Origin: an uncultured Eubacteriales bacterium
Lineage (GTDB): Bacteria; Bacillota; Clostridia; TANB77; CAG-508
Reading direction: 5' to 3'
Length of the DNA: 64,000 nucleotides
Assembly (NCBI GenBank): GCA_949288175.1
Contig: CASEIV010000001.1
Location: 62,001-126,000 of the forward strand
The position numbers and the translations under genes are program-made. Below are positions 1-64,000 of this stretch, in pieces; the first letter of the stretch is position 1; each line of letters begins with the position of its first letter. Under the pieces are notes generated by a model. That model ran no database searches and was not told the origin of the DNA. It saw only the letters and a program-made list of their open reading frames with translations.

Positions 1-1
1 T

Positions 2-553
2 GAAATTACCAATCCTTCAGATATTTTAATTTCAGAAAGAGAAGATAATCCAGCTGGTTCTTGTATTGTTTCTAGTATAGAAGGAACAAGGGCCATCTTA
101 ATAGAATTACAAGCTTTAACAACACAAAGTATTTTCGGGTTCCCTAAAAGAACAGCAAATGGAACAGATTATAACAGATTAGCGCTATTAATTGCTGTTT
201 TAGAAAAAAGAGCAGGGATTATGTTAGGAAGTCAAGATATTTATTTAAATTTAGTAGGTGGTATTAGAGTAAATGAACCATCTATTGATTTAGGTATGAT
301 GATGGCAGTGGTTTCCAGTTTTAAAAATGTACCAATTCCCAAAGATATGGTGATTATCGGAGAAGTTGGTTTGACAGGAGAAGTCAGAAGAATTAATGTG
401 ATTGATAAAAGGTTGAAAGAAGCAGAAAAATTGGGATTTAAGAGTTGTATTATTCCAGAATCTAACAAAAAAGACTTGAAAGAAACATATAAATTAGATA
501 TAATAGGTGTTAGCAATATTAATGAAGCAATGAAAAAGATTGGATTAAAATAG
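2..553 (+). CDS. radA: DNA repair protein RadA, C-terminal part (5' truncated by window edge)
   Basis: The frame is open from base 2 and lacks its start. It shows the end of the RecA-like ATPase core and the Lon-protease-like C-terminal domain of RadA, which processes branched recombination intermediates. Visible RadA signatures are SSIEGTRAILIELQALT at the beginning, then NGTDYNRLALLIAVLEKRAG, a GGIRVNEPSIDLGM segment and IGEVGLTGEVRRI. The Walker motifs and N-terminal zinc finger lie upstream of the window. The next gene is disA, the usual radA-disA order of Bacillota, where both act in DNA-damage surveillance. The identification is firm; only the truncation limits it. Confidence 0.95.
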   Translation, partial: EITNPSDILISEREDNPAGSCIVSSIEGTRAILIELQALTTQSIFGFPKRTANGTDYNRLALLIAVLEKRAGIMLGSQDIYLNLVGGIRVNEPSIDLGMMMAVVSSFKNVPIPKDMVIIGEVGLTGEVRRINVIDKRLKEAEKLGFKSCIIPESNKKDLKETYKLDIIGVSNINEAMKKIGLK

Positions 554-555
554 AA

Positions 556-650
556 AAAAGGTTGTTCCAATCGCACTCACCTTTGATTTATTTGGTCGCT
601 TACGTGGCGTTTCAAATAATAAAAATTGTTTAGATTTGAATATTAATGAA
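556..650. repeat. Half copy of the GTTAC-family palindromic repeat (right half)
   Basis: Directly after the radA stop lies a stretch matching the right half of the larger repeats at 19235-19415 and 31704-31908: the shared core GTTGYTCCAATCGCACTC followed by TTGGTCGCTTACG and then an AT-rich tail. The matching left half (TTGTGTGTCGCAA, then GTTGAAAGAT) is absent here, so this is a remnant. The 3' boundary is a guess because the arm sequence of this family differs from copy to copy. Confidence 0.6.
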
Positions 651-682
651 GATAACTATTTATGTAAGAGAGGAGATTAATT

Positions 683-1756
683 TTGAAAAAGGTAAAAGAA
701 GATAACATTACATCTGTTTTAAAATTAATAGCTCCAGGAACACCGATAAGAGATGGTCTGGAAAATATATTAAGAGCAAAGACAGGAGCATTATTATTAA
801 TTACAGATAATAATGAAGTGATAAAACAAATCGTTGATGGTGGATTTGTAATTAATGAAGAATATACATCATCAAAATTATATGAATTGGCAAAAATGGA
901 TGGAGCAATCGTATTAAGTGGAGATATGAAAAAAATCCTATATGCCAATACACAATTAATTCCAGAGCATGAAATTCAAACAACAGAAACAGGAACAAGA
1001 CATAGAACTGCAGAAAGGACTGCAAAACAAACAGGAGAATTAGTCATTAGTATTTCACAAAGAAGAAACATCATTACAGTCTTTAAAGGAAATGATAGAT
1101 ATGTATTGGAAGGCACAGACGTTGTATTAAACAAAGCAAATCAAGCAATTCAAACATTAGAAAAATATAAAAAAGTATTTGATAATAAACTAAATATATT
1201 GAATGAATATGAATTTAATGATATAGTAACATTGCAAAATGTTGTACTTGTTATTCAAAGAGCAGAAATGGTTATGCGAATTGTAGAAGAAATACAAAGA
1301 CAAATCTATGAGCTTGGAGATGATGGAAGATTAGTAAAAATGCAACTAGATGAATTAATTGGAGGACTTGAAAAAGAAGAAAGTTTAATTATAAAAGATT
1401 ATGTTGTAAAAAAGAAAAAATCTCCTGATAAAATTTTAGAAGAACTGAAAGATTTAGAATATGAAGAATTGTTAAAAGAATCATCAATTGCAAAATTATT
1501 AGGATATGAATATTTTGACAATTATGATGAAGTTGCAGTTTATCCAAAAGGATATCGAATTTTAAATAAAGTGCCAAGAATGCCAAACAATATAGTAGAA
1601 AACTTAGTAGATTCTTTTAAATCATTTCAACATATATTGGCAGCAGATATTGAAAGCTTAGATGAAGTTGATGGTATTGGAGAAGTAAGAGCGAGAACAA
1701 TTAAGCAATCATTAAAAAGAATGCAAGAACAATTTGTTTTTGATAATATGATTTAA
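683..1756 (+). CDS. disA: DNA integrity scanning protein DisA, diadenylate cyclase
   Basis: This enzyme makes cyclic di-AMP from two ATP and in Bacillota also scans DNA for branched structures. At 357 aa it has the normal full length. The N-terminal DAC domain carries the catalytic DGA (residues 73-75) and GTRHRTAER (104-112) motifs. A helical spine follows, and a helix-hairpin-helix DNA-binding region closes the protein (EVDGIGEVRARTI, about 330-342). The start is TTG, supported by AGGAG at 671-675. It follows radA, the conserved neighbour. The stop codon abuts a GGGACG-type repeat. Confidence 0.96.
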   Translation: MKKVKEDNITSVLKLIAPGTPIRDGLENILRAKTGALLLITDNNEVIKQIVDGGFVINEEYTSSKLYELAKMDGAIVLSGDMKKILYANTQLIPEHEIQTTETGTRHRTAERTAKQTGELVISISQRRNIITVFKGNDRYVLEGTDVVLNKANQAIQTLEKYKKVFDNKLNILNEYEFNDIVTLQNVVLVIQRAEMVMRIVEEIQRQIYELGDDGRLVKMQLDELIGGLEKEESLIIKDYVVKKKKSPDKILEELKDLEYEELLKESSIAKLLGYEYFDNYDEVAVYPKGYRILNKVPRMPNNIVENLVDSFKSFQHILAADIESLDEVDGIGEVRARTIKQSLKRMQEQFVFDNMI

Positions 1757-1810
1757 GGGACGTGTCAAAATGGACATTTTTTGTTCAAAAGGGACAGACC
1801 TGACAAATTT
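1757..1810. repeat. Degenerate GGGACG-type intergenic repeat
   Basis: Starts at the base after the disA stop with GGGACGTGTCAAAATGGACA, and a second GGGACAGACC lies 3' of it. It resembles the better copies at 16579, 33661 and 55977 but has lost clean base pairing. No terminator-like U tract is attached. Confidence 0.5.
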
Positions 1811-1870
1811 AAATGTATCATGAGGATTTTAACAGATTCAGAAAAATAAAAGAAAGGAAAAGTGAGTTAA

Positions 1871-2665
1871 ATGGGAAAATTTAAAAATATTATATGGATA
1901 GTTGCTTTAATTATTTTAATTGTGTTAATAGGAATTATTGGTTATGGATATTATAGAAATGCAACAATGGAAGTTACAAGACCAATAGCAACTATGGAAG
2001 TAGAAAATTTTGGAACAATTAAATTTGAATTATATCCAGAATATGCTCCAGAAACAGTAGCAAATTTTGTGACATTAGCAAATAGAGGATTTTATGATGG
2101 ATTAACATTCCACAGAATTGTAAAAGACTTTATGATTCAAGGTGGAGATAAAAATGGAGATGGAACAGGAGTAGCAACAACTAAAGATTTAAAAGATGAT
2201 GGTGATGATACAGAATATACTATAAAAGGTGAATTTATAGCAAATGATGTAGATAACAAGTTACAATTTGAAGAAGGTGTTGTTGCAATGGCAAGATCTG
2301 ATTATACCAGTTATTCTTCAACATTAACAGAGGAATCATATAATTCAGGAAGTTCTCAATTCTTTATTATGACAGCAGAAAATACAGGATTGAATGGACA
2401 ATATACTTCTTTTGGTAAAGTAATAGAAGGTATGGATATTGTACATCAAATTGAAGCTGTTGAAGTAAAAGCAGCAGATGATGCAGAAACAACAGGAAAC
2501 ACAGAAGTAAGTACACCAGTAAATCCACCAGTTATTACATCAATCAGAGTAGAAACAAATGGAGTGGATTATGGATTACCTGAAACATTAACACCATTTG
2601 ATTATACATCATGGCTATATCAACAATATGGAATTGATCCAAGTAGTATGACAACTGTTCAATAA
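1871..2665 (+). CDS. Membrane-anchored cyclophilin-type peptidyl-prolyl isomerase
   Basis: A 264-aa protein with a single hydrophobic N-terminal segment (about residues 7-28). No lipobox cysteine is seen, so it is probably a signal anchor. The segment is followed by a cyclophilin domain. Family signatures are FHRIVKDFMIQGGD, SGSSQFFIMTAE and LNGQYTSFGKVIEG, and an N-terminal beta strand IKFELYPEYAPETVANF. It should catalyse proline isomerisation of extracytoplasmic proteins. The C-terminal 40 residues are an acidic, threonine-rich extension. RBS GAAAGGAAAA lies about 10 bp upstream. Confidence 0.92.
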   Translation: MGKFKNIIWIVALIILIVLIGIIGYGYYRNATMEVTRPIATMEVENFGTIKFELYPEYAPETVANFVTLANRGFYDGLTFHRIVKDFMIQGGDKNGDGTGVATTKDLKDDGDDTEYTIKGEFIANDVDNKLQFEEGVVAMARSDYTSYSSTLTEESYNSGSSQFFIMTAENTGLNGQYTSFGKVIEGMDIVHQIEAVEVKAADDAETTGNTEVSTPVNPPVITSIRVETNGVDYGLPETLTPFDYTSWLYQQYGIDPSSMTTVQ

Positions 2666-2750
2666 TAAAAATATCCATAAATAAAAATGTACATAGAATT
2701 GAATAATAACAAAAAAATCGGAAAAAATAAAATAAAAATTTACAAAATGG

Positions 2751-2780
2751 TTGACAAGATGGGGTGAAATAGGTTAAAAT
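2751..2780 (+). promoter_or_regulatory. Sigma-A promoter for tRNA-His/tRNA-Gln
   Basis: TTGACA at 2751-2756 and TTAAAAT at 2774-2780, with 17-18 bp between, 37 bp upstream of the tRNA pair. Confidence 0.7.
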
Positions 2781-2816
2781 AAGTAATGTGCTAATCAAAA
2801 GGTGCACGTAAACTAT

Positions 2817-2894
2817 GGTGGATGTAGCGTAGTTGGTTAACGCGCCAGTTTGTGGCACTGGAGACCGTGGGTTCGAGTCCCATCTTCCACCCCA
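2817..2894 (+). tRNA. tRNA-His (GTG anticodon)
   Basis: Cloverleaf with anticodon loop TTGTGGC between CCAGT and ACTGG arms, T-loop TTCGAGT and an encoded CCA end. The extra G at the 5' side (2817) opposite the discriminator C is the tRNA-His hallmark. The acceptor stem has one T-T mismatch. The tRNA-Gln gene follows 7 bp later. Confidence 0.93.
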
Positions 2895-2901
2895 TGTATA
2901 T

Positions 2902-2976
2902 TGGGCTGTAGCCAAGCGGTAAGGCACCAGACTTTGACTCTGGCATGCGCTAGTTCGAATCTAGCCAGCCCAGCCA
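2902..2976 (+). tRNA. tRNA-Gln (TTG anticodon)
   Basis: Acceptor TGGGCTG pairs with CAGCCCA, anticodon loop is CTTTGAC, T-loop TTCGAAT, and CCA is encoded. A second Gln tRNA (CTG) occurs at 9077-9151 with the same backbone. Confidence 0.95.
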
Positions 2977-2981
2977 ATTCT

Positions 2982-3021
2982 AAGAATATCAACGATTATA
3001 ATAGTTGGTATTCTTTTTTTA
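2982..3021 (+). terminator. Intrinsic terminator after the tRNA pair
   Basis: AGAATATCAAC pairs imperfectly with GTTGGTATTCT and is followed by seven T residues. Confidence 0.8.
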
Positions 3022-3103
3022 TTGAATATTAGCTTGTAATTTGAAGGAAAATATTGTAAAAGATTTTCAACCTTTCACTTAAAGGTAGAAAGGGGTGATA
3101 CCA

Positions 3104-3193
3104 ATGACAAATTCTGAACTAATTTTGCGATTAGTAGAAATGCTTTTACAACAAAAGGAAGAAACTATGAAAGCAAAAGAAGAAAAAGAATGA
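3104..3193 (+). CDS. Possible 29-aa small protein
   Basis: ATG at 3104 opens a 29-codon frame (MTNSELILRLVEML, then a charged KEE-rich helix) preceded by AGAAAGGGGTGAT at about 9 bp and followed 27 bp later by a perfect intrinsic terminator. Predicted as one amphipathic helix. The combination of RBS, short frame and private terminator supports a real small gene, but no family is recognised. Confidence 0.45.
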   Translation: MTNSELILRLVEMLLQQKEETMKAKEEKE

Positions 3194-3219
3194 AGGCTAA
3201 TTGTATAATACATAGCCGA

Positions 3220-3253
3220 AACAAGGTAGAGGTTACAGTCTACCTTGTTTTTT
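3220..3253 (+). terminator. Strong intrinsic terminator
   Basis: AACAAGGTAGA/TCTACCTTGTT stem with an 8-nt loop and a T tract. A second weaker hairpin (AAGTATGTG/CACATACTT) lies at 3266-3294. The 345-bp gap 3194-3538 otherwise holds only these hairpins, a short GCCTAAAATAGGC hairpin and the promoter below. Confidence 0.85.
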
Positions 3254-3448
3254 ACACAAAAAAAGTATGTGCAGTTACAGATACACATACTTGATACCAA
3301 ATGACATTTTCCGAACTAAGAATGCATTTGCTTAAGCTAACCATATATTAGCATATAAATTGGTAAAAGTCAAATTATTCTTCTAAATTTTTCAAAACAT
3401 AGAAATGGTAAATTTTAAAAGTTGCCTAAAATAGGCACTTATCATTTG

Positions 3449-3477
3449 TGGACAAATCAAAGAAACAATGTTATAAT
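3449..3477 (+). promoter_or_regulatory. Sigma-A promoter for the Dabb/birA operon
   Basis: TGGACA at 3449-3454, 17-bp spacer, TATAAT at 3472-3477; 62 bp upstream of the start at 3539. Confidence 0.75.
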
Positions 3478-3538
3478 CAAAATAATTTTTGAGAAAGTGG
3501 ATATGCAATAAAAGTTAAAGAAAAAAGGAGGAAAAAAT

Positions 3539-3823
3539 ATGATAAAACATATTGTCATGTGGAAATTTAAAGAAAATGAAGATGAAAAAATGAAAGAATT
3601 TTTAGACGGACTAAATCGCTTAAAAAATATAATTCCAGAAATTAAATATATGGAAACTGGAATAAATATAAATCCAGAAAATGAGTATAATGCTATTTTA
3701 ATTTCAGAATTTGAAACTATGGAAGATTTAGAAAGATACAAAAATCATCCAGAACATATTAAAGTATCAAATTTATGCAAATCAATAAGAATTGATAGAC
3801 AAGCAATTGATTATGAGGTTTAA
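3539..3823 (+). CDS. Dabb family (stress-responsive A/B barrel) protein
   Basis: A 94-aa single-domain protein starting MIKHIVMWKFKE, the standard opening of Dabb proteins, which form dimeric alpha-beta barrels. The central EYNAILISEFETMEDLERYKNHPEH block and the closing IDRQAIDYEV also fit the family. Enzymatic role cannot be deduced from the sequence. RBS AAAGGAGG sits 9 bp upstream. The next gene, birA, starts 4 bp after the stop, so they are co-transcribed. Confidence 0.88.
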   Translation: MIKHIVMWKFKENEDEKMKEFLDGLNRLKNIIPEIKYMETGININPENEYNAILISEFETMEDLERYKNHPEHIKVSNLCKSIRIDRQAIDYEV

Positions 3824-3827
3824 AATA

Positions 3828-4400
3828 ATGGATTTAGAAAAAATAAAAAGTGCAAATACCCAATATTTGGGAAAAGAAATAGAATATTTTAAAGAAATCT
3901 CTTCTACACATACATATGCAAAAAAAATTACTATGCAAGAAAAACAAAATGGGAAAATCATCATAGCAGAAACGCAAACCAATGGAATAGGAACAAAAGG
4001 AAGAGCATGGTATACAGGAGAAAGTAAAAATATTGCTTTGACCATTATATTAAAACCAGAATGTGAAATTAGTAAATTAGAAGGATTAACGATAAAAATA
4101 GCAAAATGTGTGCAAAAAGCAATAGAAGAACTATACCAAATTTCTTTAGAAATAAAAGAACCAAATGATTTAATGCTAAATGGTAAAAAGATATGTGGTA
4201 TTCTGACCGAAATAAATACCATATCAGAAAAGATTAATTATCTATTAATCAGTTTTGGATTTAATGTTAATGAAGATAGTTTTTCAAAAGAAACAGAAGG
4301 TATTGCAACATCTTTAAAAAAAGAATTTAGAAAAGAATTTAGCAGAGAAGATATCATAAAGAAATTTATAGAAATTTTAGAAAAGGAAATAGAATTATAG
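3828..4400 (+). CDS. birA: Biotin--[acetyl-CoA-carboxylase] ligase, catalytic domain only
   Basis: Attaches biotin to the carboxyl-carrier lysine of carboxylases through biotinyl-AMP. The 190-aa protein lacks the N-terminal helix-turn-helix of bifunctional BirA, so it should be a pure ligase without repressor function. The biotin-binding loop reads GIGTKGRAW in place of the usual GRGRRGR-W, and AETQTNG precedes it; KICGILTE matches the lysine-containing motif. ATG at 3828 is chosen over an upstream in-frame ATG at 3792 because GAGGT stands 8 bp before it and the longer form overlaps the previous gene. Confidence 0.9.
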   Translation: MDLEKIKSANTQYLGKEIEYFKEISSTHTYAKKITMQEKQNGKIIIAETQTNGIGTKGRAWYTGESKNIALTIILKPECEISKLEGLTIKIAKCVQKAIEELYQISLEIKEPNDLMLNGKKICGILTEINTISEKINYLLISFGFNVNEDSFSKETEGIATSLKKEFRKEFSREDIIKKFIEILEKEIEL

Positions 4401-4417
4401 TTCTATTTCTTTTTTTT
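4386..4417 (+). terminator. Intrinsic terminator overlapping the birA stop
   Basis: GAAATAGAA/TTCTATTTC stem whose loop contains the TAG stop, followed by eight T residues. Confidence 0.8.
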
Positions 4418-4533
4418 GTAAATATACATTAAAAGAAAAAGGTGTAACAAGTATTGTGAAATCAAAAGATATTAACAAATATTTTATAAATTGAAAGGAA
4501 AGGAGATTATGATATCTATCATAAAAGAGAAGT

Positions 4534-4926
4534 ATGGAAAATTTAGATAATTCAAACAATAAAAATTTTATCAATATATTAAAGGGATTGGGAATTGCTT
4601 TTATTATCACCTTCATTTTTTTATTAATTTTATCGATTGTACTAACTTATACAAATGTTTCTGAAAATATTATCAATCCTACCATCATCATCATCACAGC
4701 ACTTAGTATATTAATAGGAAGTACTATTAGTAATATAAAAATCAAAAAGAATGGATTGATAAATGGGGCAATCATAGGAGGCGTATATATTATCCTACTA
4801 TATTTGTTTTCAAGTATATTTCGTATGGAATTTTCGTTAACCTTGCAATCTGTTATCATGATGATTACAGGAGCTATTTTTGGAATTTTGGGAGGGATTA
4901 TAGGTGTAAATGTATCTTCTAAGTAA
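4534..4926 (+). CDS. Four-helix membrane protein, TIGR04086 type
   Basis: A 130-aa protein with four hydrophobic segments (about 18-40, 48-65, 74-94, 100-126) separated by short polar turns, matching the TIGR04086 family of clostridial and bacillar membrane proteins of unknown function. The glycine-rich last helix (GAIFGILGGIIGVN) is typical. The start lacks a strong RBS close by; AGGAGA lies 30 bp upstream, so the exact start is less certain. It stands alone, convergent with the surface-protein gene downstream. Confidence 0.75.
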   Translation: MENLDNSNNKNFINILKGLGIAFIITFIFLLILSIVLTYTNVSENIINPTIIIITALSILIGSTISNIKIKKNGLINGAIIGGVYIILLYLFSSIFRMEFSLTLQSVIMMITGAIFGILGGIIGVNVSSK

Positions 4927-4991
4927 AAGTAGATAAAAACTTAGATTAGGTGTAGAAATTCATGATTTATATGAAAAATAGCATAAGTAAA

Positions 4992-5020
4992 AGCCATAGA
5001 TAGAAATAATCTATGGCAAT
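4992..5020. terminator. Hairpin between convergent genes
   Basis: GCCATAGAT/ATCTATGGC stem with a short AT-rich 3' side; weak T tract, possible terminator for the 4534 gene. Confidence 0.5.
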
Positions 5021-5022
5021 TT

Positions 5023-5077
5023 ATTGTCTTAGACAACAAGGTTCTTGGGTACTAGGGGTGCAATCTTTGATTGCTAT
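5023..5077 (+). repeat. Two-hairpin dispersed repeat, copy 1
   Basis: Begins ATTGTCTTAGACAACAAGG and ends GCAATCTTTGATTGCTAT. Both ends are small hairpins (TTGTCT/AGACAA and GCAATC/GATTGC) around a variable centre. The same ends occur in reverse orientation at 56063-56116. It abuts the 3' end of the surface-protein gene. Confidence 0.75.
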
Positions 5078-5081
5078 ATAG

Positions 5082-6428
5082 TTATTCAACATAGTCTGTA
5101 TACATTACACGATTCCAATAATTTATTAAATATTGTTTTTCTGATTTTGGCACAATATTGATTCTAATAGCAGAAAAAGGTTTATTATGTGAATAGGTGG
5201 TTTCTTCACCATCAGAAGATGCTTTTAGCCAGCCAACATTTGGAACATATACTTGATAAACGATAGAATATTCTTCACAATTTTTTAATTGCAAAGCAAT
5301 ACCAGAAAGTCCATATAGATTTTGAATAGCAATTTCTTTTGGAATAGGATTGTTTCCATTTAGGCAAGAATTATTAGCTGAATTATGTCCTTGACCACCG
5401 AATTGTAAGCTGAGTTTTCCTAAAAATCGTATAACATGGTCACTACGCATATCATACCAAGTAGAAGCACTAGGTGTATATCCATATTGATATATGATTT
5501 CAGAATAGTCACATAAAGCAGTTGTATTTTTACCCCAATAGGTATAATCAAATACTCGACCTTGTAAAGTATTTTTATCTATATTACCATCTAAATACAT
5601 AATAAGCATTTCAGATTTGTAGTTTGTATTGTCAATGATGGTTTGTTTACCAGAAATTTTACCATTACTATCAAATTGTGATACATAATATCCGTTATAA
5701 TTTGCATAATATATCATAATATTTTTTGCTTTTTTTATATTTATAAAAACTTCAGATGTATTTCCTGCATAATCTGTTATGACGATAGGATAAGAGACAG
5801 GAGAAGAAAATACTTTAGATAAAGAAGAATTGCTATTATAGAAATCCCAACCATTGATAGGTCTTAAATTTTCGTCAGAATGAATGATATATTGTGATTT
5901 TTCGTTTTCAATAGATAATTCTTTAGGAGTAGCAGAAGGAGAAATGTTATCAATAGAAATACCAGTATCAAATTTTTGAAAATCATTTTTTAGGCCAAAA
6001 GAATCTTCAATGATACCTTCTGGAAACATAACACTTAAATTTCCGTTACCAATTAAATTGGAAAGTATTAAATCATAAATTAATTCACTATTATTATTAG
6101 AAATTAAATGTATTTTCATAGATGAATGGATTGCTGTATTGTTAATAAAAACTTGTATCATATCACGATTAAAATGATTTATAGCAATATTGTTTTCTGT
6201 AATTTTTACTCTTAGGGTTATAACATGTGTATCATTAGCATATTTTTCATATCCAGAATTTGTATTAGAAACAGATAAAACATCTATTCTTGGCTTTTTA
6301 TCAATCTGGATTTTCATAGCTATGAAAGAATCATCAAAAACATATTTTGAGAAACTGAATTGATAAAAAAATGGGATAAGAAATAGGAAAATGAAAAATA
6401 GAAAAATAATAATAAATTTTTTGTTCAA
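5082..6428 (-). CDS. Exported cell-surface protein with a ChW-like C-terminal region
   Basis: A 448-aa protein starting at TTG 6428, chosen because AGGAGGG stands 6 bp before it; an upstream in-frame ATG at 6479 has no such site. Residues 2-27 form an uncleaved or cleavable hydrophobic export signal. The middle contains two beta-sandwich-like stretches of the Ig-like kind (about 45-170, with NISPSATP before the second at 180-230). The C-terminal 200 residues are aromatic-rich with GLSGIALQL and YQVYVPNVGWLKASSDGEE, which resemble clostridial hydrophobic (ChW) repeats used for surface display. No catalytic motif is seen. Convergent with the 4534 gene. Confidence 0.6.
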   Translation of the reverse strand: MNKKFIIIFLFFIFLFLIPFFYQFSFSKYVFDDSFIAMKIQIDKKPRIDVLSVSNTNSGYEKYANDTHVITLRVKITENNIAINHFNRDMIQVFINNTAIHSSMKIHLISNNNSELIYDLILSNLIGNGNLSVMFPEGIIEDSFGLKNDFQKFDTGISIDNISPSATPKELSIENEKSQYIIHSDENLRPINGWDFYNSNSSLSKVFSSPVSYPIVITDYAGNTSEVFINIKKAKNIMIYYANYNGYYVSQFDSNGKISGKQTIIDNTNYKSEMLIMYLDGNIDKNTLQGRVFDYTYWGKNTTALCDYSEIIYQYGYTPSASTWYDMRSDHVIRFLGKLSLQFGGQGHNSANNSCLNGNNPIPKEIAIQNLYGLSGIALQLKNCEEYSIVYQVYVPNVGWLKASSDGEETTYSHNKPFSAIRINIVPKSEKQYLINYWNRVMYTDYVE

Positions 6429-6593
6429 AAAATCCCTCCTTATATTAGTGATATTTATGAAATGCATAAAACATTTCATTTTAAATTTTTAGTTTTATTG
6501 GGAATTTAAAATTAACGAAATAAAATATTTGAATATGAATGTATACATTATATAGTGGAATAAGAAAAATGTCAACCAATTCGAGAAATGAAA

Positions 6594-6690
6594 GTTACTG
6601 TTTAGACTCAAAGGCTCGAAGGGCTACAAATATATCATTTTTCATACCTTGTGTGTCGCAACCACTGATGTTGAAAGATAGATTTTAAAT
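6594..6690. repeat. Left half of split GTTAC-family palindrome
   Basis: Starts GTTACTGTTTAGACTCAAAG, continues with an arm ending ATATATCATTTT, and then the family centre TTGTGTGTCGCAACCACTGATG and GTTGAAAGAT, where similarity stops. The reverse complement of the arm reappears at 11361-11410, 4.7 kb away, with about eight mismatches in 48 bp. Because arms differ between copies of this family, the two are best read as the halves of one element. The 461-bp gap 6429-6889 holds this half repeat and the promoter at 6760. Confidence 0.75.
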
Positions 6691-6759
6691 AACAAATGAA
6701 ATACTGAAAATTTTTGTCGAATTTTGCGATGAAAAGCTTAAGAAAAATGTAAAAAATAA

Positions 6760-6788
6760 TTGACAATGGCAAAATATGGAATTATAAT
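6760..6788 (+). promoter_or_regulatory. Consensus sigma-A promoter of the first TasA-type operon
   Basis: Perfect TTGACA (6760-6765), 17-bp spacer, perfect TATAAT (6783-6788). It leaves a leader of about 95 nt before the start at 6890. Confidence 0.85.
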
Positions 6789-6889
6789 TTACTTACATTT
6801 TTTTCTATAATTTTTATATTAATTTTTAATTTCAAAATTATCTAATCATTATCCAGAACAAAAAATAAATAAAAAGGAGGTATGCCTAT

Positions 6890-7474
6890 TTGAAGAAAAA
6901 GAAGATGGCTTTGCTAGTTATATGTGTGTTACTAGCGATTATATTATCTTTTATGATTGGTAAAACTTTTTCAAAATATATATCAGAAGTAAAGGGAACA
7001 GGAACAGCTGAAATTGCAAATTGGGTGTTTAAAGTAAACGGAAAAGAAGATGTTGTTCAAAATGTGAATTTATTATCTACATTTAATAATGACACTTTGA
7101 TTAATAATAAAGTAGCTCCAGGGACAAGTGGAAGTTTTAATATTGTAGTAGATGCAACAGGATCTGAAGTAGGAGTAGATTATGTAATACAATTTTTAAA
7201 TGAAAGTGAAAAACCACAAAACCTAATATTTATCTATGATGATAAACAATATGCAACTATACAAGAATTAGAAAAAGATTTATCAGGAACTATAAATGCA
7301 AATGATGAAAATAAAACAAGGACAGTTACAATTAATTGGGAATGGCAATATGAAACTGGTGAAAACGAAAACGAGATTCATCAAAATGATATAATTGATA
7401 CAAACAATGCAAAACAATTAGAAAATTATACATTTGATATATACGTTACAGGAACACAGGTTATGCCACAATAG
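6890..7474 (+). CDS. SipW/TasA-type exported protein
   Basis: A 194-aa exported protein with a lysine start, a long hydrophobic core (residues 7-24) and the post-core pattern FSKYISEVKGTGTAEIANW, which is the signature of SipW-cognate signal peptides on TasA/camelysin-like matrix proteins. The mature part is beta-rich, with APGTSGSFNI and a tryptophan-rich NWEWQYE segment, and lacks cysteine. Start is TTG with AAAAGGAGG 9 bp upstream. The gene at 8345 is a paralogue sharing APGTSG and the KPNNL/TLEEL region. It is the first gene of a cluster ending in a pseudopilin. Confidence 0.7.
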   Translation: MKKKKMALLVICVLLAIILSFMIGKTFSKYISEVKGTGTAEIANWVFKVNGKEDVVQNVNLLSTFNNDTLINNKVAPGTSGSFNIVVDATGSEVGVDYVIQFLNESEKPQNLIFIYDDKQYATIQELEKDLSGTINANDENKTRTVTINWEWQYETGENENEIHQNDIIDTNNAKQLENYTFDIYVTGTQVMPQ

Positions 7475-7716
7475 TTCAAGAAATATGCGAAAAATTAAAA
7501 TATTATGAATATGATAAGCCCTAAAAATATATAAATTAAAACATGATAAATATAAAAATATATCAAAATATAAAATCAAATTTTAGAAATCAAGAATTAA
7601 AAATTGAAATCCACATTAATCCTCGAAATATAAATTATAGAGAAATATGTACAAACAAAAGAACAATAATAAAAAGTAAATCATAAAATATTTAGCAGAA
7701 TACATAATCTTTGTGA

Positions 7717-7746
7717 TTCATTAAGAGGACAAGTTCCTCTTAATGA
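7717..7746 (+). terminator. Hairpin in the 301-bp spacer 7475-7775
   Basis: TTCATTAAGAGG pairs perfectly with CCTCTTAATGAA around a 6-nt loop. It stands 30 bp before the next start, without a T tract, so it may stabilise or process mRNA rather than terminate. The rest of the spacer is AT-rich sequence in which no gene is seen. Confidence 0.45.
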
Positions 7747-7775
7747 ATATATAAATAGGAGAGGAGAAAGAAAAT

Positions 7776-8336
7776 TTGAATTTAAACTTTATTAAAAAAC
7801 CCAAAAAGCTAGTACTAAAAAATCTAAAAAAAGACCAAAGAAAACATAGAAGTAAAAAACAAGAAATCCTTATTATTTGTAGTATACTTATCATTGGAAT
7901 TACATTTTTCTCAGGAGTAAGTGTTGGAAAAGCGGTATATAATACCAAGATAAAAAATAATACACAAATTGCGAAACCAGTTTTAGAAGTGGAAAAAGGT
8001 TCAGAAATTATCATAACAGAAGATAATAAAAAAGGAGAATATACATTTACAGTAAAAAATTACAATCAAGCAGAAGAAATATCACAAGTAGATTTAACAT
8101 ATTATATTGAAATATTAGAAAATGAGTTAGATGATTCTATTCAATATGAATTATATAAAGATAATGAACAATTACAATTGAAAGAAAATAGAACAGAAGA
8201 AATGACATTTCATAAGGATTTAAAAGAGGAACAACAGTATATATTAAAAGTAACATATGATGATAGTAAAAACACAATAGAAGATATTATGCAAGATATA
8301 CAAATAAAAGTATATTCTGAACAATTGAAAGTATAG
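7776..8336 (+). CDS. Membrane-anchored exported protein, TasA-cluster type
   Basis: A 186-aa protein with an unusually long basic N-terminus (residues 1-32), one hydrophobic segment (about 33-52) and an extracellular beta-rich domain with the AKPVLEVEKGS and ISQVDLTYYIEILENE patterns often seen in clostridial proteins neighbouring SipW. TTG start with AGGAGAGGAG 10 bp upstream. It stops 8 bp before the next gene. Function is inferred only from the company it keeps. Confidence 0.6.
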   Translation: MNLNFIKKPKKLVLKNLKKDQRKHRSKKQEILIICSILIIGITFFSGVSVGKAVYNTKIKNNTQIAKPVLEVEKGSEIIITEDNKKGEYTFTVKNYNQAEEISQVDLTYYIEILENELDDSIQYELYKDNEQLQLKENRTEEMTFHKDLKEEQQYILKVTYDDSKNTIEDIMQDIQIKVYSEQLKV

Positions 8337-8344
8337 GTGAGAAA

Positions 8345-8956
8345 ATGCAAAAAAGAAAGAAACGATATATTATTGGGATTACTATTTTTGTATGTTTCAT
8401 TTTCTTTTTGATGAATTGTAAGAAATATGATTTCTTACAAGAAGATTTATTATTTTTTCAATTTTTAAATTCTAAAAATCAATCAGGAAATATAGCAAAT
8501 ACAAAGAATGAAGATATTGAACAAATAAGAAAAGAAAAAAACAAAACAATTTACTTTCAAGTACGATATCAAAATACCCAAATGAAGACTTTAAATCTAA
8601 CGGAGACTGTAGATAATAAAACATTAGTATATGAAAAAATAGCACCAGGGACAAGTGGCAGATTTGATATCTTATTAAATAGTAATCAAAATATAAATTA
8701 TAAAATTGAGTTTAAAAGTGAGAACGAAAAGCCTAATAATTTACAATTTTATACTAAAGAAGAAGGAAAAAGATATGATACTTTAGAAGAATTAGGAAAA
8801 AATTTAACAGGTGAAATCTTAGAAAATGAAGGAAAAACAATACCTGTTTATTGGAAATGGGAATATGAAACAAATCAAGAGCAGAATAAACAAGATACAC
8901 TAGAAGCAAAAAAAATTAGAGAATATCATTTCTTAATATATGTACAAGGATATTAG
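8345..8956 (+). CDS. Exported protein, divergent paralogue of the 6890 product
   Basis: A 203-aa protein with a hydrophobic segment at residues 9-23 and a mature part sharing KIAPGTSGRFDI, NEKPNNLQFY and a tryptophan-containing YWKWEYE block with the 6890 protein, so the pair arose by duplication. The signal region has degenerated from the SipW pattern and the protein may stay anchored. Its stop codon TAG shares its last base with the GTTAC end of the small palindrome at 8956. Confidence 0.6.
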   Translation: MQKRKKRYIIGITIFVCFIFFLMNCKKYDFLQEDLLFFQFLNSKNQSGNIANTKNEDIEQIRKEKNKTIYFQVRYQNTQMKTLNLTETVDNKTLVYEKIAPGTSGRFDILLNSNQNINYKIEFKSENEKPNNLQFYTKEEGKRYDTLEELGKNLTGEILENEGKTIPVYWKWEYETNQEQNKQDTLEAKKIREYHFLIYVQGY

Positions 8957-8997
8957 TTACGGTTCAGACTAAAAATATGTTTAGTCTGCTCTGTAAC
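8956..8997. repeat. Minimal 42-bp GTTAC palindrome with near-perfect target duplication
   Basis: GTTACGGTTCAGACTAAA at the left and TTTAGTCTGCTCTGTAAC at the right, with a 6-nt loop. The flanks GGATATTA (8948-8955) and GAATATTA (8998-9005) agree at 7 of 8 bases, as expected for an 8-bp target duplication. It lacks the shared centre of the longer copies. Confidence 0.7.
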
Positions 8998-9035
8998 GAA
9001 TATTAGATGTGTTCTAACAAATTCAATAAAAATAC

Positions 9036-9064
9036 TTGTAAAAATACAAGAAAAACTATATAAT
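9036..9064 (+). promoter_or_regulatory. Sigma-A promoter for tRNA-Gln(CTG)
   Basis: TTGTAA at 9036-9041, 17-bp spacer, TATAAT at 9059-9064, 12 bp before the tRNA. Confidence 0.7.
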
Positions 9065-9076
9065 ATAAATAGATAT

Positions 9077-9151
9077 TGGGGTATCGCCAAGCGGTAAGGC
9101 ATCGGACTCTGACTCCGACATTCCTGTGTTCGAATCACAGTACCCCAGCCA
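9077..9151 (+). tRNA. tRNA-Gln (CTG anticodon)
   Basis: Acceptor TGGGGTA/TACCCCA, anticodon loop CTCTGAC, T-loop TTCGAAT, encoded CCA. It lies inside the segment flanked by the split palindrome (6594-11410). Confidence 0.95.
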
Positions 9152-9237
9152 ATTAAGTATTATATGAACACAAGATATTTGTTCATATTGGGGGAATAAT
9201 GCCCAGCAAGTAAGTTCAAAGAAGAGGTTTGATGTAA

Positions 9238-9276
9238 ACTGTTCACTGTAACAGCTGAAACTTAACAGTGGACAGT
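9238..9276 (+). promoter_or_regulatory. 12-bp stem hairpin before the pseudopilin gene
   Basis: ACTGTTCACTGT pairs with ACAGTGGACAGT (one G-T pair) around a 15-nt loop, ending 19 bp before the GGAGG of the next gene. It could terminate or modulate translation; no T tract follows. Confidence 0.4.
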
Positions 9277-9308
9277 AATTTCAACCCAAAACGATGGAGG
9301 AACAAAGG

Positions 9309-11348
9309 ATGAAAAAAAATAATTCTGGTATTACATTGGTTAGTTTAGTCATTACGATTATTGTATTATTAATATTATCATCAATAGCAGTATACAGTGG
9401 AGTAAGTACAATACGTTCAACAAGACTAACTAAATTTACAACAGAATTGAAAATGATGCAACAAAAAGTAAATGAACTATATGATTGTTATACCAACAAT
9501 AAATCTGTAACTGTAAATGGAACAGAATATGTTGGATCAGATATACAAAATATTGGCCAAAACCCAGAAGGGATTTTTAATACAAATCGATTAGAAGAAA
9601 TTTTTTCAGAAGATGGTTCAGGCATTACAGATAGAACAGGATATATGTATTATGATACAGAAACAATAACAGCATTGGGTTTGGATAATATGGAATATGA
9701 GTTTTTTGTAAATGTTGCCAAAAGAAGTGTGGTTAGTATCGAGGGATTTAATGATTATGGAAAAATGTATTATACATTAGACCAAGTACCAAATGGAGTA
9801 TATAATGTGGAATATAATCCTACAGTAGGTGTACCAACATTTGATGCAAGTTATGAGAAAATAGGAGATAATCAATGGAGAATAACCATTTCAAATATTC
9901 AATATAATGGATATATTACTAAATGGGATGTAAAATATCAAATAGAAGGACAGACGAATTGGAATACATCAGAAGATTTGAGCTTTGTTGTAAACAAAAA
10001 TGGGATATACAAAATAAAAATAGTGAAAGAAACAATTGAATCTTTAGAACAAACAATAAAAGTAGGATTCGGAGAAAAAACTTATACTTATCAAGATAAA
10101 AATGGAGATGAAGCTACAATACCAAAAGGTTTTGAAGTATCAGAGGATAAGAATGAACAAACGATTGATGACGGTTTAGTGATAAAAGATGAAAAAGGAA
10201 ATGAGTTTGTATGGATACCAGTAGAGCCAATAGTAGATTTTTCAGACGAGTTTGATTATAGAAAGAAATATATAAAAGGAGAAGATGTTGAATACGCAGA
10301 ATATTATAATGTAAATACTATACTATATCAAAATTACAGTAATGAAGACTTAGAAACAGTGTTAAAGACAGTGTCAGAAAAATTTAATAGTGGAGAGATA
10401 CCAAATACTAGTGAAGAAATAGCAAAATTACGAGAAATGTATATAGAAACAGGGGAAGAAACATATATGAGTACTTTTTCATTTGCTATTTATAAATATA
10501 TTACTGAAGGATTAGGAATGATGTTGGATTCATCAAATGATTTTGCTACTCAGGAAATTATGACTGTTATAGAACAATCAGCAAATCAAATTGCAAATTA
10601 TTATCCAATACCAGAAGTAAGTTCAAAAGAAGAAGAAGAAATGTGGATTGAAAATATGGTTTCCACAGAGGGAATACCTATTCATGAATGTACAGATTTT
10701 GATATAGTTCTATATTCTTTATATAATCCTATTGGTGAAGAAAAAACATCGCAAAGAGAAAAAATGTATGAAAGTGTAGAAAAATATAAAGGATTTTATG
10801 TGGCAAGATATGAAAGAGGGGAAAATGCAATATCTCAAAAAGATCAAATACCTTTATTTAGCGACCAATCATCAGTAGAACAACTGAAAGATTTAGTTAA
10901 TTTGTATCCAGAAAATAGTAATGAATATGGAGTGGCAAGTACAGGAATCTATGGAGCACAATGGAATGCAATAATAGAATTTTTAGGAGATGTCAATAAT
11001 TCTAATACAGGAGAAAAATATATATACAATTCAGAAGGTATGGCAAATTATCCATTTTCTACAGAAGAAGACAATACCGCTTTAACGAAACAAGATTTAG
11101 AAAAAGTAAAAACAGGAAAATATCAAGTAAAAAATATATATGATTTGGCAGGGAATGTAGCAGAAGCTAGATTAACACAATATGGTGTAGAAGAATCTCA
11201 ATCTAGTTATATTTGTTCAGGAGGATTGGCAACTGTTCAGAACACATATAAAACAACACATTATAAGAATGAAATTTTTGATAATAAGGCATATATGTCT
11301 AAGGAAAATAAGGTTAATTTTAGAGTGGCATTATATATAAAAAATTGA
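9309..11348 (+). CDS. Giant pseudopilin-like protein with FGE/SUMF1-like C-terminal domain
   Basis: A 679-aa protein that opens with a class III-like prepilin signal: basic N-terminus, then GITLVSLVITIIVLLILS. The usual glutamate at +5 after the cleavage glycine is serine here. Residues 240-679 resemble a formylglycine-generating-enzyme/C-type-lectin fold: FVWIPVEP, YKGFYVARYERG, GIYGAQWNAIIEFLGD, IYDLAGNVAEARL and a terminal VNFRVALYIKN. No copper-binding Cys pair typical of active FGE is seen, so a structural or ligand-binding role is more likely. ATG 9309 is chosen because GGAGG lies 8 bp upstream; the ATG at 9294 overlaps that site. Prepilin peptidase at 17320 is the likely processor. Confidence 0.72.
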   Translation: MKKNNSGITLVSLVITIIVLLILSSIAVYSGVSTIRSTRLTKFTTELKMMQQKVNELYDCYTNNKSVTVNGTEYVGSDIQNIGQNPEGIFNTNRLEEIFSEDGSGITDRTGYMYYDTETITALGLDNMEYEFFVNVAKRSVVSIEGFNDYGKMYYTLDQVPNGVYNVEYNPTVGVPTFDASYEKIGDNQWRITISNIQYNGYITKWDVKYQIEGQTNWNTSEDLSFVVNKNGIYKIKIVKETIESLEQTIKVGFGEKTYTYQDKNGDEATIPKGFEVSEDKNEQTIDDGLVIKDEKGNEFVWIPVEPIVDFSDEFDYRKKYIKGEDVEYAEYYNVNTILYQNYSNEDLETVLKTVSEKFNSGEIPNTSEEIAKLREMYIETGEETYMSTFSFAIYKYITEGLGMMLDSSNDFATQEIMTVIEQSANQIANYYPIPEVSSKEEEEMWIENMVSTEGIPIHECTDFDIVLYSLYNPIGEEKTSQREKMYESVEKYKGFYVARYERGENAISQKDQIPLFSDQSSVEQLKDLVNLYPENSNEYGVASTGIYGAQWNAIIEFLGDVNNSNTGEKYIYNSEGMANYPFSTEEDNTALTKQDLEKVKTGKYQVKNIYDLAGNVAEARLTQYGVEESQSSYICSGGLATVQNTYKTTHYKNEIFDNKAYMSKENKVNFRVALYIKN

Positions 11349-11353
11349 TAGAG

Positions 11354-11410
11354 AGGTATTTCAAAATGATATATAGGTAACTTTTCGAGCCTTTGAGTTT
11401 GAACAGTAAC
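11354..11410. repeat. Right half of split GTTAC-family palindrome
   Basis: Begins GGTATTTCAAAAT, shared with the centre-right of the 31704-31908 copy, and runs through an arm ending GTTTGAACAGTAAC. The arm is the inverse of 6594-6641. It starts a few bases after the pseudopilin stop, so the 6690-11353 segment replaces the missing centre of this element. No matching 8-bp duplication is seen outside the two ends. Confidence 0.75.
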
Positions 11411-11449
11411 GATAAGAAAACAAAGGAGAACTAAAAAATCTAGTTCTTC

Positions 11450-11478
11450 TTTACTTTTTGTTATTTTTAAGATATAAT
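11450..11478 (+). promoter_or_regulatory. Sigma-A promoter for lysS
   Basis: TTTACT (11450-11455), 17-bp spacer, TATAAT (11473-11478). A small AGAACTA/TAGTTCT hairpin at 11428-11448 just upstream may terminate the preceding operon. Confidence 0.7.
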
Positions 11479-11520
11479 ATACAAAGATAATTAATGAACA
11501 ATAAAGAAAGAGGAGATAAT

Positions 11521-13029
11521 ATGCAAGAAAACCAAAATAAAGCAAATGAAAATCAAACAGAAGAATTGGATATCAATCATTTAATGCAGATAAGAAGAGA
11601 TAAATTAACAGAACTACAAGCACAAGGGAAAAATCCATTTGAAATTACAAAATTCAATAGAACAAATACAGCAGGAGAAATCAAAGCTAATTATGAAAAA
11701 TTTGAACAAAAAGATGTAACAGTTGCTGGAAGAATTATTGCAAAAAGAATTATGGGAAAAGCATCATTTTGTACGATTCAAGATAGTGATGAAAAAATTC
11801 AAAGTTATGTTAGTATCAATGATTTAGGAGAAGAAAGCTATAAAGCATTTAAAACATTTGATATAGGAGATATCATTGGAATAACTGGTTTTGTATTTAA
11901 AACAAGAACAGAAGAAATCTCTGTACATGCAAAAGAAGTGACATTACTTACAAAATCTTTAAGACCATTGCCAGAAAAATTCCATGGATTAAAAGATATG
12001 GACTTAAGATATCGTCAAAGATATGTTGATTTAATCATGAATCCAGAAGTAAAAGAAACATTTATCTTAAGAAGTAAAATTCTAAAAGAAATTAGAAAAT
12101 TTATGGATGAGCATGGTTATATGGAAGTAGAAACACCAATGCTTACGACAGTAGCAACAGGTGATGCTGCAAGACCATTTATCACACACCATAATACATT
12201 AGACTTACAAATGTATTTAAGAATCGCACCAGAATTAAATCTAAAAAGATTAATTGTTGGTGGATTTGATAAAGTATTTGAAATTGGTAAGAACTTTAGA
12301 AATGAAGGAATGGATATTAAACACAATCCAGAATTTACCAATATGGAATTTTATTCAGCTTATGAAGATTATCATGATATGATGAATCTATCAGAACAAT
12401 TAATTTCAACTGTAGCAAAGAACACATTAGGAACAACAAACATCACATATCAAGGACAAGAAATCGATTTGGCTCCAGGTTGGAAGAAAATTACTATGAT
12501 AGATGCCATAAAAGAAGTAACAGGTGTTGATTTTAATACAATTAATACAGATGAAGAAGCACAAGCTTTAGCAAAAGAAAAAGGTGTTGAATATGAAGAA
12601 ATCAAAAATACAAGAGGACATATTATAAACGAATTTTTCGAAACGTTTGTAGAAGAAACCTTAATACAACCAACATTTATCATGGATTATCCAGTGGAAG
12701 TATCTCCACTTACAAAAAGAAAGAAAGAAGATCCAAGATTGGTTGAAAGATTTGAATTATTTATCGGAGGCAGAGAATATGGAAATGCTTATTCAGAATT
12801 AAATGATCCAATCGACCAATATGAAAGATTTTTAAAACAAGTAGAAGCTAAAGAAAAAGGTGATGAAGAAGCTGGTGGAATGGATGAAGATTTCGTAAAT
12901 GCACTAGAAATTGGATTACCTCCAACAGGTGGAATGGGAATTGGATTAGATAGATTAATTATGTTATTAACAGACTCTGCTTCTATAAGAGATGTATTGT
13001 TTTTCCCAACAATGAAACCATTAAACTAG
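11521..13029 (+). CDS. lysS: Lysine--tRNA ligase, class II
   Basis: Charges tRNA-Lys. The 502-aa protein has the N-terminal anticodon-binding OB fold (about 60-150: [18 protein letters not shown]) and the class II catalytic core with motif 2 ([18 protein letters not shown]) and motif 3 ([15 protein letters not shown]). ATG 11521 is preceded by GAGGAG at 6-8 bp; an upstream ATG at 11494 lies within the leader and has no site. No T-box precedes it. Length is normal. Confidence 0.97.
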
Positions 13030-13102
13030 AACATTAGCAAAATTTCAATAAGTCTAAATGAGATTTTAAAAGTACTTAATGAGTATGAGAGTATATCTAA
13101 CC

Positions 13103-13140
13103 AAAAAAAGTGGGGTAGGAAAACTACCACCACTTTTTTA
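13103..13140 (+). terminator. Intrinsic terminator of lysS
   Basis: AAAAAAGTGG..GGTAG pairs with CTACCACCACTTTTTT across a GAAAA-type loop; T tract at the end. Confidence 0.85.
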
Positions 13141-13216
13141 TTGAATAGAAAAATCAATTTGTCCTATGAGACATATAGAAAGTTTATAGTTTTGGCTCTT
13201 TAAATAAGCCAAATAT

Positions 13217-13390
13217 TTAACTATTAGTTGTTGAAGTACTTTTTTGTAACGAGATAAACAATAATACGATTGCAATACCTACAATAATATGTGATATTCC
13301 TGCTATTCCTGAAATTGCATGAGAGGAACTGCTTGAAAGATTAATGGCAAGTACCTGTGTAATCCCTCTTACTAAAAACATGATAGTCAT
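13217..13390 (-). CDS. Possible 57-aa membrane protein
   Basis: An open frame beginning MTIMFLVRGITQVLAI and containing two hydrophobic stretches (about 3-16 and 28-46) separated by a serine-rich turn. A promoter-like TTGACT, 17 bp, TACTAT lies upstream on the same strand (about 13445 to 13415). RBS is weak. It occupies a gap that would otherwise be empty and ends in a polar TTNS tail. No family is recognised; two-helix small membrane protein is all that can be said. Confidence 0.4.
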   Translation of the reverse strand: MTIMFLVRGITQVLAINLSSSSSHAISGIAGISHIIVGIAIVLLFISLQKSTSTTNS

Positions 13391-13576
13391 AAAAGAAAAT
13401 TACTCTTTTACAATATAGTAAAATATATTATGATAAAAGTCAATGATTATCTATATAAAGTAATTTTACAATTTATGCGTATTGTCTTTTGTAAAATATA
13501 AGTATAAAGAATAATTTTAAAGAAAGATAAGTATGAAGAGTTTGACAAATTGAAAAACAAAAGATACTAGAAATGA

Positions 13577-13605
13577 TTGAAAATTTTTTAGATATATGAT
13601 AAAAT
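13577..13605 (+). promoter_or_regulatory. Sigma-A promoter for the site-2 protease gene
   Basis: TTGAAA (13577-13582), 17 bp, TAAAAT (13600-13605). The gap 13391-13696 holds this and the minus-strand promoter described with the 57-aa gene; nothing else is seen. Confidence 0.65.
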
Positions 13606-13696
13606 TCACAAAGATATTAAAAATATCTTATAAAAAAATAGTTTAGACTAAAAGAAAATAACTAAATAAAGTCAAAAGGGGAAGATAGGAGTAAAT

Positions 13697-14437
13697 ATGT
13701 TTAATTTTTCATTTGACAAAAGAATCATTTATATGATATTAGGAATCATGGTACTATCTATGGTTGTACAATATTTGGCAAATCCAGGAATGTTATTTTC
13801 ACTATTAATTAGTGTACCAGGTGTATTAATTGCCATTACATTTCATGAATTTGCACATGCATTTGTAGCAGATAGATTGGGAGATGATACAGCAAGAAGA
13901 GAAGGTAGGTTAAGTCTAAATCCATTTGACCATCTAGACCCAATTGGAACTGTATTATTACTATTTGCAGGATTTGGTTGGGGAAAACCAGTTCATGTAA
14001 ATCCAAGAAATTATACAAGGAAAATGTCTATGGAAAAAGGAGAAGCATTAGTTTCTATTGCAGGACCTGTTATGAACTTTTTACTTGCCATTGTTTTTGC
14101 AATTGTATATTATGGAATTTATAAATTTGCAGATGCTTCATTTCTATTGTCTACAATGGGTGGAATTGTTATGAATATAATTGCTTTAACAGTGTCAATC
14201 AATGTAGGATTAGGCTTGTTTAACTTAATTCCATTACCACCATTAGATGGTTCAAAAGTCATTATGCCATTTTTACCATATAATGCAAAACAATGGTTTA
14301 TGAATAATGAACAAATCTTCTATATTGTATTTGTTGTATTATGGATAACTGGTTTAACATCTTATATCATTTCTCCAGGAATTGAAGCAGTAAGTGGATG
14401 GATATCTAATCTGGCGATGCTTATCTGGGGATTATAA
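13697..14437 (+). CDS. Site-2 protease family (M50) membrane metalloprotease
   Basis: A 246-aa polytopic protein with the zinc-binding HEFAH at residues 50-54 and the second metal motif LIPLPPLDGSKV near 180, as in S2P/FtsRIP-type intramembrane proteases. About five hydrophobic segments. No PDZ domain, so it belongs to the minimal class often annotated YwhC. RBS TAGGAGT lies 7-10 bp upstream. Substrate is unknown. Confidence 0.9.
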   Translation: MFNFSFDKRIIYMILGIMVLSMVVQYLANPGMLFSLLISVPGVLIAITFHEFAHAFVADRLGDDTARREGRLSLNPFDHLDPIGTVLLLFAGFGWGKPVHVNPRNYTRKMSMEKGEALVSIAGPVMNFLLAIVFAIVYYGIYKFADASFLLSTMGGIVMNIIALTVSINVGLGLFNLIPLPPLDGSKVIMPFLPYNAKQWFMNNEQIFYIVFVVLWITGLTSYIISPGIEAVSGWISNLAMLIWGL

Positions 14438-14452
14438 GTATATATATAATAT

Positions 14453-14498
14453 AAAAAGGAAGAAAGCTAGAAATTAAATCTCAGCAATCTTCCTTTTT
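14453..14498 (+). terminator. Intrinsic terminator
   Basis: AAAAAGGAAGA/TCTTCCTTTTT stem with a long loop. The remaining gap to 14777 shows a small TTGCAG/CTGCAA hairpin near 14560 and the promoter at 14668, no gene. Confidence 0.7.
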
Positions 14499-14667
14499 CG
14501 ATTAATTAAAAATTCTTCGGCATGAGTTTTATATAATTCATGTTATTTTAATAGTTGCAGAAAAGTAGGAGATTATACTGCAAATTCTTCGATTGACAAT
14601 CCTTCTTGAAGAAAAAGACAATATGTTCACATAATATTATAGATACTTAATAAAGGTGTCACGAATC

Positions 14668-14696
14668 TTTACTTATTTATGAAAAAATGATATAAT
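14668..14696 (+). promoter_or_regulatory. Sigma-A promoter for tsaD
   Basis: TTTACT (14668-14673), 17 bp, TATAAT (14691-14696). Confidence 0.75.
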
Positions 14697-14777
14697 TAGC
14701 ACGAAAAAAAAGAGAAAACATGAAACAAATATGAGGAAAAATGAATAGAAGTATCTATAAAATTTTATGGAGGGAAG

Positions 14778-15764
14778 ATGAAAGATATATATACATTAGG
14801 AATTGAATCAAGTTGTGATGAAACATCAGTAGCAGTTGTAAAAAATGGTAGAGAAATATTATCAAATATTATAGACACACAAATACCAATTCATGAAAAA
14901 TATGGAGGTGTTGTGCCAGAAATTGCATCTAGAAATCATATTGAAGCCATTTCTAGAGTAACCCAAAAAGCATTAGAAGAGGCAAAAATGACATTAGAAC
15001 AAATAGATGCCGTTACACCAACATATGGACCAGGGCTAGTTGGTGCTTTATTAGTAGGATTATCTTATGCAAAAGCATTAAGTTTTGCAATCAATAAACC
15101 ATTAGTTGGTGTCAATCACATCCAAGGACACATTGCAGCAAATTATATAACTTATAAAGAGTTAAAGCCACCATTTTTATGTGTGATGATGTCAGGTGGC
15201 AATACACAAATTATACATGTAAAAGATTATACAGAATTTGAAGTTTTAGGAAAAACAAGAGATGATGCTATTGGAGAAGCATTTGACAAAGTAGCAAGAG
15301 TTGTAGGCTTGGGATATCCTGGAGGACCTAAAGTAGATAAATTGGCACAAGAGGGAAAACCAACTATAGACCTACCAAAAACACATTTCGAAAATATGGA
15401 TTTTAGTTTTAGTGGAATCAAAACAGCTGTGATTAATTTACATCATAAAAATCCAGAAATCAATAAAGCAGATTTATGTGCAAGTTTTGAAAAAACAGTA
15501 ACAGAAATATTAATAGAAAATGTAAATAGAGCGATACAATTAACAGGAATAAAAACAATCGCATTAGCTGGCGGTGTATCAGCCAATAGTTATATCAGAA
15601 AAGCATTTATGGATTTAAAACAAGAAGGCATGGAAATATATATGCCAGACTTAAAACTATGTACAGATAATGCAGCCATGATTGCATCAGCCGGATATTA
15701 TAACTATATGCAAGGAAAAAGAGATACATTGGACTTAAATGCAATACCAAATTTAAAATTGTAA
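14778..15764 (+). CDS. tsaD: tRNA N6-adenosine threonylcarbamoyltransferase TsaD
   Basis: Transfers the threonylcarbamoyl group to A37 of ANN-decoding tRNAs, with TsaB/TsaE as partners. The 328-aa protein has the Kae1/Qri7 signatures [13 protein letters not shown] at 8-20, the metal-binding histidines in NHIQGHIAA (H114 and H118), [18 protein letters not shown] and the closing [12 protein letters not shown] with a metal aspartate. RBS GGAGGG lies 7 bp upstream of ATG. TsaB, TsaC and TsaE are not in the window. Confidence 0.97.
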
Positions 15765-15786
15765 GAAGTTGAATTTTGTTGTATAT

Positions 15787-15830
15787 GAAAAAATCCACAT
15801 AAGGTCAAGATAAAATCCGATTTTTTCTAT
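15787..15830 (+). terminator. Possible terminator after tsaD
   Basis: GAAAAAATC pairs with GATTTTTTC over a 23-nt loop; the T-rich 3' arm doubles as a U tract. Confidence 0.5.
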
Positions 15831-15864
15831 ACGATAAACATATTCATTAGAATGGAGTAAATAC

Positions 15865-16572
15865 ATGTCAATATATACAATCGGAGACCTTCATTTATCC
15901 TTTAATGAAGATAAACCAATGAGTGTTTTCGGAGAAAATTGGGAAGGATATGAAGAAAAAGTAAAAGAAAATTGGATAAGCCTGGTAACAAAAAATGATT
16001 TAGTCATATTACCAGGAGATTTTTCATGGTCAATGTACTTAAAAGACACATATAAAGATTTTGAATATATAAATTCTCTACCAGGTAAAAAGCTATTATT
16101 AAAAGGAAATCATGATTATTGGTGGTCAACAGTTAATAGTATGAGAAATTATATAAAAGAAAATGACTTTAAAGATATTGACTTTATATACAATAATGCA
16201 TATACATTTGACAATAAAATCATAGTAGGAACAAGAGGGTGGTCTTTTGGGGACGATGTAGAAAGCAAAAAAATGATTCAAAGAGAAGTGGCAAGACTAG
16301 AATTATCCATAAAAAATGGACTAGAAAATTATGGAGAAGATAAGGAAATCATAGCATTTTTACATTATCCACCAATTATTAATCAAAATATACAAAAAAA
16401 TGAAACGAATGAATTTATTAGAATGTTAAAAAAATATGAAATAAAAAAATGTTATTATGGACATTTACATAGTATGGCAATAAAAGAAGCAGTAGAAGGA
16501 GAACATTTTGGAATTGATTTTAAATTAGTGAGTGCAGATGCAACTCAATTTAATTTAGTAAAAGTAGAGTAA
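15865..16572 (+). CDS. Calcineurin-like metallophosphoesterase
   Basis: A 235-aa soluble protein with the five metallophosphoesterase blocks in order: GDLHLS (D8, H10), PGDFSW, GNHDYWW, a FLHYPP histidine and YYGHLHS. These ligate a di-metal centre hydrolysing phosphoesters. The natural substrate cannot be read from the sequence. ATG has a weak GGAGTAAATAC upstream. A GGGGACG repeat follows the stop. Confidence 0.9.
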   Translation: MSIYTIGDLHLSFNEDKPMSVFGENWEGYEEKVKENWISLVTKNDLVILPGDFSWSMYLKDTYKDFEYINSLPGKKLLLKGNHDYWWSTVNSMRNYIKENDFKDIDFIYNNAYTFDNKIIVGTRGWSFGDDVESKKMIQREVARLELSIKNGLENYGEDKEIIAFLHYPPIINQNIQKNETNEFIRMLKKYEIKKCYYGHLHSMAIKEAVEGEHFGIDFKLVSADATQFNLVKVE

Positions 16573-16578
16573 TTAATT

Positions 16579-16610
16579 GGTTGCCAAAGGGGACGGGTTA
16601 AATTGGCAAC
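16579..16610. repeat. GGGGACG repeat flanked by GGTTGCC/GGCAAC arms
   Basis: GGTTGCCAAAGGGGACGGG then AATTGGCAAC; GTTGCCAA pairs with TTGGCAAC. Same design as 33661-33694 and both halves of 55977-56160. Lies 7 bp after a stop codon. Confidence 0.7.
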
Positions 16611-16646
16611 GATTCGTCTGTCTCCAAAATCCTTCGAAAATGTCTA

Positions 16647-16675
16647 TTGACAAAAAAATAAGGAATTGATAATAT
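16647..16675 (+). promoter_or_regulatory. Sigma-A promoter for the yqeG-like gene
   Basis: TTGACA (16647-16652), 17 bp, TAATAT (16670-16675). Confidence 0.7.
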
Positions 16676-16696
16676 ATACATATAATGGGGGGAAGT

Positions 16697-17194
16697 ATGA
16701 ATATATATCCAGATGCATATTTTAAAAGAGTAGAAGATATAAATATTGAGTTTTTGAATAAAAATAAAATAAAAGCATTATTATTGGATGTAGATAATAC
16801 ATTAGTAGACCATACCAAAAAGATGGCAGAAAGTGTCATAAAATGGGTAAAAGAATTAAAAGGTCAAGGTGTAAAATTATATATATTATCCAATACAAAT
16901 GATAAAGAAAAAATCGAAAATATTGTAAAAAAAATAGATATACCATATCAATATTTTGCAATGAAACCACTAAAAAAAGGGTTTAAGAAAGCAAAAAAAG
17001 AGTTGGGAGAAAAAAGTGAAAATATAGCCATTGTAGGAGACCAAATATTTACTGATGTGATTGGCGGAAAAAGATGTAATATGTATACAATATTAGTAGA
17101 ACCAATAAAAGAAAAAGATTTTTGGTATACGGCATGGAAAAGGCCAATAGAGAATAAAATTAAAAATAAAATAAAACAAAGCAAACAAGTATGA
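16697..17194 (+). CDS. YqeG family HAD IIIA-type phosphatase
   Basis: A 165-aa HAD protein with the catalytic DVDNTLV (D31, D33), a second motif LSNT near residue 68 and the motif IV-like GDQIFTDVIGG, where the acid coordinates magnesium. YqeG proteins are conserved in Bacillota near aroE/yqeH in many genomes; that context is absent here. ATG 16697 is used, with GGGGGGAAG just upstream; the ATG at 16685 is part of that RBS region. Confidence 0.9.
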   Translation: MNIYPDAYFKRVEDINIEFLNKNKIKALLLDVDNTLVDHTKKMAESVIKWVKELKGQGVKLYILSNTNDKEKIENIVKKIDIPYQYFAMKPLKKGFKKAKKELGEKSENIAIVGDQIFTDVIGGKRCNMYTILVEPIKEKDFWYTAWKRPIENKIKNKIKQSKQV

Positions 17195-17258
17195 AATAGG
17201 CATACAATACAATTAAAACAAGCAAGTATAAAATAGACATACAATACAATAAAAAAAG
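17182..17258. repeat. Two imperfect ~38-bp direct repeats
   Basis: The motif AAGTATRAAATAGRCATACA with ATACAATWAAAA follows the end of the yqeG-like gene twice in tandem (about 17186-17221 and 17222-17258). The first copy overlaps the last codons and the stop. Looks like a small tandem duplication of the gene's 3' end. Confidence 0.55.
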
Positions 17259-17319
17259 CAAATGAAAAAATAAAATGACAATATGAAACATATGGAAAAA
17301 GAATAAAAAGGAGAAGAGA

Positions 17320-18069
17320 ATGTATTATAATGATGTACATATAGGATACTACTTAGCAGTTGCAATATTAGGTTTATTTGTAGGTCAATTGGTTGATTGG
17401 GCAAATAAACGATTACCAGAATATAAAAAGTTTTTATCATTAGATATATTTAAAGAATATAAGAGAAATTTTAAACCAAACTATATATTGATGTTATTAA
17501 CATCCGCAATTTATGTGAGTTTAGTGTATACATTAGGAATAAAAGATACGTTAATTGCGAATTTAGATTTAATAAAATTTTTGATTTTGACACCAATGTT
17601 GTTATCTGCATTTGTTATAGATTATAAATATCAAATCATACCTAATAGATTGAATCTAACCATATTTGAAATTGGATTACTATTTGCATTTATATATGGG
17701 GTATCAGATGTGGCAATTACTTTAAATATGTTATTAGGAATGTTAGCAGGCGCAGGAATCTTTTTATTAATTACATTAGTAGGTGGAATATTTTATGGAA
17801 AAGAAGCCATGGGATTTGGTGATGTTAAATTAATGGGGGCATTAGGACTATTTTTTGGATTGTCGAATATTGTAGTCATTACATTAATATCTTTCTTGAT
17901 AGGTGCAATTTTAAGTGTAGGATTGTTAATTACAAAAGTAAAGAAAACAGATGAATATATACCTTTTGGACCATTTATTGTCATAGCAGCATTTATCAGT
18001 ATGTATATACCATTTGAAACAATAAAATTTGTATTAATGAAAATATTTACACTAGGAATGTATAACTAA
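17320..18069 (+). CDS. Prepilin peptidase, A24 family
   Basis: A 249-aa polytopic aspartic protease that cleaves class III signal peptides. The two catalytic aspartates are seen in VIDYKYQIIPNRLN (D101) and GFGDVKLMG (D168). The N-terminal part lacks the cytoplasmic zinc-binding cysteines of PilD-type enzymes, and the dedicated methylase region is reduced, as in many Gram-positive forms. No pilus assembly ATPase is in the window; the only visible candidate substrate is the pseudopilin at 9309. Confidence 0.9.
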   Translation: MYYNDVHIGYYLAVAILGLFVGQLVDWANKRLPEYKKFLSLDIFKEYKRNFKPNYILMLLTSAIYVSLVYTLGIKDTLIANLDLIKFLILTPMLLSAFVIDYKYQIIPNRLNLTIFEIGLLFAFIYGVSDVAITLNMLLGMLAGAGIFLLITLVGGIFYGKEAMGFGDVKLMGALGLFFGLSNIVVITLISFLIGAILSVGLLITKVKKTDEYIPFGPFIVIAAFISMYIPFETIKFVLMKIFTLGMYN

Positions 18070-18110
18070 ATGTCCAATTGGGGACGTTTCTGTTTGGGAC
18101 GTTTTGATAT
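18070..18110. repeat. Degenerate GGGGACG repeat
   Basis: TGTCCAATTGGGGACGTTTC and a further GGGACGTTTTG directly after a stop codon; two GGGACG motifs in direct orientation, weak pairing TCCAATTGGGGA. Confidence 0.5.
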
Positions 18111-18171
18111 ACTAGAAAAATACATTTCCTAAAATATAAAAAAATATGGAAAAATAAGAGGGGATGATAAC

Positions 18172-19230
18172 ATGAATCCTAAATTACAATGGTTAAGAAA
18201 TAAAATGTCTAGTTTAGATTTACAAGGATTAATTATATCTAATCCAATTAATATCAAATATTTAACGAATATAGAGGCAGAAGGAATATTATTATTAACT
18301 AGAAAAGAAAATATTTATATAACAGATGCAAGATATATAGAACATGTCCATAGCATATTAACATTATATGATGAAATTATTGTCTATGATATGAATGATG
18401 TGTCAAAAGAAGACTATGAAAATTTCTTTATGTTTTGTGAAAATGTTGGATTTGAAGAACATTATGTTACATATGCACAATATAAAGAATATATCAGAAG
18501 ATATAAAATTAATAGTTTAGTAGAGACTGAGAATATCATAGAAAAGCAAAGAATGATAAAAGATGAAGAAGAAATTAGTAATATTCGAAAAGCATGTGAA
18601 ATTACAGATAATTGTTTCTCATATATGTTAGATTATATCAAACCAGGTATGACAGAAAAACAAATTGCGAATGAAATTGAAGAATATTACAAACAAAGAA
18701 CAGATGGCTTATCTTTTGATACGATTGTGGCATCAGGTGAGAATACTTCAAAACCACATGCCATTCCAACAGATAGAAAGATACAAGATGTAGATATTAT
18801 AACCATTGATATGGGATGTAAAGTAAATGGATATTGCTCAGATATGACAAGAACCTTTTTTGTTGGAAAAGTTCCAGAATATGTAAAACCAGTTTATGAT
18901 TTAGTTTTAAAAAATCAAACACAAACAGCAAAGGATTTTAAAGATGGAGCAAGTACAAGATTGTTAGCAAAAATGGTAGAAAATGATTTTAAGTTAAATA
19001 GATATGATTTAATTCATAGTTTAGGTCATGGGGTAGGAATGGAAATACATGAAGCACCTTATATTAGTTATAAGTCAGATACATTACTAAAAGAAAATAT
19101 GGTTGTAACCAATGAACCAGGTATCTATATTCCAGGAAAATTTGGAGTAAGAATAGAAGATACAGTACAAATTACAAAATTTGGTTGTATAAGTTTAACC
19201 AATTCTGAGAAAAATTATATTGTAATATGA
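18172..19230 (+). CDS. M24 family aminopeptidase (Xaa-Pro peptidase type)
   Basis: A 352-aa enzyme with a creatinase-like N-terminal domain (residues 1-130) and a pita-bread metallopeptidase domain. Metal ligands appear in IDMGCKVNGYCSDMTRTF, SLGHGVGMEIHEAP, VTNEPGIYIPG and VRIEDTV. It should remove N-terminal residues preceding proline. It is followed by efp with one repeat between them, the usual pepP-efp neighbourhood of Bacillota. RBS AGAGGGGATGAT lies about 8 bp upstream. Confidence 0.93.
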   Translation: MNPKLQWLRNKMSSLDLQGLIISNPINIKYLTNIEAEGILLLTRKENIYITDARYIEHVHSILTLYDEIIVYDMNDVSKEDYENFFMFCENVGFEEHYVTYAQYKEYIRRYKINSLVETENIIEKQRMIKDEEEISNIRKACEITDNCFSYMLDYIKPGMTEKQIANEIEEYYKQRTDGLSFDTIVASGENTSKPHAIPTDRKIQDVDIITIDMGCKVNGYCSDMTRTFFVGKVPEYVKPVYDLVLKNQTQTAKDFKDGASTRLLAKMVENDFKLNRYDLIHSLGHGVGMEIHEAPYISYKSDTLLKENMVVTNEPGIYIPGKFGVRIEDTVQITKFGCISLTNSEKNYIVI

Positions 19231-19234
19231 GAAC

Positions 19235-19415
19235 GTTACACTTCAGTCTAAGATATATGTTTATTATTTTTTACATCTTGTGTGTCGCAATCACTTATGT
19301 TGAAAGATAAATCTTTCAACGAATGAAGATTGCTCCAATCGCACTCACTTTGTTCGTTTGGTCGCTTACGCGATATTGCAAAATAATAAACATATATCTT
19401 AGACTGAACCGTAAC
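19235..19415. repeat. GTTAC-family palindrome, full copy A
   Basis: A 181-bp palindrome. The left arm GTTACACTTCAGTCTAAGAT.. pairs with the right arm ..ATCTTAGACTGAACCGTAAC over about 28 bp. The centre (TTGTGTGTCGCAATCAC, GTTGAAAGAT..ATCTTTCAAC, GCTCCAATCGCACTCAC, TTGGTCGCTTACGCG) is shared with copy B at 31704-31908, whose arms are entirely different. No clear target duplication. It lies between the M24 peptidase and efp. Confidence 0.85.
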
Positions 19416-19527
19416 AATAAAAAAGCAAAATGGCTTAAAATCAGCAAAATGCTTGATTTTTATTGGAAAATGTAGTAAAATATATAAAGTTTGTAATAGT
19501 ATTTGAAAAATGAAAGGAGAAATGAAA

Positions 19528-20094
19528 ATGGCATCAGTATATTCAGCAGGAGATTTTAGAAATGGAACAACATTCGAAATGGAGGGAAATGTATATAGAA
19601 TCGTAGAATTTCAACATGTTAAACCAGGAAAAGGTTCTGCATTTGTAAGAACAAAATTAAAAAATGTTATCACAGGTGCGACATTAGAAAAAACATTTAA
19701 CCCATCAGATAAATTCCCAGCTGCACAAATAGAAAAGAAAGCAATGCAATATTTATATAATGATGGTGGTTTATACTATTTCATGGATAATGAAACATAT
19801 GATCAAATACCACTAAATGAAGAACAAATTGGTGATTGTTTAAAATATTTAAAAGAAAATATGGAAGTAACTATTCTTTCATATAAAGGAAATGTATTTG
19901 CAGTTGAACCACCAATATTTGTTGAATTAGAAGTTACATATACTGAACCTGGATTTAGTGGAAATACAACAACAACATCAGGAAAACCAGCAAAATTAGA
20001 AACAGGTTTAGAAATTCAAGTACCATTATTCGTTGAAATTGGAGATATCTTAAGAATAGATACCAGAACAGGCGAATATATGGAAAGAGTATAG
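19528..20094 (+). CDS. efp: Elongation factor P
   Basis: Relieves ribosome stalling at polyproline stretches. The 188-aa protein has the three-domain EF-P layout; the KOW-like N-domain carries the tip loop [13 protein letters not shown] with lysines at 32 and 35, and the C-terminal OB domain ends [17 protein letters not shown]. No EpmA/EpmB modification genes are seen. ATG 19528 is used, with AAAGGAG 8 bp upstream; the ATG at 19510 is part of the leader. Confidence 0.97.
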
Positions 20095-20108
20095 AAAGGT
20101 GAATCTTA

Positions 20109-20642
20109 ATGGCTAAACTAAGAGAAGAATATAATAACTTTTTAAAGGATATTGAAAAGAATTTAAAAAATAAAGAAGATTTAGAATATGTAAAAGTCAG
20201 ATTTTCAATGTTTGTTGATAAAGTCATTGACGAAATGGATATGCTTGTAAATTATAAAACACAGAAAATGAATGAATTGGAGCAAAAACAAAAAGAAATT
20301 GATGATAAAATGAGTAAAATGCAACAGATTATTGATAATATTGAAAAAGATATTTATTCTGATGAAGGTTTTGACTTTGAAATCATTTGTCCATATTGTG
20401 ATAATCAATTTGTGATAGATGTTGATGAAGACAAAACAGAAGTAGAATGTCCTGTTTGCAATAATATTATTGAATTAGATTGGTCAGGAGATGTAGAAGA
20501 AGATTCAAATTGTAATGGAAGTTGTTCAGGTTGTCATGGTTGTGATGATGAGCCAGAAGAACAACAAGAAGATGAAAAACAATCAATGCAAAGTGAAGAT
20601 AAAAAAGCAAATAAAGAAGAAAATAATGATGATGATATGTAA
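20109..20642 (+). CDS. CD1247-type protein: coiled-coil N-domain plus zinc ribbon
   Basis: A 177-aa protein. Residues 1-80 are helical, with heptad-like KMNELEQKQKEIDDKMSKM. A zinc ribbon follows: CPYCDNQF and CPVCNNII, about 95-125. An extra cysteine cluster CNGSCSGCHGC comes next, and then a very acidic, low-complexity tail. The N-terminal part matches the CD1247 domain found after efp in Clostridia. It starts 14 bp after the efp stop with AAAGGTGAATC. A Cys-rich metal-binding role is likely; regulator annotations of this family are not supported by any DNA-binding motif here. Confidence 0.72.
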   Translation: MAKLREEYNNFLKDIEKNLKNKEDLEYVKVRFSMFVDKVIDEMDMLVNYKTQKMNELEQKQKEIDDKMSKMQQIIDNIEKDIYSDEGFDFEIICPYCDNQFVIDVDEDKTEVECPVCNNIIELDWSGDVEEDSNCNGSCSGCHGCDDEPEEQQEDEKQSMQSEDKKANKEENNDDDM

Positions 20643-20654
20643 CATAAAGCCACA

Positions 20655-20696
20655 AAAAGTGCCACAGATGACGTTCCATCGTGGCACTTTTTTTAT
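20655..20696. terminator. Terminator between convergent genes
   Basis: AAAAAGTGCCAC..GATG and CATCGTGGCACTTTTT form a long stem with T tract, serving the efp operon and reaching the stop of the minus-strand gene. Confidence 0.9.
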
Positions 20697-21794
20697 TTAT
20701 GCCAAAGGACTTACTTCAAATTTAATATTAAAATCAGTAAAATCATCCAATGAATTTTTTTCTAAACAAGATAAATAATGTTCTAATTGTTCTTGTGTCT
20801 TGCAACCAGCAATAATTACTGGGTTTAGCTCGTAACGAAACATCATATCAATTGCAAATTTAAAGGCATCAATCACAGATTTAGACTCTCTATCTCGGAT
20901 TAAAGAATATGCTTCTCTAAATCTGGCAACAACAGGATGTTTCATGTAATAGTCTAAAGATAAAACAAATTCTTTATTAACGACATCTTCAAAAGAAGTA
21001 TAAGAATCAGGATATTGTTCCAAATATAAAGCAATTTCTTGCTTGGTATAAGGAAGAAATACTTTTTTGCTTTTCTCAGAGACGCGTAAAGTATGATTCT
21101 CTTCAAAATTTTCAGATATATTGGCAACAGTAGATTTTGTAAAATTTGATAAGGAATCTGTATCAGATTCTAAACTATTATCAGAAGATGGAATATCTGT
21201 ATTAACAGATAGATGCTCATTTTCTGAGGATGTCGTTTTATCTATAACATTTTTATAATGATTAAGTTTCATTTCTGTGTCAAAACTTGCTAGATATTTT
21301 TTGACAATATTCTTCTGAAAAAAAGTATCTATTTTAATATCATTTAACAAAATTTTTGATCTGACATCTTCGTTTTTTGTAGAAAATGTATTGATTTCGT
21401 CTTTCAAATTTTGAACCTTAGTAGAGTATATTTCTTGGTTATCTGGATGTTCTTCAATTTGAATGAGTAATTTCACAATCTCATTTAATATATGAGAGGA
21501 ATCTTGTTTTAAATCTTGTATAACACTGATATTGTTATTAATTCTTTCAAAGATTTCTTGAACTTCTGAAAGCAATGCTAAAAAATCAGAATGAGTTTCA
21601 TCATTATGTATATCCGAGATGGAATTATGTAGGTTATTAATAAAATTAACAATAATATCTCGTGTCCTAGTTTCTTTTGAAACAATTTCATCCAATTTTT
21701 GATTTTCTAAATTCGCATTATTAATAAAAGCAAATTCATTTGAAGTAAAATAATTATTTAAAAAATCAAGATTATAAGAGGTTACGGTATTCAT
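20697..21794 (-). CDS. Helical protein of unknown function
   Basis: A 365-aa soluble protein without signal or membrane segment. Residues 25-185 are predominantly long helices with coiled-coil character (LSEVQEIFERINNNISVIQ). A serine-rich linker lies at about 195-235. A compact C-terminal domain follows (about 245-365), including TKQEIALYLEQYPDSYTSF and SVIDAFKFAIDMMFRYEL. ATG 21794 is chosen because GGGAG lies 9 bp upstream; the open frame extends further 5' without a site. It is divergent from the SipW/TasA-type locus. No family is recognised. Confidence 0.6.
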   Translation of the reverse strand: MNTVTSYNLDFLNNYFTSNEFAFINNANLENQKLDEIVSKETRTRDIIVNFINNLHNSISDIHNDETHSDFLALLSEVQEIFERINNNISVIQDLKQDSSHILNEIVKLLIQIEEHPDNQEIYSTKVQNLKDEINTFSTKNEDVRSKILLNDIKIDTFFQKNIVKKYLASFDTEMKLNHYKNVIDKTTSSENEHLSVNTDIPSSDNSLESDTDSLSNFTKSTVANISENFEENHTLRVSEKSKKVFLPYTKQEIALYLEQYPDSYTSFEDVVNKEFVLSLDYYMKHPVVARFREAYSLIRDRESKSVIDAFKFAIDMMFRYELNPVIIAGCKTQEQLEHYLSCLEKNSLDDFTDFNIKFEVSPLA

Positions 21795-21997
21795 AGACAA
21801 AATCTCCCTTTTATCAAATTTATATATATACAGTATAACATAAAAAAAGTTAAAAACCATTACAAACGCATAACAATCAGATGACAAAAACATACATAAT
21901 GTAACAAAAATGTCATAAAAATGACAAGAGACTGAAATGGAATATGAGGAAGAAATATTGTAGAATATAATAGAGAATAAAGTAGGAGGAATTTGCA

Positions 21998-22552
21998 ATG
22001 AAAAAAACAAAAAAAAGTCATGTAATTATTGTACTAATAGTGCTACTATTAGCTTTAGCTATAGGTTATGCAGCCTTTAGTTCAACATTAACAATTAATG
22101 GTACAGCCACAGGAACAGGAACATGGGATGTGAAATTCAAAAGTGCAACTTTAAAAAATGCAGAAGGAGAAACTGACTCAAGCCATGGTACAGCAACAAT
22201 AAGTGGCTCAAATAGTGAAACCATTACAGCAACAATCAATTTAGCATACCCAGGAGATGGTGTCATCTTAGAGGCAGTTGTTGTTAATAATGGGAATACA
22301 CCAGCTAAATTAGTAGACAACTTGAGAATCGATGGACCAGAGTCTGCAGATGTAGAGGTTATACAAAGTTCAGCTGGACCAACTGCTGATGAAGAACTAC
22401 CAGCAGGTGGAACATGTACAGCTCAATTTGCCATTAAATGGAAAGCAGATTCTACAGCAACAGATTTAGGTGAGCAAACATTTACCATTACATATGAATA
22501 TGAGCAAAACACGGAAGAAGTTGTTTTGAATCCAACTCATACAGATGCTTAA
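21998..22552 (+). CDS. SipW/TasA-type exported protein
   Basis: A 184-aa protein with an N-terminal KKTKKS, a hydrophobic core (residues 8-24) and the post-core GYAAFSSTLTINGTATG typical of clostridial SipW-dependent proteins. The mature part is a beta-sandwich of about 150 residues, alanine-, threonine- and glycine-rich, without cysteine apart from GGTCTAQF. A strong GTAGGAGGAATTT RBS precedes it. The next gene is its likely dedicated signal peptidase. A matrix-fibre or surface role is inferred from family and neighbours. Confidence 0.7.
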   Translation: MKKTKKSHVIIVLIVLLLALAIGYAAFSSTLTINGTATGTGTWDVKFKSATLKNAEGETDSSHGTATISGSNSETITATINLAYPGDGVILEAVVVNNGNTPAKLVDNLRIDGPESADVEVIQSSAGPTADEELPAGGTCTAQFAIKWKADSTATDLGEQTFTITYEYEQNTEEVVLNPTHTDA

Positions 22553-22592
22553 ATAATTAATTCTATAGCAATATAATATAAAGAGGAAAAAT

Positions 22593-23792
22593 ATGCAAAA
22601 ATCAAAGAATGCAACAATTGTTATTATGATAATTATACTCTTATTTGGACTCTTAGGGAGTATAAAACTGATAAGAGATATCAATGTCATATATTTATAT
22701 ATCATTCATCCAATATTTTGGATAGGACTTTCCATATTATTGCATTATGCATTAGGTAAAAACATAGAAAACAGAAAATTAAAAAAGCCAATTATGGAAT
22801 ATACAATCATTGCAACATTAGTATATATTCTTGTATATATGTTATCTGGATTATTTGTAACCTTTGGGAAAAATCCATATAATACAACACCAATTGGTTT
22901 ACTGCATAATTTATGGATATTTGGGACAATACTAATAGCAAAGGAATATGTAAGATATAAATTAATTAATAATGTATATGAAAAAGACAAAACTAAAATG
23001 GTAATGATAATTACTGTTATATATGTGATAATAGATATAGAAATCACTAGATTTATAGGTGCAAATATAACAGTATTTTCTGTTGTAAAATATGGAATAC
23101 AAATAGTCATGCCGAATATAGCAAAAAATGTATTATTTTCATACATAGCTATCAATGGAAATTACATGGCTTCAATGATATATCAATTGACTACAAATTT
23201 ATATTTTTGGATATCACCAATCTTACCAAATGCACCATGGATAATGACAGCCATTATAGATATCACGATACCAGTCATATTATTTTTATATATACGATTT
23301 GTAAAAAACAAATTAAACATATTAAGGAATAAAGAAAATATCATTAATTCTGATCCGAGAAATATCATTCCACTGGTAGTGGCAATTATTTTAGCTATCT
23401 GGTTTGCCATAGGAATATTTCCCATAAAGCCAGTTGCTATTGCATCAGGAAGTATGGAGCCAGAACTATATATAGGAGATGTGGCAATGATACAAAAATG
23501 TAACGCAAATGATGTAAATGTTGGTGATATCATTGAATATCAAATGGATGGATATACAATTATCCATAGAATAGTAGAAAAAATACAAAGAAAGGGAGAA
23601 TTTTATTTTATAACAAAAGGAGATAGTAATAATTCAGAAGATATAGAAGAAGTTAGAGAAAATCAACTGATTGGGAAGGTCATATTTAAAATAAGATATT
23701 TAGGTTATCCAGCTATATGGTTACATATTGTGGAAGGAAATGAGCAAATGATAGAAGTAGAAACAGGAAATCCTAGGAACGCAAATAAATAG
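22593..23792 (+). CDS. Signal peptidase I, SipW/ER type, with multi-pass N-terminal region
   Basis: A 399-aa protein. Roughly the first 280 residues are six to eight hydrophobic segments of no recognised family. The catalytic domain starts around residue 270: PVAIASGSMEPELYIGD with the nucleophile serine near 287, and YTIIHRIVEK, where histidine replaces the bacterial lysine, as in SipW and eukaryotic/archaeal enzymes. GDSNNSED gives the third box. It should cleave the TasA-type products on both sides. The fusion to a polytopic domain makes it about twice SipW length. Confidence 0.88.
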   Translation: MQKSKNATIVIMIIILLFGLLGSIKLIRDINVIYLYIIHPIFWIGLSILLHYALGKNIENRKLKKPIMEYTIIATLVYILVYMLSGLFVTFGKNPYNTTPIGLLHNLWIFGTILIAKEYVRYKLINNVYEKDKTKMVMIITVIYVIIDIEITRFIGANITVFSVVKYGIQIVMPNIAKNVLFSYIAINGNYMASMIYQLTTNLYFWISPILPNAPWIMTAIIDITIPVILFLYIRFVKNKLNILRNKENIINSDPRNIIPLVVAIILAIWFAIGIFPIKPVAIASGSMEPELYIGDVAMIQKCNANDVNVGDIIEYQMDGYTIIHRIVEKIQRKGEFYFITKGDSNNSEDIEEVRENQLIGKVIFKIRYLGYPAIWLHIVEGNEQMIEVETGNPRNANK

Positions 23793-23814
23793 ACAAAGGA
23801 GAAAGGAGGTAAAT

Positions 23815-24867
23815 ATGAGAACAAAACAAAAAAATAGAATACGTAAATCGACAAAATACATTGGCACTATTATTTCGATTGTTCTTTTAGTTACCTCTTT
23901 TATTAGCCTTATGAAGAATGTATCCAATGAAAATATAAAAATAAAAACAAAAGAAATATATAATTACACAAACAAATTTAATTATGATTATCATGTAAAC
24001 TTAAGTGATAATCCATATATTAAACAAGATGATAAAAGGGATGAATCCATCGTTTATGTAACAGATTTAATTGATACAACAGATGTAACGTTAAATTATG
24101 AATATGTTGCAGACAAAGAATCTAGCTTGACATATACATATTCTATAATCGGAAAATTACAGGTAGTTTACACAAGAGATGGAGAAGAACAAAAAATAAT
24201 CGATGAAGAAGAAACCATTTTAGAAGAACAAACCAAAGAAATTTCAGGAAAAACCATTAACATTACCGAAACATTAAATCTGGATCTAAAAGATAAAAAT
24301 AATTTATTAAAAGAATTTGAACAAGAATTAGGAATGTCGATATCTGCGAAATATACAGTAATTTTAAAAGTAAAAGTGCAAACAGATATAGAAGAAAATC
24401 CGATAGAAGTAAGTTATGAACCAACTATTCAAATTGATTTAGGTAAAAAAACAACAAAAATTACAGGAGAAAATAATAAAGAAGATAAACAATTTATATC
24501 TGATGAGTACCAAGTAAATGGTAAAAGAAATATAGGTATTATTGTATTAGATGTAATATTCATGATAGTATCAATTGGCATATTGAGATATATGATGAAG
24601 ACAAAAGTAGCAAATAGGGTTAAAAATGAATTTAGACAAGAATTAAATAGAATATTAAAAATTTGCCAAGACAAAATTGTTCAAATTAGTTCAAAACCAC
24701 ATGATTTACCAGAAAATGTTGTATATGTTAAAGACTTTGGAGAAATCTTTAAAGTTTCAGAAGAATTATTTAAACCAATTTTATATTATTTTGACAATGA
24801 AAAACAAGAGGCTTGGTTTAGTGTCATGACAGGTGGAACAACCTATCGATATATTTTAAAGGGATGA
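23815..24867 (+). CDS. DUF5305-like membrane protein of the SipW locus
   Basis: A 350-aa protein with N-terminal (about 18-36) and C-terminal (about 240-260) membrane segments enclosing a 200-residue extracytoplasmic beta-rich domain (YDYHVNLSDNPYI, SLTYTYSIIGKLQVVY), and a cytoplasmic tail of about 90 residues. The layout resembles DUF5305 proteins, which accompany SipW-type peptidases; that family assignment is from memory of the pattern and is moderate. RBS AAAGGAGG 6 bp upstream of ATG. Starts 23 bp after the peptidase stop, so the same operon. Confidence 0.6.
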   Translation: MRTKQKNRIRKSTKYIGTIISIVLLVTSFISLMKNVSNENIKIKTKEIYNYTNKFNYDYHVNLSDNPYIKQDDKRDESIVYVTDLIDTTDVTLNYEYVADKESSLTYTYSIIGKLQVVYTRDGEEQKIIDEEETILEEQTKEISGKTINITETLNLDLKDKNNLLKEFEQELGMSISAKYTVILKVKVQTDIEENPIEVSYEPTIQIDLGKKTTKITGENNKEDKQFISDEYQVNGKRNIGIIVLDVIFMIVSIGILRYMMKTKVANRVKNEFRQELNRILKICQDKIVQISSKPHDLPENVVYVKDFGEIFKVSEELFKPILYYFDNEKQEAWFSVMTGGTTYRYILKG

Positions 24868-24887
24868 TGTATATTTCTCAAATAGAT

Positions 24888-24924
24888 AAGTACAAAGTTG
24901 CAATAATGCCTTTGTACTTGTTTA
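24888..24924 (+). terminator. Terminator or attenuator within the SipW locus
   Basis: AAGTACAAAG/CTTTGTACTT stem with a 12-nt loop and short GTTT tail. Confidence 0.65.
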
Positions 24925-25000
24925 GCATATGTAGTAACTAAGAAGCTAAAAGTAAAAATATTTGTAAATTAATATGGAAAATTATACGAGGAGGTGGACA

Positions 25001-25624
25001 ATGAAATATAAAATAAAAAGAAAAAAAAGAACAATCAAAGTAAGTTATGTATGTTTGATTTTATTGGTCATCCTTGTATTAATGTCTACCTCGTATTCTT
25101 TATGGCAAACGAATTTATATATTGATGGGACAGTAGACATCAATTATGTAGAGCCAGAGCTAGCAGTAGAAGTAGTAAAACCAGATAGTAATTCTGATAG
25201 ATTGTCTACAAATACCAGTTTTGTATCAGTTGGAGTACTATATAGAGTTTTTGAAGTATTAGGTGATGAATATGAAAATAATAATACAGTGGTTACAAAA
25301 CTTGAAAATGCTAATAAAGTATTATGGATAGGGAGTTTTAATAAAGATGTAACATTTACTTTTACAATTCAGAATATTTCAGGATTTACATTTACTGATG
25401 GAAATGTTATGGTGGAAGAATATGATCCAGATGGAAGAATAAACCCAACAAATGCGACATTATCTACAACAGTAAATAATGGAGATAGTGTAACATTAAC
25501 AGCAGAAGTTACATTTGATGCAAAAAATGATATCACTATCGGAAGTTATGTGAATTATAAAATAAGTTTTTTATGTGATGGCACAAGAAGGTATTATAAT
25601 TATAAAATATTAATAAGTGGGTAA
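25001..25624 (+). CDS. Small exported protein of the SipW locus
   Basis: A 207-aa protein with a strongly basic N-terminus (KYKIKRKKR), hydrophobic core (about 15-31) and post-core SYSLWQTNLYIDGTVDINYV, again SipW-like. The mature part is a beta-sandwich with VTFTFTIQNISGFTF. Start 25001 has GAGGAGGTGGAC right upstream; an in-frame ATG at 24974 has none. It closes the second TasA-type locus and faces a convergent M23 peptidase. Confidence 0.65.
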   Translation: MKYKIKRKKRTIKVSYVCLILLVILVLMSTSYSLWQTNLYIDGTVDINYVEPELAVEVVKPDSNSDRLSTNTSFVSVGVLYRVFEVLGDEYENNNTVVTKLENANKVLWIGSFNKDVTFTFTIQNISGFTFTDGNVMVEEYDPDGRINPTNATLSTTVNNGDSVTLTAEVTFDAKNDITIGSYVNYKISFLCDGTRRYYNYKILISG

Positions 25625-25661
25625 TCAGTTAAAATACATATTAGAATAAGAAATAGAATAT

Positions 25662-26255
25662 TTAGAAAAAATCTAATGGATTTTGATAATTACCATCTAT
25701 TCGTATCCCTAAATGTAGATGGGTTCCAGTTGTGGCTCCATTGGTAGGTTTACCAGTAGAATCTGAATAGAGATTACCTTTTACACCATAAACATATTTC
25801 GGGCCAACATAACCAATCACTTGACCTTGTTTTACGATATCTCCAACTTTTACAATGTAATTTGGAGAACAATGACAATAGGTAACTTTGTAATTATCAA
25901 AAGAAAGGGTTATGGTATATCCACCAGCGCCTAAAAATTGCGTAAAGGTAATTTCACCATCAGCCACTGCAATTAATTTTGTTCCTTCAGGTGCAGGAAT
26001 ATCAATACCAGAATGAGAAGAAGAGGCACCAGATGTTGGAGAAACTCTTTTTCCAAAGTAGGAACTGATTCTTGTATATCCAGGAATTGGCCAAACGAAA
26101 CCATCTGGATTAATGGAAATAATTTCAGAGTCTAAATTATTTTCATAATAAACACCATTTGAACTTATCATGGGACTAAAAAAGATGGTAATAAACAAAA
26201 TCAAAAAAATAAGTATGTAAATAAAAGATTTTATATGATGAAAAATAAAAATCAC
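25662..26255 (-). CDS. M23 family peptidase (LytM-type endopeptidase)
   Basis: A 197-aa protein with one N-terminal membrane segment (about 8-28) and an extracellular LytM domain with zinc ligands in SHSGIDIPAP (H and D) and TGTHLHLGIR (HxH), plus YCHCSPNYIV. It should cleave peptidoglycan cross-bridges. The frame starts at GTG 26255, but GAGGTGA overlaps that codon, so initiation may lie a few codons in, possibly at a non-standard ATT; the exact start is unsettled. Confidence 0.85.
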   Translation of the reverse strand: MIFIFHHIKSFIYILIFLILFITIFFSPMISSNGVYYENNLDSEIISINPDGFVWPIPGYTRISSYFGKRVSPTSGASSSHSGIDIPAPEGTKLIAVADGEITFTQFLGAGGYTITLSFDNYKVTYCHCSPNYIVKVGDIVKQGQVIGYVGPKYVYGVKGNLYSDSTGKPTNGATTGTHLHLGIRIDGNYQNPLDFF

Positions 26256-26357
26256 CTCACTTAAACTGAAAATATTAAAATTTACTTATTGAAAAGTAGG
26301 AGAAAGAATAAAAATAAACTAAATCTATAAAATTAAATAAAATTTGAAATAAAAATA

Positions 26358-26637
26358 TTATTTACTAAATAAATCAGAATGCGAACCAGTTCTAAAAGCA
26401 GTTAATATTAAATTTTCTTTGTCTATGGAATATATTAAAAGCCAATCAGGTTGTATATGACATTCTCGATATCCGTTTGTAATTACCGAGCAAATAGTGA
26501 TCTTTATATTGGTTCGGTAAGGGAATATTATTTGCTAACATTTCTACAACCTGATGCAACAAGTTCATATCTAAACCACGTTTTTGTGCTAATTTATAGT
26601 CTTTTTTAAATAGATTTGTATATCTTACAATTAACAT
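26358..26637 (-). pseudogene. YafQ-type toxin, frame interrupted by one extra base
   Basis: Frame 1 gives 63 aa and stops. Removing one base of the CGGA at 26475-26472 restores a 92-aa YafQ ribonuclease, the normal family length: MLIVRYTNLFKKDYKLAQKR, then DHYLLGNYKG, YRECHIQPDWLLIYS and RTGSHSDLF. All the conserved histidines and the Asp-Trp of YafQ are present, but three lie after the break. The break is CGG (zero frame) versus GGA (+1 frame) at a conserved glycine, exactly as in polC. It is therefore either a dead toxin, a recoded one, or an artefact. The antitoxin stop is 3 bp upstream of this start. Confidence 0.8.
26472..26475 (-). other. CGGA frame-change site 3 (yafQ)
   Basis: Minus strand reads AAA-CGG-A; the +1 frame continues GGA-TAT-CGA. 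The zero frame ends at TGA after 9 further codons. Confidence 0.75.
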
Positions 26638-26640
26638 TTA

Positions 26641-26916
26641 TCACTCTTCTTTCTCTAAATCTTCCCACATTTCGCTTAAATTTGTATATGTTTTACTTAA
26701 ATTTATACCTTTTTTTGCTTCTTCCATAGCTTTTAGTGTTTCTGCATTTAATTTAGGTTTTCTAATAATAAAAGGGATACTGTCAGTCAAAACCACTTGC
26801 TTCAAGAAAATGGTGACTGCTTCTGCAATATTCATTCCTAAATCATTTAAAGTTGATTCAACTTGTTTTTTTAACTCTGGTTCAATTCTAATATTTAACA
26901 TATCTGTTTTAGCCAT
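26641..26916 (-). CDS. RelB/DinJ family antitoxin
   Basis: A 91-aa protein with a ribbon-helix-helix N-terminus (DMLNIRIEPELKKQVESTL, then MNIAEAVTIFLKQVV) and a C-terminal toxin-binding tail (NLSEMWEDLEKEE). It should neutralise the YafQ-type ribonuclease encoded immediately downstream and repress its own promoter. ATG 26916 is chosen because GGAGGT lies 7 bp upstream; the frame is open further 5' through the promoter. Confidence 0.9.
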   Translation of the reverse strand: MAKTDMLNIRIEPELKKQVESTLNDLGMNIAEAVTIFLKQVVLTDSIPFIIRKPKLNAETLKAMEEAKKGINLSKTYTNLSEMWEDLEKEE

Positions 26917-26946
26917 TGCTAACACCTCCAAATTCTTTATATCCAA

Positions 26947-27006
26947 ATTGTAACACATAGTAAACACAATGTCAATACGATATTAATATATTATATTAGT
27001 GTTTAC
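26947..27006 (-). promoter_or_regulatory. Promoter and palindromic operator of the toxin-antitoxin pair
   Basis: On the minus strand TTGACA (26975-26970), 17 bp, TACAAT (26952-26947). The inverted sequence GTAAACAC..GTGTTTAC (26960-26967 and 26999-27006) spans the -35 region and is a plausible ribbon-helix-helix operator. Confidence 0.7.
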
Positions 27007-27111
27007 CAATAGAGGTGATAATATACGAGACATTTACTTTTGTTTCTGATTTGTTTCCTTTGACAAAACTTAGTGATTTTGGCATAAGAAAAGCGTGGAT
27101 TATAATTATAT

Positions 27112-27161
27112 AATAAAAAAATGGAAACCATATAAACTGTTGCACAGTCTGGTTTCCATTG
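27112..27161 (-). terminator. Terminator of tRNA-Trp
   Basis: On the minus strand AATGGAAACCA..TGGTTTCCATT followed by seven T residues. Confidence 0.8.
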
Positions 27162-27236
27162 TGGCAGGGGTAGAAGGATTCGAACCCTCACAGGCGGTTT
27201 TGGAGACCGATGTGCTACCATTAACACTATACCCCT
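27162..27236 (-). tRNA. tRNA-Trp (CCA anticodon)
   Basis: Acceptor AGGGGTA/TACCCCT, anticodon loop CTCCAAA, T-loop TTCGAAT, encoded CCA. An unmodified CCA anticodon reads UGG, consistent with TGA acting as a stop in this genome. Confidence 0.93.
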
Positions 27237-27302
27237 ATAATTTTAAGACAATTAATATATTAGCATAAAAAAATGATTTTATCAATATTTTTTTGAAAAT
27301 TA

Positions 27303-27331
27303 TTGACTTTTTTTAATAAAGATAATAAAAT
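27303..27331 (+). promoter_or_regulatory. Sigma-A promoter of the glyS T-box leader
   Basis: TTGACT (27303-27308), 17 bp, TAAAAT (27326-27331). Confidence 0.7.
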
Positions 27332-27351
27332 ATATAAAATTAAATATCTAC

Positions 27352-27548
27352 AGTGAAGAAGAAAAAGTGTGATGATATTTACTTAAAGAGAGTTGGTGAA
27401 GGTGAGATACCAATGGTAAATACACATGGGGAGCTTTGGAGTGGATTTTGAATGAAGGTGCTTAAAACTTTTCGTTTTAAGAATTAGGGTGGAAACGCGG
27501 AATATAACTTTCGTCCCTAGCTATAGGCTAGGTATGAAAGTTTTTTTG
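27352..27548 (+). promoter_or_regulatory. T-box leader of glyS
   Basis: A stem I region with the GGTGA/GAGATACC arrangement is followed by the T-box core AGGGTGGAAACGCGG at 27486-27500 and by a terminator, AACTTTC..GAAAGTT with a seven-T tract (27506-27547). It should sense uncharged tRNA-Gly and let transcription into glyS proceed. The specifier codon was not assigned with confidence. Confidence 0.88.
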
Positions 27549-27688
27549 TTTTAAATCGATTAGATTCATCATCTAGCACATTTTTATTTCATTCATCAAA
27601 CTTCGACGTATAAACATATGCCTTCAGCTTGATGAATTCATAAAAATGCACAATATAATAAAGGAACTCTATACAAAAAAACTTTCAT
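27533..27688. repeat. Palindromic insert between T-box terminator and glyS
   Basis: Outer arms ATGAAAGTTTTTTTG (27534-27548) and CAAAAAAACTTTCAT (27674-27688) are complementary, and inner arms AGCACATTTTTATTTCATTC and its inverse (27575-27598, 27629-27651) form a second stem. The outer left arm is the 3' side of the T-box terminator, so this element can compete with terminator folding. Confidence 0.65.
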
Positions 27689-27724
27689 GTTACTAGTAAA
27701 TAAAATTAAAGAGGAGGAATTGTT

Positions 27725-29107
27725 ATGTTAAAATCAATGGACACTTTAGTAGCACTTTGCAAAAATAGGGGATATATTTACCCTGGTTCAGAAATTTATG
27801 GAGGGTTAGCCAATACTTGGGATTATGGACCTCTAGGAAATGAACTAAAAAACAATGTCAAAATGGCATGGAGAAAAAAATTCATACAAGAAAGTAAATA
27901 TAATGTTGGATTAGATGCAGCCATATTAATGAATCCAACAACATGGGTTGCTTCAGGACATGTAGGAGGTTTTTCAGACCCATTAATTGATTGTAAAGAA
28001 TGTAAAACAAGACATAGAGCAGATAAATTAATAGAAGAATGGGCACATGATAATGGAAAAGATATGATTGCAGATGGTATGTCTGACCAAGAATTAATAG
28101 ATTTCATTAATGAAAATAAAATACCATGTCCAAATTGTGGAAAAACAAATTTTACAGATATCAGAAAATTCAATTTAATGTTTAAAACATTCCAAGGAGT
28201 AACAGAAGATAAAACAGCAGAAATCTATTTAAGACCAGAAACAGCACAAGGTATATTTGTAAACTTTAAAAATGTAATGAGAACAACAAGAAGAAAATTA
28301 CCAATGGGAATTGCGCAAATTGGAAAAGCCTTTAGAAATGAAATCACACCTGGAAACTTCACATTTAGAACAAGAGAATTTGAACAAATGGAACTAGAAT
28401 TTTTCTGTAAACCAGGAACAGATTTAGAATGGCATGCATATTGGAAAGAATTCTGTAAAAAATGGTTATTAGATTTAGGAATCAAAGAAGAAAATATTAG
28501 ATTAAGAGACCATTCAAAAGAAGAATTATCACATTATAGTAATGCAACAACAGATATCGAATTTACATTCCCATTTGGTTGGGGAGAATTATGGGGAATT
28601 GCGGATAGAACAGACTTTGACTTAAAGAGTCATATGAATGTTTCAAAAGAAGACTTCACATATACAGACCCAGAAACAAACGAAAAATATGTACCATATT
28701 GTATTGAACCATCTTTAGGAGCAGATAGAGTTGCATTAGCATTTTTATGTAATGCTTATGATGAAGAAGAAATTGGTGAAGGTGATACAAGAGTTGTATT
28801 ACATCTACATCCAGTATTAGCACCATTCAAAATAGCAGTACTTCCATTATCTAAAAAATTATCAGAAAAGGCACAAGAAGTCCATGAAAAATTATCAAAG
28901 AAATTTATGTGTGATTATGATGAAACAGGAAGTATTGGAAAGAGATATAGAAGAGAAGATGAAATTGGTACACCATATTGCTTAACAGTAGATTTTGATA
29001 CACTTGAAGATAATACAGTGACCATCAGGGATAGAGATACAATGGAACAAATTAGAATTTCAATTGATGAGGTAGAAAGCTGGTTGGAAGAAAAATTAGA
29101 ATTTTAA
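27725..29107 (+). CDS. glyS: Glycine--tRNA ligase, single-chain class II type
   Basis: A 460-aa homodimeric glycyl-tRNA synthetase (eukaryote/Gram-positive type rather than the alpha-beta bacterial form). N-terminal [14 protein letters not shown], a zinc-like [11 protein letters not shown] and CPNCGKTNF pair, motif 2 [21 protein letters not shown], motif 3 [14 protein letters not shown] and a C-terminal anticodon-binding domain (about 360-460) are all seen. It is regulated by the upstream T-box. RBS AGAGGAGGAATTGTT. Confidence 0.97.
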
Positions 29108-29110
29108 TTA

Positions 29111-29150
29111 GGTCCATTGGGACCAGGTCCATTTAGACCCATTTGGCAAT
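29111..29150. repeat. Degenerate GGGAC repeat after glyS
   Basis: GGTCCATTGGGACCAGGTCC followed by ATTTAGACCC and TTGGCAA; related in composition and position to the GGGGACG family but rearranged. Confidence 0.4.
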
Positions 29151-29196
29151 TACTTTAACTAGACATGAGATAACGGATTGCTACAAAAAGAAAAAG

Positions 29197-29232
29197 GAAG
29201 AACCACGAAATTTTGTGGTTCTTCATCCCTTT
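29197..29232 (+). terminator. Intrinsic terminator of glyS
   Basis: GAAGAACCAC/GTGGTTCTTC stem with loop GAAATTTT and a CCCTTT tail. Confidence 0.75.
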
Positions 29233-29285
29233 AATGAAATTTAAATGTTCATTTAAATAAAATTTTGAACATATGAGGTGAAAAT

Positions 29286-29327
29286 ATGAACAAAAAAACG
29301 TATACATTTGAAGCAACCAGGAGATAA
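29286..29327 (+). CDS. Possible 13-codon leader peptide upstream of ABC-F gene
   Basis: ATG 29286, with GAGGTG 7 bp upstream, opens MNKKTYTFEATRR-stop. It ends 36 bp before the ABC-F start. In the +1 frame the sequence stays open (GDKIKVTIKERNT) to 29361. It may be a translated leader, since several ABC-F genes are controlled by leader peptides, or the remnant of a small gene. No terminator lies between it and the ABC-F gene. Confidence 0.3.
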   Translation: MNKKTYTFEATRR

Positions 29328-29363
29328 AATAAAAGTAACCATTAAAGAAAGGAATACATAAAA

Positions 29364-31289
29364 ATGAACTACAGAATTGTCAATGGCTCTATATCTTATG
29401 GAGCTGAAACGATATTAGAAGAAATAAATTTTGAAATAAAAGAAAAAGATAAAATAGCGATTATCGGAAGAAATGGAGCAGGAAAAACCACATTTTTAAA
29501 TGCCATTATTGATAATGACATTTTAGAAGAGGGGATTGGAGAAGAAAAATTCCATATATATAAACAAGGAAATCCTGTTATTGGATATTTGAAACAAATG
29601 AATTTTGAAAATTCTAATAAAACTATGTTAGAGGAAATATTAGAAGTTTATAAACCCATTATAGACTTAGAAAACAGAATACAAGAAAAAGAAAAAGCAC
29701 TTCAAGAACAGACTGATGAAAAATTGATAAAGGAATATACAAATACCTTAGAACAATATGAAATGCAAGGCGGATATCTATATAAAAAAGAATATGAAAT
29801 AGCAATTAAAAAATTTGGTTTTAAAGCAGAAGATAAACAGAAAAAAATAAGTGAATTTTCTGGAGGACAACGAACGAAAATTGCTTTTTTAAAATTACTA
29901 TTAAGTAAACCAGATATTTTACTATTAGATGAACCAACAAATCATTTAGACATTGTAGCAATTGAATGGTTGGAAAGTTATTTAAAAAATTATCCAAAAG
30001 CAGTAGTGATTGTATCACATGATAGAATGTTTTTAGATAAGATTGTTAATAAAGTATATGAGATAGAATATGCCAGTATGGTAGAATATACAGGGAATTA
30101 TACAGATTTTGAAAGACTAAAAAAAGAACGATATGAAAAGCAATTAAAAGATTATGAATATCAACAAGCAGAAATCAAAAGATTGCAAGCCATTGCAGAT
30201 AGATTTCGATATAAGCCAACCAAGGCTAAAATGGCATTATCCAAATTAAAAAAGATTGAACAAATGACAATTATAGAAAAGCCAGAAGAATATGATTTGA
30301 AAACATTTTATGCGAATTTTGATGTAAAAGTACAAAGTGGAAAAATGGTATTAAAAGTAGATAAGTTAGAAATAGGATATGATAAGCCAATTGCAGAAGT
30401 ATCCTTTGAATTATATAAAGGACAGAAACTAGCCATTATTGGAGAAAATGGAACAGGAAAATCAACTTTATTAAAAACATTGAATGGAGATATACCGAAA
30501 ATTAACGGTGATTTTGAATATGGATATCATGTGCAAACAGGATATTTTGATCAACAAATGGAATTTTCAAATCCAGAAAATACGATATTTGAAGAAATAA
30601 CGCAAAACTTTCCAGAATTAACAACAACACAAGCAAGAACCTTATTAGGAACATTTCTTTTTACAGGAGAAGATGTATTTAAGAAGATAAAAGTATTATC
30701 AGGAGGAGAAAGAGGACGTTTACAATTGTGCAAAATTTTAAAGAAGCAACCAAATGTGTTATTACTAGATGAACCAACCAATCACATGGATATTGTAGGA
30801 AAAGAGAGTTTAGAAAACATACTAAAAGAATATACAGGAACTTTAATTTTTGTATCACATGATAGATATTTTGTAAATAAACTTGCAGATTGTATATTAG
30901 AATTTGATAATGGAAAAGCAACTTTTTATCATAAAAATTATCAGGAATTCTTAGAGTATAAAGAAAACCATAAAGATACAACGGAAGAATTACAGAATTC
31001 CAATACAGTAGAAGAAAAAACAAACTTGAATGAAAAAAATAAGAAAAAAGAAACCAATTCATACTTTATCGAAAAAGAAAGAAATCGAATACAAAACAAG
31101 ATGAATAAAATCGAACAAGAAATAAATGACAAGGAAAAGAAAATTCAAGATATTGAAAAAGAAATGATGAAAGAAGAAATAGCTTCAGATTATATAAAGT
31201 TAAATGAATTACAGGAAGAAATACAAAAAATTAATCAAGAAATAGAAGAGAAAATGCAAGAATGGGAAAAATTGAATGATGAACTGTAG
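29364..31289 (+). CDS. ABC-F family ATPase
   Basis: A 641-aa soluble protein with two ABC domains: Walker A GRNGAGKTT (about 36-44) and GENGTGKST (about 355-363), signatures SGGQRTK and SGGERGR, and Walker B LLLDEPTNHLD and LLLDEPTNHMD. The interdomain linker (about 240-310) is rich in Lys/Arg, as in ribosome-binding ABC-F factors, and a C-terminal coiled coil (about 560-641) follows. It lacks transmembrane segments, so it acts on the ribosome rather than as a transporter. The length and C-terminal coiled coil favour the Uup/YdiF branch; a resistance role is not indicated. Confidence 0.93.
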   Translation: MNYRIVNGSISYGAETILEEINFEIKEKDKIAIIGRNGAGKTTFLNAIIDNDILEEGIGEEKFHIYKQGNPVIGYLKQMNFENSNKTMLEEILEVYKPIIDLENRIQEKEKALQEQTDEKLIKEYTNTLEQYEMQGGYLYKKEYEIAIKKFGFKAEDKQKKISEFSGGQRTKIAFLKLLLSKPDILLLDEPTNHLDIVAIEWLESYLKNYPKAVVIVSHDRMFLDKIVNKVYEIEYASMVEYTGNYTDFERLKKERYEKQLKDYEYQQAEIKRLQAIADRFRYKPTKAKMALSKLKKIEQMTIIEKPEEYDLKTFYANFDVKVQSGKMVLKVDKLEIGYDKPIAEVSFELYKGQKLAIIGENGTGKSTLLKTLNGDIPKINGDFEYGYHVQTGYFDQQMEFSNPENTIFEEITQNFPELTTTQARTLLGTFLFTGEDVFKKIKVLSGGERGRLQLCKILKKQPNVLLLDEPTNHMDIVGKESLENILKEYTGTLIFVSHDRYFVNKLADCILEFDNGKATFYHKNYQEFLEYKENHKDTTEELQNSNTVEEKTNLNEKNKKKETNSYFIEKERNRIQNKMNKIEQEINDKEKKIQDIEKEMMKEEIASDYIKLNELQEEIQKINQEIEEKMQEWEKLNDEL

Positions 31290-31296
31290 CCTCTAA

Positions 31297-31342
31297 AAAA
31301 TATAGAATATAAATTGTTTTATAGTTTATATTCTATATTTTT
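31297..31342 (+). terminator. Intrinsic terminator
   Basis: TATAGAATATAAA/TTTATATTCTATA stem with a T tract. A GTCCGTCCCC repeat fragment follows at 31371-31395. Confidence 0.8.
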
Positions 31343-31370
31343 AGTATATTTAAATAAAAAAAGGGAAAAA

Positions 31371-31395
31371 TGAGTCCGTCCCCATAATCCCTTAA
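31371..31395. repeat. Fragment of GGGGACG repeat (inverted)
   Basis: GAGTCCGTCCCCATAATCCC, the complement of the GGGGACGGA motif, between two convergent genes. Confidence 0.45.
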
Positions 31396-31411
31396 CTGTT
31401 TTCAAACAGAC

Positions 31412-31594
31412 TTAATTATACAAATTTCTCTCATATAAATCTTGGATAAATACATCTTTTTCTTCAAAATTGTCAATAAAACCAACTTTGGCAATATTAT
31501 CATTTACACCTTGAATCCATACAGGTCTATCATCATAAAATACATCACACTTTTCTTTATTTGTTAATATAGAATTAATCCTAGAAATATCCAT
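31412..31594 (-). CDS. sspH: H-type small acid-soluble spore protein
   Basis: A 60-aa protein, MDISRINSILTNKEKCDVFY followed by DDRPVWIQGVND and a closing FIQDLYERN, which fits the SspH family (MD..R.. start, V-x-YxxxPVWI centre). SspH-type proteins are packed in the spore core; in Bacillus they are made in the forespore. RBS AGAGGAGG 8 bp upstream. Together with gpr and ytxC it shows a sporulating organism. Confidence 0.85.
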   Translation of the reverse strand: MDISRINSILTNKEKCDVFYDDRPVWIQGVNDNIAKVGFIDNFEEKDVFIQDLYERNLYN

Positions 31595-31703
31595 AACAAA
31601 TTCCTCCTCTTAATAAAAAATAAATTATCTTTTGATATAAAATGTTTCTAATTAAAATATATCCAAAAATGAACTTTATATTCATAAAATATTTATACAG
31701 AGA

Positions 31704-31908
31704 AAAAATTATTCAGCCCAAATCTTGGAAAGGTTAGGTATACAGTATTTTTTATACCTTGTGTGTCGCAACCACAAATGTTGAAAGATGAATCTTTCAA
31801 CGAAAGAAGGTTGCTCCAATCGCACTCGCTCTTGCTCGTTTGGTCGCTTACGCGGTATTTCAAAATACTGTATACCTAACCTTTCCAAGATTTGGGCTGA
31901 ATAGTAAC
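31704..31908. repeat. GTTAC-family palindrome, full copy B
   Basis: About 205 bp. Arms TATTCAGCCCAAATCTTGG.. and ..CCAAGATTTGGGCTGAATA are perfectly complementary over about 41 bp. The right end is GTAAC but the left GTTAC has decayed. The centre matches copy A at 19235-19415 nearly base for base (GTGTGTCGCAACCAC, GCTCCAATCGCACTCGC, TTGGTCGCTTACGCGGTATT). The gap 31595-32009 contains this and the promoter at 31951. Confidence 0.88.
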
Positions 31909-31950
31909 TGGTAATGAAAAGTCATAGATTTTAGCAACTGTTTACAATGC

Positions 31951-31979
31951 TTGACTTAAAACTTGATTTCATATACAAT
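31951..31979 (+). promoter_or_regulatory. Sigma-A promoter for the nucleoside kinase gene
   Basis: TTGACT (31951-31956), 17 bp, TACAAT (31974-31979). It overlaps a longer open frame, which supports the downstream start at 32010. Confidence 0.75.
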
Positions 31980-32009
31980 GAATTAGGGAAGAACAAAAGG
32001 AGGAGTTAT

Positions 32010-33650
32010 ATGAAAATACAATATAAAGACAAGGTAATGGAATTAGATAAACCAATGACAATTAGTGAATTATTAAAGGAAGACATTGAAAATAGTGAGT
32101 ATACAGTAGTGGCTGCTGTTTTTAATAATGAATATAAAAACCTAGAATCTATGATAGAAGAAGATGGGGAGATAGAGTTAATTGATATTTCTTCAAAAGA
32201 AGGAATGAAGGTTTATAGAAGAACATTAGTATATATCGTAGGAAAAGCATTTGAAAACATATGTCCTAACAAAAAAATGGAAGTGAATTATCAATTATCT
32301 AATTCAATGTTTTGTGATTTAATAGATGAAGAAGTAACAGATGAATTTATAGAGGAATTAGCACAAGAAGTCAGAAGAATTGTAAAAGAAGATTTGCCTA
32401 TCAGACAAGTGATTATGAATAGAGAAGAAGCAACAAAATTTTTTAATGAAACAGAAAGTTCAAAAGGAAGATTACAGTTAGATTTAGAAGGTAACAATGA
32501 AATTTTTATGTACTATTGTGAAGATTATTATAACTACTGTTATGGAACATTGGCAAACCGAACAGGAATTGCTAAGATATTTGAGATTGCAAGATATAAT
32601 GATGGATTTTTAGTTAGATATCCAAGTCAAAGTGACCCAGAAAGAATGCCTAAATTTGTAAAAAATAAGAAACTAGCATGGGCAATGGAAGAATATGATG
32701 ATATCAATAAAATTTTAAATATAGACAGAGTTTATCGAATCAATCAAGCTATAGAGGAAGGAACCGTTAAAGATATTATTTTATTAGCAGAAGCTTTGCA
32801 TGAAAAGAAAATAGCCAAAATTGCAGATAATATAGCCAAAAATAAAAATATAAAAATGATATTAATAGCAGGTCCATCATCATCAGGAAAAACAACTTTT
32901 GCACAAAGATTGGGAATCCAATTAAAGTTAAATAGAATAAAACCAGTAACCATTTCTGTAGACAATTATTTTGTAGAACGAAGTGAAACACCAAGAGATG
33001 AAAATGGGGAATATGATTTTGAATGTTTAGAGGCAATAGATTTAAAATTATTTAATGATCATTTAACGAGATTATTAAAAGGTGAAGAAGTAGAAATGCC
33101 ACAATTTGATTTTCTTATAGGTACTAAAAGATATAATGGTAAAAAATTAAAATTACAAGAAGATGAAGTATTAGTCATAGAAGGGATTCACTGCTTAAAT
33201 GATAAACTAACAAGTGAAATACCAGCAGAACAAAAATATAAAGTGTATATTAGTGCATTAACTGTATTAAATTTAGACAGATTTAATAGAATATCTACAA
33301 CAGATACAAGATTAATTAGAAGAATTGTAAGAGATTATCAATTTAGAGGATATTCAGCAAAAAATACAATCGCAACATGGAATAAAGTAAACGAGGGAGA
33401 AAAGAAAAATATATTCCCATTCCAAGAAGAATCCAACTTTATATTTAACACGTCATTAGTCTATGAAATAGGAGCTTTAAAACCAATTATCATGCCATTA
33501 TTAAAAGAAATTACCAAAGAGGACCCAGAATATGCAGAAGCATCTAGATTAATCAATATGTTAAAATATTTTGAAGAAATACCAAAAGAATTTGTACCAA
33601 ATAATTCTCTATTAAAAGAATTTTTGGGAGGAGGAGATTTTAAATATTAG
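32010..33650 (+). CDS. Nucleoside (uridine-type) kinase with N-terminal TGS-like domain
   Basis: A 546-aa protein. Residues 1-65 form a TGS-like domain (YKDKVMELDKPMTISELL), followed by a ThrRS-like second region (about 70-240) and a phosphoribulokinase/uridine kinase P-loop domain: GPSSSGKTTFAQRL near 288, SVDNYFVER, LVIEGIHCLND and a RDYQFRGYSA lid. It is expected to phosphorylate a nucleoside with ATP or GTP; the exact substrate is not readable. ATG 32010 has AAAGGAGGAG 6 bp upstream. Confidence 0.9.
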   Translation: MKIQYKDKVMELDKPMTISELLKEDIENSEYTVVAAVFNNEYKNLESMIEEDGEIELIDISSKEGMKVYRRTLVYIVGKAFENICPNKKMEVNYQLSNSMFCDLIDEEVTDEFIEELAQEVRRIVKEDLPIRQVIMNREEATKFFNETESSKGRLQLDLEGNNEIFMYYCEDYYNYCYGTLANRTGIAKIFEIARYNDGFLVRYPSQSDPERMPKFVKNKKLAWAMEEYDDINKILNIDRVYRINQAIEEGTVKDIILLAEALHEKKIAKIADNIAKNKNIKMILIAGPSSSGKTTFAQRLGIQLKLNRIKPVTISVDNYFVERSETPRDENGEYDFECLEAIDLKLFNDHLTRLLKGEEVEMPQFDFLIGTKRYNGKKLKLQEDEVLVIEGIHCLNDKLTSEIPAEQKYKVYISALTVLNLDRFNRISTTDTRLIRRIVRDYQFRGYSAKNTIATWNKVNEGEKKNIFPFQEESNFIFNTSLVYEIGALKPIIMPLLKEITKEDPEYAEASRLINMLKYFEEIPKEFVPNNSLLKEFLGGGDFKY

Positions 33651-33660
33651 AAAGTGTTAA

Positions 33661-33694
33661 AGGTTGCCAAAGGGGACGTGTTAAAATGGCAACC
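33661..33694. repeat. GGGGACG repeat flanked by GGTTGCC arms
   Basis: AGGTTGCCAAAGGGGACGTG then TTAAAATGGCAACC; GGTTGCCA pairs with TGGCAACC. Lies just after a stop codon. Confidence 0.7.
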
Positions 33695-33716
33695 TTCAAA
33701 TGAAAAAGGAGAAAAA

Positions 33717-34031
33717 ATGGAAAATAGAAGATTTACAGAAATTGACGAAGAATTTATATGTGAGAATTGTGGAAAAAAAGTTTCTAAACTAGGGTATTCT
33801 TGTCGAGACCATTGCCCATATTGTTTACATTCCAAACATGTGGACAAAAATCCCGGAGATAGACAGGAAACTTGTCATGGAGATTTAGAACCTGTTTCTT
33901 TAGAAATTGATGGAAAAAAGGGTTATGTAATTATATATAGATGTAAAACATGTGGGGTAATTAGAAAAAATAAAGCAGCAAAAGATGATAATATGGATTT
34001 AATTATAGATTTAAGTAGTAAGCAAATCTGA
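33717..34031 (+). CDS. RNHCP domain protein
   Basis: A 104-aa zinc-binding protein: CENCGKKV, SCRDHCPYCLHSKHVD and CKTCGVIRKNK give three Cys pairs, and SCRDHCPYCLHS is the RNHCP signature. Biochemical role is unknown. ATG 33717 has AAAGGAGA 6 bp upstream; the open frame starts earlier inside the preceding repeat. Confidence 0.88.
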   Translation: MENRRFTEIDEEFICENCGKKVSKLGYSCRDHCPYCLHSKHVDKNPGDRQETCHGDLEPVSLEIDGKKGYVIIYRCKTCGVIRKNKAAKDDNMDLIIDLSSKQI

Positions 34032-34046
34032 ACAATAAGGACCAAA

Positions 34047-34200
34047 AAGGTGACTTTGGGGACGGAGCAAAAAATCATCATTTATTCTATAAAAAGTTTT
34101 ATAAAAATCTTTATAAAAATGATGATTTTTTGCTCCGTCCCCAAAGTCACCCAAAGTCACCTTTTGTTTCATTTTGGAACGATTTGGCACGTCCCCAACG
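34047..34200. repeat. REPIN-like GGGGACG palindrome
   Basis: AAGGTGACTTTGGGGACGGAG with a TGATGATTTTTT-type continuation pairs with its inverse ending CTCCGTCCCCAAAGTCACC across a loop of about 40 nt (34047-34162). An extra inverted GTCCCC fragment follows to 34200. Between convergent genes; could also act as a bidirectional terminator. Confidence 0.75.
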
Positions 34201-34202
34201 TT

Positions 34203-36713
34203 TCAGAGTTCTTTATTCAAATTTCCATTTGTATAACGAGAACCATCAAATCTCTGGTTATTATGTACTCTATGAATAATTTCATTGATTTCTTCAATGG
34301 TTTCGTCTAAAACATCAATTCTTGCATAATCAATATTAAATTCTTTTGGATAAATAGAGGTTATTTTACTGTTAAATATAGTTGTAACAGTTTGTATATT
34401 ATCGGGTAAAATTCTAAAATTCATATGTAAACGGTCTTTTAATTCATATATATTATCTGTAATACATCTTTGTTTACAAGTTGGATAACATTTATCTGTT
34501 TCACCTAAAAGACAATAATTCATATTTAACAGTGGTGTTCTGCCATAAACGATTAATTCATTTGGTAAATCTGTGCAAGTACATAGATTATGAATAATTT
34601 CTCTATTTAATTCAGGAGATATTGTATATCGGCAAATACCTAAATGTTTTAATTCTTTTATCGTATTCGAATTATACACATTAAAGGTATAATTGGTAAT
34701 TAATTCTAAGTTTTTGTTTAGGTCTGCAAAAAGTGTATGCAATAATTTTATGTTACAAATATTTGAAATGACAAATCCTTTAATATGATAATTATTTAAC
34801 GTGTTTTCTACATTGCTAGACAATAGATTTTTGTAATTTGATTTTATAATGGTTGGCATATAGATGTATATATTAAATTTATTATCTAAAATATGTAAAA
34901 TTTCTTGATAGTCTTTCATAGAAAAATACTTTAAAGGAATATACACATTTTCAATATCATGAAGTTGAGCATAATCAAAATCTTTATGCAAAATGTTTAA
35001 TAAAAGAGACAGTTTCGTCTTTTTTACAGGATGAGAATCTTGTATGAAAGTTTCTTTGTTTTGTTCTTGATTTTTATTGATATCAGTGGATACATAGGTA
35101 TCTGTATTTTCAGTTTTTGAAATTTCGATTTCGTGTACATTCATATTTTTGTTAATTTTAGAAGAGGTTCTAGTCATAGTTTTAATGGCATATTCTTCCA
35201 CCATTTGTAAAATGGTTCTTCTTAAATCATTTAAAGTACTTAATTTAGGAATAAAAACATGATAATCTAATTCAATATCTAAGGTTTTAAAAGCATAAGG
35301 CGTAGAACCTGTTTTAGAAAATTGTGATATGATAGTATTTTTATCCATTGGTCTTGTTTTGGCTTTTAAAGGAACAATATCACTGGTATATTGTATTTTT
35401 AAATCTTTATATAATTCAATATTGCTAGCAGATGTAACGGCAATTGTAATTGGTTTATTTTCCTTAATCACAATATGACAATTTAAAAGCACTTTTCTGT
35501 TTTCTTTTAAGCAAGTATTTTGTGCAAAAGTATTTAGTTTTTTAGAACTCATTTTGTAAATTTGATTACCTAATTTGATATTTCCTTTCATTCTACCAAT
35601 GATAACTGTTTGCCCAATTTCAGTATATTTAATGTTTTTCATATTGGTATCCATTAATTCTGATATGGTATAAGTACCTTGTTCTTTTTCTAAAGAAATG
35701 GTATCACCAATGCTAATTGGTTCATTTAATTTAACAGTAATATATCCTTTTTTTGTATTATATTTTTGAACTTTCCCAAGAAATAATCCCATATTATTTG
35801 GTTTTTCTTTAAAGACCAAATTTCGGTTAGCTTCATTACTTAAATGTCCAGAAGAAGACATACCTCTATTAAACACTTGAAGTAACTCTTTTTTGTCATC
35901 TTCATCAATTACATATTCATTATCAGATAATGCTAAATCTATATATTTTCGATAAATTCTTGTTACAGTTGCGACATATTCAGGTGATTTCATACGGCCT
36001 TCTATTTTAAAAGATTTTACGCCAGCCTCAATTAAATCTGGAATAAATTCTAAACCACATAAATCTCTTGTACTTAATAAATATCCAGAGTTAATCGTTT
36101 TATTGTTTTCTAATAATTCAAAAGGAAGTCTACAAGGGCCTGCACATTTTCCTCTGTTTCCAGAACGGCCACCTAACATACTAGAAAATAGACATTGGCC
36201 AGAATATGAGATACAGAGAGCTCCATGGATAAACGTTTCTATTTCAATATTTGTATTTTTACAAATATAGTCAATTTCATTAACAGAAAGTTCTCTTGCA
36301 AGAACGACTCTTCTAAAACCAAGTTCTTGTAATTCTAAAGCACCATTTAAGTTGTGAACAGTCATTTGGGTACTACCATGAATTGGTAAATCTGGAAATG
36401 CTCTCATTAATGCCATAGCTAATCCTAAATCTTGAACAATAATCGCATCAATTCCAAATGCATAAGCTTTTTCAGCGATATGCATAGCAAATTCAAATTC
36501 TGTATCTGTTACTAATGTGTTTAAGGTTAAATGGGTTTTAACACCACGAATTTTTGCATATTGAATAGCTTTTTCTAAATCTTCAAGAGAAAAATTAGTA
36601 GCAAAAGCCCTAGCACTAAAAATATCGGCACCAAAATAGACGCTGTTAGCACCATTTTGCACAGCTGCTTTTAAACATTCAAAATCACCAACAGGGGAAA
36701 GTAGTTCAACCAT
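34203..36713 (-). CDS. U32 family peptidase with DUF3656-type C-terminal region (RlhA-like)
   Basis: An 836-aa protein. Residues 1-300 form the U32 TIM-barrel: VELLSPVGDFECLKAAVQNG, GSTQMTVHN, FIHGALCISYSGQC, GNRGKCAGPCRLPF and FKIEGRMKSPEYVA, with the conserved cysteines of iron-sulfur-dependent U32 proteins. About 380-500 corresponds to the DUF3656 collagenase-like insertion. The C-terminal 200 residues look like a second, partial barrel with CLLGETDKCYPTCKQRC. RlhA in E. coli hydroxylates C2501 of 23S rRNA; that activity is a reasonable inference. Confidence 0.88.
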   Translation of the reverse strand: MVELLSPVGDFECLKAAVQNGANSVYFGADIFSARAFATNFSLEDLEKAIQYAKIRGVKTHLTLNTLVTDTEFEFAMHIAEKAYAFGIDAIIVQDLGLAMALMRAFPDLPIHGSTQMTVHNLNGALELQELGFRRVVLARELSVNEIDYICKNTNIEIETFIHGALCISYSGQCLFSSMLGGRSGNRGKCAGPCRLPFELLENNKTINSGYLLSTRDLCGLEFIPDLIEAGVKSFKIEGRMKSPEYVATVTRIYRKYIDLALSDNEYVIDEDDKKELLQVFNRGMSSSGHLSNEANRNLVFKEKPNNMGLFLGKVQKYNTKKGYITVKLNEPISIGDTISLEKEQGTYTISELMDTNMKNIKYTEIGQTVIIGRMKGNIKLGNQIYKMSSKKLNTFAQNTCLKENRKVLLNCHIVIKENKPITIAVTSASNIELYKDLKIQYTSDIVPLKAKTRPMDKNTIISQFSKTGSTPYAFKTLDIELDYHVFIPKLSTLNDLRRTILQMVEEYAIKTMTRTSSKINKNMNVHEIEISKTENTDTYVSTDINKNQEQNKETFIQDSHPVKKTKLSLLLNILHKDFDYAQLHDIENVYIPLKYFSMKDYQEILHILDNKFNIYIYMPTIIKSNYKNLLSSNVENTLNNYHIKGFVISNICNIKLLHTLFADLNKNLELITNYTFNVYNSNTIKELKHLGICRYTISPELNREIIHNLCTCTDLPNELIVYGRTPLLNMNYCLLGETDKCYPTCKQRCITDNIYELKDRLHMNFRILPDNIQTVTTIFNSKITSIYPKEFNIDYARIDVLDETIEEINEIIHRVHNNQRFDGSRYTNGNLNKEL

Positions 36714-36862
36714 AATTTCACCACCTTTTAAGTCTTAAATCTATTTATTTCCTTAAAAATATATTTTTTAATCAATTTAACCTAATTATACCACAAAATA
36801 CTTGAAAATTCTAGATTACATAAAGTTACAACAAAAAGCGAGAAATATTTTATTTTGTTCGC

Positions 36863-36890
36863 TTGAAATGTAAAAAAAATAGTATATAAT
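36863..36890 (+). promoter_or_regulatory. Sigma-A promoter for polC
   Basis: TTGAAA (36863-36868), 16 bp, TATAAT (36885-36890). Confidence 0.65.
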
Positions 36891-36929
36891 AGAGAACATA
36901 GGAAAGAGAAAAACAAAGGAGCAATATAC

Positions 36930-39900
36930 ATGCAAGAAACGGTAAAAACAAAAAAAGTAGGAGAAATATTTCGAGACTATCAAACAAAATCCAATATACA
37001 ATATGCCAATATCCAAGGATTAAATGTAATAAAAAAGACAAATACATTAGAAATTGTATTGTATTTTGATGAATATATAGAAATTAAAGAAATATGGTTT
37101 TTTGAAAAATTCTTAATAGAGAGATTTCATTTTGATCATATTGAGACAAAAATCAAATATCATGAAGGTGTCGTACTAAAAGACATAAAAGCAGAATGGA
37201 GAAATATTATTGCCTATATGTCACATAAATATCCATTGATGAAACCAATGCTTTTATTAAAAAGTGATGTAGAAGTTAATGGAAATGAAGTTAATATCAA
37301 AATGCATATTCGAGGAGCAGACTTTTTAAAAGCTAAAAAAACAGACAAAGAATTAGAAAAAGTTTTAAAAAATTTATTTGGAAAAGAATATAAAGTAAAT
37401 TTACAAGAACAATTATCTAAGGAAGAAATAGAAGAAATACGAGAAGAAATTAAACAAGTAGAAGAAAAAGCCATTGCTCATATTGAGGAATTAAATGCTG
37501 AAAAGCAAAGAGAAAATACTAACAATGAAAACCATGGAGAATATGGAAATGTACCAGAATACAATGACCCAGACTATGTACCACCTACAGATATGGAAGG
37601 ATATATTCCAGAAGAGGCTATGGAGGGAATGCCACCAGTAGAAGGAATGGAAGATTTTCAAGAACAAGAATATATTATGGGAAAACCATCAAAAGCAAAA
37701 GAAAATAAAGTAGCGATAAAAGATATTACAGCAAGTAATTCTAGAATTACGATTGAAGGAAGAGTTTTAACAAGTGAATGCCGTGAGACTAGAACTGGAA
37801 AAGGTATGTTAATCTTTGATATTTATGACGGGACAGGAACCATTACTTGTAAATCTTTTGCAAAAGATGCAGCTGAGGGAAAAGAAATTATTGATAAAAT
37901 TCAAGAGGCAAAAGTGATTAAAGCAGTTGGAAAAGCAGGATTAGATGCATATGCTGGAGATGTCACTATCATGGCAAATACGATTATGGTAAGTCATATG
38001 GATGTTCCAGAATTACCAGAAGAAGATGAAAGTACACCTCTAATATTGGGAATGAATCCTAATATTACAGAACCATTGGTAAAAATTGCAGAGTTAAATG
38101 TAGATGATGGAAAAGTCTCTATTGAGGGTGAAGTCATTGACATGGAAGATAGAGAGCTAAAATCAGGGAAAACCTTACTTAGTTTTGATATCTATGATGG
38201 AACCAGTAGTATGACATGCAAGGCCTTTTTAAATAAAGATAATAGTAAACGTGTGATTAAAAGAATCAAAAATGCTAAAGGATTAAAAATAGCAGGAACA
38301 GCACAAATGGATTCTTTTTCAAATGAATTAACCATTATGGCAAATACCATCGTAGAAGGAGAAGGCATTAAAAAGAAAATAAGAGAAGACCATGCAGAAG
38401 TAAAAAGAGTGGAACTTCACATGCATACACAGATGAGTCAAATGGATGCCATGACATCTGCAAAAGATTTGATTAAACGAGCAATGCAATGGGGCATGAA
38501 ATCTATCGCCATTACAGACCATGGTGTTGTACAAGCTTTTCCGGAAGCACATAAAATGCTAGGATATGATAATCCAGATATGAAGATCATTTATGGAGTA
38601 GAGGCATATCTAGCGCCAGATAACACAAAAACAGTATATAATGGTAAGAAACAAAGTATTGATACCACGTATTGTGTATTAGACTTGGAAACGACTGGAT
38701 TTTCAGCAACCACTGAAAAAATTACAGAAATCGGTGTTATGAAGGTAAAAGACGGAGAAGTGATTGATGAATTTAGTTGTTTTGTCAATCCTGAGAAACA
38801 TATTCCAGAAAGAGTCACAGAAGTTACCAACATTACAGATGATATGGTAAAAGATGCAGAAACCATTGATAAAGTATTTCCAAAACTATTAGCATTTTTG
38901 GGAGATGATAAAGAAACTGTGATTGTAGCACATAATGCAAATTTTGATGTTGGATTTTTAAAACAAAATGCCAAAGTATTAGGATATGATTTTGACTATA
39001 CTTATTTAGATACTTTAAGTTTAGCCAAAGATTTATTTCCAGATTATAAGAAATACAAATTAGGAAAAATTGCAGAAAATTTAGGTATCAAAGTAGAAGT
39101 CGCACACCGTGCGTTAGATGATGTAGATACAACAGTAAAAGTATTTAAGGTTATGGTAGATATGCTAAAGAAAAAAGGAGCAACCATTGTAGAAGATATT
39201 GATAGAGTGGCAGCAAGTGAAGAAGCGAAAAAAGAGGAATACAAAAAACTAAAAACCTATCATGCGATTATCTTAGCCAAAAACTATGTAGGATTAAAAA
39301 ATTTATATAAATTGGTATCTTTATCACATTTACATTATTTTTATAGAAAACCACGTATCTTAAAAAGTTTGTATAAAAAATATTCAGAAGGATTGATACT
39401 TCGGAAGTGCGTGTGAAGCAGGAGAGTTATATCAAGCAATTGAGCTTGGAAAAACAGATGAGGAAATCGAAGAAATTGCCAATGACTATGACTATTTAGA
39501 AATTCAACCAACAGGAAATAATCAATTCTTAATTCGAAATGGAACGGTTGCAGATGAAGAAGCTTTAAGAGATATTAATAGAAAAATTGTAGAATTGGGA
39601 GAAAAATTAAATAAACCAGTTGTTGCTACTTGTGATGTGCATTTTATGGATCCACAAGACGAGATTTATAGACGTATTTTAGAGGCAGGACAAAAATATG
39701 ATGATGCAGATAATCAAGCACCGCTTTACTTAAGAACCACAGAGGAAATGCTAGAAGAATTTAGTTATTTAGGGAAAGAGAAAGCCTATGAAGTAGTTGT
39801 AACCAATACGAATAAAATATCAGACATGTGTGACCAAATTAGTCCGATATCACCAGAGAAATGTCCACCACATATTCCAGGTTGTGAGCAAACCATTAAA

Positions 39901-41752
39901 GATATTGCTTATAGCAAAGCTCATGAACTATATGGGGACCCATTACCAGAAATTGTACAAACGAGATTAGATAAAGAATTAGATTCTATTATCAAAAATG
40001 GATTTTCCGTTATGTACATTATTGCCCAAAAATTGGTATGGAAATCAAATGAAGATGGGTATATTGTAGGTTCTAGAGGGTCTGTTGGTTCTTCATTTGT
40101 GGCAAACATGACAGGAATTACAGAAGTAAACTCACTTCCAGCACATTACAGATGTCCAAACTGTAAATATTCAGATTTTACAGATTATGGCGTAAAAAAT
40201 GGATTTGACTTACCAGACAAAGAATGTCCTAAATGTGGTCATAAACTAGATAAAGACGGAATGGATATTCCATTTGAAACATTCCTTGGATTTAATGGAG
40301 ATAAAGAACCAGATATTGACTTAAACTTCTCAGGAGAATATCAAGCAAAAGCCCATAAATATACAGAAGTTATCTTTGGAAAAGGAACAACTTTTAAGGC
40401 AGGAACGATTGGTACAGTGGCTGATAAAACCGCTTATGGATATGTTAGAAATTATTATGAAGAAAGACATATACCAATTAACCAAGCAGAAATTAAAAGA
40501 ATATCACACGGATGTACAGGAATTAAAAGAACAACAGGACAACATCCAGGAGGAATTATTGTTGTACCAAAAGGAAGAGAAATCTATGAATTCTGTCCAG
40601 TACAACACCCAGCAGATGATCCAAACTCAGACATTATTACAACCCATTTTGATTATCACTCAATTGACCAAAACTTGTTAAAATTAGATATACTAGGACA
40701 CGACGATCCGACTGTTATTAGGATGTTGCAAGATATTACAGGAATAGACCCAACAAAGATTCCACTTGATGATAAAGCAACTATGTCTATCTTTAGTTCA
40801 ACAGATGCTTTAGGAGTAACTCCAAAACAAATTGGATCAGAAGTAGGCAGTTATGGTATACCAGAATTTGGTACAAAATTCGTAAGAGGAATGTTAGTTG
40901 ACACAAGACCAACCACATTTGATGAGCTAATTCGTATATCACGGATTATCACATGGTACAGATGTGTGGTTAGGAAATGCACAAAGTTTAATTGAAGATG
41001 GAACTGTAACCTTAACAGAGGCAATCTGTTGTCGTGATGATATCATGATATATTTAATCAAACAAGGATTACCACCAAACTCTGCATTTAAAATCATGGA
41101 AACCGTACGTAAAGGAAAAGCATTAAAAGATCCAGAAAAGTGGAAAGAATATACAGACTTAATGAGAGAGCATAATGTACCAGAATGGTATATCAAATCT
41201 TGTGAAAAGATAAAATATATGTTCCCAAAAGCGCATGCAGCAGCCTATGTAACAAATGCCTTTAGAATTGCATGGTTTAAAGTACATGAACCAAAGGCAT
41301 ATTATGCAGCATTTTTCTCTATCAGAGCATCAGATGAATTTGATAGTGAAATCATGACATTTGGAGAAGAAAAAGTAAAAAATAAAATGAAAGAAATTGA
41401 TTTACAAGGAAATAATGCAACACAAAAAGATAAAGCGATGTATCCTGTATTAGAACTTGTATTAGAAATGTATGAAAGAGGCATTAAATTCTTACCAATC
41501 GATTTATACAAATCAAGTGCTACAAGATTTATCGTAGAAGAAGAGGGAATACGTCCACCACTAAACAGTATTGCAGGACTTGGAACAGTGGCAGCACTAG
41601 GAATTGAAAACGCTAGAAAAGATGGAAAATTCATGTCAATTGATGATATGAAAATTCGATCTAAAGTAGGAGACTCTGTAGCAGAATTATTGAAAAAATT
41701 TGGATGCTTAGATGGCATGAGCCAAAGTAACCAATTAAGTTTATTTGGATAA
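36930..41752 (+). CDS. polC: DNA polymerase III PolC, frame interrupted twice by +1 shifts
   Basis: Three consecutive open frames, each shifted +1, together encode one 1606-aa PolC, the main replicative polymerase. In order: N-terminal tau-binding-like domain and charged linker (1-255), two tandem OB-like domains (about 260-350 and 383-480), PHP domain split by a DEDD exonuclease ([14 protein letters not shown] near 494, [11 protein letters not shown] near 580), the palm with [11 protein letters not shown] and [12 protein letters not shown], a CPNC/CPKC zinc module, and a C-terminal clamp motif QLSLF. Frame changes at 39402 and 40942 fall in the invariant GSACEAGEL and ISGLSHGTD segments and lose no residue if the extra C is skipped. 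PolC is normally essential and single-copy, so either recoding or a sequence error must be involved. Confidence 0.93.
39402..39405 (+). other. CGGA frame-change site 1 (polC)
   Basis: Zero frame CTT-CGG-AAG-TGC-GTG-TGA stops after four more codons; +1 frame GGA-AGT-GCG-TGT-GAA restores GSACEAGEL. Extra base is the C at 39402. Confidence 0.85.
40942..40945 (+). other. CGGA frame-change site 2 (polC)
   Basis: Zero frame TCA-CGG-ATT-ATC runs to a stop at 40995; +1 frame GGA-TTA-TCA-CAT-GGT restores [15 protein letters not shown]. Extra base is the C at 40942. Confidence 0.85.
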
Positions 41753-41756
41753 AATA

Positions 41757-41793
41757 AATGAAGAAGCTTGGAAATTTTCTAAGCTTCTTTTAA
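41757..41793. terminator. Bidirectional terminator between polC and thioesterase gene
   Basis: AAGAAGCTT/AAGCTTCTTT stem with loop GGAAATTTTCT; it overlaps the last codons of the minus-strand gene. Confidence 0.8.
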
Positions 41794-42195
41794 TGCTTCA
41801 AATTTATCACTAAAATCAGGACAATGCTTTTTTAAGTTAACAGGTCTTAAACTTTTATCAGTAAAACAATGTTTTGTTTCTGCAATAATGACATCATTAC
41901 CTGTTTTTTTATCTTTTACTTCATATCCAATAGTTAATCGAACACCATTAAAATCCTTTACAAATACTTTAATGGAAATCGTATCAGCAAAAGTAACATG
42001 TTGTTTATATTTACATTTTACTTCTAAAATAGGAATGGTGATACCTTTTTCTTCAAATTTTTCAAAAGGCATATTGACATCCCTCAAATAGTAACATCTA
42101 GCTTCTTCTAAAAATCGAATATAATTAGAATGATGAACAACACCCATTCTATCTGTTTCATAATAATTAATTGTTCTTTCATATATAAAACTCAT
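41779..42195 (-). CDS. Acyl-CoA thioesterase, YbgC/4HBT hotdog type
   Basis: A 138-aa hotdog-fold protein: YYETDRMGVVHHSNYIRFLE contains the catalytic aspartate and the GVVHHSNY helix start of 4-hydroxybenzoyl-CoA-thioesterase-like enzymes. It hydrolyses short or medium acyl-CoA; the substrate is not resolved. ATG 42195 is used because AAAGGAAG precedes it by 8 bp; the frame is open 18 codons further upstream without a site. Stands alone between polC and the amylase gene. Confidence 0.88.
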   Translation of the reverse strand: MSFIYERTINYYETDRMGVVHHSNYIRFLEEARCYYLRDVNMPFEKFEEKGITIPILEVKCKYKQHVTFADTISIKVFVKDFNGVRLTIGYEVKDKKTGNDVIIAETKHCFTDKSLRPVNLKKHCPDFSDKFEALKEA

Positions 42196-42335
42196 AAAAA
42201 TCGCTTCCTTTCGAAAAGGTATTATATAAAATAAAAAAAGTTCTGTCAAATATTACGAGAGTTCTCTTGTAACATCCAAGAATTGCTTTTTTCAAAGTTT
42301 CGCATTTTAACCTAGAAATTATTTCATATAAATGA

Positions 42336-42427
42336 TATAATGCAAACAGAAAAAATGTCGCATCAACAAACGAACTCAATGCGACACGACAAAAAATGTC
42401 GCATAGACAAACGAACCTAATGCGACA
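42336..42427 (+). promoter_or_regulatory. Leader of the alpha-amylase gene: -10 box and two tandem hairpins
   Basis: TATAAT at 42336-42341 is followed by two 31-bp hairpins, 42356-42386 and 42397-42427, spaced 41 bp. Each has TGTCGCAT paired with ATGCGACA around the loop motif ACAAACGAAC. The second stem ends at the AAAGGAG ribosome binding site, so folding or a bound protein could control translation. Confidence 0.65.
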
Positions 42428-42445
42428 AAAGGAGATTAGTAGAAA

Positions 42446-43888
42446 ATGAAGAAGATAAATGGAGTAATATTACAAGCATTTGAATGGTATTTAGAAACCA
42501 ATCAAAATTGGTGGAATACATTAGCAAATCAAGCAGAAAAGTTAGCAGATATAGGAATCACAGCTATATGGCTTCCACCAGCATATAAAGGCATTAATGG
42601 AAAAGATGAAGTAGGATATGGAGTTTATGATTTGTATGATTTAGGAGAATTTGACCAAAAAGGGACTGTGAAGACGAAATATGGTTCTAAAGATGAATAT
42701 TTAAACTGTATTATGACTTTAAAACAAGCAGGAATGGAAACATATGCAGATATTGTATTAAATCATAAAATGGGAGCGGACTTGTTGCAAACCATTCCAG
42801 CAGAACAAGTAGATTGGGGAAATCATAATGCATTAGTAGAAAATAATCAAGTTGTAAGAGTGGCTACCAAATTTATATTTCCAGGAAGAAACCATAAATA
42901 TTCTGACTTTGAATGGAATTGGACACATTTTGATGGAATCGATTATGATGAAAAAAGTAAAGAACATGCGATTTTTCGTTTTAAGAATAAAACATGGAGT
43001 GGAGCCGTTGATGAAGAATTTGGAAATTATGATTATTTAATGGGAGCAGATTTGGATTTTAAAAATCCTGAAGTTGTTCAAGAATGTTTAGATTGGGGAA
43101 AATGGTATTTAGAATTAACAAAAGTTGACGGATTTCGTCTAGATGCAGTAAAACATATAGATGCTAATTTTTATGAAGATTGGATAAAAACACTTAGAGA
43201 GCAAACAGAAGATGAATTATTTGCAGTAGGAGAATATTGGAGTGGAGATATTTCAAAGTTACACAGATATATTACAGAAACTCAAGGAGAAATTTCTTTA
43301 TTTGATGTACCTTTGCATTATAACTTATACAATGCTTCAAAAGATGAAAACTATGACTTAAGTAAAATTTTAAATAGCACATTAGTGAAAGAAAATCCAA
43401 GTGAAGCGGTAACATTTGTAGATAATCATGATACACAACCAGGACAAAGTTTAACAAGTTTTATAGAAAGATGGTTTAAGCTACCTGCTTATGCAATTAC
43501 CTTATTAAGAGATGAAGGATATCCATGTGTATTTTGGGGAGATTTATATGGAATTAAACATGACAATATTGCACCAATTGAAGGTTTATCAACATTAATC
43601 GATTTAAGAAAAGAAAAAGCATATGGAAAACAAAATGATTATTTTGATTATCCAAACTGTATCGGTTGGACAAGAGAAGGAGATGAAGAACATATTAAAT
43701 CTGGATTAGCAGTATTAATTGCGAATAAATTTGATGCAGAAAAGAGAATGTACATAGGTACACAATTTGCGGGAGAAAAATTTATAGATGCCATTGGAGG
43801 ATGTCAAGATGCAGTAGTGATTGATAATGAAGGATTTGGGATTTTTAAAGTAAAAGCAAAATCAGCTTCTGTCTGGATAAATGCGTAG
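42446..43888 (+). CDS. Cytoplasmic alpha-amylase, GH13_5 type
   Basis: A 480-aa alpha-amylase without signal peptide, so it should act on intracellular alpha-glucan. GH13 regions: DIVLNHKMGAD, GFRLDAVKHID with the nucleophile aspartate, VGEYWSGD with the acid/base glutamate and FVDNHDTQPGQSL with the third acid. The opening VILQAFEWYLETN and VGYGVYDLYDLGEF are typical of the liquefying subfamily 5. ATG 42446 lies 11 bp from AAAGGAG. With the GH57 branching enzyme at 56162 it suggests internal glycogen storage and use. Confidence 0.94.
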   Translation: MKKINGVILQAFEWYLETNQNWWNTLANQAEKLADIGITAIWLPPAYKGINGKDEVGYGVYDLYDLGEFDQKGTVKTKYGSKDEYLNCIMTLKQAGMETYADIVLNHKMGADLLQTIPAEQVDWGNHNALVENNQVVRVATKFIFPGRNHKYSDFEWNWTHFDGIDYDEKSKEHAIFRFKNKTWSGAVDEEFGNYDYLMGADLDFKNPEVVQECLDWGKWYLELTKVDGFRLDAVKHIDANFYEDWIKTLREQTEDELFAVGEYWSGDISKLHRYITETQGEISLFDVPLHYNLYNASKDENYDLSKILNSTLVKENPSEAVTFVDNHDTQPGQSLTSFIERWFKLPAYAITLLRDEGYPCVFWGDLYGIKHDNIAPIEGLSTLIDLRKEKAYGKQNDYFDYPNCIGWTREGDEEHIKSGLAVLIANKFDAEKRMYIGTQFAGEKFIDAIGGCQDAVVIDNEGFGIFKVKAKSASVWINA

Positions 43889-43901
43889 TTTTTAAGATTT
43901 G

Positions 43902-44110
43902 GTATTTTGTAGGTGAGGTGTCATCCGTTATTTTTTGAATAATTTCCTCGGCTTGCTTCATAGATGATAACTTCTAAGTTTTTAATAAGCGAGCCTCTCG
44001 CTGTACGCGCTTCCTCACTTATTAAAAACTAAGAATTTATACATCTATTCCACGGCACATTCGTCAATTTATTCAAAAAATAACGGATGACACCTCACCT
44101 GTAAAAATAC
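43902..44110. repeat. Large nested palindrome after the amylase gene
   Basis: Outer arms AGGTGAGGTGTCATCCGTTA with a TTTTTTGAATA continuation pair perfectly over 31 bp with the inverse at 44070-44100 and imperfectly further out. A second inner stem, CTAAGTTTTTAATAAG with its inverse, closes on a GC-richer loop GCCTCTCGCTGTACGCGC. The ends are not GTTAC, so it belongs to another family. It starts 14 bp after the amylase stop and could also terminate transcription. Confidence 0.75.
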
Positions 44111-44230
44111 TGAAAATTAAACTGTCGTTTGGGTAGAAAAATCATCTGTTATGTGATATAATGTAACAAATTTAATGAAAAGTTGAAAATGAATGTCATA
44201 GTAAATGATTACGAAAAGGAATGTATAAAA

Positions 44231-44701
44231 ATGAAAGAAGAATATGAATTTCAAGTAAGCAATTATACAAGAAGACAATGTTTTAGAACTAGTACAAAAC
44301 TAGAAATTGAAGGAAATACGTTAAAAATTAAACAAGTAGAAGATATGGAAAATGTCAAAAAAATGTATTCAAATCCAACAGGGAAATATGACATCAAAGA
44401 CATTAAAGAGATTAAAAAAAGTAGTATGTTTTTAATATATGTAAATGCAACAATTGTATGGATTATATTGACACTTCTATTGATAATCAGTGCAATTACT
44501 TCAACACTCATTGTAGATGTTATGATTATATATATTATTATGTCTTTATTAATGATTATATTTTGTAGAGCAAGGACAATAAAAATTGTATTAAAAGATA
44601 ATCAGAAAATTCAGATACCAGTAAAAATGTTAAAATATGAATCCATAGAGTATAAACAGAACGTAGAAAATTGTATAGAAGAAATAAAAAGGAGAATGTA
44701 G
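44231..44701 (+). CDS. Two-helix membrane protein, YcxB-like layout
   Basis: A 156-aa protein: about 70 polar residues, two adjacent hydrophobic helices (about 76-98 and 101-120) and a basic C-terminal segment. This layout resembles YcxB-type proteins, but sequence support is thin. ATG 44231 has AAAAGGAATG upstream. Its stop abuts the rsmE start, so they are co-transcribed. Confidence 0.5.
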   Translation: MKEEYEFQVSNYTRRQCFRTSTKLEIEGNTLKIKQVEDMENVKKMYSNPTGKYDIKDIKEIKKSSMFLIYVNATIVWIILTLLLIISAITSTLIVDVMIIYIIMSLLMIIFCRARTIKIVLKDNQKIQIPVKMLKYESIEYKQNVENCIEEIKRRM

Positions 44702-45454
44702 ATGCCAAAATTTTTTGTGACAACCAATCAAATAGAAGGAAAGAAAATCTCGATACAAAATGAAGATGTCAACCACATAAAAAATGTTCTAAGAGCAAAA
44801 ATAGACGATACAATAGAAATATGTGATAGTATAACTTCTAAAAACTATATCTGTAAGATAGAACAAATAGAAGACAAACAAATTTATTGCCATATTGTTG
44901 AAGAAATTGCGTCTAACGTAGAACCGCATATACAAGTCAGTATTTTTCAAGGATTACCAAAAGCAGATAAGATGGAATTGGTTATCCAAAAATCAGTAGA
45001 GTTAGGTGCATATGATATTACACCAGTAGAAATGAAAAGATGTGTCGTAAAATTAAATGACAAAGATAAAATAAAGAAAATACAAAGATGGCAAAAAATA
45101 TCTGAAGGTGCTGCAAAACAGTCTGGAAGAGATAGAATTCCTACAATTCATCCCATTATAAATGTTCATACATTGTGTGAAAACATAAAAAAATACGATT
45201 TGGTATTGGTGGCATATGAAAATGAAAAGATAAATACATTAAAACAGGAATTAAAAAATATAAAATCGGATAAAAATAAACAAATGAAAATCGCGATTGT
45301 AATAGGGCCAGAAGGTGGAATCGATAAAGAAGAAATTGCGAAATTGGAAGAATATCATGCGAGAGTTATTACATTAGGAAATAGAATATTAAGAACAGAA
45401 ACAGTTGCGTTGAATATATTGAGTGTAATTATGTATGAATTAGAGATGGATTGA
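44702..45454 (+). CDS. rsmE: 16S rRNA (uracil(1498)-N3)-methyltransferase RsmE
   Basis: A 250-aa SPOUT methyltransferase with the N-terminal PUA-like domain (MPKFFVTTNQIEGKK) and the trefoil-knot motifs FQGLPKADKMELVIQKSVEL, IGPEGGIDKEE and LGNRILRTETVALNILS, where S-adenosylmethionine binds. It modifies U1498 in helix 44. The start directly follows the stop of the preceding gene with AAAAGGAGA. Confidence 0.95.
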   Translation: MPKFFVTTNQIEGKKISIQNEDVNHIKNVLRAKIDDTIEICDSITSKNYICKIEQIEDKQIYCHIVEEIASNVEPHIQVSIFQGLPKADKMELVIQKSVELGAYDITPVEMKRCVVKLNDKDKIKKIQRWQKISEGAAKQSGRDRIPTIHPIINVHTLCENIKKYDLVLVAYENEKINTLKQELKNIKSDKNKQMKIAIVIGPEGGIDKEEIAKLEEYHARVITLGNRILRTETVALNILSVIMYELEMD

Positions 45455-45543
45455 AAAAATGCTTACAATTTTAGTGGTTTACAAAGTTTATTTTAAATTT
45501 GAATTTTTTTCAATCAGTTTATATATTAGAAAGAGAGGCAAGG

Positions 45544-46608
45544 ATGAAAAAAGAAAAGACAAAAGTTGAGAATAAAAATACAATGGAAAAAGAAAATAGA
45601 AACAATGAAACAGATGAGACTTTAAAGGAAATAGAGAAAAAAATGGCAAAGAAAAAAGTTCCGAAACAAATTTCACAGGAAATATTAAAAAAAATATTTA
45701 AAAATCTAATATTAGCCATTGTGGTTATGATATATTTTATTTCTTGTAATATACTATATACGCAATTGGAATTGGAGCAAATGGAGATGATAACAAAAGC
45801 TGTTTCTGGAGTTTTTTTGCTAGCAAGTATTGTTATTTTAGAATTTGCATATAAAAGAGACAGTGGAACACTAACCATGACTGCCATAGAATTATTAGTA
45901 CTAGCTATCCATGCATTATTTATTTATCATGTAATTACTGTATATCAGTTTGATTTTCGAACTTACTTATTAACTTCATCATATATATTTGCTATATACT
46001 ATGTGTTAAAATCAACTGTTATTTATACAAGAGCCAGAATGGAATATTTGAAAAGTCTTAGTGATATATCTGAAATTGTAAAAGATGAACCAGTTATAAA
46101 AGAAGCGAAAAAAAGAACAGAAGAACCAATTGTAGAAATCGAAGAACAGAAAATGGTAGAAAAAGAAGATAAAAACCAAAAAATAAAATCTAAGAATGAA
46201 GCAAAAAAAGGTAAAGATAAAAATACTAAAAAAGGAAATAAGGAAGAAAGTCAAAACGAAAATAAAGATAGTTCAAAGGAAAATAATATAGAGGAAAATT
46301 CAAAAAAGGTACAAAAAACTAAGAAAAAAGATAAAATAAAAGAAGAAAAAGAGATTGCAAAAAAAGAAATCAAAGAAAAAATAATAGAAACTAATATGGA
46401 AGAAAAGACTGAAAAACAAAAAGTTTCTAGAACAAAAAGGAAAACAAAACAGAATCAGGAAGAAAAACAAGAAGAAAATAAAAACGAACACCAAAGTGAA
46501 AAAACAGAAGACAACAAAGATAATCAAGAAGAAATAATAGAAAAACAACAAAAACCAAAATCTAGAAGAGGAAGAAAGAAAAAAGAAGAGGTAATAGAAA
46601 ATGATTAA
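45544..46608 (+). CDS. Membrane protein with very long Lys/Glu-rich tail
   Basis: A 354-aa protein. Residues 1-50 are charged; four hydrophobic helices span about 53-145. The remaining 200 residues are almost only K, E, N, Q and T in blocks and end KSRRGRKKKEEVIEND, with an AT-hook-like RRGRKKK. The tail is highly charged and probably disordered or coiled coil. ATG 45544 has AGAGAGGCAAGG upstream. It overlaps yicC by 8 bp. No family is recognised. Confidence 0.55.
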   Translation: MKKEKTKVENKNTMEKENRNNETDETLKEIEKKMAKKKVPKQISQEILKKIFKNLILAIVVMIYFISCNILYTQLELEQMEMITKAVSGVFLLASIVILEFAYKRDSGTLTMTAIELLVLAIHALFIYHVITVYQFDFRTYLLTSSYIFAIYYVLKSTVIYTRARMEYLKSLSDISEIVKDEPVIKEAKKRTEEPIVEIEEQKMVEKEDKNQKIKSKNEAKKGKDKNTKKGNKEESQNENKDSSKENNIEENSKKVQKTKKKDKIKEEKEIAKKEIKEKIIETNMEEKTEKQKVSRTKRKTKQNQEEKQEENKNEHQSEKTEDNKDNQEEIIEKQQKPKSRRGRKKKEEVIEND

Positions 46609-47476
46609 AAGTATGACTGGTTATGGAAAATCAAATATGTCAAAAAATTTAAGAGAATATCAAGTAGAAATAAAAAGTGTGAATCATAGATATTTAGATG
46701 TTTCCATAAAAATGCCTAGAAGTTTAAGTTACTTGGAAGAAGAAATCAAAAAAGCTATTTCAGCAAAGGTAACAAGAGGAAAAGTAGATGTATTTATTAC
46801 ATTTAATAATAATTCTTTAGAAGGTAGAGATATCAAAATCAATACAGAAATTGCAAGAATGTATATTCAAGAATTAAGAAATTTAGCAGAAACAGAAGGG
46901 ATTGTAGCAGATATTCCAGTAACAGAAATTTCTAAATTACCAGATGTGTTAACCATTCAAAACAATCAAGATGATGAAACGATAAAAAATGAATTGCTTG
47001 AAGTAACCAACAAGGCAATTGAGAATTTAGTGGAAATGAGAAAAGTAGAAGGAGAAAAGATTGCACAAGATTTACGCATAAGAATACAAGACATCGAGGA
47101 AAAAGTAAAAAAAATATCTTCACTTTCTACTGGACTTATTGACGAATATGTAGTAAAATTAGAGACAAGGATAAAAGAATTGTTACAAGAACAGGAAATA
47201 GATGAAGCAAGATTAGCACAAGAAGTGGTTATTTATGCTGATAAATGTTCTATAGAAGAAGAAGTAACAAGATTAAATAGTCATATATATCAATTCAGAG
47301 AATTATTGCAAACCAATGAAGCTGTAGGAAAGAAAATAGATTTCATGATTCAAGAAATGAATCGAGAAACAAATACCATTGGTTCAAAGGCAAATAATCT
47401 AGAAATTACAAATGACGTTATCAATATGAAAACACAAATAGAAAATATAAGAGAACAAGTACAAAATATAGAGTAA
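46601..47476 (+). CDS. YicC/YloC family endoribonuclease
   Basis: A 291-aa protein opening MIKSMTGYGKS, the family hallmark, with VNHRYLDVSIKMPRSL, and the C-terminal DUF1732 block DFMIQEMNRETNTIGSKAN. YicC proteins cleave RNA and in E. coli influence small-RNA turnover. It heads the yicC-remA-rpoZ-gmk cluster common to Bacillota. It overlaps the preceding gene by 8 bp, with AAGAAGAGG as RBS. Confidence 0.93.
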   Translation: MIKSMTGYGKSNMSKNLREYQVEIKSVNHRYLDVSIKMPRSLSYLEEEIKKAISAKVTRGKVDVFITFNNNSLEGRDIKINTEIARMYIQELRNLAETEGIVADIPVTEISKLPDVLTIQNNQDDETIKNELLEVTNKAIENLVEMRKVEGEKIAQDLRIRIQDIEEKVKKISSLSTGLIDEYVVKLETRIKELLQEQEIDEARLAQEVVIYADKCSIEEEVTRLNSHIYQFRELLQTNEAVGKKIDFMIQEMNRETNTIGSKANNLEITNDVINMKTQIENIREQVQNIE

Positions 47477-47491
47477 GAAGGGAATGATTTT

Positions 47492-47746
47492 ATGCAATTA
47501 GTAAATATTGGATTTGGGAATATTGTATCAGCAGATAGAATTGTAGCAATCGTTAGTCCAGAATCGGCACCAATCAAAAGATTAATACAAGAAGCAAAAG
47601 ATAATAAAACAGCAGTAGATGCAACTTATGGAAGAAGAACAAGAGCTGTATTAATTATGGATTCAGGACATGTTATCTTATCAGCTGTACAACCAGAGAC
47701 AGTTGGAGGAAGAATTGATAAAGACATTTCACAAGAAGAAAACTAA
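47492..47746 (+). CDS. remA: Extracellular matrix regulator RemA (DUF370)
   Basis: An 84-aa DNA-binding regulator: [40 protein letters not shown] and QPETVGGRI match RemA over its full length. In Bacillus subtilis it forms oligomeric rings and activates matrix genes including the tapA-sipW-tasA operon. Two SipW/TasA-type loci exist in this window, so they are natural candidate targets. RBS GAAGGGAATG. A palindromic repeat separates it from rpoZ. Confidence 0.95.
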
Positions 47747-47861
47747 ATGATGATTTTGGGGACGGAGCAAAAAATCATCATTTGATAGTAAATGATAGAA
47801 AATTTAATTTATAATTAAAATTGGAAAATGATGATTTTTTTCTCCGTCCCCAAAATCATCA
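47747..47861. repeat. REPIN-like GGGGACG palindrome inside the remA-rpoZ operon
   Basis: ATGATGATTTTGGGGACGGA with a continuing AAAAAATCATCATTT pairs with its inverse ending CTCCGTCCCCAAAATCATCA around an AT-rich loop. Nearly the same arms as 34047-34162. It begins with the base after the remA stop. Confidence 0.78.
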
Positions 47862-47884
47862 GACAAAGAAAGGAAATGATAAAA

Positions 47885-48076
47885 ATGATAGTAAAACCTA
47901 GTGTTTCAGAATTACTTACAAAAGCAAATAATCGATATGAATTAGTAATTGCAACGGCTAGAAGAGCAAGACAAATTGCTTCTGGTGCAACACCATTAGT
48001 AGAGACAAAAGAAGAATCACCAGTAACTGTAGCTGCCATTGAAATTGCAGAAGGGAAGGTTGCCATAGAATGTTAG
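47885..48076 (+). CDS. rpoZ: RNA polymerase omega subunit
   Basis: A 63-aa protein: MIVKPSVSELLTKANNRYEL, then VIATARRARQIASGA and VTVAAIEIAEGKV, a compact version of omega. It supports assembly of the beta-prime subunit. ATG 47885 has AAAGGAAATG upstream; the open frame begins earlier inside the repeat. It overlaps the next start by 7 bp. The order rpoZ-gmk is reversed relative to the usual gmk-rpoZ. Confidence 0.9.
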   Translation: MIVKPSVSELLTKANNRYELVIATARRARQIASGATPLVETKEESPVTVAAIEIAEGKVAIEC

Positions 48077-48645
48077 TCATATTATCAGGAGTAGCAGGAG
48101 CAGGAAAAGATACCATAAAAAAAGAACTAATAAAAAGAATGGAAAATGTGGAATCACTTCCTTCTTATACGTCAAGAGCCATTCGTGGAGGAGATGTGGA
48201 AGGAGAAACATATCATTTTATTTCTAGAGAAGAATTTGAAAAAATGATAGAAAATGAAGAGTTTTATGAATATGATATTCATCATAATCAATATTATGGA
48301 ACTTCTAGAAAATTATTAAATGATAAGATAAAAAGTGGAAAAATTATTGTAAAAGATATTGATGTGAATGGAACAGAACATTTAAAAGAATTATTAGGTA
48401 ATGACACAAAAGTGGTTACCATATTTCTACGTGTTCCTAAGGCAGAATTAAAACATCGATTAGAAAATAGAATAGACAAGCCAGGTCCACAAGAAATTAT
48501 ATTACGTTTAAATCGTTTTGATTACGAAGAATCTAGAATTAATTTATATGATTATGTATTAAAAAATAATGATTTGGAAAAAACTGTACAAATTATTATG
48601 ACCATTATAGAAAATGAAGTAAGATTAGAACAAGAACAATCGTAG
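48070..48645 (+). CDS. gmk: Guanylate kinase
   Basis: A 191-aa P-loop kinase converting GMP to GDP. The P-loop reads GVAGAGKDT where GPSGAGKGT is usual. The GMP-binding region is recognisable as LPSYTSRAIRGGDVEGETYHFISREEFE with an IVKDIDVNGTEHLK core and a lid arginine in LRLNRFDYEES. The variant P-loop keeps the lysine and threonine needed for ATP. It overlaps rpoZ, supporting translational coupling. Confidence 0.88.
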   Translation: MLVILSGVAGAGKDTIKKELIKRMENVESLPSYTSRAIRGGDVEGETYHFISREEFEKMIENEEFYEYDIHHNQYYGTSRKLLNDKIKSGKIIVKDIDVNGTEHLKELLGNDTKVVTIFLRVPKAELKHRLENRIDKPGPQEIILRLNRFDYEESRINLYDYVLKNNDLEKTVQIIMTIIENEVRLEQEQS

Positions 48646-48724
48646 AATGCAACAAAATTAAAATTAGACAATCCTATTATAAATATACAAAAAATAAGCA
48701 TGAATAGAGATATTTGTGTTTATT

Positions 48725-48752
48725 TTTTTGCTCCGTCACTAAAATTACCCCA
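48725..48752. repeat. Decayed GGGGACG repeat fragment
   Basis: TTTTTGCTCCGTCACTAAAA and TTACCCC; resembles one arm of the 47747 and 34047 palindromes. Confidence 0.45.
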
Positions 48753-48796
48753 AATTAACAGTAAAATCCATCCTCAGATTACCATTAAAATCTAAA

Positions 48797-48825
48797 TTGA
48801 CATAATTTTATTTGTATGATATAAA
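48797..48825 (+). promoter_or_regulatory. Strong sigma-A promoter of the 48879 unit
   Basis: TTGACA (48797-48802), 17 bp, TATAAA (48820-48825). Initiation would be near 48832. Confidence 0.75.
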
Positions 48826-48878
48826 ATGAGAGAAGAAACTTGTAAAAAAATTCTCATGTGAAGGGAGGAGGAATAAAC

Positions 48879-49097
48879 ATGGGGAGAAAAAAAGAACCAA
48901 CCATTGGTTGGTTCGGAAATAAACTAGGAAAAATGGACTCGAGGGGGAGAGTAATAGTAAGTTCTCTCCAGAGTCCAACAGACGGAGGAGAACTCCGTCT
49001 AGAGCCATTTTTGGAGGATACCGTAATGGTTCCTCCAGCGAGCAGGACTGGAGTGAAATATCCTGCAAGCCAAGAAAAAAAGAATAAAAATGAGTAA
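48879..49097 (+). CDS. 72-aa ORF coinciding with a run of strong hairpins
   Basis: ATG 48879, with GGGAGGAGG 8 bp upstream, opens MGRKKEPTIGWFGNKLGKMD and ends with a KNKNE tail. Codon use (CTC, CAG, GGG, AGG, TCG, AGC) is unlike every neighbour. The same DNA folds into at least four consecutive hairpins: GAACCAACC/GGTTGGTTC (48896-48916), GGACTC..GAGTCC with inner GGAGAG/CTCTCC, AGACGGAG/CTCCGTCT and GGAGGA/TCCTCC. It has its own promoter and terminator. It may be a structured non-coding RNA, a small acquired protein gene, or both. No family is recognised. Confidence 0.45.
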   Translation: MGRKKEPTIGWFGNKLGKMDSRGRVIVSSLQSPTDGGELRLEPFLEDTVMVPPASRTGVKYPASQEKKNKNE

Positions 49098-49155
49098 TCA
49101 TTTTTATTCTTAGGCTGAAAACGGTTTAGTAGAGAGTAACTGCTAAACCGTTTAA
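49079..49155 (+). terminator. Two tandem hairpins ending the 48879 unit
   Basis: AAGAATAAAAATGA/TCATTTTTATTCTT overlaps the ORF stop; a second stem AAACGGTTTA/TAAACCGTTT lies at 49118-49153. The rest of the gap to 49410 holds only the uvrA promoter. Confidence 0.75.
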
Positions 49156-49294
49156 TCATGGCCTTTTTAGGGAATTTTGAAAATGATAAATAAAATTTAA
49201 ATAGAAGAAGTAAGACTTTTTGTGAGAAATGGTTACTATGTTTTTTTAGATTATTACCAAATACTTTTTTGAATTTTAATTATAAAGCAAACTC

Positions 49295-49323
49295 TTGTTT
49301 TTATTAAAAAAGTATAGTATAAT
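49295..49323 (+). promoter_or_regulatory. Sigma-A promoter for uvrA
   Basis: TTGTTT (49295-49300), 17 bp, TATAAT (49318-49323). No LexA-like operator was recognised near it. Confidence 0.65.
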
Positions 49324-49410
49324 GTGACTGAATTTAAGATAATAGATTTTATCATATAAAATAAAAAATTAAAAATTGAAATATTAACATAAATTATGGG
49401 AGGAATTTTC

Positions 49411-52245
49411 ATGAATGACAAAATAATTATAAAGGGTGCAAAAGAACATAATTTAAAAAATATAAATTTAGAAATACCAAGAGACAAATTAGTAGTTGTT
49501 ACAGGACTATCTGGTTCTGGAAAATCTAGTTTAGCTTTTGATACACTATATGCAGAAGGACAAAGAAGATATGTAGAAAGTTTATCTTCTTATGCTAGAC
49601 AATTCTTAGGGTTAATGGAAAAACCAGATGTAGAAAGTATAGAAGGGTTATCACCAGCGATTTCCATCGACCAAAAAACCACTTCTAAAAATCCACGTTC
49701 TACAGTAGGAACAGTTACAGAAATTTATGACTATATCCGTTTGCTATATGCTAGAATAGGTGTACCATATTGTCCAAATTGTGGAAAGAAAATAGAAAAG
49801 CAAACAATCGACCAAATTGTAGATAATATCATGGAATTAGAAGAAGGAACAAAAATCCAAGTATTGGCACCAGTGGTTAGAGGAAGAAAAGGAGAATATA
49901 CAAAACAATTAGAAGAATTTCAAAAAGAAGGATTTGTTAGAGTTCGAATTGATGGAGAGATGTACGAACTTTCTGATGATATTGATTTAGATAGAAAGAA
50001 AAAACACAATATTGAATTAGTGGTAGATAGATTGGTAATCAAACCAGAAATTTTAAGTAGATTAACAGAATCAGTAGAAATCGCTTTAAAACATGCGAAT
50101 CAATTGGTTTTAATTGATGCAGTGGGAAAAGGAGAAAAATTATACAGTTGTAATTATGCATGCCCTGATTGTGGCTTTAGTTTTCCAGAATTAACACCTA
50201 GAATGTTTTCATTTAATAATCCAATGGGAGCTTGTCCAACTTGTACAGGAATTGGTTATTTAATGAAAATGGATGAAGATTTAATTATTCCAGATAAAAA
50301 CAAAACTTTATATGACGGTATCAAAGCCTTTGGTTCAAGTACCATGAAAAAAGGTGACACCATGGCAAAAATGTATTTTGAAAGTATCGGAAACCATTAT
50401 GGAATTGATATCAGAGGAAAGAAAATCAAGGAATTACCTAGAAGTTTTATGGAAAAAATCTTGTATGGTACAGGTGATGAAGAAATTGATTTTGAATATA
50501 CATCGCCAGCAGGTGTTAGAAGATTTAAAGCACCATTTGAAGGGGTACTTCCAACATTAGATAGACGTCATAATGAAACAAAATCACAAGGAATGCGTGA
50601 TTTTTATGAAATGTATATGAGTAATTCTCCATGTTATTCATGCCATGGAGCAAGATTAAAACCAGAAATCTTGTCTATAAAAGTGGGAGACAAAAACATT
50701 AATGAATTAACAGCGATGTCTATCAATCAAATAAAAGATTATTTGGACAATTTACAATTAAATAAAACAGAAGCGATGATTTCAGATTTAATTTTAAAAG
50801 AAATTCATCAAAGATTACAATTTTTAATTGATGTAGGATTAGAATATTTAACACTATCTAGAAGTGCAGGAACTTTATCAGGAGGAGAAGCACAAAGAAT
50901 TAGACTTGCTACACAAATTGGTTCTGGTTTAACAGGTGTATTATATATCTTAGATGAACCAAGTATTGGATTACATCAAAGAGATAATGATAGATTATTG
51001 GCTACCTTAAAAAAATTAAGGGATTTAGGAAATACCTTACTTGTGGTAGAACATGATGAAGATACCATGTATGCAGCAGATCAAGTCATTGACATAGGAC
51101 CAGGGGCTGGAACCCATGGTGGACAAGTCATGGCACAAGGAACTGCTGAAGAAATTAAAAAAGTAGAAAACTCTATTACAGGAAAATATTTAAGTGGAAG
51201 ATTGAAAATTCCAGTACCACCAAAAAGAAGAAAACATACCAAATCAAAAGTGATTGAAGTACAAGGCGCTACAGAAAATAACTTGAAAAATATTAGTGTA
51301 AAATTCCCATTAGGTGTATTTACTTGTGTAACAGGTGTATCTGGTTCAGGAAAATCTACATTGGTGAATGAAGTGCTATACAAAACAATTGCAAAAGAAT
51401 TGAATGGTTCTAATGAAAAACCAGGAAAATGTAAAGGTATCAAAGGAATTAATCAAATTGACAAAATTATTAATATAGACCAATCACCAATAGGAAGAAC
51501 GCCACGTTCAAATCCTGCAACATATACAGGTGTATTTGATTTAATCAGAGATATTTTTGCTGGAACAGAAGAAGCAAAATTAAGAGGATATCAAAAGGGA
51601 AGATTTAGTTTTAATGTAGCAGGTGGAAGATGTGAAAGTTGTAATGGTGACGGTGTGCATAAAATCGAAATGCATTTCTTACCAGATATCTATGTGCCTT
51701 GTGAAGTGTGTAAAGGAAAAAGATATAATAGAGAAACATTAGAGGTAAAATATAAAGGAAAAACGATAGCAGATGTGTTAGATATGACAGTGGAAGAAGC
51801 CTTACAATTTTTTGATAAAATACCAAGAATTAAGCAAAAGATTCAAACTTTATATGATGTTGGATTAAGTTATATCAAATTAGGGCAACCATCAACAACT
51901 CTATCAGGAGGAGAAGCGCAAAGAGTAAAATTAGCAACAGAATTGTCTAAAAAGGCGACAGGAAAAACTTTATATATTTTAGATGAACCAACAACAGGAC
52001 TTCATATTGCAGATGTTCATAAATTAGTAGATATTTTGCAAAGATTAGTGGATACAGGAAATACGATTATTGTGATTGAACATAATTTAGATTTAATCAA
52101 AACTTGTGACCATATTATTGATTTGGGTCCAGAAGGTGGAGATAATGGCGGTGAAGTGATTGCTGTGGGAACACCTGAACAAGTTTGCTTAAATGAGAAA
52201 AGTTATACAGGGAAATTTTTGAAGAAATATTTAGAACAAAATTAA
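49411..52245 (+). CDS. uvrA: Excinuclease ABC subunit UvrA
   Basis: The damage-recognition ATPase of nucleotide excision repair. The 944-aa protein has two ABC modules with Walker [13 protein letters not shown] near residue 32 and [10 protein letters not shown] near 640, two LSGGEAQR signatures, zinc modules [21 protein letters not shown] and [17 protein letters not shown], and the UvrB-interacting insertion. ATG 49411 has GGGAGG 8 bp upstream; an in-frame ATG at 49396 precedes that site. uvrB and uvrC are not in the window. Confidence 0.97.
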
Positions 52246-52252
52246 GAAAGAA

Positions 52253-52307
52253 ACACACAAGAAGAATCCATGTTAAGATATATTAACATGGATTCTTCTT
52301 GTGTTTC
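52253..52307. terminator. Perfect bidirectional terminator
   Basis: A 22-bp stem, ACACAAGAAGAATCCATG.. with its exact inverse, loop GATATA, between convergent genes. Confidence 0.9.
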
Positions 52308-52319
52308 CTGTCATCGGAA

Positions 52320-52868
52320 TTAGAAAAAAATTTCAAGACATCTTTTGAAATGAAAATAAACATGGTCAATACTAAAAGACATACGACCTTCAGGGATTTT
52401 TACTTCCTGAATTGGTTCATACCATCCTAGCTTATGTGTCCAGATTTTCTTTCCTTCATAGGTTGTGGATTCTCTCACAAAATGCCATCCATTAAAAACT
52501 GGATAGGTATAAAGGAGAATTTTATAAGAATGTGATGAACTGGGGGTAGAAAATTCAGATTCGAATGCATGCAATCCCAGTAAATGACAGTCTCGCTTGA
52601 TACATTTTATAATATTATCTATTTCATGCTCTTTAATACCATTATAGGATACTAATTCTTCAAAATAGACATCATCAAAAATGTCACTGCCATTATAAAG
52701 GGCAGTCAACTTTCCAGGAGAGTAAAATCTTTTTTCTTGGTCAGGATAATGAAGTCCTAAAGCATGAGCGTAACAGTTTGTAAATTCCTGATTCCGATAT
52801 TCAGGAAAAAAAGGTGGGAATTCTCCCATAGAATTTTTAATTTCTTCAAAAATTTTTCTTGATTCCAT
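52320..52868 (-). CDS. Hypothetical protein of atypical codon use
   Basis: A 182-aa soluble protein of unknown family. Recognisable stretches: FTNCYAHALGLHYPDQEKRF, then KCIKRDCHLLGLHAFES, WHFVRESTTY and WTHKLGWYEPI. The conserved-looking Cys and His residues (CYAHALG, DCHLLGLH) and aromatic WHF/WYE patterns suggest a cysteine-protease- or amidase-like fold, but this is a guess. Codons such as CCC, CTC, GCG and a zero-frame CGG (52795-52793) are unusual here and point to acquisition. ATG 52868 has AAAGGATG 5 bp upstream. Confidence 0.6.
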   Translation of the reverse strand: MESRKIFEEIKNSMGEFPPFFPEYRNQEFTNCYAHALGLHYPDQEKRFYSPGKLTALYNGSDIFDDVYFEELVSYNGIKEHEIDNIIKCIKRDCHLLGLHAFESEFSTPSSSHSYKILLYTYPVFNGWHFVRESTTYEGKKIWTHKLGWYEPIQEVKIPEGRMSFSIDHVYFHFKRCLEIFF

Positions 52869-53076
52869 AAGTGCATCCTTTCTTTTAAGTGCTATCTGAA
52901 CAATGTGATAGCTTAATACATTGTTAATTGTCACATATATATGTTAACATAAATACAATCAAAATGCAAATATATGTTTTTGTATAAATTCTTTCTTTTT
53001 ACAAATAATAATAAAAATTGAATTTCAAGGTTATCCAGAGAGTTCAAAAAATTGTAATATAAGAAAGGAGAAGAAG

Positions 53077-54012
53077 ATGTTTAATTTTAGAACCGATTTG
53101 GCTGCAGAAAGAAGAGAGATATATAGAACAGCCAATAAATTAGAAAATGAAATTAATGGTATAGAAAGTGAGGAGCAAGAAATCAATGAAAATATAAAAG
53201 TAGATAGGGTAAAAATAACCAATGAAGAAGGAGAAAAGGCAATAGGAAAACCAAAAGGTGTGTATGTGACAATTGATATTAAGAATTTAAAAATTGCAGG
53301 AGAAGAGGAAATTCAAAAATCAGCAGATACAGTAGCAGATGAATTAAGAAAAATTGTAGATAGTCATGTTGATAAAAATGGGGAAATATTAGTGGTTGGT
53401 CTTGGAAATATTTATGTAACACCAGATGCACTAGGACCTAAAGTAATTAATGATATAGAGGTCACAAGACATATGATTAAATATTTACCACAATATGTAA
53501 AAGAAGGTGCTAGAAATGTGAGTGCCATATCTCCAGGTGTATTAGGAACAACAGGAATAGAAACTGTGGAAATTTTAAAGGGAATTGTAGAAAATACACA
53601 TCCTAAATTATTGATAGTCATTGATGCTTTAGCGTCTAGAAGTATAGAGAGAATTAGTAGTACAGTACAAATATCAGATACGGGAATTGTACCAGGTGCA
53701 GGTGTGGGAAACACAAGAAAGGAAATTAGTCAAAATACATTAGGAATTCCAGTAGTTGCCATAGGGATTCCAACGGTTGTTGAAACAGCAGTTTTAGTAA
53801 ATGATTCATTAGATTTATTTATTACAAAATTACAAGATGAGGCGAAATCTAATGATTATTTAAATCAACTAAAAGAAGAGGATAATTATGAAGAAATAAA
53901 AGAGGCTTTAGTTCCACAAGATTATAATCTAATTGTAACACCAAAGGAAATTGATGGATTAATTGAAAATATGAGTAAAATTGTAGCAACAGGAATTAAT
54001 CAAGCAGTATAG
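53077..54012 (+). CDS. gpr: Germination protease GPR
   Basis: The spore protease that degrades small acid-soluble proteins at germination. The 311-aa protein has FNFRTDLAAERREIY at the start, which carries the autoprocessing region, GLGNIYVTPDALGP, SAISPGVLGTTGIET, and VVAIGIPTVVE, all A25-family hallmarks, with the catalytic aspartates of the atypical aspartic protease (D-x-D-type TDLA and PDALG). RBS AGAAAGGAGAAG. SspH at 31412 belongs to the spore-core protein group of the same life stage. Confidence 0.96.
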   Translation: MFNFRTDLAAERREIYRTANKLENEINGIESEEQEINENIKVDRVKITNEEGEKAIGKPKGVYVTIDIKNLKIAGEEEIQKSADTVADELRKIVDSHVDKNGEILVVGLGNIYVTPDALGPKVINDIEVTRHMIKYLPQYVKEGARNVSAISPGVLGTTGIETVEILKGIVENTHPKLLIVIDALASRSIERISSTVQISDTGIVPGAGVGNTRKEISQNTLGIPVVAIGIPTVVETAVLVNDSLDLFITKLQDEAKSNDYLNQLKEEDNYEEIKEALVPQDYNLIVTPKEIDGLIENMSKIVATGINQAV

Positions 54013-54049
54013 AAAAAAGTACAAATTTGTAGAAATTGTAGAAAAATGG

Positions 54050-54078
54050 TTGAAAAAAACTCTTTCTTAAGATATAAT
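54050..54078 (+). promoter_or_regulatory. Sigma-A promoter for the 54111 gene
   Basis: TTGAAA (54050-54055), 17 bp, TATAAT (54073-54078). Confidence 0.75.
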
Positions 54079-54110
54079 TCATATAGAATAATAAGAAAAG
54101 AGGGATTTCT

Positions 54111-54887
54111 ATGGAAAAAGAAGGAAAAGTAGATAAGACAAAAAAAGTGGAAGAAAAAGAAACCAAAAAAGAAAAAGTAGAAGAACCAAAATTCAGTAAA
54201 GTGTCAGGAAAAGATTTAAAAAAAGAAACAGAAATGAGTTATATAGAAAATAAAAAAGAAAAGAAACAAAATAAAGAGAAAAAAGAAAGTAATGAAAAAG
54301 GAAATAAAAAAGTTGGATATTGGGTTGGAGGAATTATACTATTATTCGTTGTGCTAGCCATAGTAACTGCTTTACTATTATTACCAACAACACCAGAAAA
54401 AACTGTAGAAGGTATGTTAAATAGTTTAAAAAATGCAGATTTTGAGAGTGTTAACAAATATGTAAATTATGAAGAAATTGTTAATGAATCAGAAATGTTA
54501 CAAAATTCAGAAATGGATGAAGAAACACAAAGTTTACTTTTTAATAAACTAACATGGAAAACTTTAAATATTTCAAAAGAAGAAAATACAGCAAGTGTTG
54601 AAGTAGAAATTACGAATAAAGATTTTAACCAAATTATATCTAATTATAAACAAGAAGCTTTAAGAATTGCATTTAGTGGGGAATCTTTTACAGAAGAAGT
54701 GCAAAATAATAAATTAAAAGAACAATTAAAAAATGAAGAAATTGGAACAAAAACCATAACAACAACTATACAATTAGAAAAACAAGATGGAGAATGGAAA
54801 GTACAAGCTGATGAGAGTTTAGTAAATGCATTGTTACCAGGATTACAAGAAGCAATTAACTCTTTAAATGCCATTATCAATGGATAG
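54111..54887 (+). CDS. Membrane protein with extracytoplasmic DUF4878/NTF2-like domain
   Basis: A 258-aa protein: about 65 residues of highly charged K/E-rich cytoplasmic N-terminus, one membrane segment (about 69-92, YWVGGIILLFVVLAIVTALL) and an extracytoplasmic domain starting TPEKTVEGMLNSLKNADFES. That opening and the closing VEKQDGEWKV-like strand match DUF4878/DUF5105 NTF2-like domains common on Gram-positive surfaces. No lipobox. RBS AGAGGGATTTCT is moderate. Function unknown. Confidence 0.65.
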   Translation: MEKEGKVDKTKKVEEKETKKEKVEEPKFSKVSGKDLKKETEMSYIENKKEKKQNKEKKESNEKGNKKVGYWVGGIILLFVVLAIVTALLLLPTTPEKTVEGMLNSLKNADFESVNKYVNYEEIVNESEMLQNSEMDEETQSLLFNKLTWKTLNISKEENTASVEVEITNKDFNQIISNYKQEALRIAFSGESFTEEVQNNKLKEQLKNEEIGTKTITTTIQLEKQDGEWKVQADESLVNALLPGLQEAINSLNAIING

Positions 54888-54909
54888 TATCTAAAATACT
54901 ATAGAGGAG

Positions 54910-54958
54910 ATGCACCTATAAATATTAAACACATATTTAATATTTTAGGTGCATTTTA
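54910..54958 (+). terminator. Intrinsic terminator
   Basis: ATGCACCTATAAATATTAAA pairs with TTTAATATTTTAGGTGCAT, followed by a T-rich tail. Confidence 0.85.
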
Positions 54959-55029
54959 CTTTATGTTGTTTGTTTTTCTTATTTCTATATTGGTAGATTG
55001 GATTTTAGATTTTGTTGATTTAGATTTTT

Positions 55030-55899
55030 TTATTTTTTAGTAAGTGTTTTTTTATGATATCGATATAAATTGCAAATTTCACAATTTAAACAAATAGATA
55101 CACGATTTTCAAAAATTAATTGTAAAGTATTAATAAATTCATCAATTTGATTATCAATTAAGTGTATATAAATTTTTTTAGGGAGTAAGTTTAAAAGTGA
55201 ATTTAGAGTATAATCATTTGCTGAAAAAGATATATCACTTAAATATTTTGCATTGAAGATTTCTTCTGAATTTAAAATTAAATTCTTATGTTCATCTAAT
55301 AATATAGATTCAGAAGTGTTATAAATTAAATGTACAATATTGGAATTATTCTTTTGTGAATTGATATATAATTTTAGCAAGGAAATAAATTCCATATATT
55401 CTTTTTCAATAATATAGTTATTAACACTTTCAGATACAATGTCATCTAAAATAGCTGTATAGGCTTGAAGTCTAAAATTTATAAAACCATCTAATAATAA
55501 AACTTTGTTATCAGAAATAAAAGAATATAAAGAATTATAAAGAGCTTCAAATTTTTTATCAAACCATGCATAATATTCATCAGATAAAATATTGTAGCAA
55601 TTTTTTAAGATTTTATTTCTTTCAAGTGCATCAAAATAGAAATAATTTTTATCAATAATTCTTTTCATAAGCATATCTTCAAATTCATCAATTATCATAA
55701 AAGATAAAAGGTTACTGATTTTAGAAAAAAAGTAAGGGTAATCATTGTGGGAAAGATAATGTATGATAATATTTTTGTAATTTTTAAATTTGTTTTCAGA
55801 AAAGCATATATTCTCTATTTCAGAATATTTTAATTCATTTAGTAGATAATCTAGTATTTTAGAATTATTTGTTTTTATACATAAAGATTTCATATACAA
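55030..55899 (-). CDS. ytxC: Putative sporulation protein YtxC
   Basis: A 289-aa, mostly helical protein. The closing segment LIFENRVSICLNCEICNLY and the FINFRLQAYTAILDDIV block match the YtxC family, which occurs only in endospore formers; its molecular role is unknown. The frame opens at TTG 55899 (AAAGGGG 5 bp upstream); the ATG at 55893, 11 bp from that site, is an equally possible start. Transcribed toward gpr's neighbour, convergent with 54111. Confidence 0.82.
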   Translation of the reverse strand: MYMKSLCIKTNNSKILDYLLNELKYSEIENICFSENKFKNYKNIIIHYLSHNDYPYFFSKISNLLSFMIIDEFEDMLMKRIIDKNYFYFDALERNKILKNCYNILSDEYYAWFDKKFEALYNSLYSFISDNKVLLLDGFINFRLQAYTAILDDIVSESVNNYIIEKEYMEFISLLKLYINSQKNNSNIVHLIYNTSESILLDEHKNLILNSEEIFNAKYLSDISFSANDYTLNSLLNLLPKKIYIHLIDNQIDEFINTLQLIFENRVSICLNCEICNLYRYHKKTLTKK

Positions 55900-55976
55900 A
55901 AATACCCCTTTCTCATTATACTAGTATCTACCAAACTTAAAAAACTTATACATTATTATATGATAAGAAAAGAGAA

Positions 55977-56160
55977 GTTGCCAAAGGGGACGTGCCTTTT
56001 TGGCAACTTTTATAAAATAAATTTTAGATTTATCTTAAATAAAGAAACTGACCCGACATAGAATAGCAATCAAAGATTGCAGTCGGATACCACAGAACCT
56101 TGTTGTCTAAGACAATAAAAAGAAAGTTGCCAAAAAGGCACGACCCCTTTGGCAACTTAT
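55977..56160. repeat. REPIN-like pair of inverted GGGGACG repeats
   Basis: GTTGCCAAAGGGGACGTGCC then TTTTTGGCAAC at 55977-56007, and the inverse AGTTGCCAAAAAGGCACG and ACCCCTTTGGCAAC at 56127-56158. The two units are near-identical in opposite orientation, as in REPINs, and the two-hairpin repeat copy 2 sits between them. Confidence 0.8.
56063..56116 (-). repeat. Two-hairpin dispersed repeat, copy 2
   Basis: Reverse-orientation match of 5023-5077: 18 identical bases at one end (ATAGCAATCAAAGATTGC) and 23 at the other (within AGAACCTTGTTGTCTAAG and ACAAT), with a different 13-14-nt middle. Confidence 0.75.
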
Positions 56161-56161
56161 T

Positions 56162-57748
56162 TTAATAATAAATCATATAATCAATGTCTGGAAAGACACA
56201 ATCTTTTTTTGAGATATCTTTTAAGAAATCTTCATCAATAGTATTTTCTTTGATTTGATAATATAATTTGGTAAATCGACCAATATGGTCTTTAATTCTT
56301 TTTTTAGCATAATCTACCATAGTACCATTTGTGATGATAAATAGCCAATCACTACTTTGAGCTAATAATAATTCACGAGCACATTGATTTAAAGCTTTTT
56401 TCTTCAAGCCTTTTGCATTTGGATATAAATGGGCTAATTCGCACATCCTGTCACCTGCAACATGAAGATGCCTATGAGCATAATCATTTGTTTGATTTAA
56501 CCACACTTCACTGTATCCATTAGCGCCCCAACTAGAACGACAAGGTGAAGCAACTTGCATATTTGGGTATTTATCAATATACTCAGATGGTGTAATTAAT
56601 TCAAAATTGCAATCATCATAATAAATTTTCTTAAATAAAACATATAACCAATATGGTCCTTCATACCACCAATGACCATATAATTCAGCATCATAAGGGC
56701 ATAAAATAATTGGTGGATTTTCTGTATATTGAGAAAGATTTTCAATTTGAGCATTTCTACAGTCAAAGAAGTGACCAGCTTGTTTTTCTGCTGAATCTTT
56801 TGCCCATTGAACATTATAATAATCTTTAAATTCTGTTTTTCCTGTAATTCTATAATATTTGATACCAGTATGAACTCTGACACCATTATGGGCGATATAT
56901 GGTTTAATGTAATCATAATCAGCATCATAACCAATATCACGGTAAAATTCTCTGTAATTGAAATCACCTGGATAACCATTAATAGAACTCCATACTTGTC
57001 TTGAAGATTCAATATCTCTACCAAAAGCGATAACACCTTCAGGAGAAACAATAGGAGCAAAAGTACCATACAAAGGTGTAGGGTCTGCATATAAAATACC
57101 ATGTGTTTCAGTAATAATATAATCAATGCCAAATTCTTTTAAATATTTATCTGCTTCTGGCACATAACCACATTCTGGAAGCCAAATACCACGAGGTTTT
57201 CTTCCAAAATATCTTTCATAAGTTTGAACACCAACAGCGATTTGGGCTTTTACCGTTTTTTCATTGACATATAGTATTGGAAAATATCCATGTGTTGCAC
57301 CACAAGTGATAATTTCTAAAACGCCAATATCTTGAAAATGTTTAAAGGCTTGAATTAAATTACATTTATATACATCTTTAAATAGATGTAAATCATTTGA
57401 ATATCTATCGTAATAGTAATGAGCTAATTGATTTAAACGCTCATCACCAGCAGTTCTTTTAATTTCTTTTCCAGATAATTCGATTAGTTGTTTTAAATAG
57501 CGAATATATTTTCTTTGTAATAATTTATTATCTAACATAGAAAGTAGAGGAGGTGTCATAGACATAGTGATTCTAAATTTAACCCCTTCATCTACTAATT
57601 TTTGAAAATTTGTTAATAATGGTATATAGGTTTCAGATATTGCTTCATATAGCCAAGATTCTTCTAAATAGTCATCACTTTCAGGATGATGGATAAATGG
57701 AAGATGTGCATGAAGAACGAAACTAACATATCCTTTTTTCTCTTGCAT
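56162..57748 (-). CDS. GH57 1,4-alpha-glucan branching enzyme type protein
   Basis: A 528-aa GH57 protein: VSFVLHAHLPFIHHPE opens the barrel, WLPECGYVPEADKYL carries the expected nucleophile glutamate near residue 190, and CPYDAELYGHWWYEGP carries the acid aspartate near 350; the C-terminal DUF1957 domain follows (SSWGANGYSEVWLN). In GH57 branching enzymes this layout makes alpha-1,6 branches in glycogen. It sits directly downstream of the DUF4912 gene, 128 bp apart on the same strand, a recurring pairing. RBS AAAGGAGAATTTAA. Confidence 0.92.
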   Translation of the reverse strand: MQEKKGYVSFVLHAHLPFIHHPESDDYLEESWLYEAISETYIPLLTNFQKLVDEGVKFRITMSMTPPLLSMLDNKLLQRKYIRYLKQLIELSGKEIKRTAGDERLNQLAHYYYDRYSNDLHLFKDVYKCNLIQAFKHFQDIGVLEIITCGATHGYFPILYVNEKTVKAQIAVGVQTYERYFGRKPRGIWLPECGYVPEADKYLKEFGIDYIITETHGILYADPTPLYGTFAPIVSPEGVIAFGRDIESSRQVWSSINGYPGDFNYREFYRDIGYDADYDYIKPYIAHNGVRVHTGIKYYRITGKTEFKDYYNVQWAKDSAEKQAGHFFDCRNAQIENLSQYTENPPIILCPYDAELYGHWWYEGPYWLYVLFKKIYYDDCNFELITPSEYIDKYPNMQVASPCRSSWGANGYSEVWLNQTNDYAHRHLHVAGDRMCELAHLYPNAKGLKKKALNQCARELLLAQSSDWLFIITNGTMVDYAKKRIKDHIGRFTKLYYQIKENTIDEDFLKDISKKDCVFPDIDYMIYY

Positions 57749-57875
57749 TTAAATTCTCCTTTTATTGTTACTAAAATTTTTCTGTACAATATTTTTACCA
57801 AATAAGAAATGGAAGGTTCTATAAGGTAAAAAATGAATGAGACACTTTCGACTTGCAACCTCAAGTGTCTCAAGA

Positions 57876-58895
57876 TTATTTGAATTTTGAAGAAAGACTT
57901 CCTGATGATGGATTACCAGAAGAAGGATTTGATAAATCGTAAATTTCTTCAATATTTTCATTTTGATAAATTGCTTTGTATATATCATATATATTATATA
58001 TTTTTCCCATATTTCTAATAAAGGAAATATTTGCTGAAATTGGTTTTTCAATTTGGACACCGGTTTTTACATTTCTAAAATACACCATTTTTTGTTCTTT
58101 GTTAAATAAGATATGGTCATTTGGTGATTCGATTTGATTAGAGGTAGATATATAAATATAATCTGTATGAATCTTTGGATTTTCTTTGATTGGGCGTCTA
58201 CCTAATTCAATTTTATAATCACATTTGGCATCATTTACATGAAGATACCAACTATTTGCAAAATCATTAATATCAATTTCAAAACTATAATTCATCGTTG
58301 TATTGTGAATAATTAAAACAGGTTTTGTTGTTTCAAAAAAGTCTTCACCATATTGTGCTTTATAATTTTCTCTATCTTTATCAGAGATATCCCAATATAT
58401 AAATAAATTGGTAGGAGTTTGCGCCAATACTTTTACAACGGTTTGATTATATCGATATGGTAAATCATAATATTCTACAATATCTACTTTTTGCTTTTTA
58501 GTTGTTGAACGTTTTCTTTTAGACGTAGTTGTTTTCTTTGTAGTAGATTTTTTAGCTACTGTTTTTGTAGATGTTTTTTTAGATGTTGATTTTGTAGATG
58601 GTTTCTTTTTCGTAGTTGTTGCTTTTTTTGCTGTAGTTGCTTTAGCAGAGGTTGCCTTACTTGTTGTTGTTTTTTTGGCAACAGTTTTAGAGGTAGCAGA
58701 CGTCTTTTTTGCTACACTTTTTTTAGTAGAAGATTTTTTGGTATCTGTTTTGGCAACAACATCTTTTTTGGCAGTCGTTTTTTTAGCAACAGATTTGGTT
58801 TCTTTTTTAGCTGGTTCTTTTTTGGTTGTAGTTGCTTTTTTCGTTGCTATAACTGCATTTGTTTCTTCATTTGTTTCTTTTGTTTTTCTTGGCAT
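57876..58895 (-). CDS. DUF4912 protein with histone-H1-like N-terminal tail
   Basis: A 339-aa protein. Residues 1-140 are almost only K, A, T and S in AKKTTxKK-like repeats, resembling a linker-histone tail. From about 145, YDLPYRYNQTVVKVLAQTPT and LFIYWDIS, then SWYLHVNDAKCDYKIELGRR, match DUF4912, a beta-sandwich often encoded with GH57 branching enzymes. The domain may bind glucan; the tail could bind an acidic polymer or nucleic acid. RBS TAGGAGGATATACA. A 20-residue glycine/serine repeat (NPSSGNPSSGS) closes it. Confidence 0.8.
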   Translation of the reverse strand: MPRKTKETNEETNAVIATKKATTTKKEPAKKETKSVAKKTTAKKDVVAKTDTKKSSTKKSVAKKTSATSKTVAKKTTTSKATSAKATTAKKATTTKKKPSTKSTSKKTSTKTVAKKSTTKKTTTSKRKRSTTKKQKVDIVEYYDLPYRYNQTVVKVLAQTPTNLFIYWDISDKDRENYKAQYGEDFFETTKPVLIIHNTTMNYSFEIDINDFANSWYLHVNDAKCDYKIELGRRPIKENPKIHTDYIYISTSNQIESPNDHILFNKEQKMVYFRNVKTGVQIEKPISANISFIRNMGKIYNIYDIYKAIYQNENIEEIYDLSNPSSGNPSSGSLSSKFK

Positions 58896-59096
58896 TGTAT
58901 ATCCTCCTATGTAAATCTCTTTTATTACCTTTATATATTATACTAAATGAAAAATAAATTCAAGGGGATAATATGATTTTTTAAATTTATTTTAGAATAT
59001 AAATTTTTTTATAAATGGCAACCAATATTATTTAGTTTGTAAAATTGGGATTTAGCTCCTAATGAATTGCTAACATATGAAAAAATAATAAAAAAT

Positions 59097-59125
59097 TTGA
59101 AAAAATAAAAGACCTCTTGTATAAT
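59097..59125 (+). promoter_or_regulatory. Sigma-A promoter for the Nudix gene
   Basis: TTGAAA (59097-59102), 17 bp, TATAAT (59120-59125). Confidence 0.75.
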
Positions 59126-59155
59126 ATCAGTATATGATATAGGAGGTTTTTTATC

Positions 59156-59614
59156 ATGAAAGAAGAAACAAATAAATTAGCAATAAGAGTAGCAGGAGTT
59201 GTTCAAATGAATGATGGATTTGTATTGATGCATAGAAAAAATGTAAAAAGAAATAAGGATTATCAAGAATACTATACTTTTCCAGGAGGACATTTAGAAG
59301 AAGGAGAAACATTAGAAGAAGGTGTCATAAGAGAGATTAAAGAAGAATTTGGTATTCACGTAAAAGTAGTAAGAAAATTATATGAATTAAAAAATGATAA
59401 ATTAAATATGAAAGAATATTTCTTTTTATGTAAATATTTAGATGGCGAATTTGGAACTGGAGATGGAGAAGAATTTTCAAATAATCCAGCCTATAAAGAT
59501 TCAGGAAAATACATTCCTGAAATTGTGAAAGCAGAAAATATACCAGATTTAATTTTATTACCTTTAGAAATAAAGGAAAAATTTGTACAAGATTTACAAG
59601 AAGGAAACCTATAA
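59156..59614 (+). CDS. Nudix hydrolase
   Basis: A 152-aa single-domain protein with a full Nudix box, GGHLEEGETLEEGVIREIKE then EFGI, near residues 44-66, which binds the metal and cleaves X-linked nucleoside diphosphates. The substrate cannot be inferred. AGGAGG stands 9 bp upstream of ATG. A transposon-like palindrome inserted 1 bp to 8 bp after its stop. Confidence 0.93.
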   Translation: MKEETNKLAIRVAGVVQMNDGFVLMHRKNVKRNKDYQEYYTFPGGHLEEGETLEEGVIREIKEEFGIHVKVVRKLYELKNDKLNMKEYFFLCKYLDGEFGTGDGEEFSNNPAYKDSGKYIPEIVKAENIPDLILLPLEIKEKFVQDLQEGNL

Positions 59615-59856
59615 CATATGTTGTTACAGTTTAGAGTTCTCTCTGAGAGGAGCGATATATTATATTTTTATGATTTGAATGCGACCGGAATCGTTTTAGA
59701 AATTCTTATATTTAAGTCGTAAAGGGTCCTGTTTCCGGGTATTGTTACGATTTAGATATTAGAATTTCTTAAACGGGAATTGAAGGGTAGCCGAGAAGCA
59801 TAAAAATATAATATATCGCTCCTCTCAGAGAGAACTCTAAACTGTAACCATATGTT
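59615..59856. mobile_element. MITE-like palindrome with perfect 8-bp target duplication
   Basis: The 226-bp element (59623-59848) has perfect 50-bp inverted ends starting GTTACAGTTTAGAGTTCTCT. It is bracketed by CATATGTT on both sides (59615-59622 and 59849-59856). The centre differs from copies A and B and itself has paired segments (CGTTTTAGAAATTCT / AGAATTTCTTAAACG). No coding capacity. A transposase acting in trans would be required. The gap 59615-59938 holds this and the lexA promoter. Confidence 0.88.
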
Positions 59857-59888
59857 TGAAATAATTTCTAAAAAAATCAAAAATTTGT

Positions 59889-59917
59889 TTGACATTTTTT
59901 TGTTTGTATGATATGAT
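59889..59917 (+). promoter_or_regulatory. Sigma-A promoter for lexA
   Basis: TTGACA (59889-59894), 17 bp, TATGAT (59912-59917). A consensus Gram-positive SOS box was not seen between here and the start. Confidence 0.7.
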
Positions 59918-59938
59918 GAGACAAAATAGGAGAATGGA

Positions 59939-60598
59939 GTGAAGAAAATGCCAAAAAAGAAACCTGAATTAAATAGAAGAGAAAAATCAATTTTACATTT
60001 TATTGAAAAACAAATCATGACACAAGGATATCCACCATCAGTAAGAGAAATCGGAAAAGCTGTTGGATTGAACTCAACAGCAACCGTACATGGCTATTTA
60101 GCAAAACTAGAAGAAAAAGGATATATTAAGAAAAAGGACAAAAAAGGAAGAACTTTAAGATTGTTAAAAGGTGCTTCAGGAGAAGAAAAAGTAACTTCAA
60201 GCAAAGACTTTTATACCCAAAGAGAATTGGTTGAAGTTCCAATTATAGGAAAAATAACAGCAGGAGAACCAATATTAGCAGTAGAAAATATTACAGATAC
60301 ATTTCCAATTCCAATTGATTTCGTTGGAAATTCAGAAAGCTTTATGCTAACCGTTAGAGGAGAAAGTATGATAGAAGCAGGAATATTAGATGGAGACTAT
60401 ATTCTTGTAAAAAGACAAAATACAGCTAATAACGGAGAAATTGTTGTAGCTTTAATAGGAGAGGAAGCAACAGTGAAAACTTTCTATAAAGAAACAGACC
60501 ATATCAGATTACAACCAGAAAACTCTACAATGGATCCAATTATTGTACCAGATTGTGAAATATTAGGAAAAGTTGCAGGCGTATTTAGAAAAATGTAA
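59939..60598 (+). CDS. lexA: LexA repressor
   Basis: The SOS repressor, self-cleaved when RecA filaments form. 219 aa from the GTG at 59939 (an ATG at 59948 is equally placed relative to GGAG). N-terminal winged helix [20 protein letters not shown], cleavage site TAGEP, and the peptidase serine S143 in RGESMIEAG with the lysine K180 in EATVKTFY. The distinctive [20 protein letters not shown] wing is typical. uvrA at 49411 is a usual target but no operator was identified by eye. Confidence 0.96.
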
Positions 60599-60647
60599 AC
60601 TTTTGCATAAAAAATTCACAAAAGTTTCACAATATCTATATTGATCC

Positions 60648-60688
60648 ATGACACTGCGTCATATATAATAAATAATGCAGTGTCATTT
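60648..60688 (+). terminator. Terminator-like hairpin after lexA
   Basis: ATGACACTGC/GCAGTGTCAT stem with an AT-rich 20-nt loop and a short T tail. Confidence 0.65.
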
Positions 60689-60753
60689 AGTTTGTCTAAA
60701 AATGGTTTATAGATATAGCCTAAAATCCAAATAAAGGAAAGAAGGAGAGAAAT

Positions 60754-63042
60754 ATGCTAAAAGTATTAAAAAACTTAAAAAAATCACTAGGAGCTGTAAT
60801 TATTATTGCTATATTACTATGCGTGCAAGCTTCAACAGATTTAGCATTACCAGATTATACTTCAAAGATTGTAAATGTTGGTATACAAGCAGGTGGAATT
60901 ACAAGTGCTATACCAGGAGTTATATCTAAAGAAGATATGGATGCACTTCTTGTGTTTACAGATAAAGATGATGAAATATTAGACAATTATACAATGGTTT
61001 CAACATCTGATGGAGAGAAATATGAAACACAAGAACAACATGAAGAAAAAATGATTAAAAAATATTTTGGTAATGATTATCAGGTTCAAACAGATACGAT
61101 TTATATTTTAAAAGATATTGATGAAGAACAAGAAGAAGTTTTAACAGGAATCATTTTAGATCCTTTGATGGAAATGACAACGATTACAAGTGAAGAAACA
61201 GCAACCCAAATAAAAGAACAGTTATCACAAAATGTTCCTGAAAATCAAAAACAATATATTCAAAATATGAATTTAATGGAAATGATTGAGCAAATGCCAG
61301 AAGAACAAAGAGAGCAAGTTTTAGCAGAATTTACAAAAAGAATTGAAGAAATGAATGATTCTATTAAGGAACAAGCAGCGATTTCTTCTGTAAAACAAGT
61401 GTATATGAATGCAGGAGCGGATACAGATAAGATACAAAATGACTATATCTTACAAACTGGATTACAAATGCTAGGAATTGCTTTAATTACGATGGTATGT
61501 GCTGTAACCATTATGTTATTATCTTCAAGAGTAGCAGCAAAATTAGGAAAAACGTTAAGGGAAAAAATATTTAAAAAGGTAACTAGTTTTTCAAATGCAG
61601 AATTAAATGAATTTTCAACAGCATCATTAATTACCCGTAGTACAAATGATGTACAACAAATTCAACAATTGATTACGTTATTATTTAGAGTTGTTGTTTA
61701 TGCACCAATTATTGGTATAGGTGGATTTGTAAGAGTACTTACCAGCACAGATAGTTCAATGGCATGGATTATTGGAATTGCAATCGTTGCGATATTATTT
61801 ATTGTAGGAACATTATTTGCTATTGCAATACCTAAATTTAGAAAATTACAAGATTTAATAGACAAATTAAATGAAGTTTCAAGAGAAATCCTTACAGGAT
61901 TACCTGTTATAAGGGCATTTCATAAAGAGAAAAAAGAAGAAGCAAGATTTGATGTTGCCAATAAAGATTTAATGAAGGCCAACCTATTTGTCAATAAAGC
62001 GATGTCTATGATGATGCCTTTATTGATGTTTATCATGAACTCTATTATGATATTAATTGTTTGGGTTGGAGGACATAATGTTGATCAAGGTGTTATGCAA
62101 GTTGGAGATATGATGGCATTTATCCAATATACAATGCAAATTGTTATGGCATTCTTAATGATATCTATGATTTCTATTATGCTTCCAAGAGCATCAGTTT
62201 CTGCAAGAAGAATTAATGAAGTTCTAGAGGCTGAACCAAGCATTAAAGATAAAAAAGAAACTAAGACATTTGACCCAAATAAAAAAGGATTAGTAGAATT
62301 TAAAAATGTTTCTTTTAGATATCCAGATGCAGATACAGAAATTTTAGAGGATATTAATTTTACAGCAGAACCAGGAAAAACAACAGCCATTATTGGTAGT
62401 ACAGGAAGTGGTAAGTCAACGGTTGTAAATTTGATACCAAGATTTTATGATGTTACAGGTGGAGAATTATGCATTGATGGTGTCAATGTAAAAGATGTGT
62501 CACAAAAAGATTTAAGAGATATTATCGGATTTGTGCCACAAAAAGGAGTGTTATTCTCAGGAACAATTGAATCTAACATTAAATATTCAGATGAGAATAT
62601 GTTAGATGAAAGAATGATAGAGGCAGCAGAGATTGCACAAGCAACAGAATTTATTAACGAAAAAGAAAACAAATACCAAGACCCAATTGCACAAGGTGGA
62701 GGAAATGTATCAGGAGGACAAAAACAAAGATTATCTATTGCAAGAGCCATTGCAAAAGATCCAGAAATCTTTGTATTTGATGATAGCTTCTCAGCATTAG
62801 ATTTTAAGACAGATAGTACATTAAGAGAAGCTTTATCAACAAAAACAAAAAATAAAACAGTAATTATCGTAGCACAAAGAATTAGTACCATTTTAAATGC
62901 AGACCAAATTATTGTATTAGAAGAAGGAAAAATGGTCGGAATGGGTACACATGAAGAATTAATGAAAAACAATGAAACTTATAGGCAAATTGCCTTATCA
63001 CAATTGTCTGAAGAAGAATTAGGCGAGAAAGGAGGTAAGTAA
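60754..63042 (+). CDS. ABC exporter, fused permease and ATPase, subunit 1
   Basis: A 762-aa half-transporter. The first membrane helix (about 13-33) is followed by a roughly 200-residue extracytoplasmic insertion rich in acidic residues (about 35-235). Then come five helices and a nucleotide-binding domain with Walker A GSTGSGKSTVV, signature VSGGQKQRLS and Walker B IFVFDDSFSALD. In Walker B a serine follows the second aspartate, where glutamate is the usual catalytic base, so this site may be degenerate. Its partner starts 2 bp after the stop. RBS AGAAGGAGAG. Substrate unknown; peptide or drug export is typical. Confidence 0.9.
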   Translation: MLKVLKNLKKSLGAVIIIAILLCVQASTDLALPDYTSKIVNVGIQAGGITSAIPGVISKEDMDALLVFTDKDDEILDNYTMVSTSDGEKYETQEQHEEKMIKKYFGNDYQVQTDTIYILKDIDEEQEEVLTGIILDPLMEMTTITSEETATQIKEQLSQNVPENQKQYIQNMNLMEMIEQMPEEQREQVLAEFTKRIEEMNDSIKEQAAISSVKQVYMNAGADTDKIQNDYILQTGLQMLGIALITMVCAVTIMLLSSRVAAKLGKTLREKIFKKVTSFSNAELNEFSTASLITRSTNDVQQIQQLITLLFRVVVYAPIIGIGGFVRVLTSTDSSMAWIIGIAIVAILFIVGTLFAIAIPKFRKLQDLIDKLNEVSREILTGLPVIRAFHKEKKEEARFDVANKDLMKANLFVNKAMSMMMPLLMFIMNSIMILIVWVGGHNVDQGVMQVGDMMAFIQYTMQIVMAFLMISMISIMLPRASVSARRINEVLEAEPSIKDKKETKTFDPNKKGLVEFKNVSFRYPDADTEILEDINFTAEPGKTTAIIGSTGSGKSTVVNLIPRFYDVTGGELCIDGVNVKDVSQKDLRDIIGFVPQKGVLFSGTIESNIKYSDENMLDERMIEAAEIAQATEFINEKENKYQDPIAQGGGNVSGGQKQRLSIARAIAKDPEIFVFDDSFSALDFKTDSTLREALSTKTKNKTVIIVAQRISTILNADQIIVLEEGKMVGMGTHEELMKNNETYRQIALSQLSEEELGEKGGK

Positions 63043-63043
63043 T

Positions 63044-64000
63044 ATGCCAGGACCAATGGGAAGAGGAGCTCAAACAACAGAAAGAGCAAAAGATTTTAAG
63101 AAAACAACGAAAAAATTAATTCGTTCTTATTTAGCTAAATATAAAATACCACTTATCATTGTTATGATATTTGCAATTGGTAGTACCATATTTACCATTG
63201 TTGGACCTAAAATCTTAGGAAATGCAACGACAGAAATTTTCAATGGTTTAATTAGTAAATTAAGTGGTGGAACAGGAATTGATTTTGGAAAAGTCGGAAC
63301 AATTGCATTAACCTTATTAGGGTTATATGTCACAAGTGCTATATTTTCATTTGTACAAGGATTTTTAATGACAAATGTGGCACAAAAAATCACATATAAA
63401 ATAAGAAATGATATCGCTGTAAAAATTAATAAATTGCCAATGAAATATTTTGATAAAAAGACAAATGGAGAAGTATTATCAGTTATTACAAATGATATAG
63501 ATACATTAAGTATGAACTTAAATCAAAGTATTACACATATTATTACAGCCGTATGTACAATTATTGGTATTTTAGTTATGATGTTTTCTATTAGTTGGCA
63601 AATGACATTAATTTCATTAGTTATATTACCAATAGCAGGAATATTAGTAACAAATATTGTAAAAAAATCACAAAAATATTTTACAAGACAACAAGATTAT
63701 TTAGGACATGTAAATGGTCAAGTAGAAGAAATATATGGTGGATTAAATATTGTAAAAGTATTTAATGCTGAAGAAAAAGTAACAAAAGACTTTGAAAAAG
63801 CCAATGATGAATTATATCATTCTGGATGGAAAGCACAATTTCTTTCAGGTTTGATGCATCCTGTTATGAACTTTATATCAAATGTAGGGTATGTAGCAGT
63901 AGCAGTAGCTGGTGGATATTTAGCAATTCAAGGAACCATTACAGTTGGAAATATACAAAGTTTTATACAATATAACAAACAATTTACACAACCAATTAAT
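63044..64000 (+). CDS. ABC exporter subunit 2, 3' truncated by window edge
   Basis: Starts MPGPMGRGAQTTERAKDFKK with AAAGGAGG 9 bp upstream, 2 bp after the first subunit's stop. The visible 319 residues are the transmembrane domain of an ABC exporter: helices near 38-58, 84-110, 165-190 and 270-300, with the coupling motif KYFDKKTNGEVLSVITNDID. The nucleotide-binding domain lies beyond the window. It should pair with the first subunit as a heterodimer. Confidence 0.88.
   Translation, partial: MPGPMGRGAQTTERAKDFKKTTKKLIRSYLAKYKIPLIIVMIFAIGSTIFTIVGPKILGNATTEIFNGLISKLSGGTGIDFGKVGTIALTLLGLYVTSAIFSFVQGFLMTNVAQKITYKIRNDIAVKINKLPMKYFDKKTNGEVLSVITNDIDTLSMNLNQSITHIITAVCTIIGILVMMFSISWQMTLISLVILPIAGILVTNIVKKSQKYFTRQQDYLGHVNGQVEEIYGGLNIVKVFNAEEKVTKDFEKANDELYHSGWKAQFLSGLMHPVMNFISNVGYVAVAVAGGYLAIQGTITVGNIQSFIQYNKQFTQPIN

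Follow-up and report, generated by a model that had tools for sequence, protein, structure and literature searches.

Morons, single-gene accessory cassettes equipped with their own promoter and terminator, have been described (PMC2147016). The unit analysed here resembles them in consisting of one small gene with its own promoter and terminator, in its atypical composition, and in its patchy presence between conserved genes. Unlike morons, it is located in the chromosomal gmk-uvrA junction, where no prophage genes were seen; no homologue appeared in the phage or viral collections, and no donor has been shown. The lineage-restricted intergenic small proteins in the part of a smORF survey considered here (PMC11188072) are similar to the product of this gene in length (about 70 codons), in intergenic position, in the lack of a database family and in their narrow distribution. 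Compared with those proteins, this gene possesses much stronger in-frame RNA structure and a complete promoter-terminator unit. Coding palindromes are described from mitochondrial genes of Nematomorpha, where they attain 284 bp within functional respiratory genes (PMC6649704). The gene analysed here likewise carries perfect inverted repeats within a putatively translated, protein-conserved frame, but its stems are of about 6-9 bp, they occur in one bacterial gene, and their maintenance is not demonstrated.

Organisation of the unit

The window, a stretch of 64,000 nucleotides (62001-126000), comes from contig 1 of an AT-rich genome of 1.65 Mb, and its genus was represented by about 200 species genomes. 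Two genes, which from their translations we take to be gmk (48070-48645) and uvrA (from 49396), flank an interval that held, on the forward strand, a promoter, a Shine-Dalgarno site, an ORF of 72 codons and a 3′ end comprising two hairpins and a T-tract. To judge from sequence, this is one gene with its own promoter and terminator. We consider it to be a self-contained single-gene accessory cassette encoding a lineage-restricted, fast-evolving protein, and not a conserved structured RNA (probability roughly 0.78).

The near-consensus promoter proposed in the initial annotation was confirmed. It is of the sigma-70 type (48797-48825), with TTGACA at 48797-48802, a 17-nt spacer, TATAAA at 48820-48825 and a TGn ahead of the second hexamer. 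The automated scan had skipped it because that scan demands a T at position 6. The ORF has its ATG at 48879 and its stop at 49097 (48879-49097) and encodes a 72-residue protein (MGRKKEPTIGWFGNKLGKMDSRGRVIVSSLQSPTDGGELRLEPFLEDTVMVPPASRTGVKYPASQEKKNKNE). The good ribosome binding site noted initially corresponded to a strong Shine-Dalgarno sequence, GGGAGGAGG (48863-48871), and an AGGAGG- or GGAGG-type site was also found in the homologues from the two relatives that carry the gene, G206 and G034. The ORF was indeed richer in G+C than its surroundings (0.43, against approximately 0.25-0.33 in the surrounding 500-base windows). Upstream, a leader hairpin (UUCUCAUGU / ACAUGGGGA, 48851-48885) pairs the start codon and holds the Shine-Dalgarno sequence in its loop. 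It has nine pairs in the window, was kept in G206 with one U-G versus U-A difference, and did not form in G034. A weaker rival pairing of its 5′ arm with an upstream GAGAGAA is possible.

Two tandem terminator hairpins had been proposed for the 3′ end (49080-49168). Both hairpins are present, but only one terminator. The first, a 14-bp AT hairpin at 49080-49111, overlaps the stop codon and lacks a T-tract of its own, so that the 3′ end is one intrinsic terminator with two hairpins and not two complete terminators. The second (49119-49153) is enclosed by a weak GGC/GCC outer stem and followed by TTTTT at 49164-49168. The G034 terminator was similar in plan (GGTAGAA...TTCTACC-TTTTT, with two inner hairpins).

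The strong local stems reported within the ORF were all real, the first of them shifted by two bases. Coding hairpin 1 (48894-48914) is a perfect 9-bp stem, GAACCAACC-ATT-GGTTGGTTC, found with the loop GCT in G206 and absent from G034. Hairpin 2 (48934-48977; 7 + 9 pairs) was mostly retained in G206 and absent from G034, while hairpin 3 (48980-49000), with the perfect 8-bp stem AGACGGAG/CTCCGTCT, formed in neither. Hairpin 4 (49012-49037) pairs TGGAGG with CCTCCA, and a shorter form of it is possible in G034 in isolation. Hairpin 5 (49042-49066), pairing GCAGGA with TCCTGC, was absent from G034. Folding of the whole transcript gave a z-score of -8.2 against 200 shuffles. The ORF alone folded at -76.5 kcal/mol, with z-scores of -6.6 against dinucleotide shuffles and -7.8 against random synonymous codons. 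Against shuffles that kept both the protein and the codon set the z-score was -5.8, that is, the ORF is far more structured than these require, which counts against a plain protein gene. None of 200 sequences was as stable in any of the three comparisons. Control pieces of gmk and of the uvrA start were mostly normal (z about +0.4 to -1.1). When 710 stretches of the window were scanned by fold, the unit took ranks 6, 7 and 9, and four of the five stretches outranking it were situated on long inverted repeats that resemble mobile elements or REP sequences.

Homologues and distribution

A protein search of the genus (about 200 genomes) detected two homologues of the 72-residue protein. That of G206 was 80% identical over 40 residues. 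It follows gmk on a contig that stops inside the gene, and uvrA is found at a different contig's end; the missing part of the gene thus falls in an assembly gap. The G034 homologue (38-42% identical) is located directly before uvrA and is preceded by a regulator of the AraC type and a pair of ABC transporter genes. The promoter pattern TTGACATAATTTN{8,14}ATATAAAAT was found in three of 206 genus genomes, once in each and always before this gene. The window, G206 and G034 share the promoter, and in all three a homologous frame is situated at the gmk-uvrA junction.

The cassette varies in presence at this fixed site, and of the roughly 200 genus genomes 3 carry it. G027 and G183 lack it, and in them uvrA comes almost immediately after the end of the ABC gene. 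The transporter pair upstream in G034 was rejected as a partner of the small gene, since G027 and others carry the pair without it. Among relatives the gmk-uvrA gap could be as short as about 20 nt or exceed 4 kb, and it held differing inserts. One of these (L011, G106:C6) is a different small promoter-gene-terminator unit (MKLKMKNPSKWGRHCLKKQAKSYG..., with an acidic tail) that had no Pfam match, and another small unit, apparently truncated, was found in L008, L012 and L056. The junction is thus a small-gene hotspot. In other species of the genus, elements bounded by long terminal inverted repeats were also observed, in the gap (L013, L014 and L017) and after gmk (L036).

The protein had no family match in Pfam, NCBIfam, PHROGs, PADLOC or PDB. 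DNA similarity searches of 55 relatives recovered, beyond this locus, only short terminator-like stretches, and DNA, protein and profile searches of phage, plasmid and viral-contig collections yielded no relative. Profile searches produced only weak matches in the order and none besides the window in the class, and thus no credible new member. The matches examined were other proteins with local chance similarity, which we take to be AccD and SpoIIIAB-like. Two sphingomonad matches (L049 and L050) were rejected as well, the 28-residue match being dominated by SLQSPTDGG and lacking the MVPPASR motif. AlphaFold gave no confident fold (pLDDT 62, pTM 0.19) with the three sequences available; the absence of a confident model is common with three sequences.

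Protein frame and RNA fold in relatives

The initial annotation had suggested a new structured RNA and proposed weighing covariance among homologues against synonymous substitution in the ORF. This comparison revealed a synonymous signature and no real covariation, so that the suggestion failed by its own test: the protein was conserved with many synonymous changes, and no compensatory changes supported the fold. Gaps in the alignment of the three frames were in-frame. Between the window and G034, 13 of 18 residues were identical in a C-terminal block, nine of those 13 codons differed synonymously, and nucleotide differences by codon position were 4/4/11. Under random placement this pattern had a P of about 5e-5, an optimistic value because the block was picked after the alignment had been viewed. 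The MVPPASR motif was identical in these two genomes despite five third-position changes. A conserved frame with a synonymous excess, as expected of a protein-coding gene, was therefore found. Two antisense frames of 97 and 101 residues were rejected, as G034 has stops within both and the promoter is oriented oppositely to them.

Over the whole 63-codon alignment of the window and G034, dS was saturated and dN was 0.50, versus 0.455 and 0.034, respectively, in gmk. The small gene has thus diverged far more than gmk, while the promoter and early leader differ at few positions. The coding part may be diversifying or may have been exchanged, and three sequences cannot tell these apart. Between the window and G206, dN/dS was about 0.4, indicating that protein constraint is moderate, a point against the accessory-gene reading.

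The G034 ORF showed no excess structure (z -0.05 and +0.9). Together with the synonymous signature and the in-frame gaps, this identifies the frame as what is conserved. The G206 fragment had a z-score of about -2.2 (-2.3 in codon shuffles) and retained only coding hairpins 1 and 2. In hairpin 1, changes from the window were confined to the loop, and hairpin 2 lost two pairs. Changes between these two genomes affected 2 of 50 stem positions and 10 of 49 unpaired ones (p 0.015), and at third positions 0 of 15 and 5 of 15, respectively (p 0.042). Hairpin 3 displayed clustered multi-base differences between the window and G206, with both arms affected. Its 3′ arm reads CTC CGT CTA in the window, TTG CGA in G206 and CGA TTA in G034, all synonymous. 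Among the three sequences there was one double change, which lay in a mostly broken helix and was no more than shuffles gave; conservation of the fold by compensatory changes, as expected of a structured RNA family, was not seen.

Interpretation of the unit and its hairpins

A stand-alone structured non-coding RNA with an accidental ORF would account for the strong fold, the promoter and terminator and the lack of a known protein family. Yet the structure is lost in G034, where the synonymous signature and in-frame gaps are found. Rfam returned no match at the gathering score, and relaxed matches were far below it. In a search with an RNA model, no loci rose above noise except the three already described; G034 did so weakly (E 0.0017, all further matches being at 0.055 or worse), with a 110-nt match that begins in the leader. 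We regard such an RNA as very improbable. An alternative is that the transcript is dual-functional in the window/G206 lineage, combining the protein with a hairpin chain that is selected to control translation, for RNA stability or for a function of the RNA itself. The codon-shuffle z-scores of both genomes, the avoidance of stems by changes, the retention of the start-codon hairpin in G206 and the synonymous codon differences in the 3′ arm of hairpin 3 are in its favour. However, the hairpins are absent from G034, hairpin 3 differs even among close relatives, and the comparison involves two sequences with small counts and no real covariation. We therefore consider dual function unlikely. Of the dual coding suggested in the initial annotation, no more is left than a weak possibility at the level of this lineage, resting on the two hairpins common to the window and G206 and on the spared stems.

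Template switching is known to generate perfect hairpins (PMC8794818). The coding hairpins may, somewhat more plausibly though still doubtfully, be a mutational footprint of this kind, in which switching at quasi-palindromes copied one arm as a reverse complement without selection. Their short, perfect stems and the clustered differences at hairpin 3 agree with this, but hairpin 3 differs from G206 in both arms, which leaves a single switch event undemonstrated; three sequences do not allow the ancestral state to be reconstructed, and stem avoidance points the opposite way. The pattern at hairpin 3 is compatible with template switching, selection or both, which are not separable. A combination, in which template switching and then selection built, in a doubly constrained young small-protein gene, a hairpin chain controlling its own translation or stability, seems less likely still than dual function. 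The coding hairpins are best described as a lineage-specific oddity, possibly weakly constrained and possibly derived from template switching; they would be a feature of the window mRNA, and partly of that of G206, that selection has not kept across relatives.

In the accessory-cassette reading that we prefer, the cassette would be lodged in the variable gmk-uvrA junction, and its strong, housekeeping-type promoter is predicted to drive a short monocistronic mRNA for the 72-residue protein that would stop at the two-hairpin terminator. By covering the start codon, the leader hairpin may dampen or tune translation in the window and G206. Of the initial suggestions, an imported gene fits best, given the odd base composition, the occurrence in few genomes and the variable junction, although no donor was found, and the cassette was probably acquired by horizontal transfer. 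Only rapid change and patchy presence suggest that the protein is accessory or conflict-related ('moron'-like); that it acts in conflicts with phages or mobile elements would be a guess from the same rate and patchiness. Against the accessory-gene reading, only three homologues are available, one of them truncated by assembly.

Plainly read, this is one more lineage-restricted small gene, worth annotating as one that a screen based on folding would wrongly take for a non-coding RNA. Even when a promoter and a terminator accompany it, a fold z-score of -8 is insufficient for calling a structured RNA, and one distant homologue can settle the coding-versus-RNA question. Should the hairpins prove to be maintained, the gene would be a compact case of joint selection on RNA structure and protein in a young gene.

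Inverted repeats elsewhere in the window

The strongest fold signal in the window (z about -14) was a 41-nt inverted repeat at 43905-44106, 93% complementary, with arms 120 nt apart and a second nested pair. It looks like a miniature mobile element. Inverted pairs of a repeat of about 35 nt (TGATGATTTTGGGGACGGAGCAAAAAATCATCA type) were found at 47748-47861 and 34045-34165, and also in L010 and L015. This repeat occurs in the gmk-uvrA gap of relatives too, as a REP/MITE-like family of the genus, and a remnant of it (TTTTTTTGCTCCGTC) is located shortly before the cassette (about 48723-48737). A further 41-nt inverted repeat, also 93% complementary, was found at 55970-56163 and contains GTTGCCAAAGGGGACGTG. 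The sequence GTTGCCAAAGGGGACG recurs, besides this repeat, at about 16580 and 33663.
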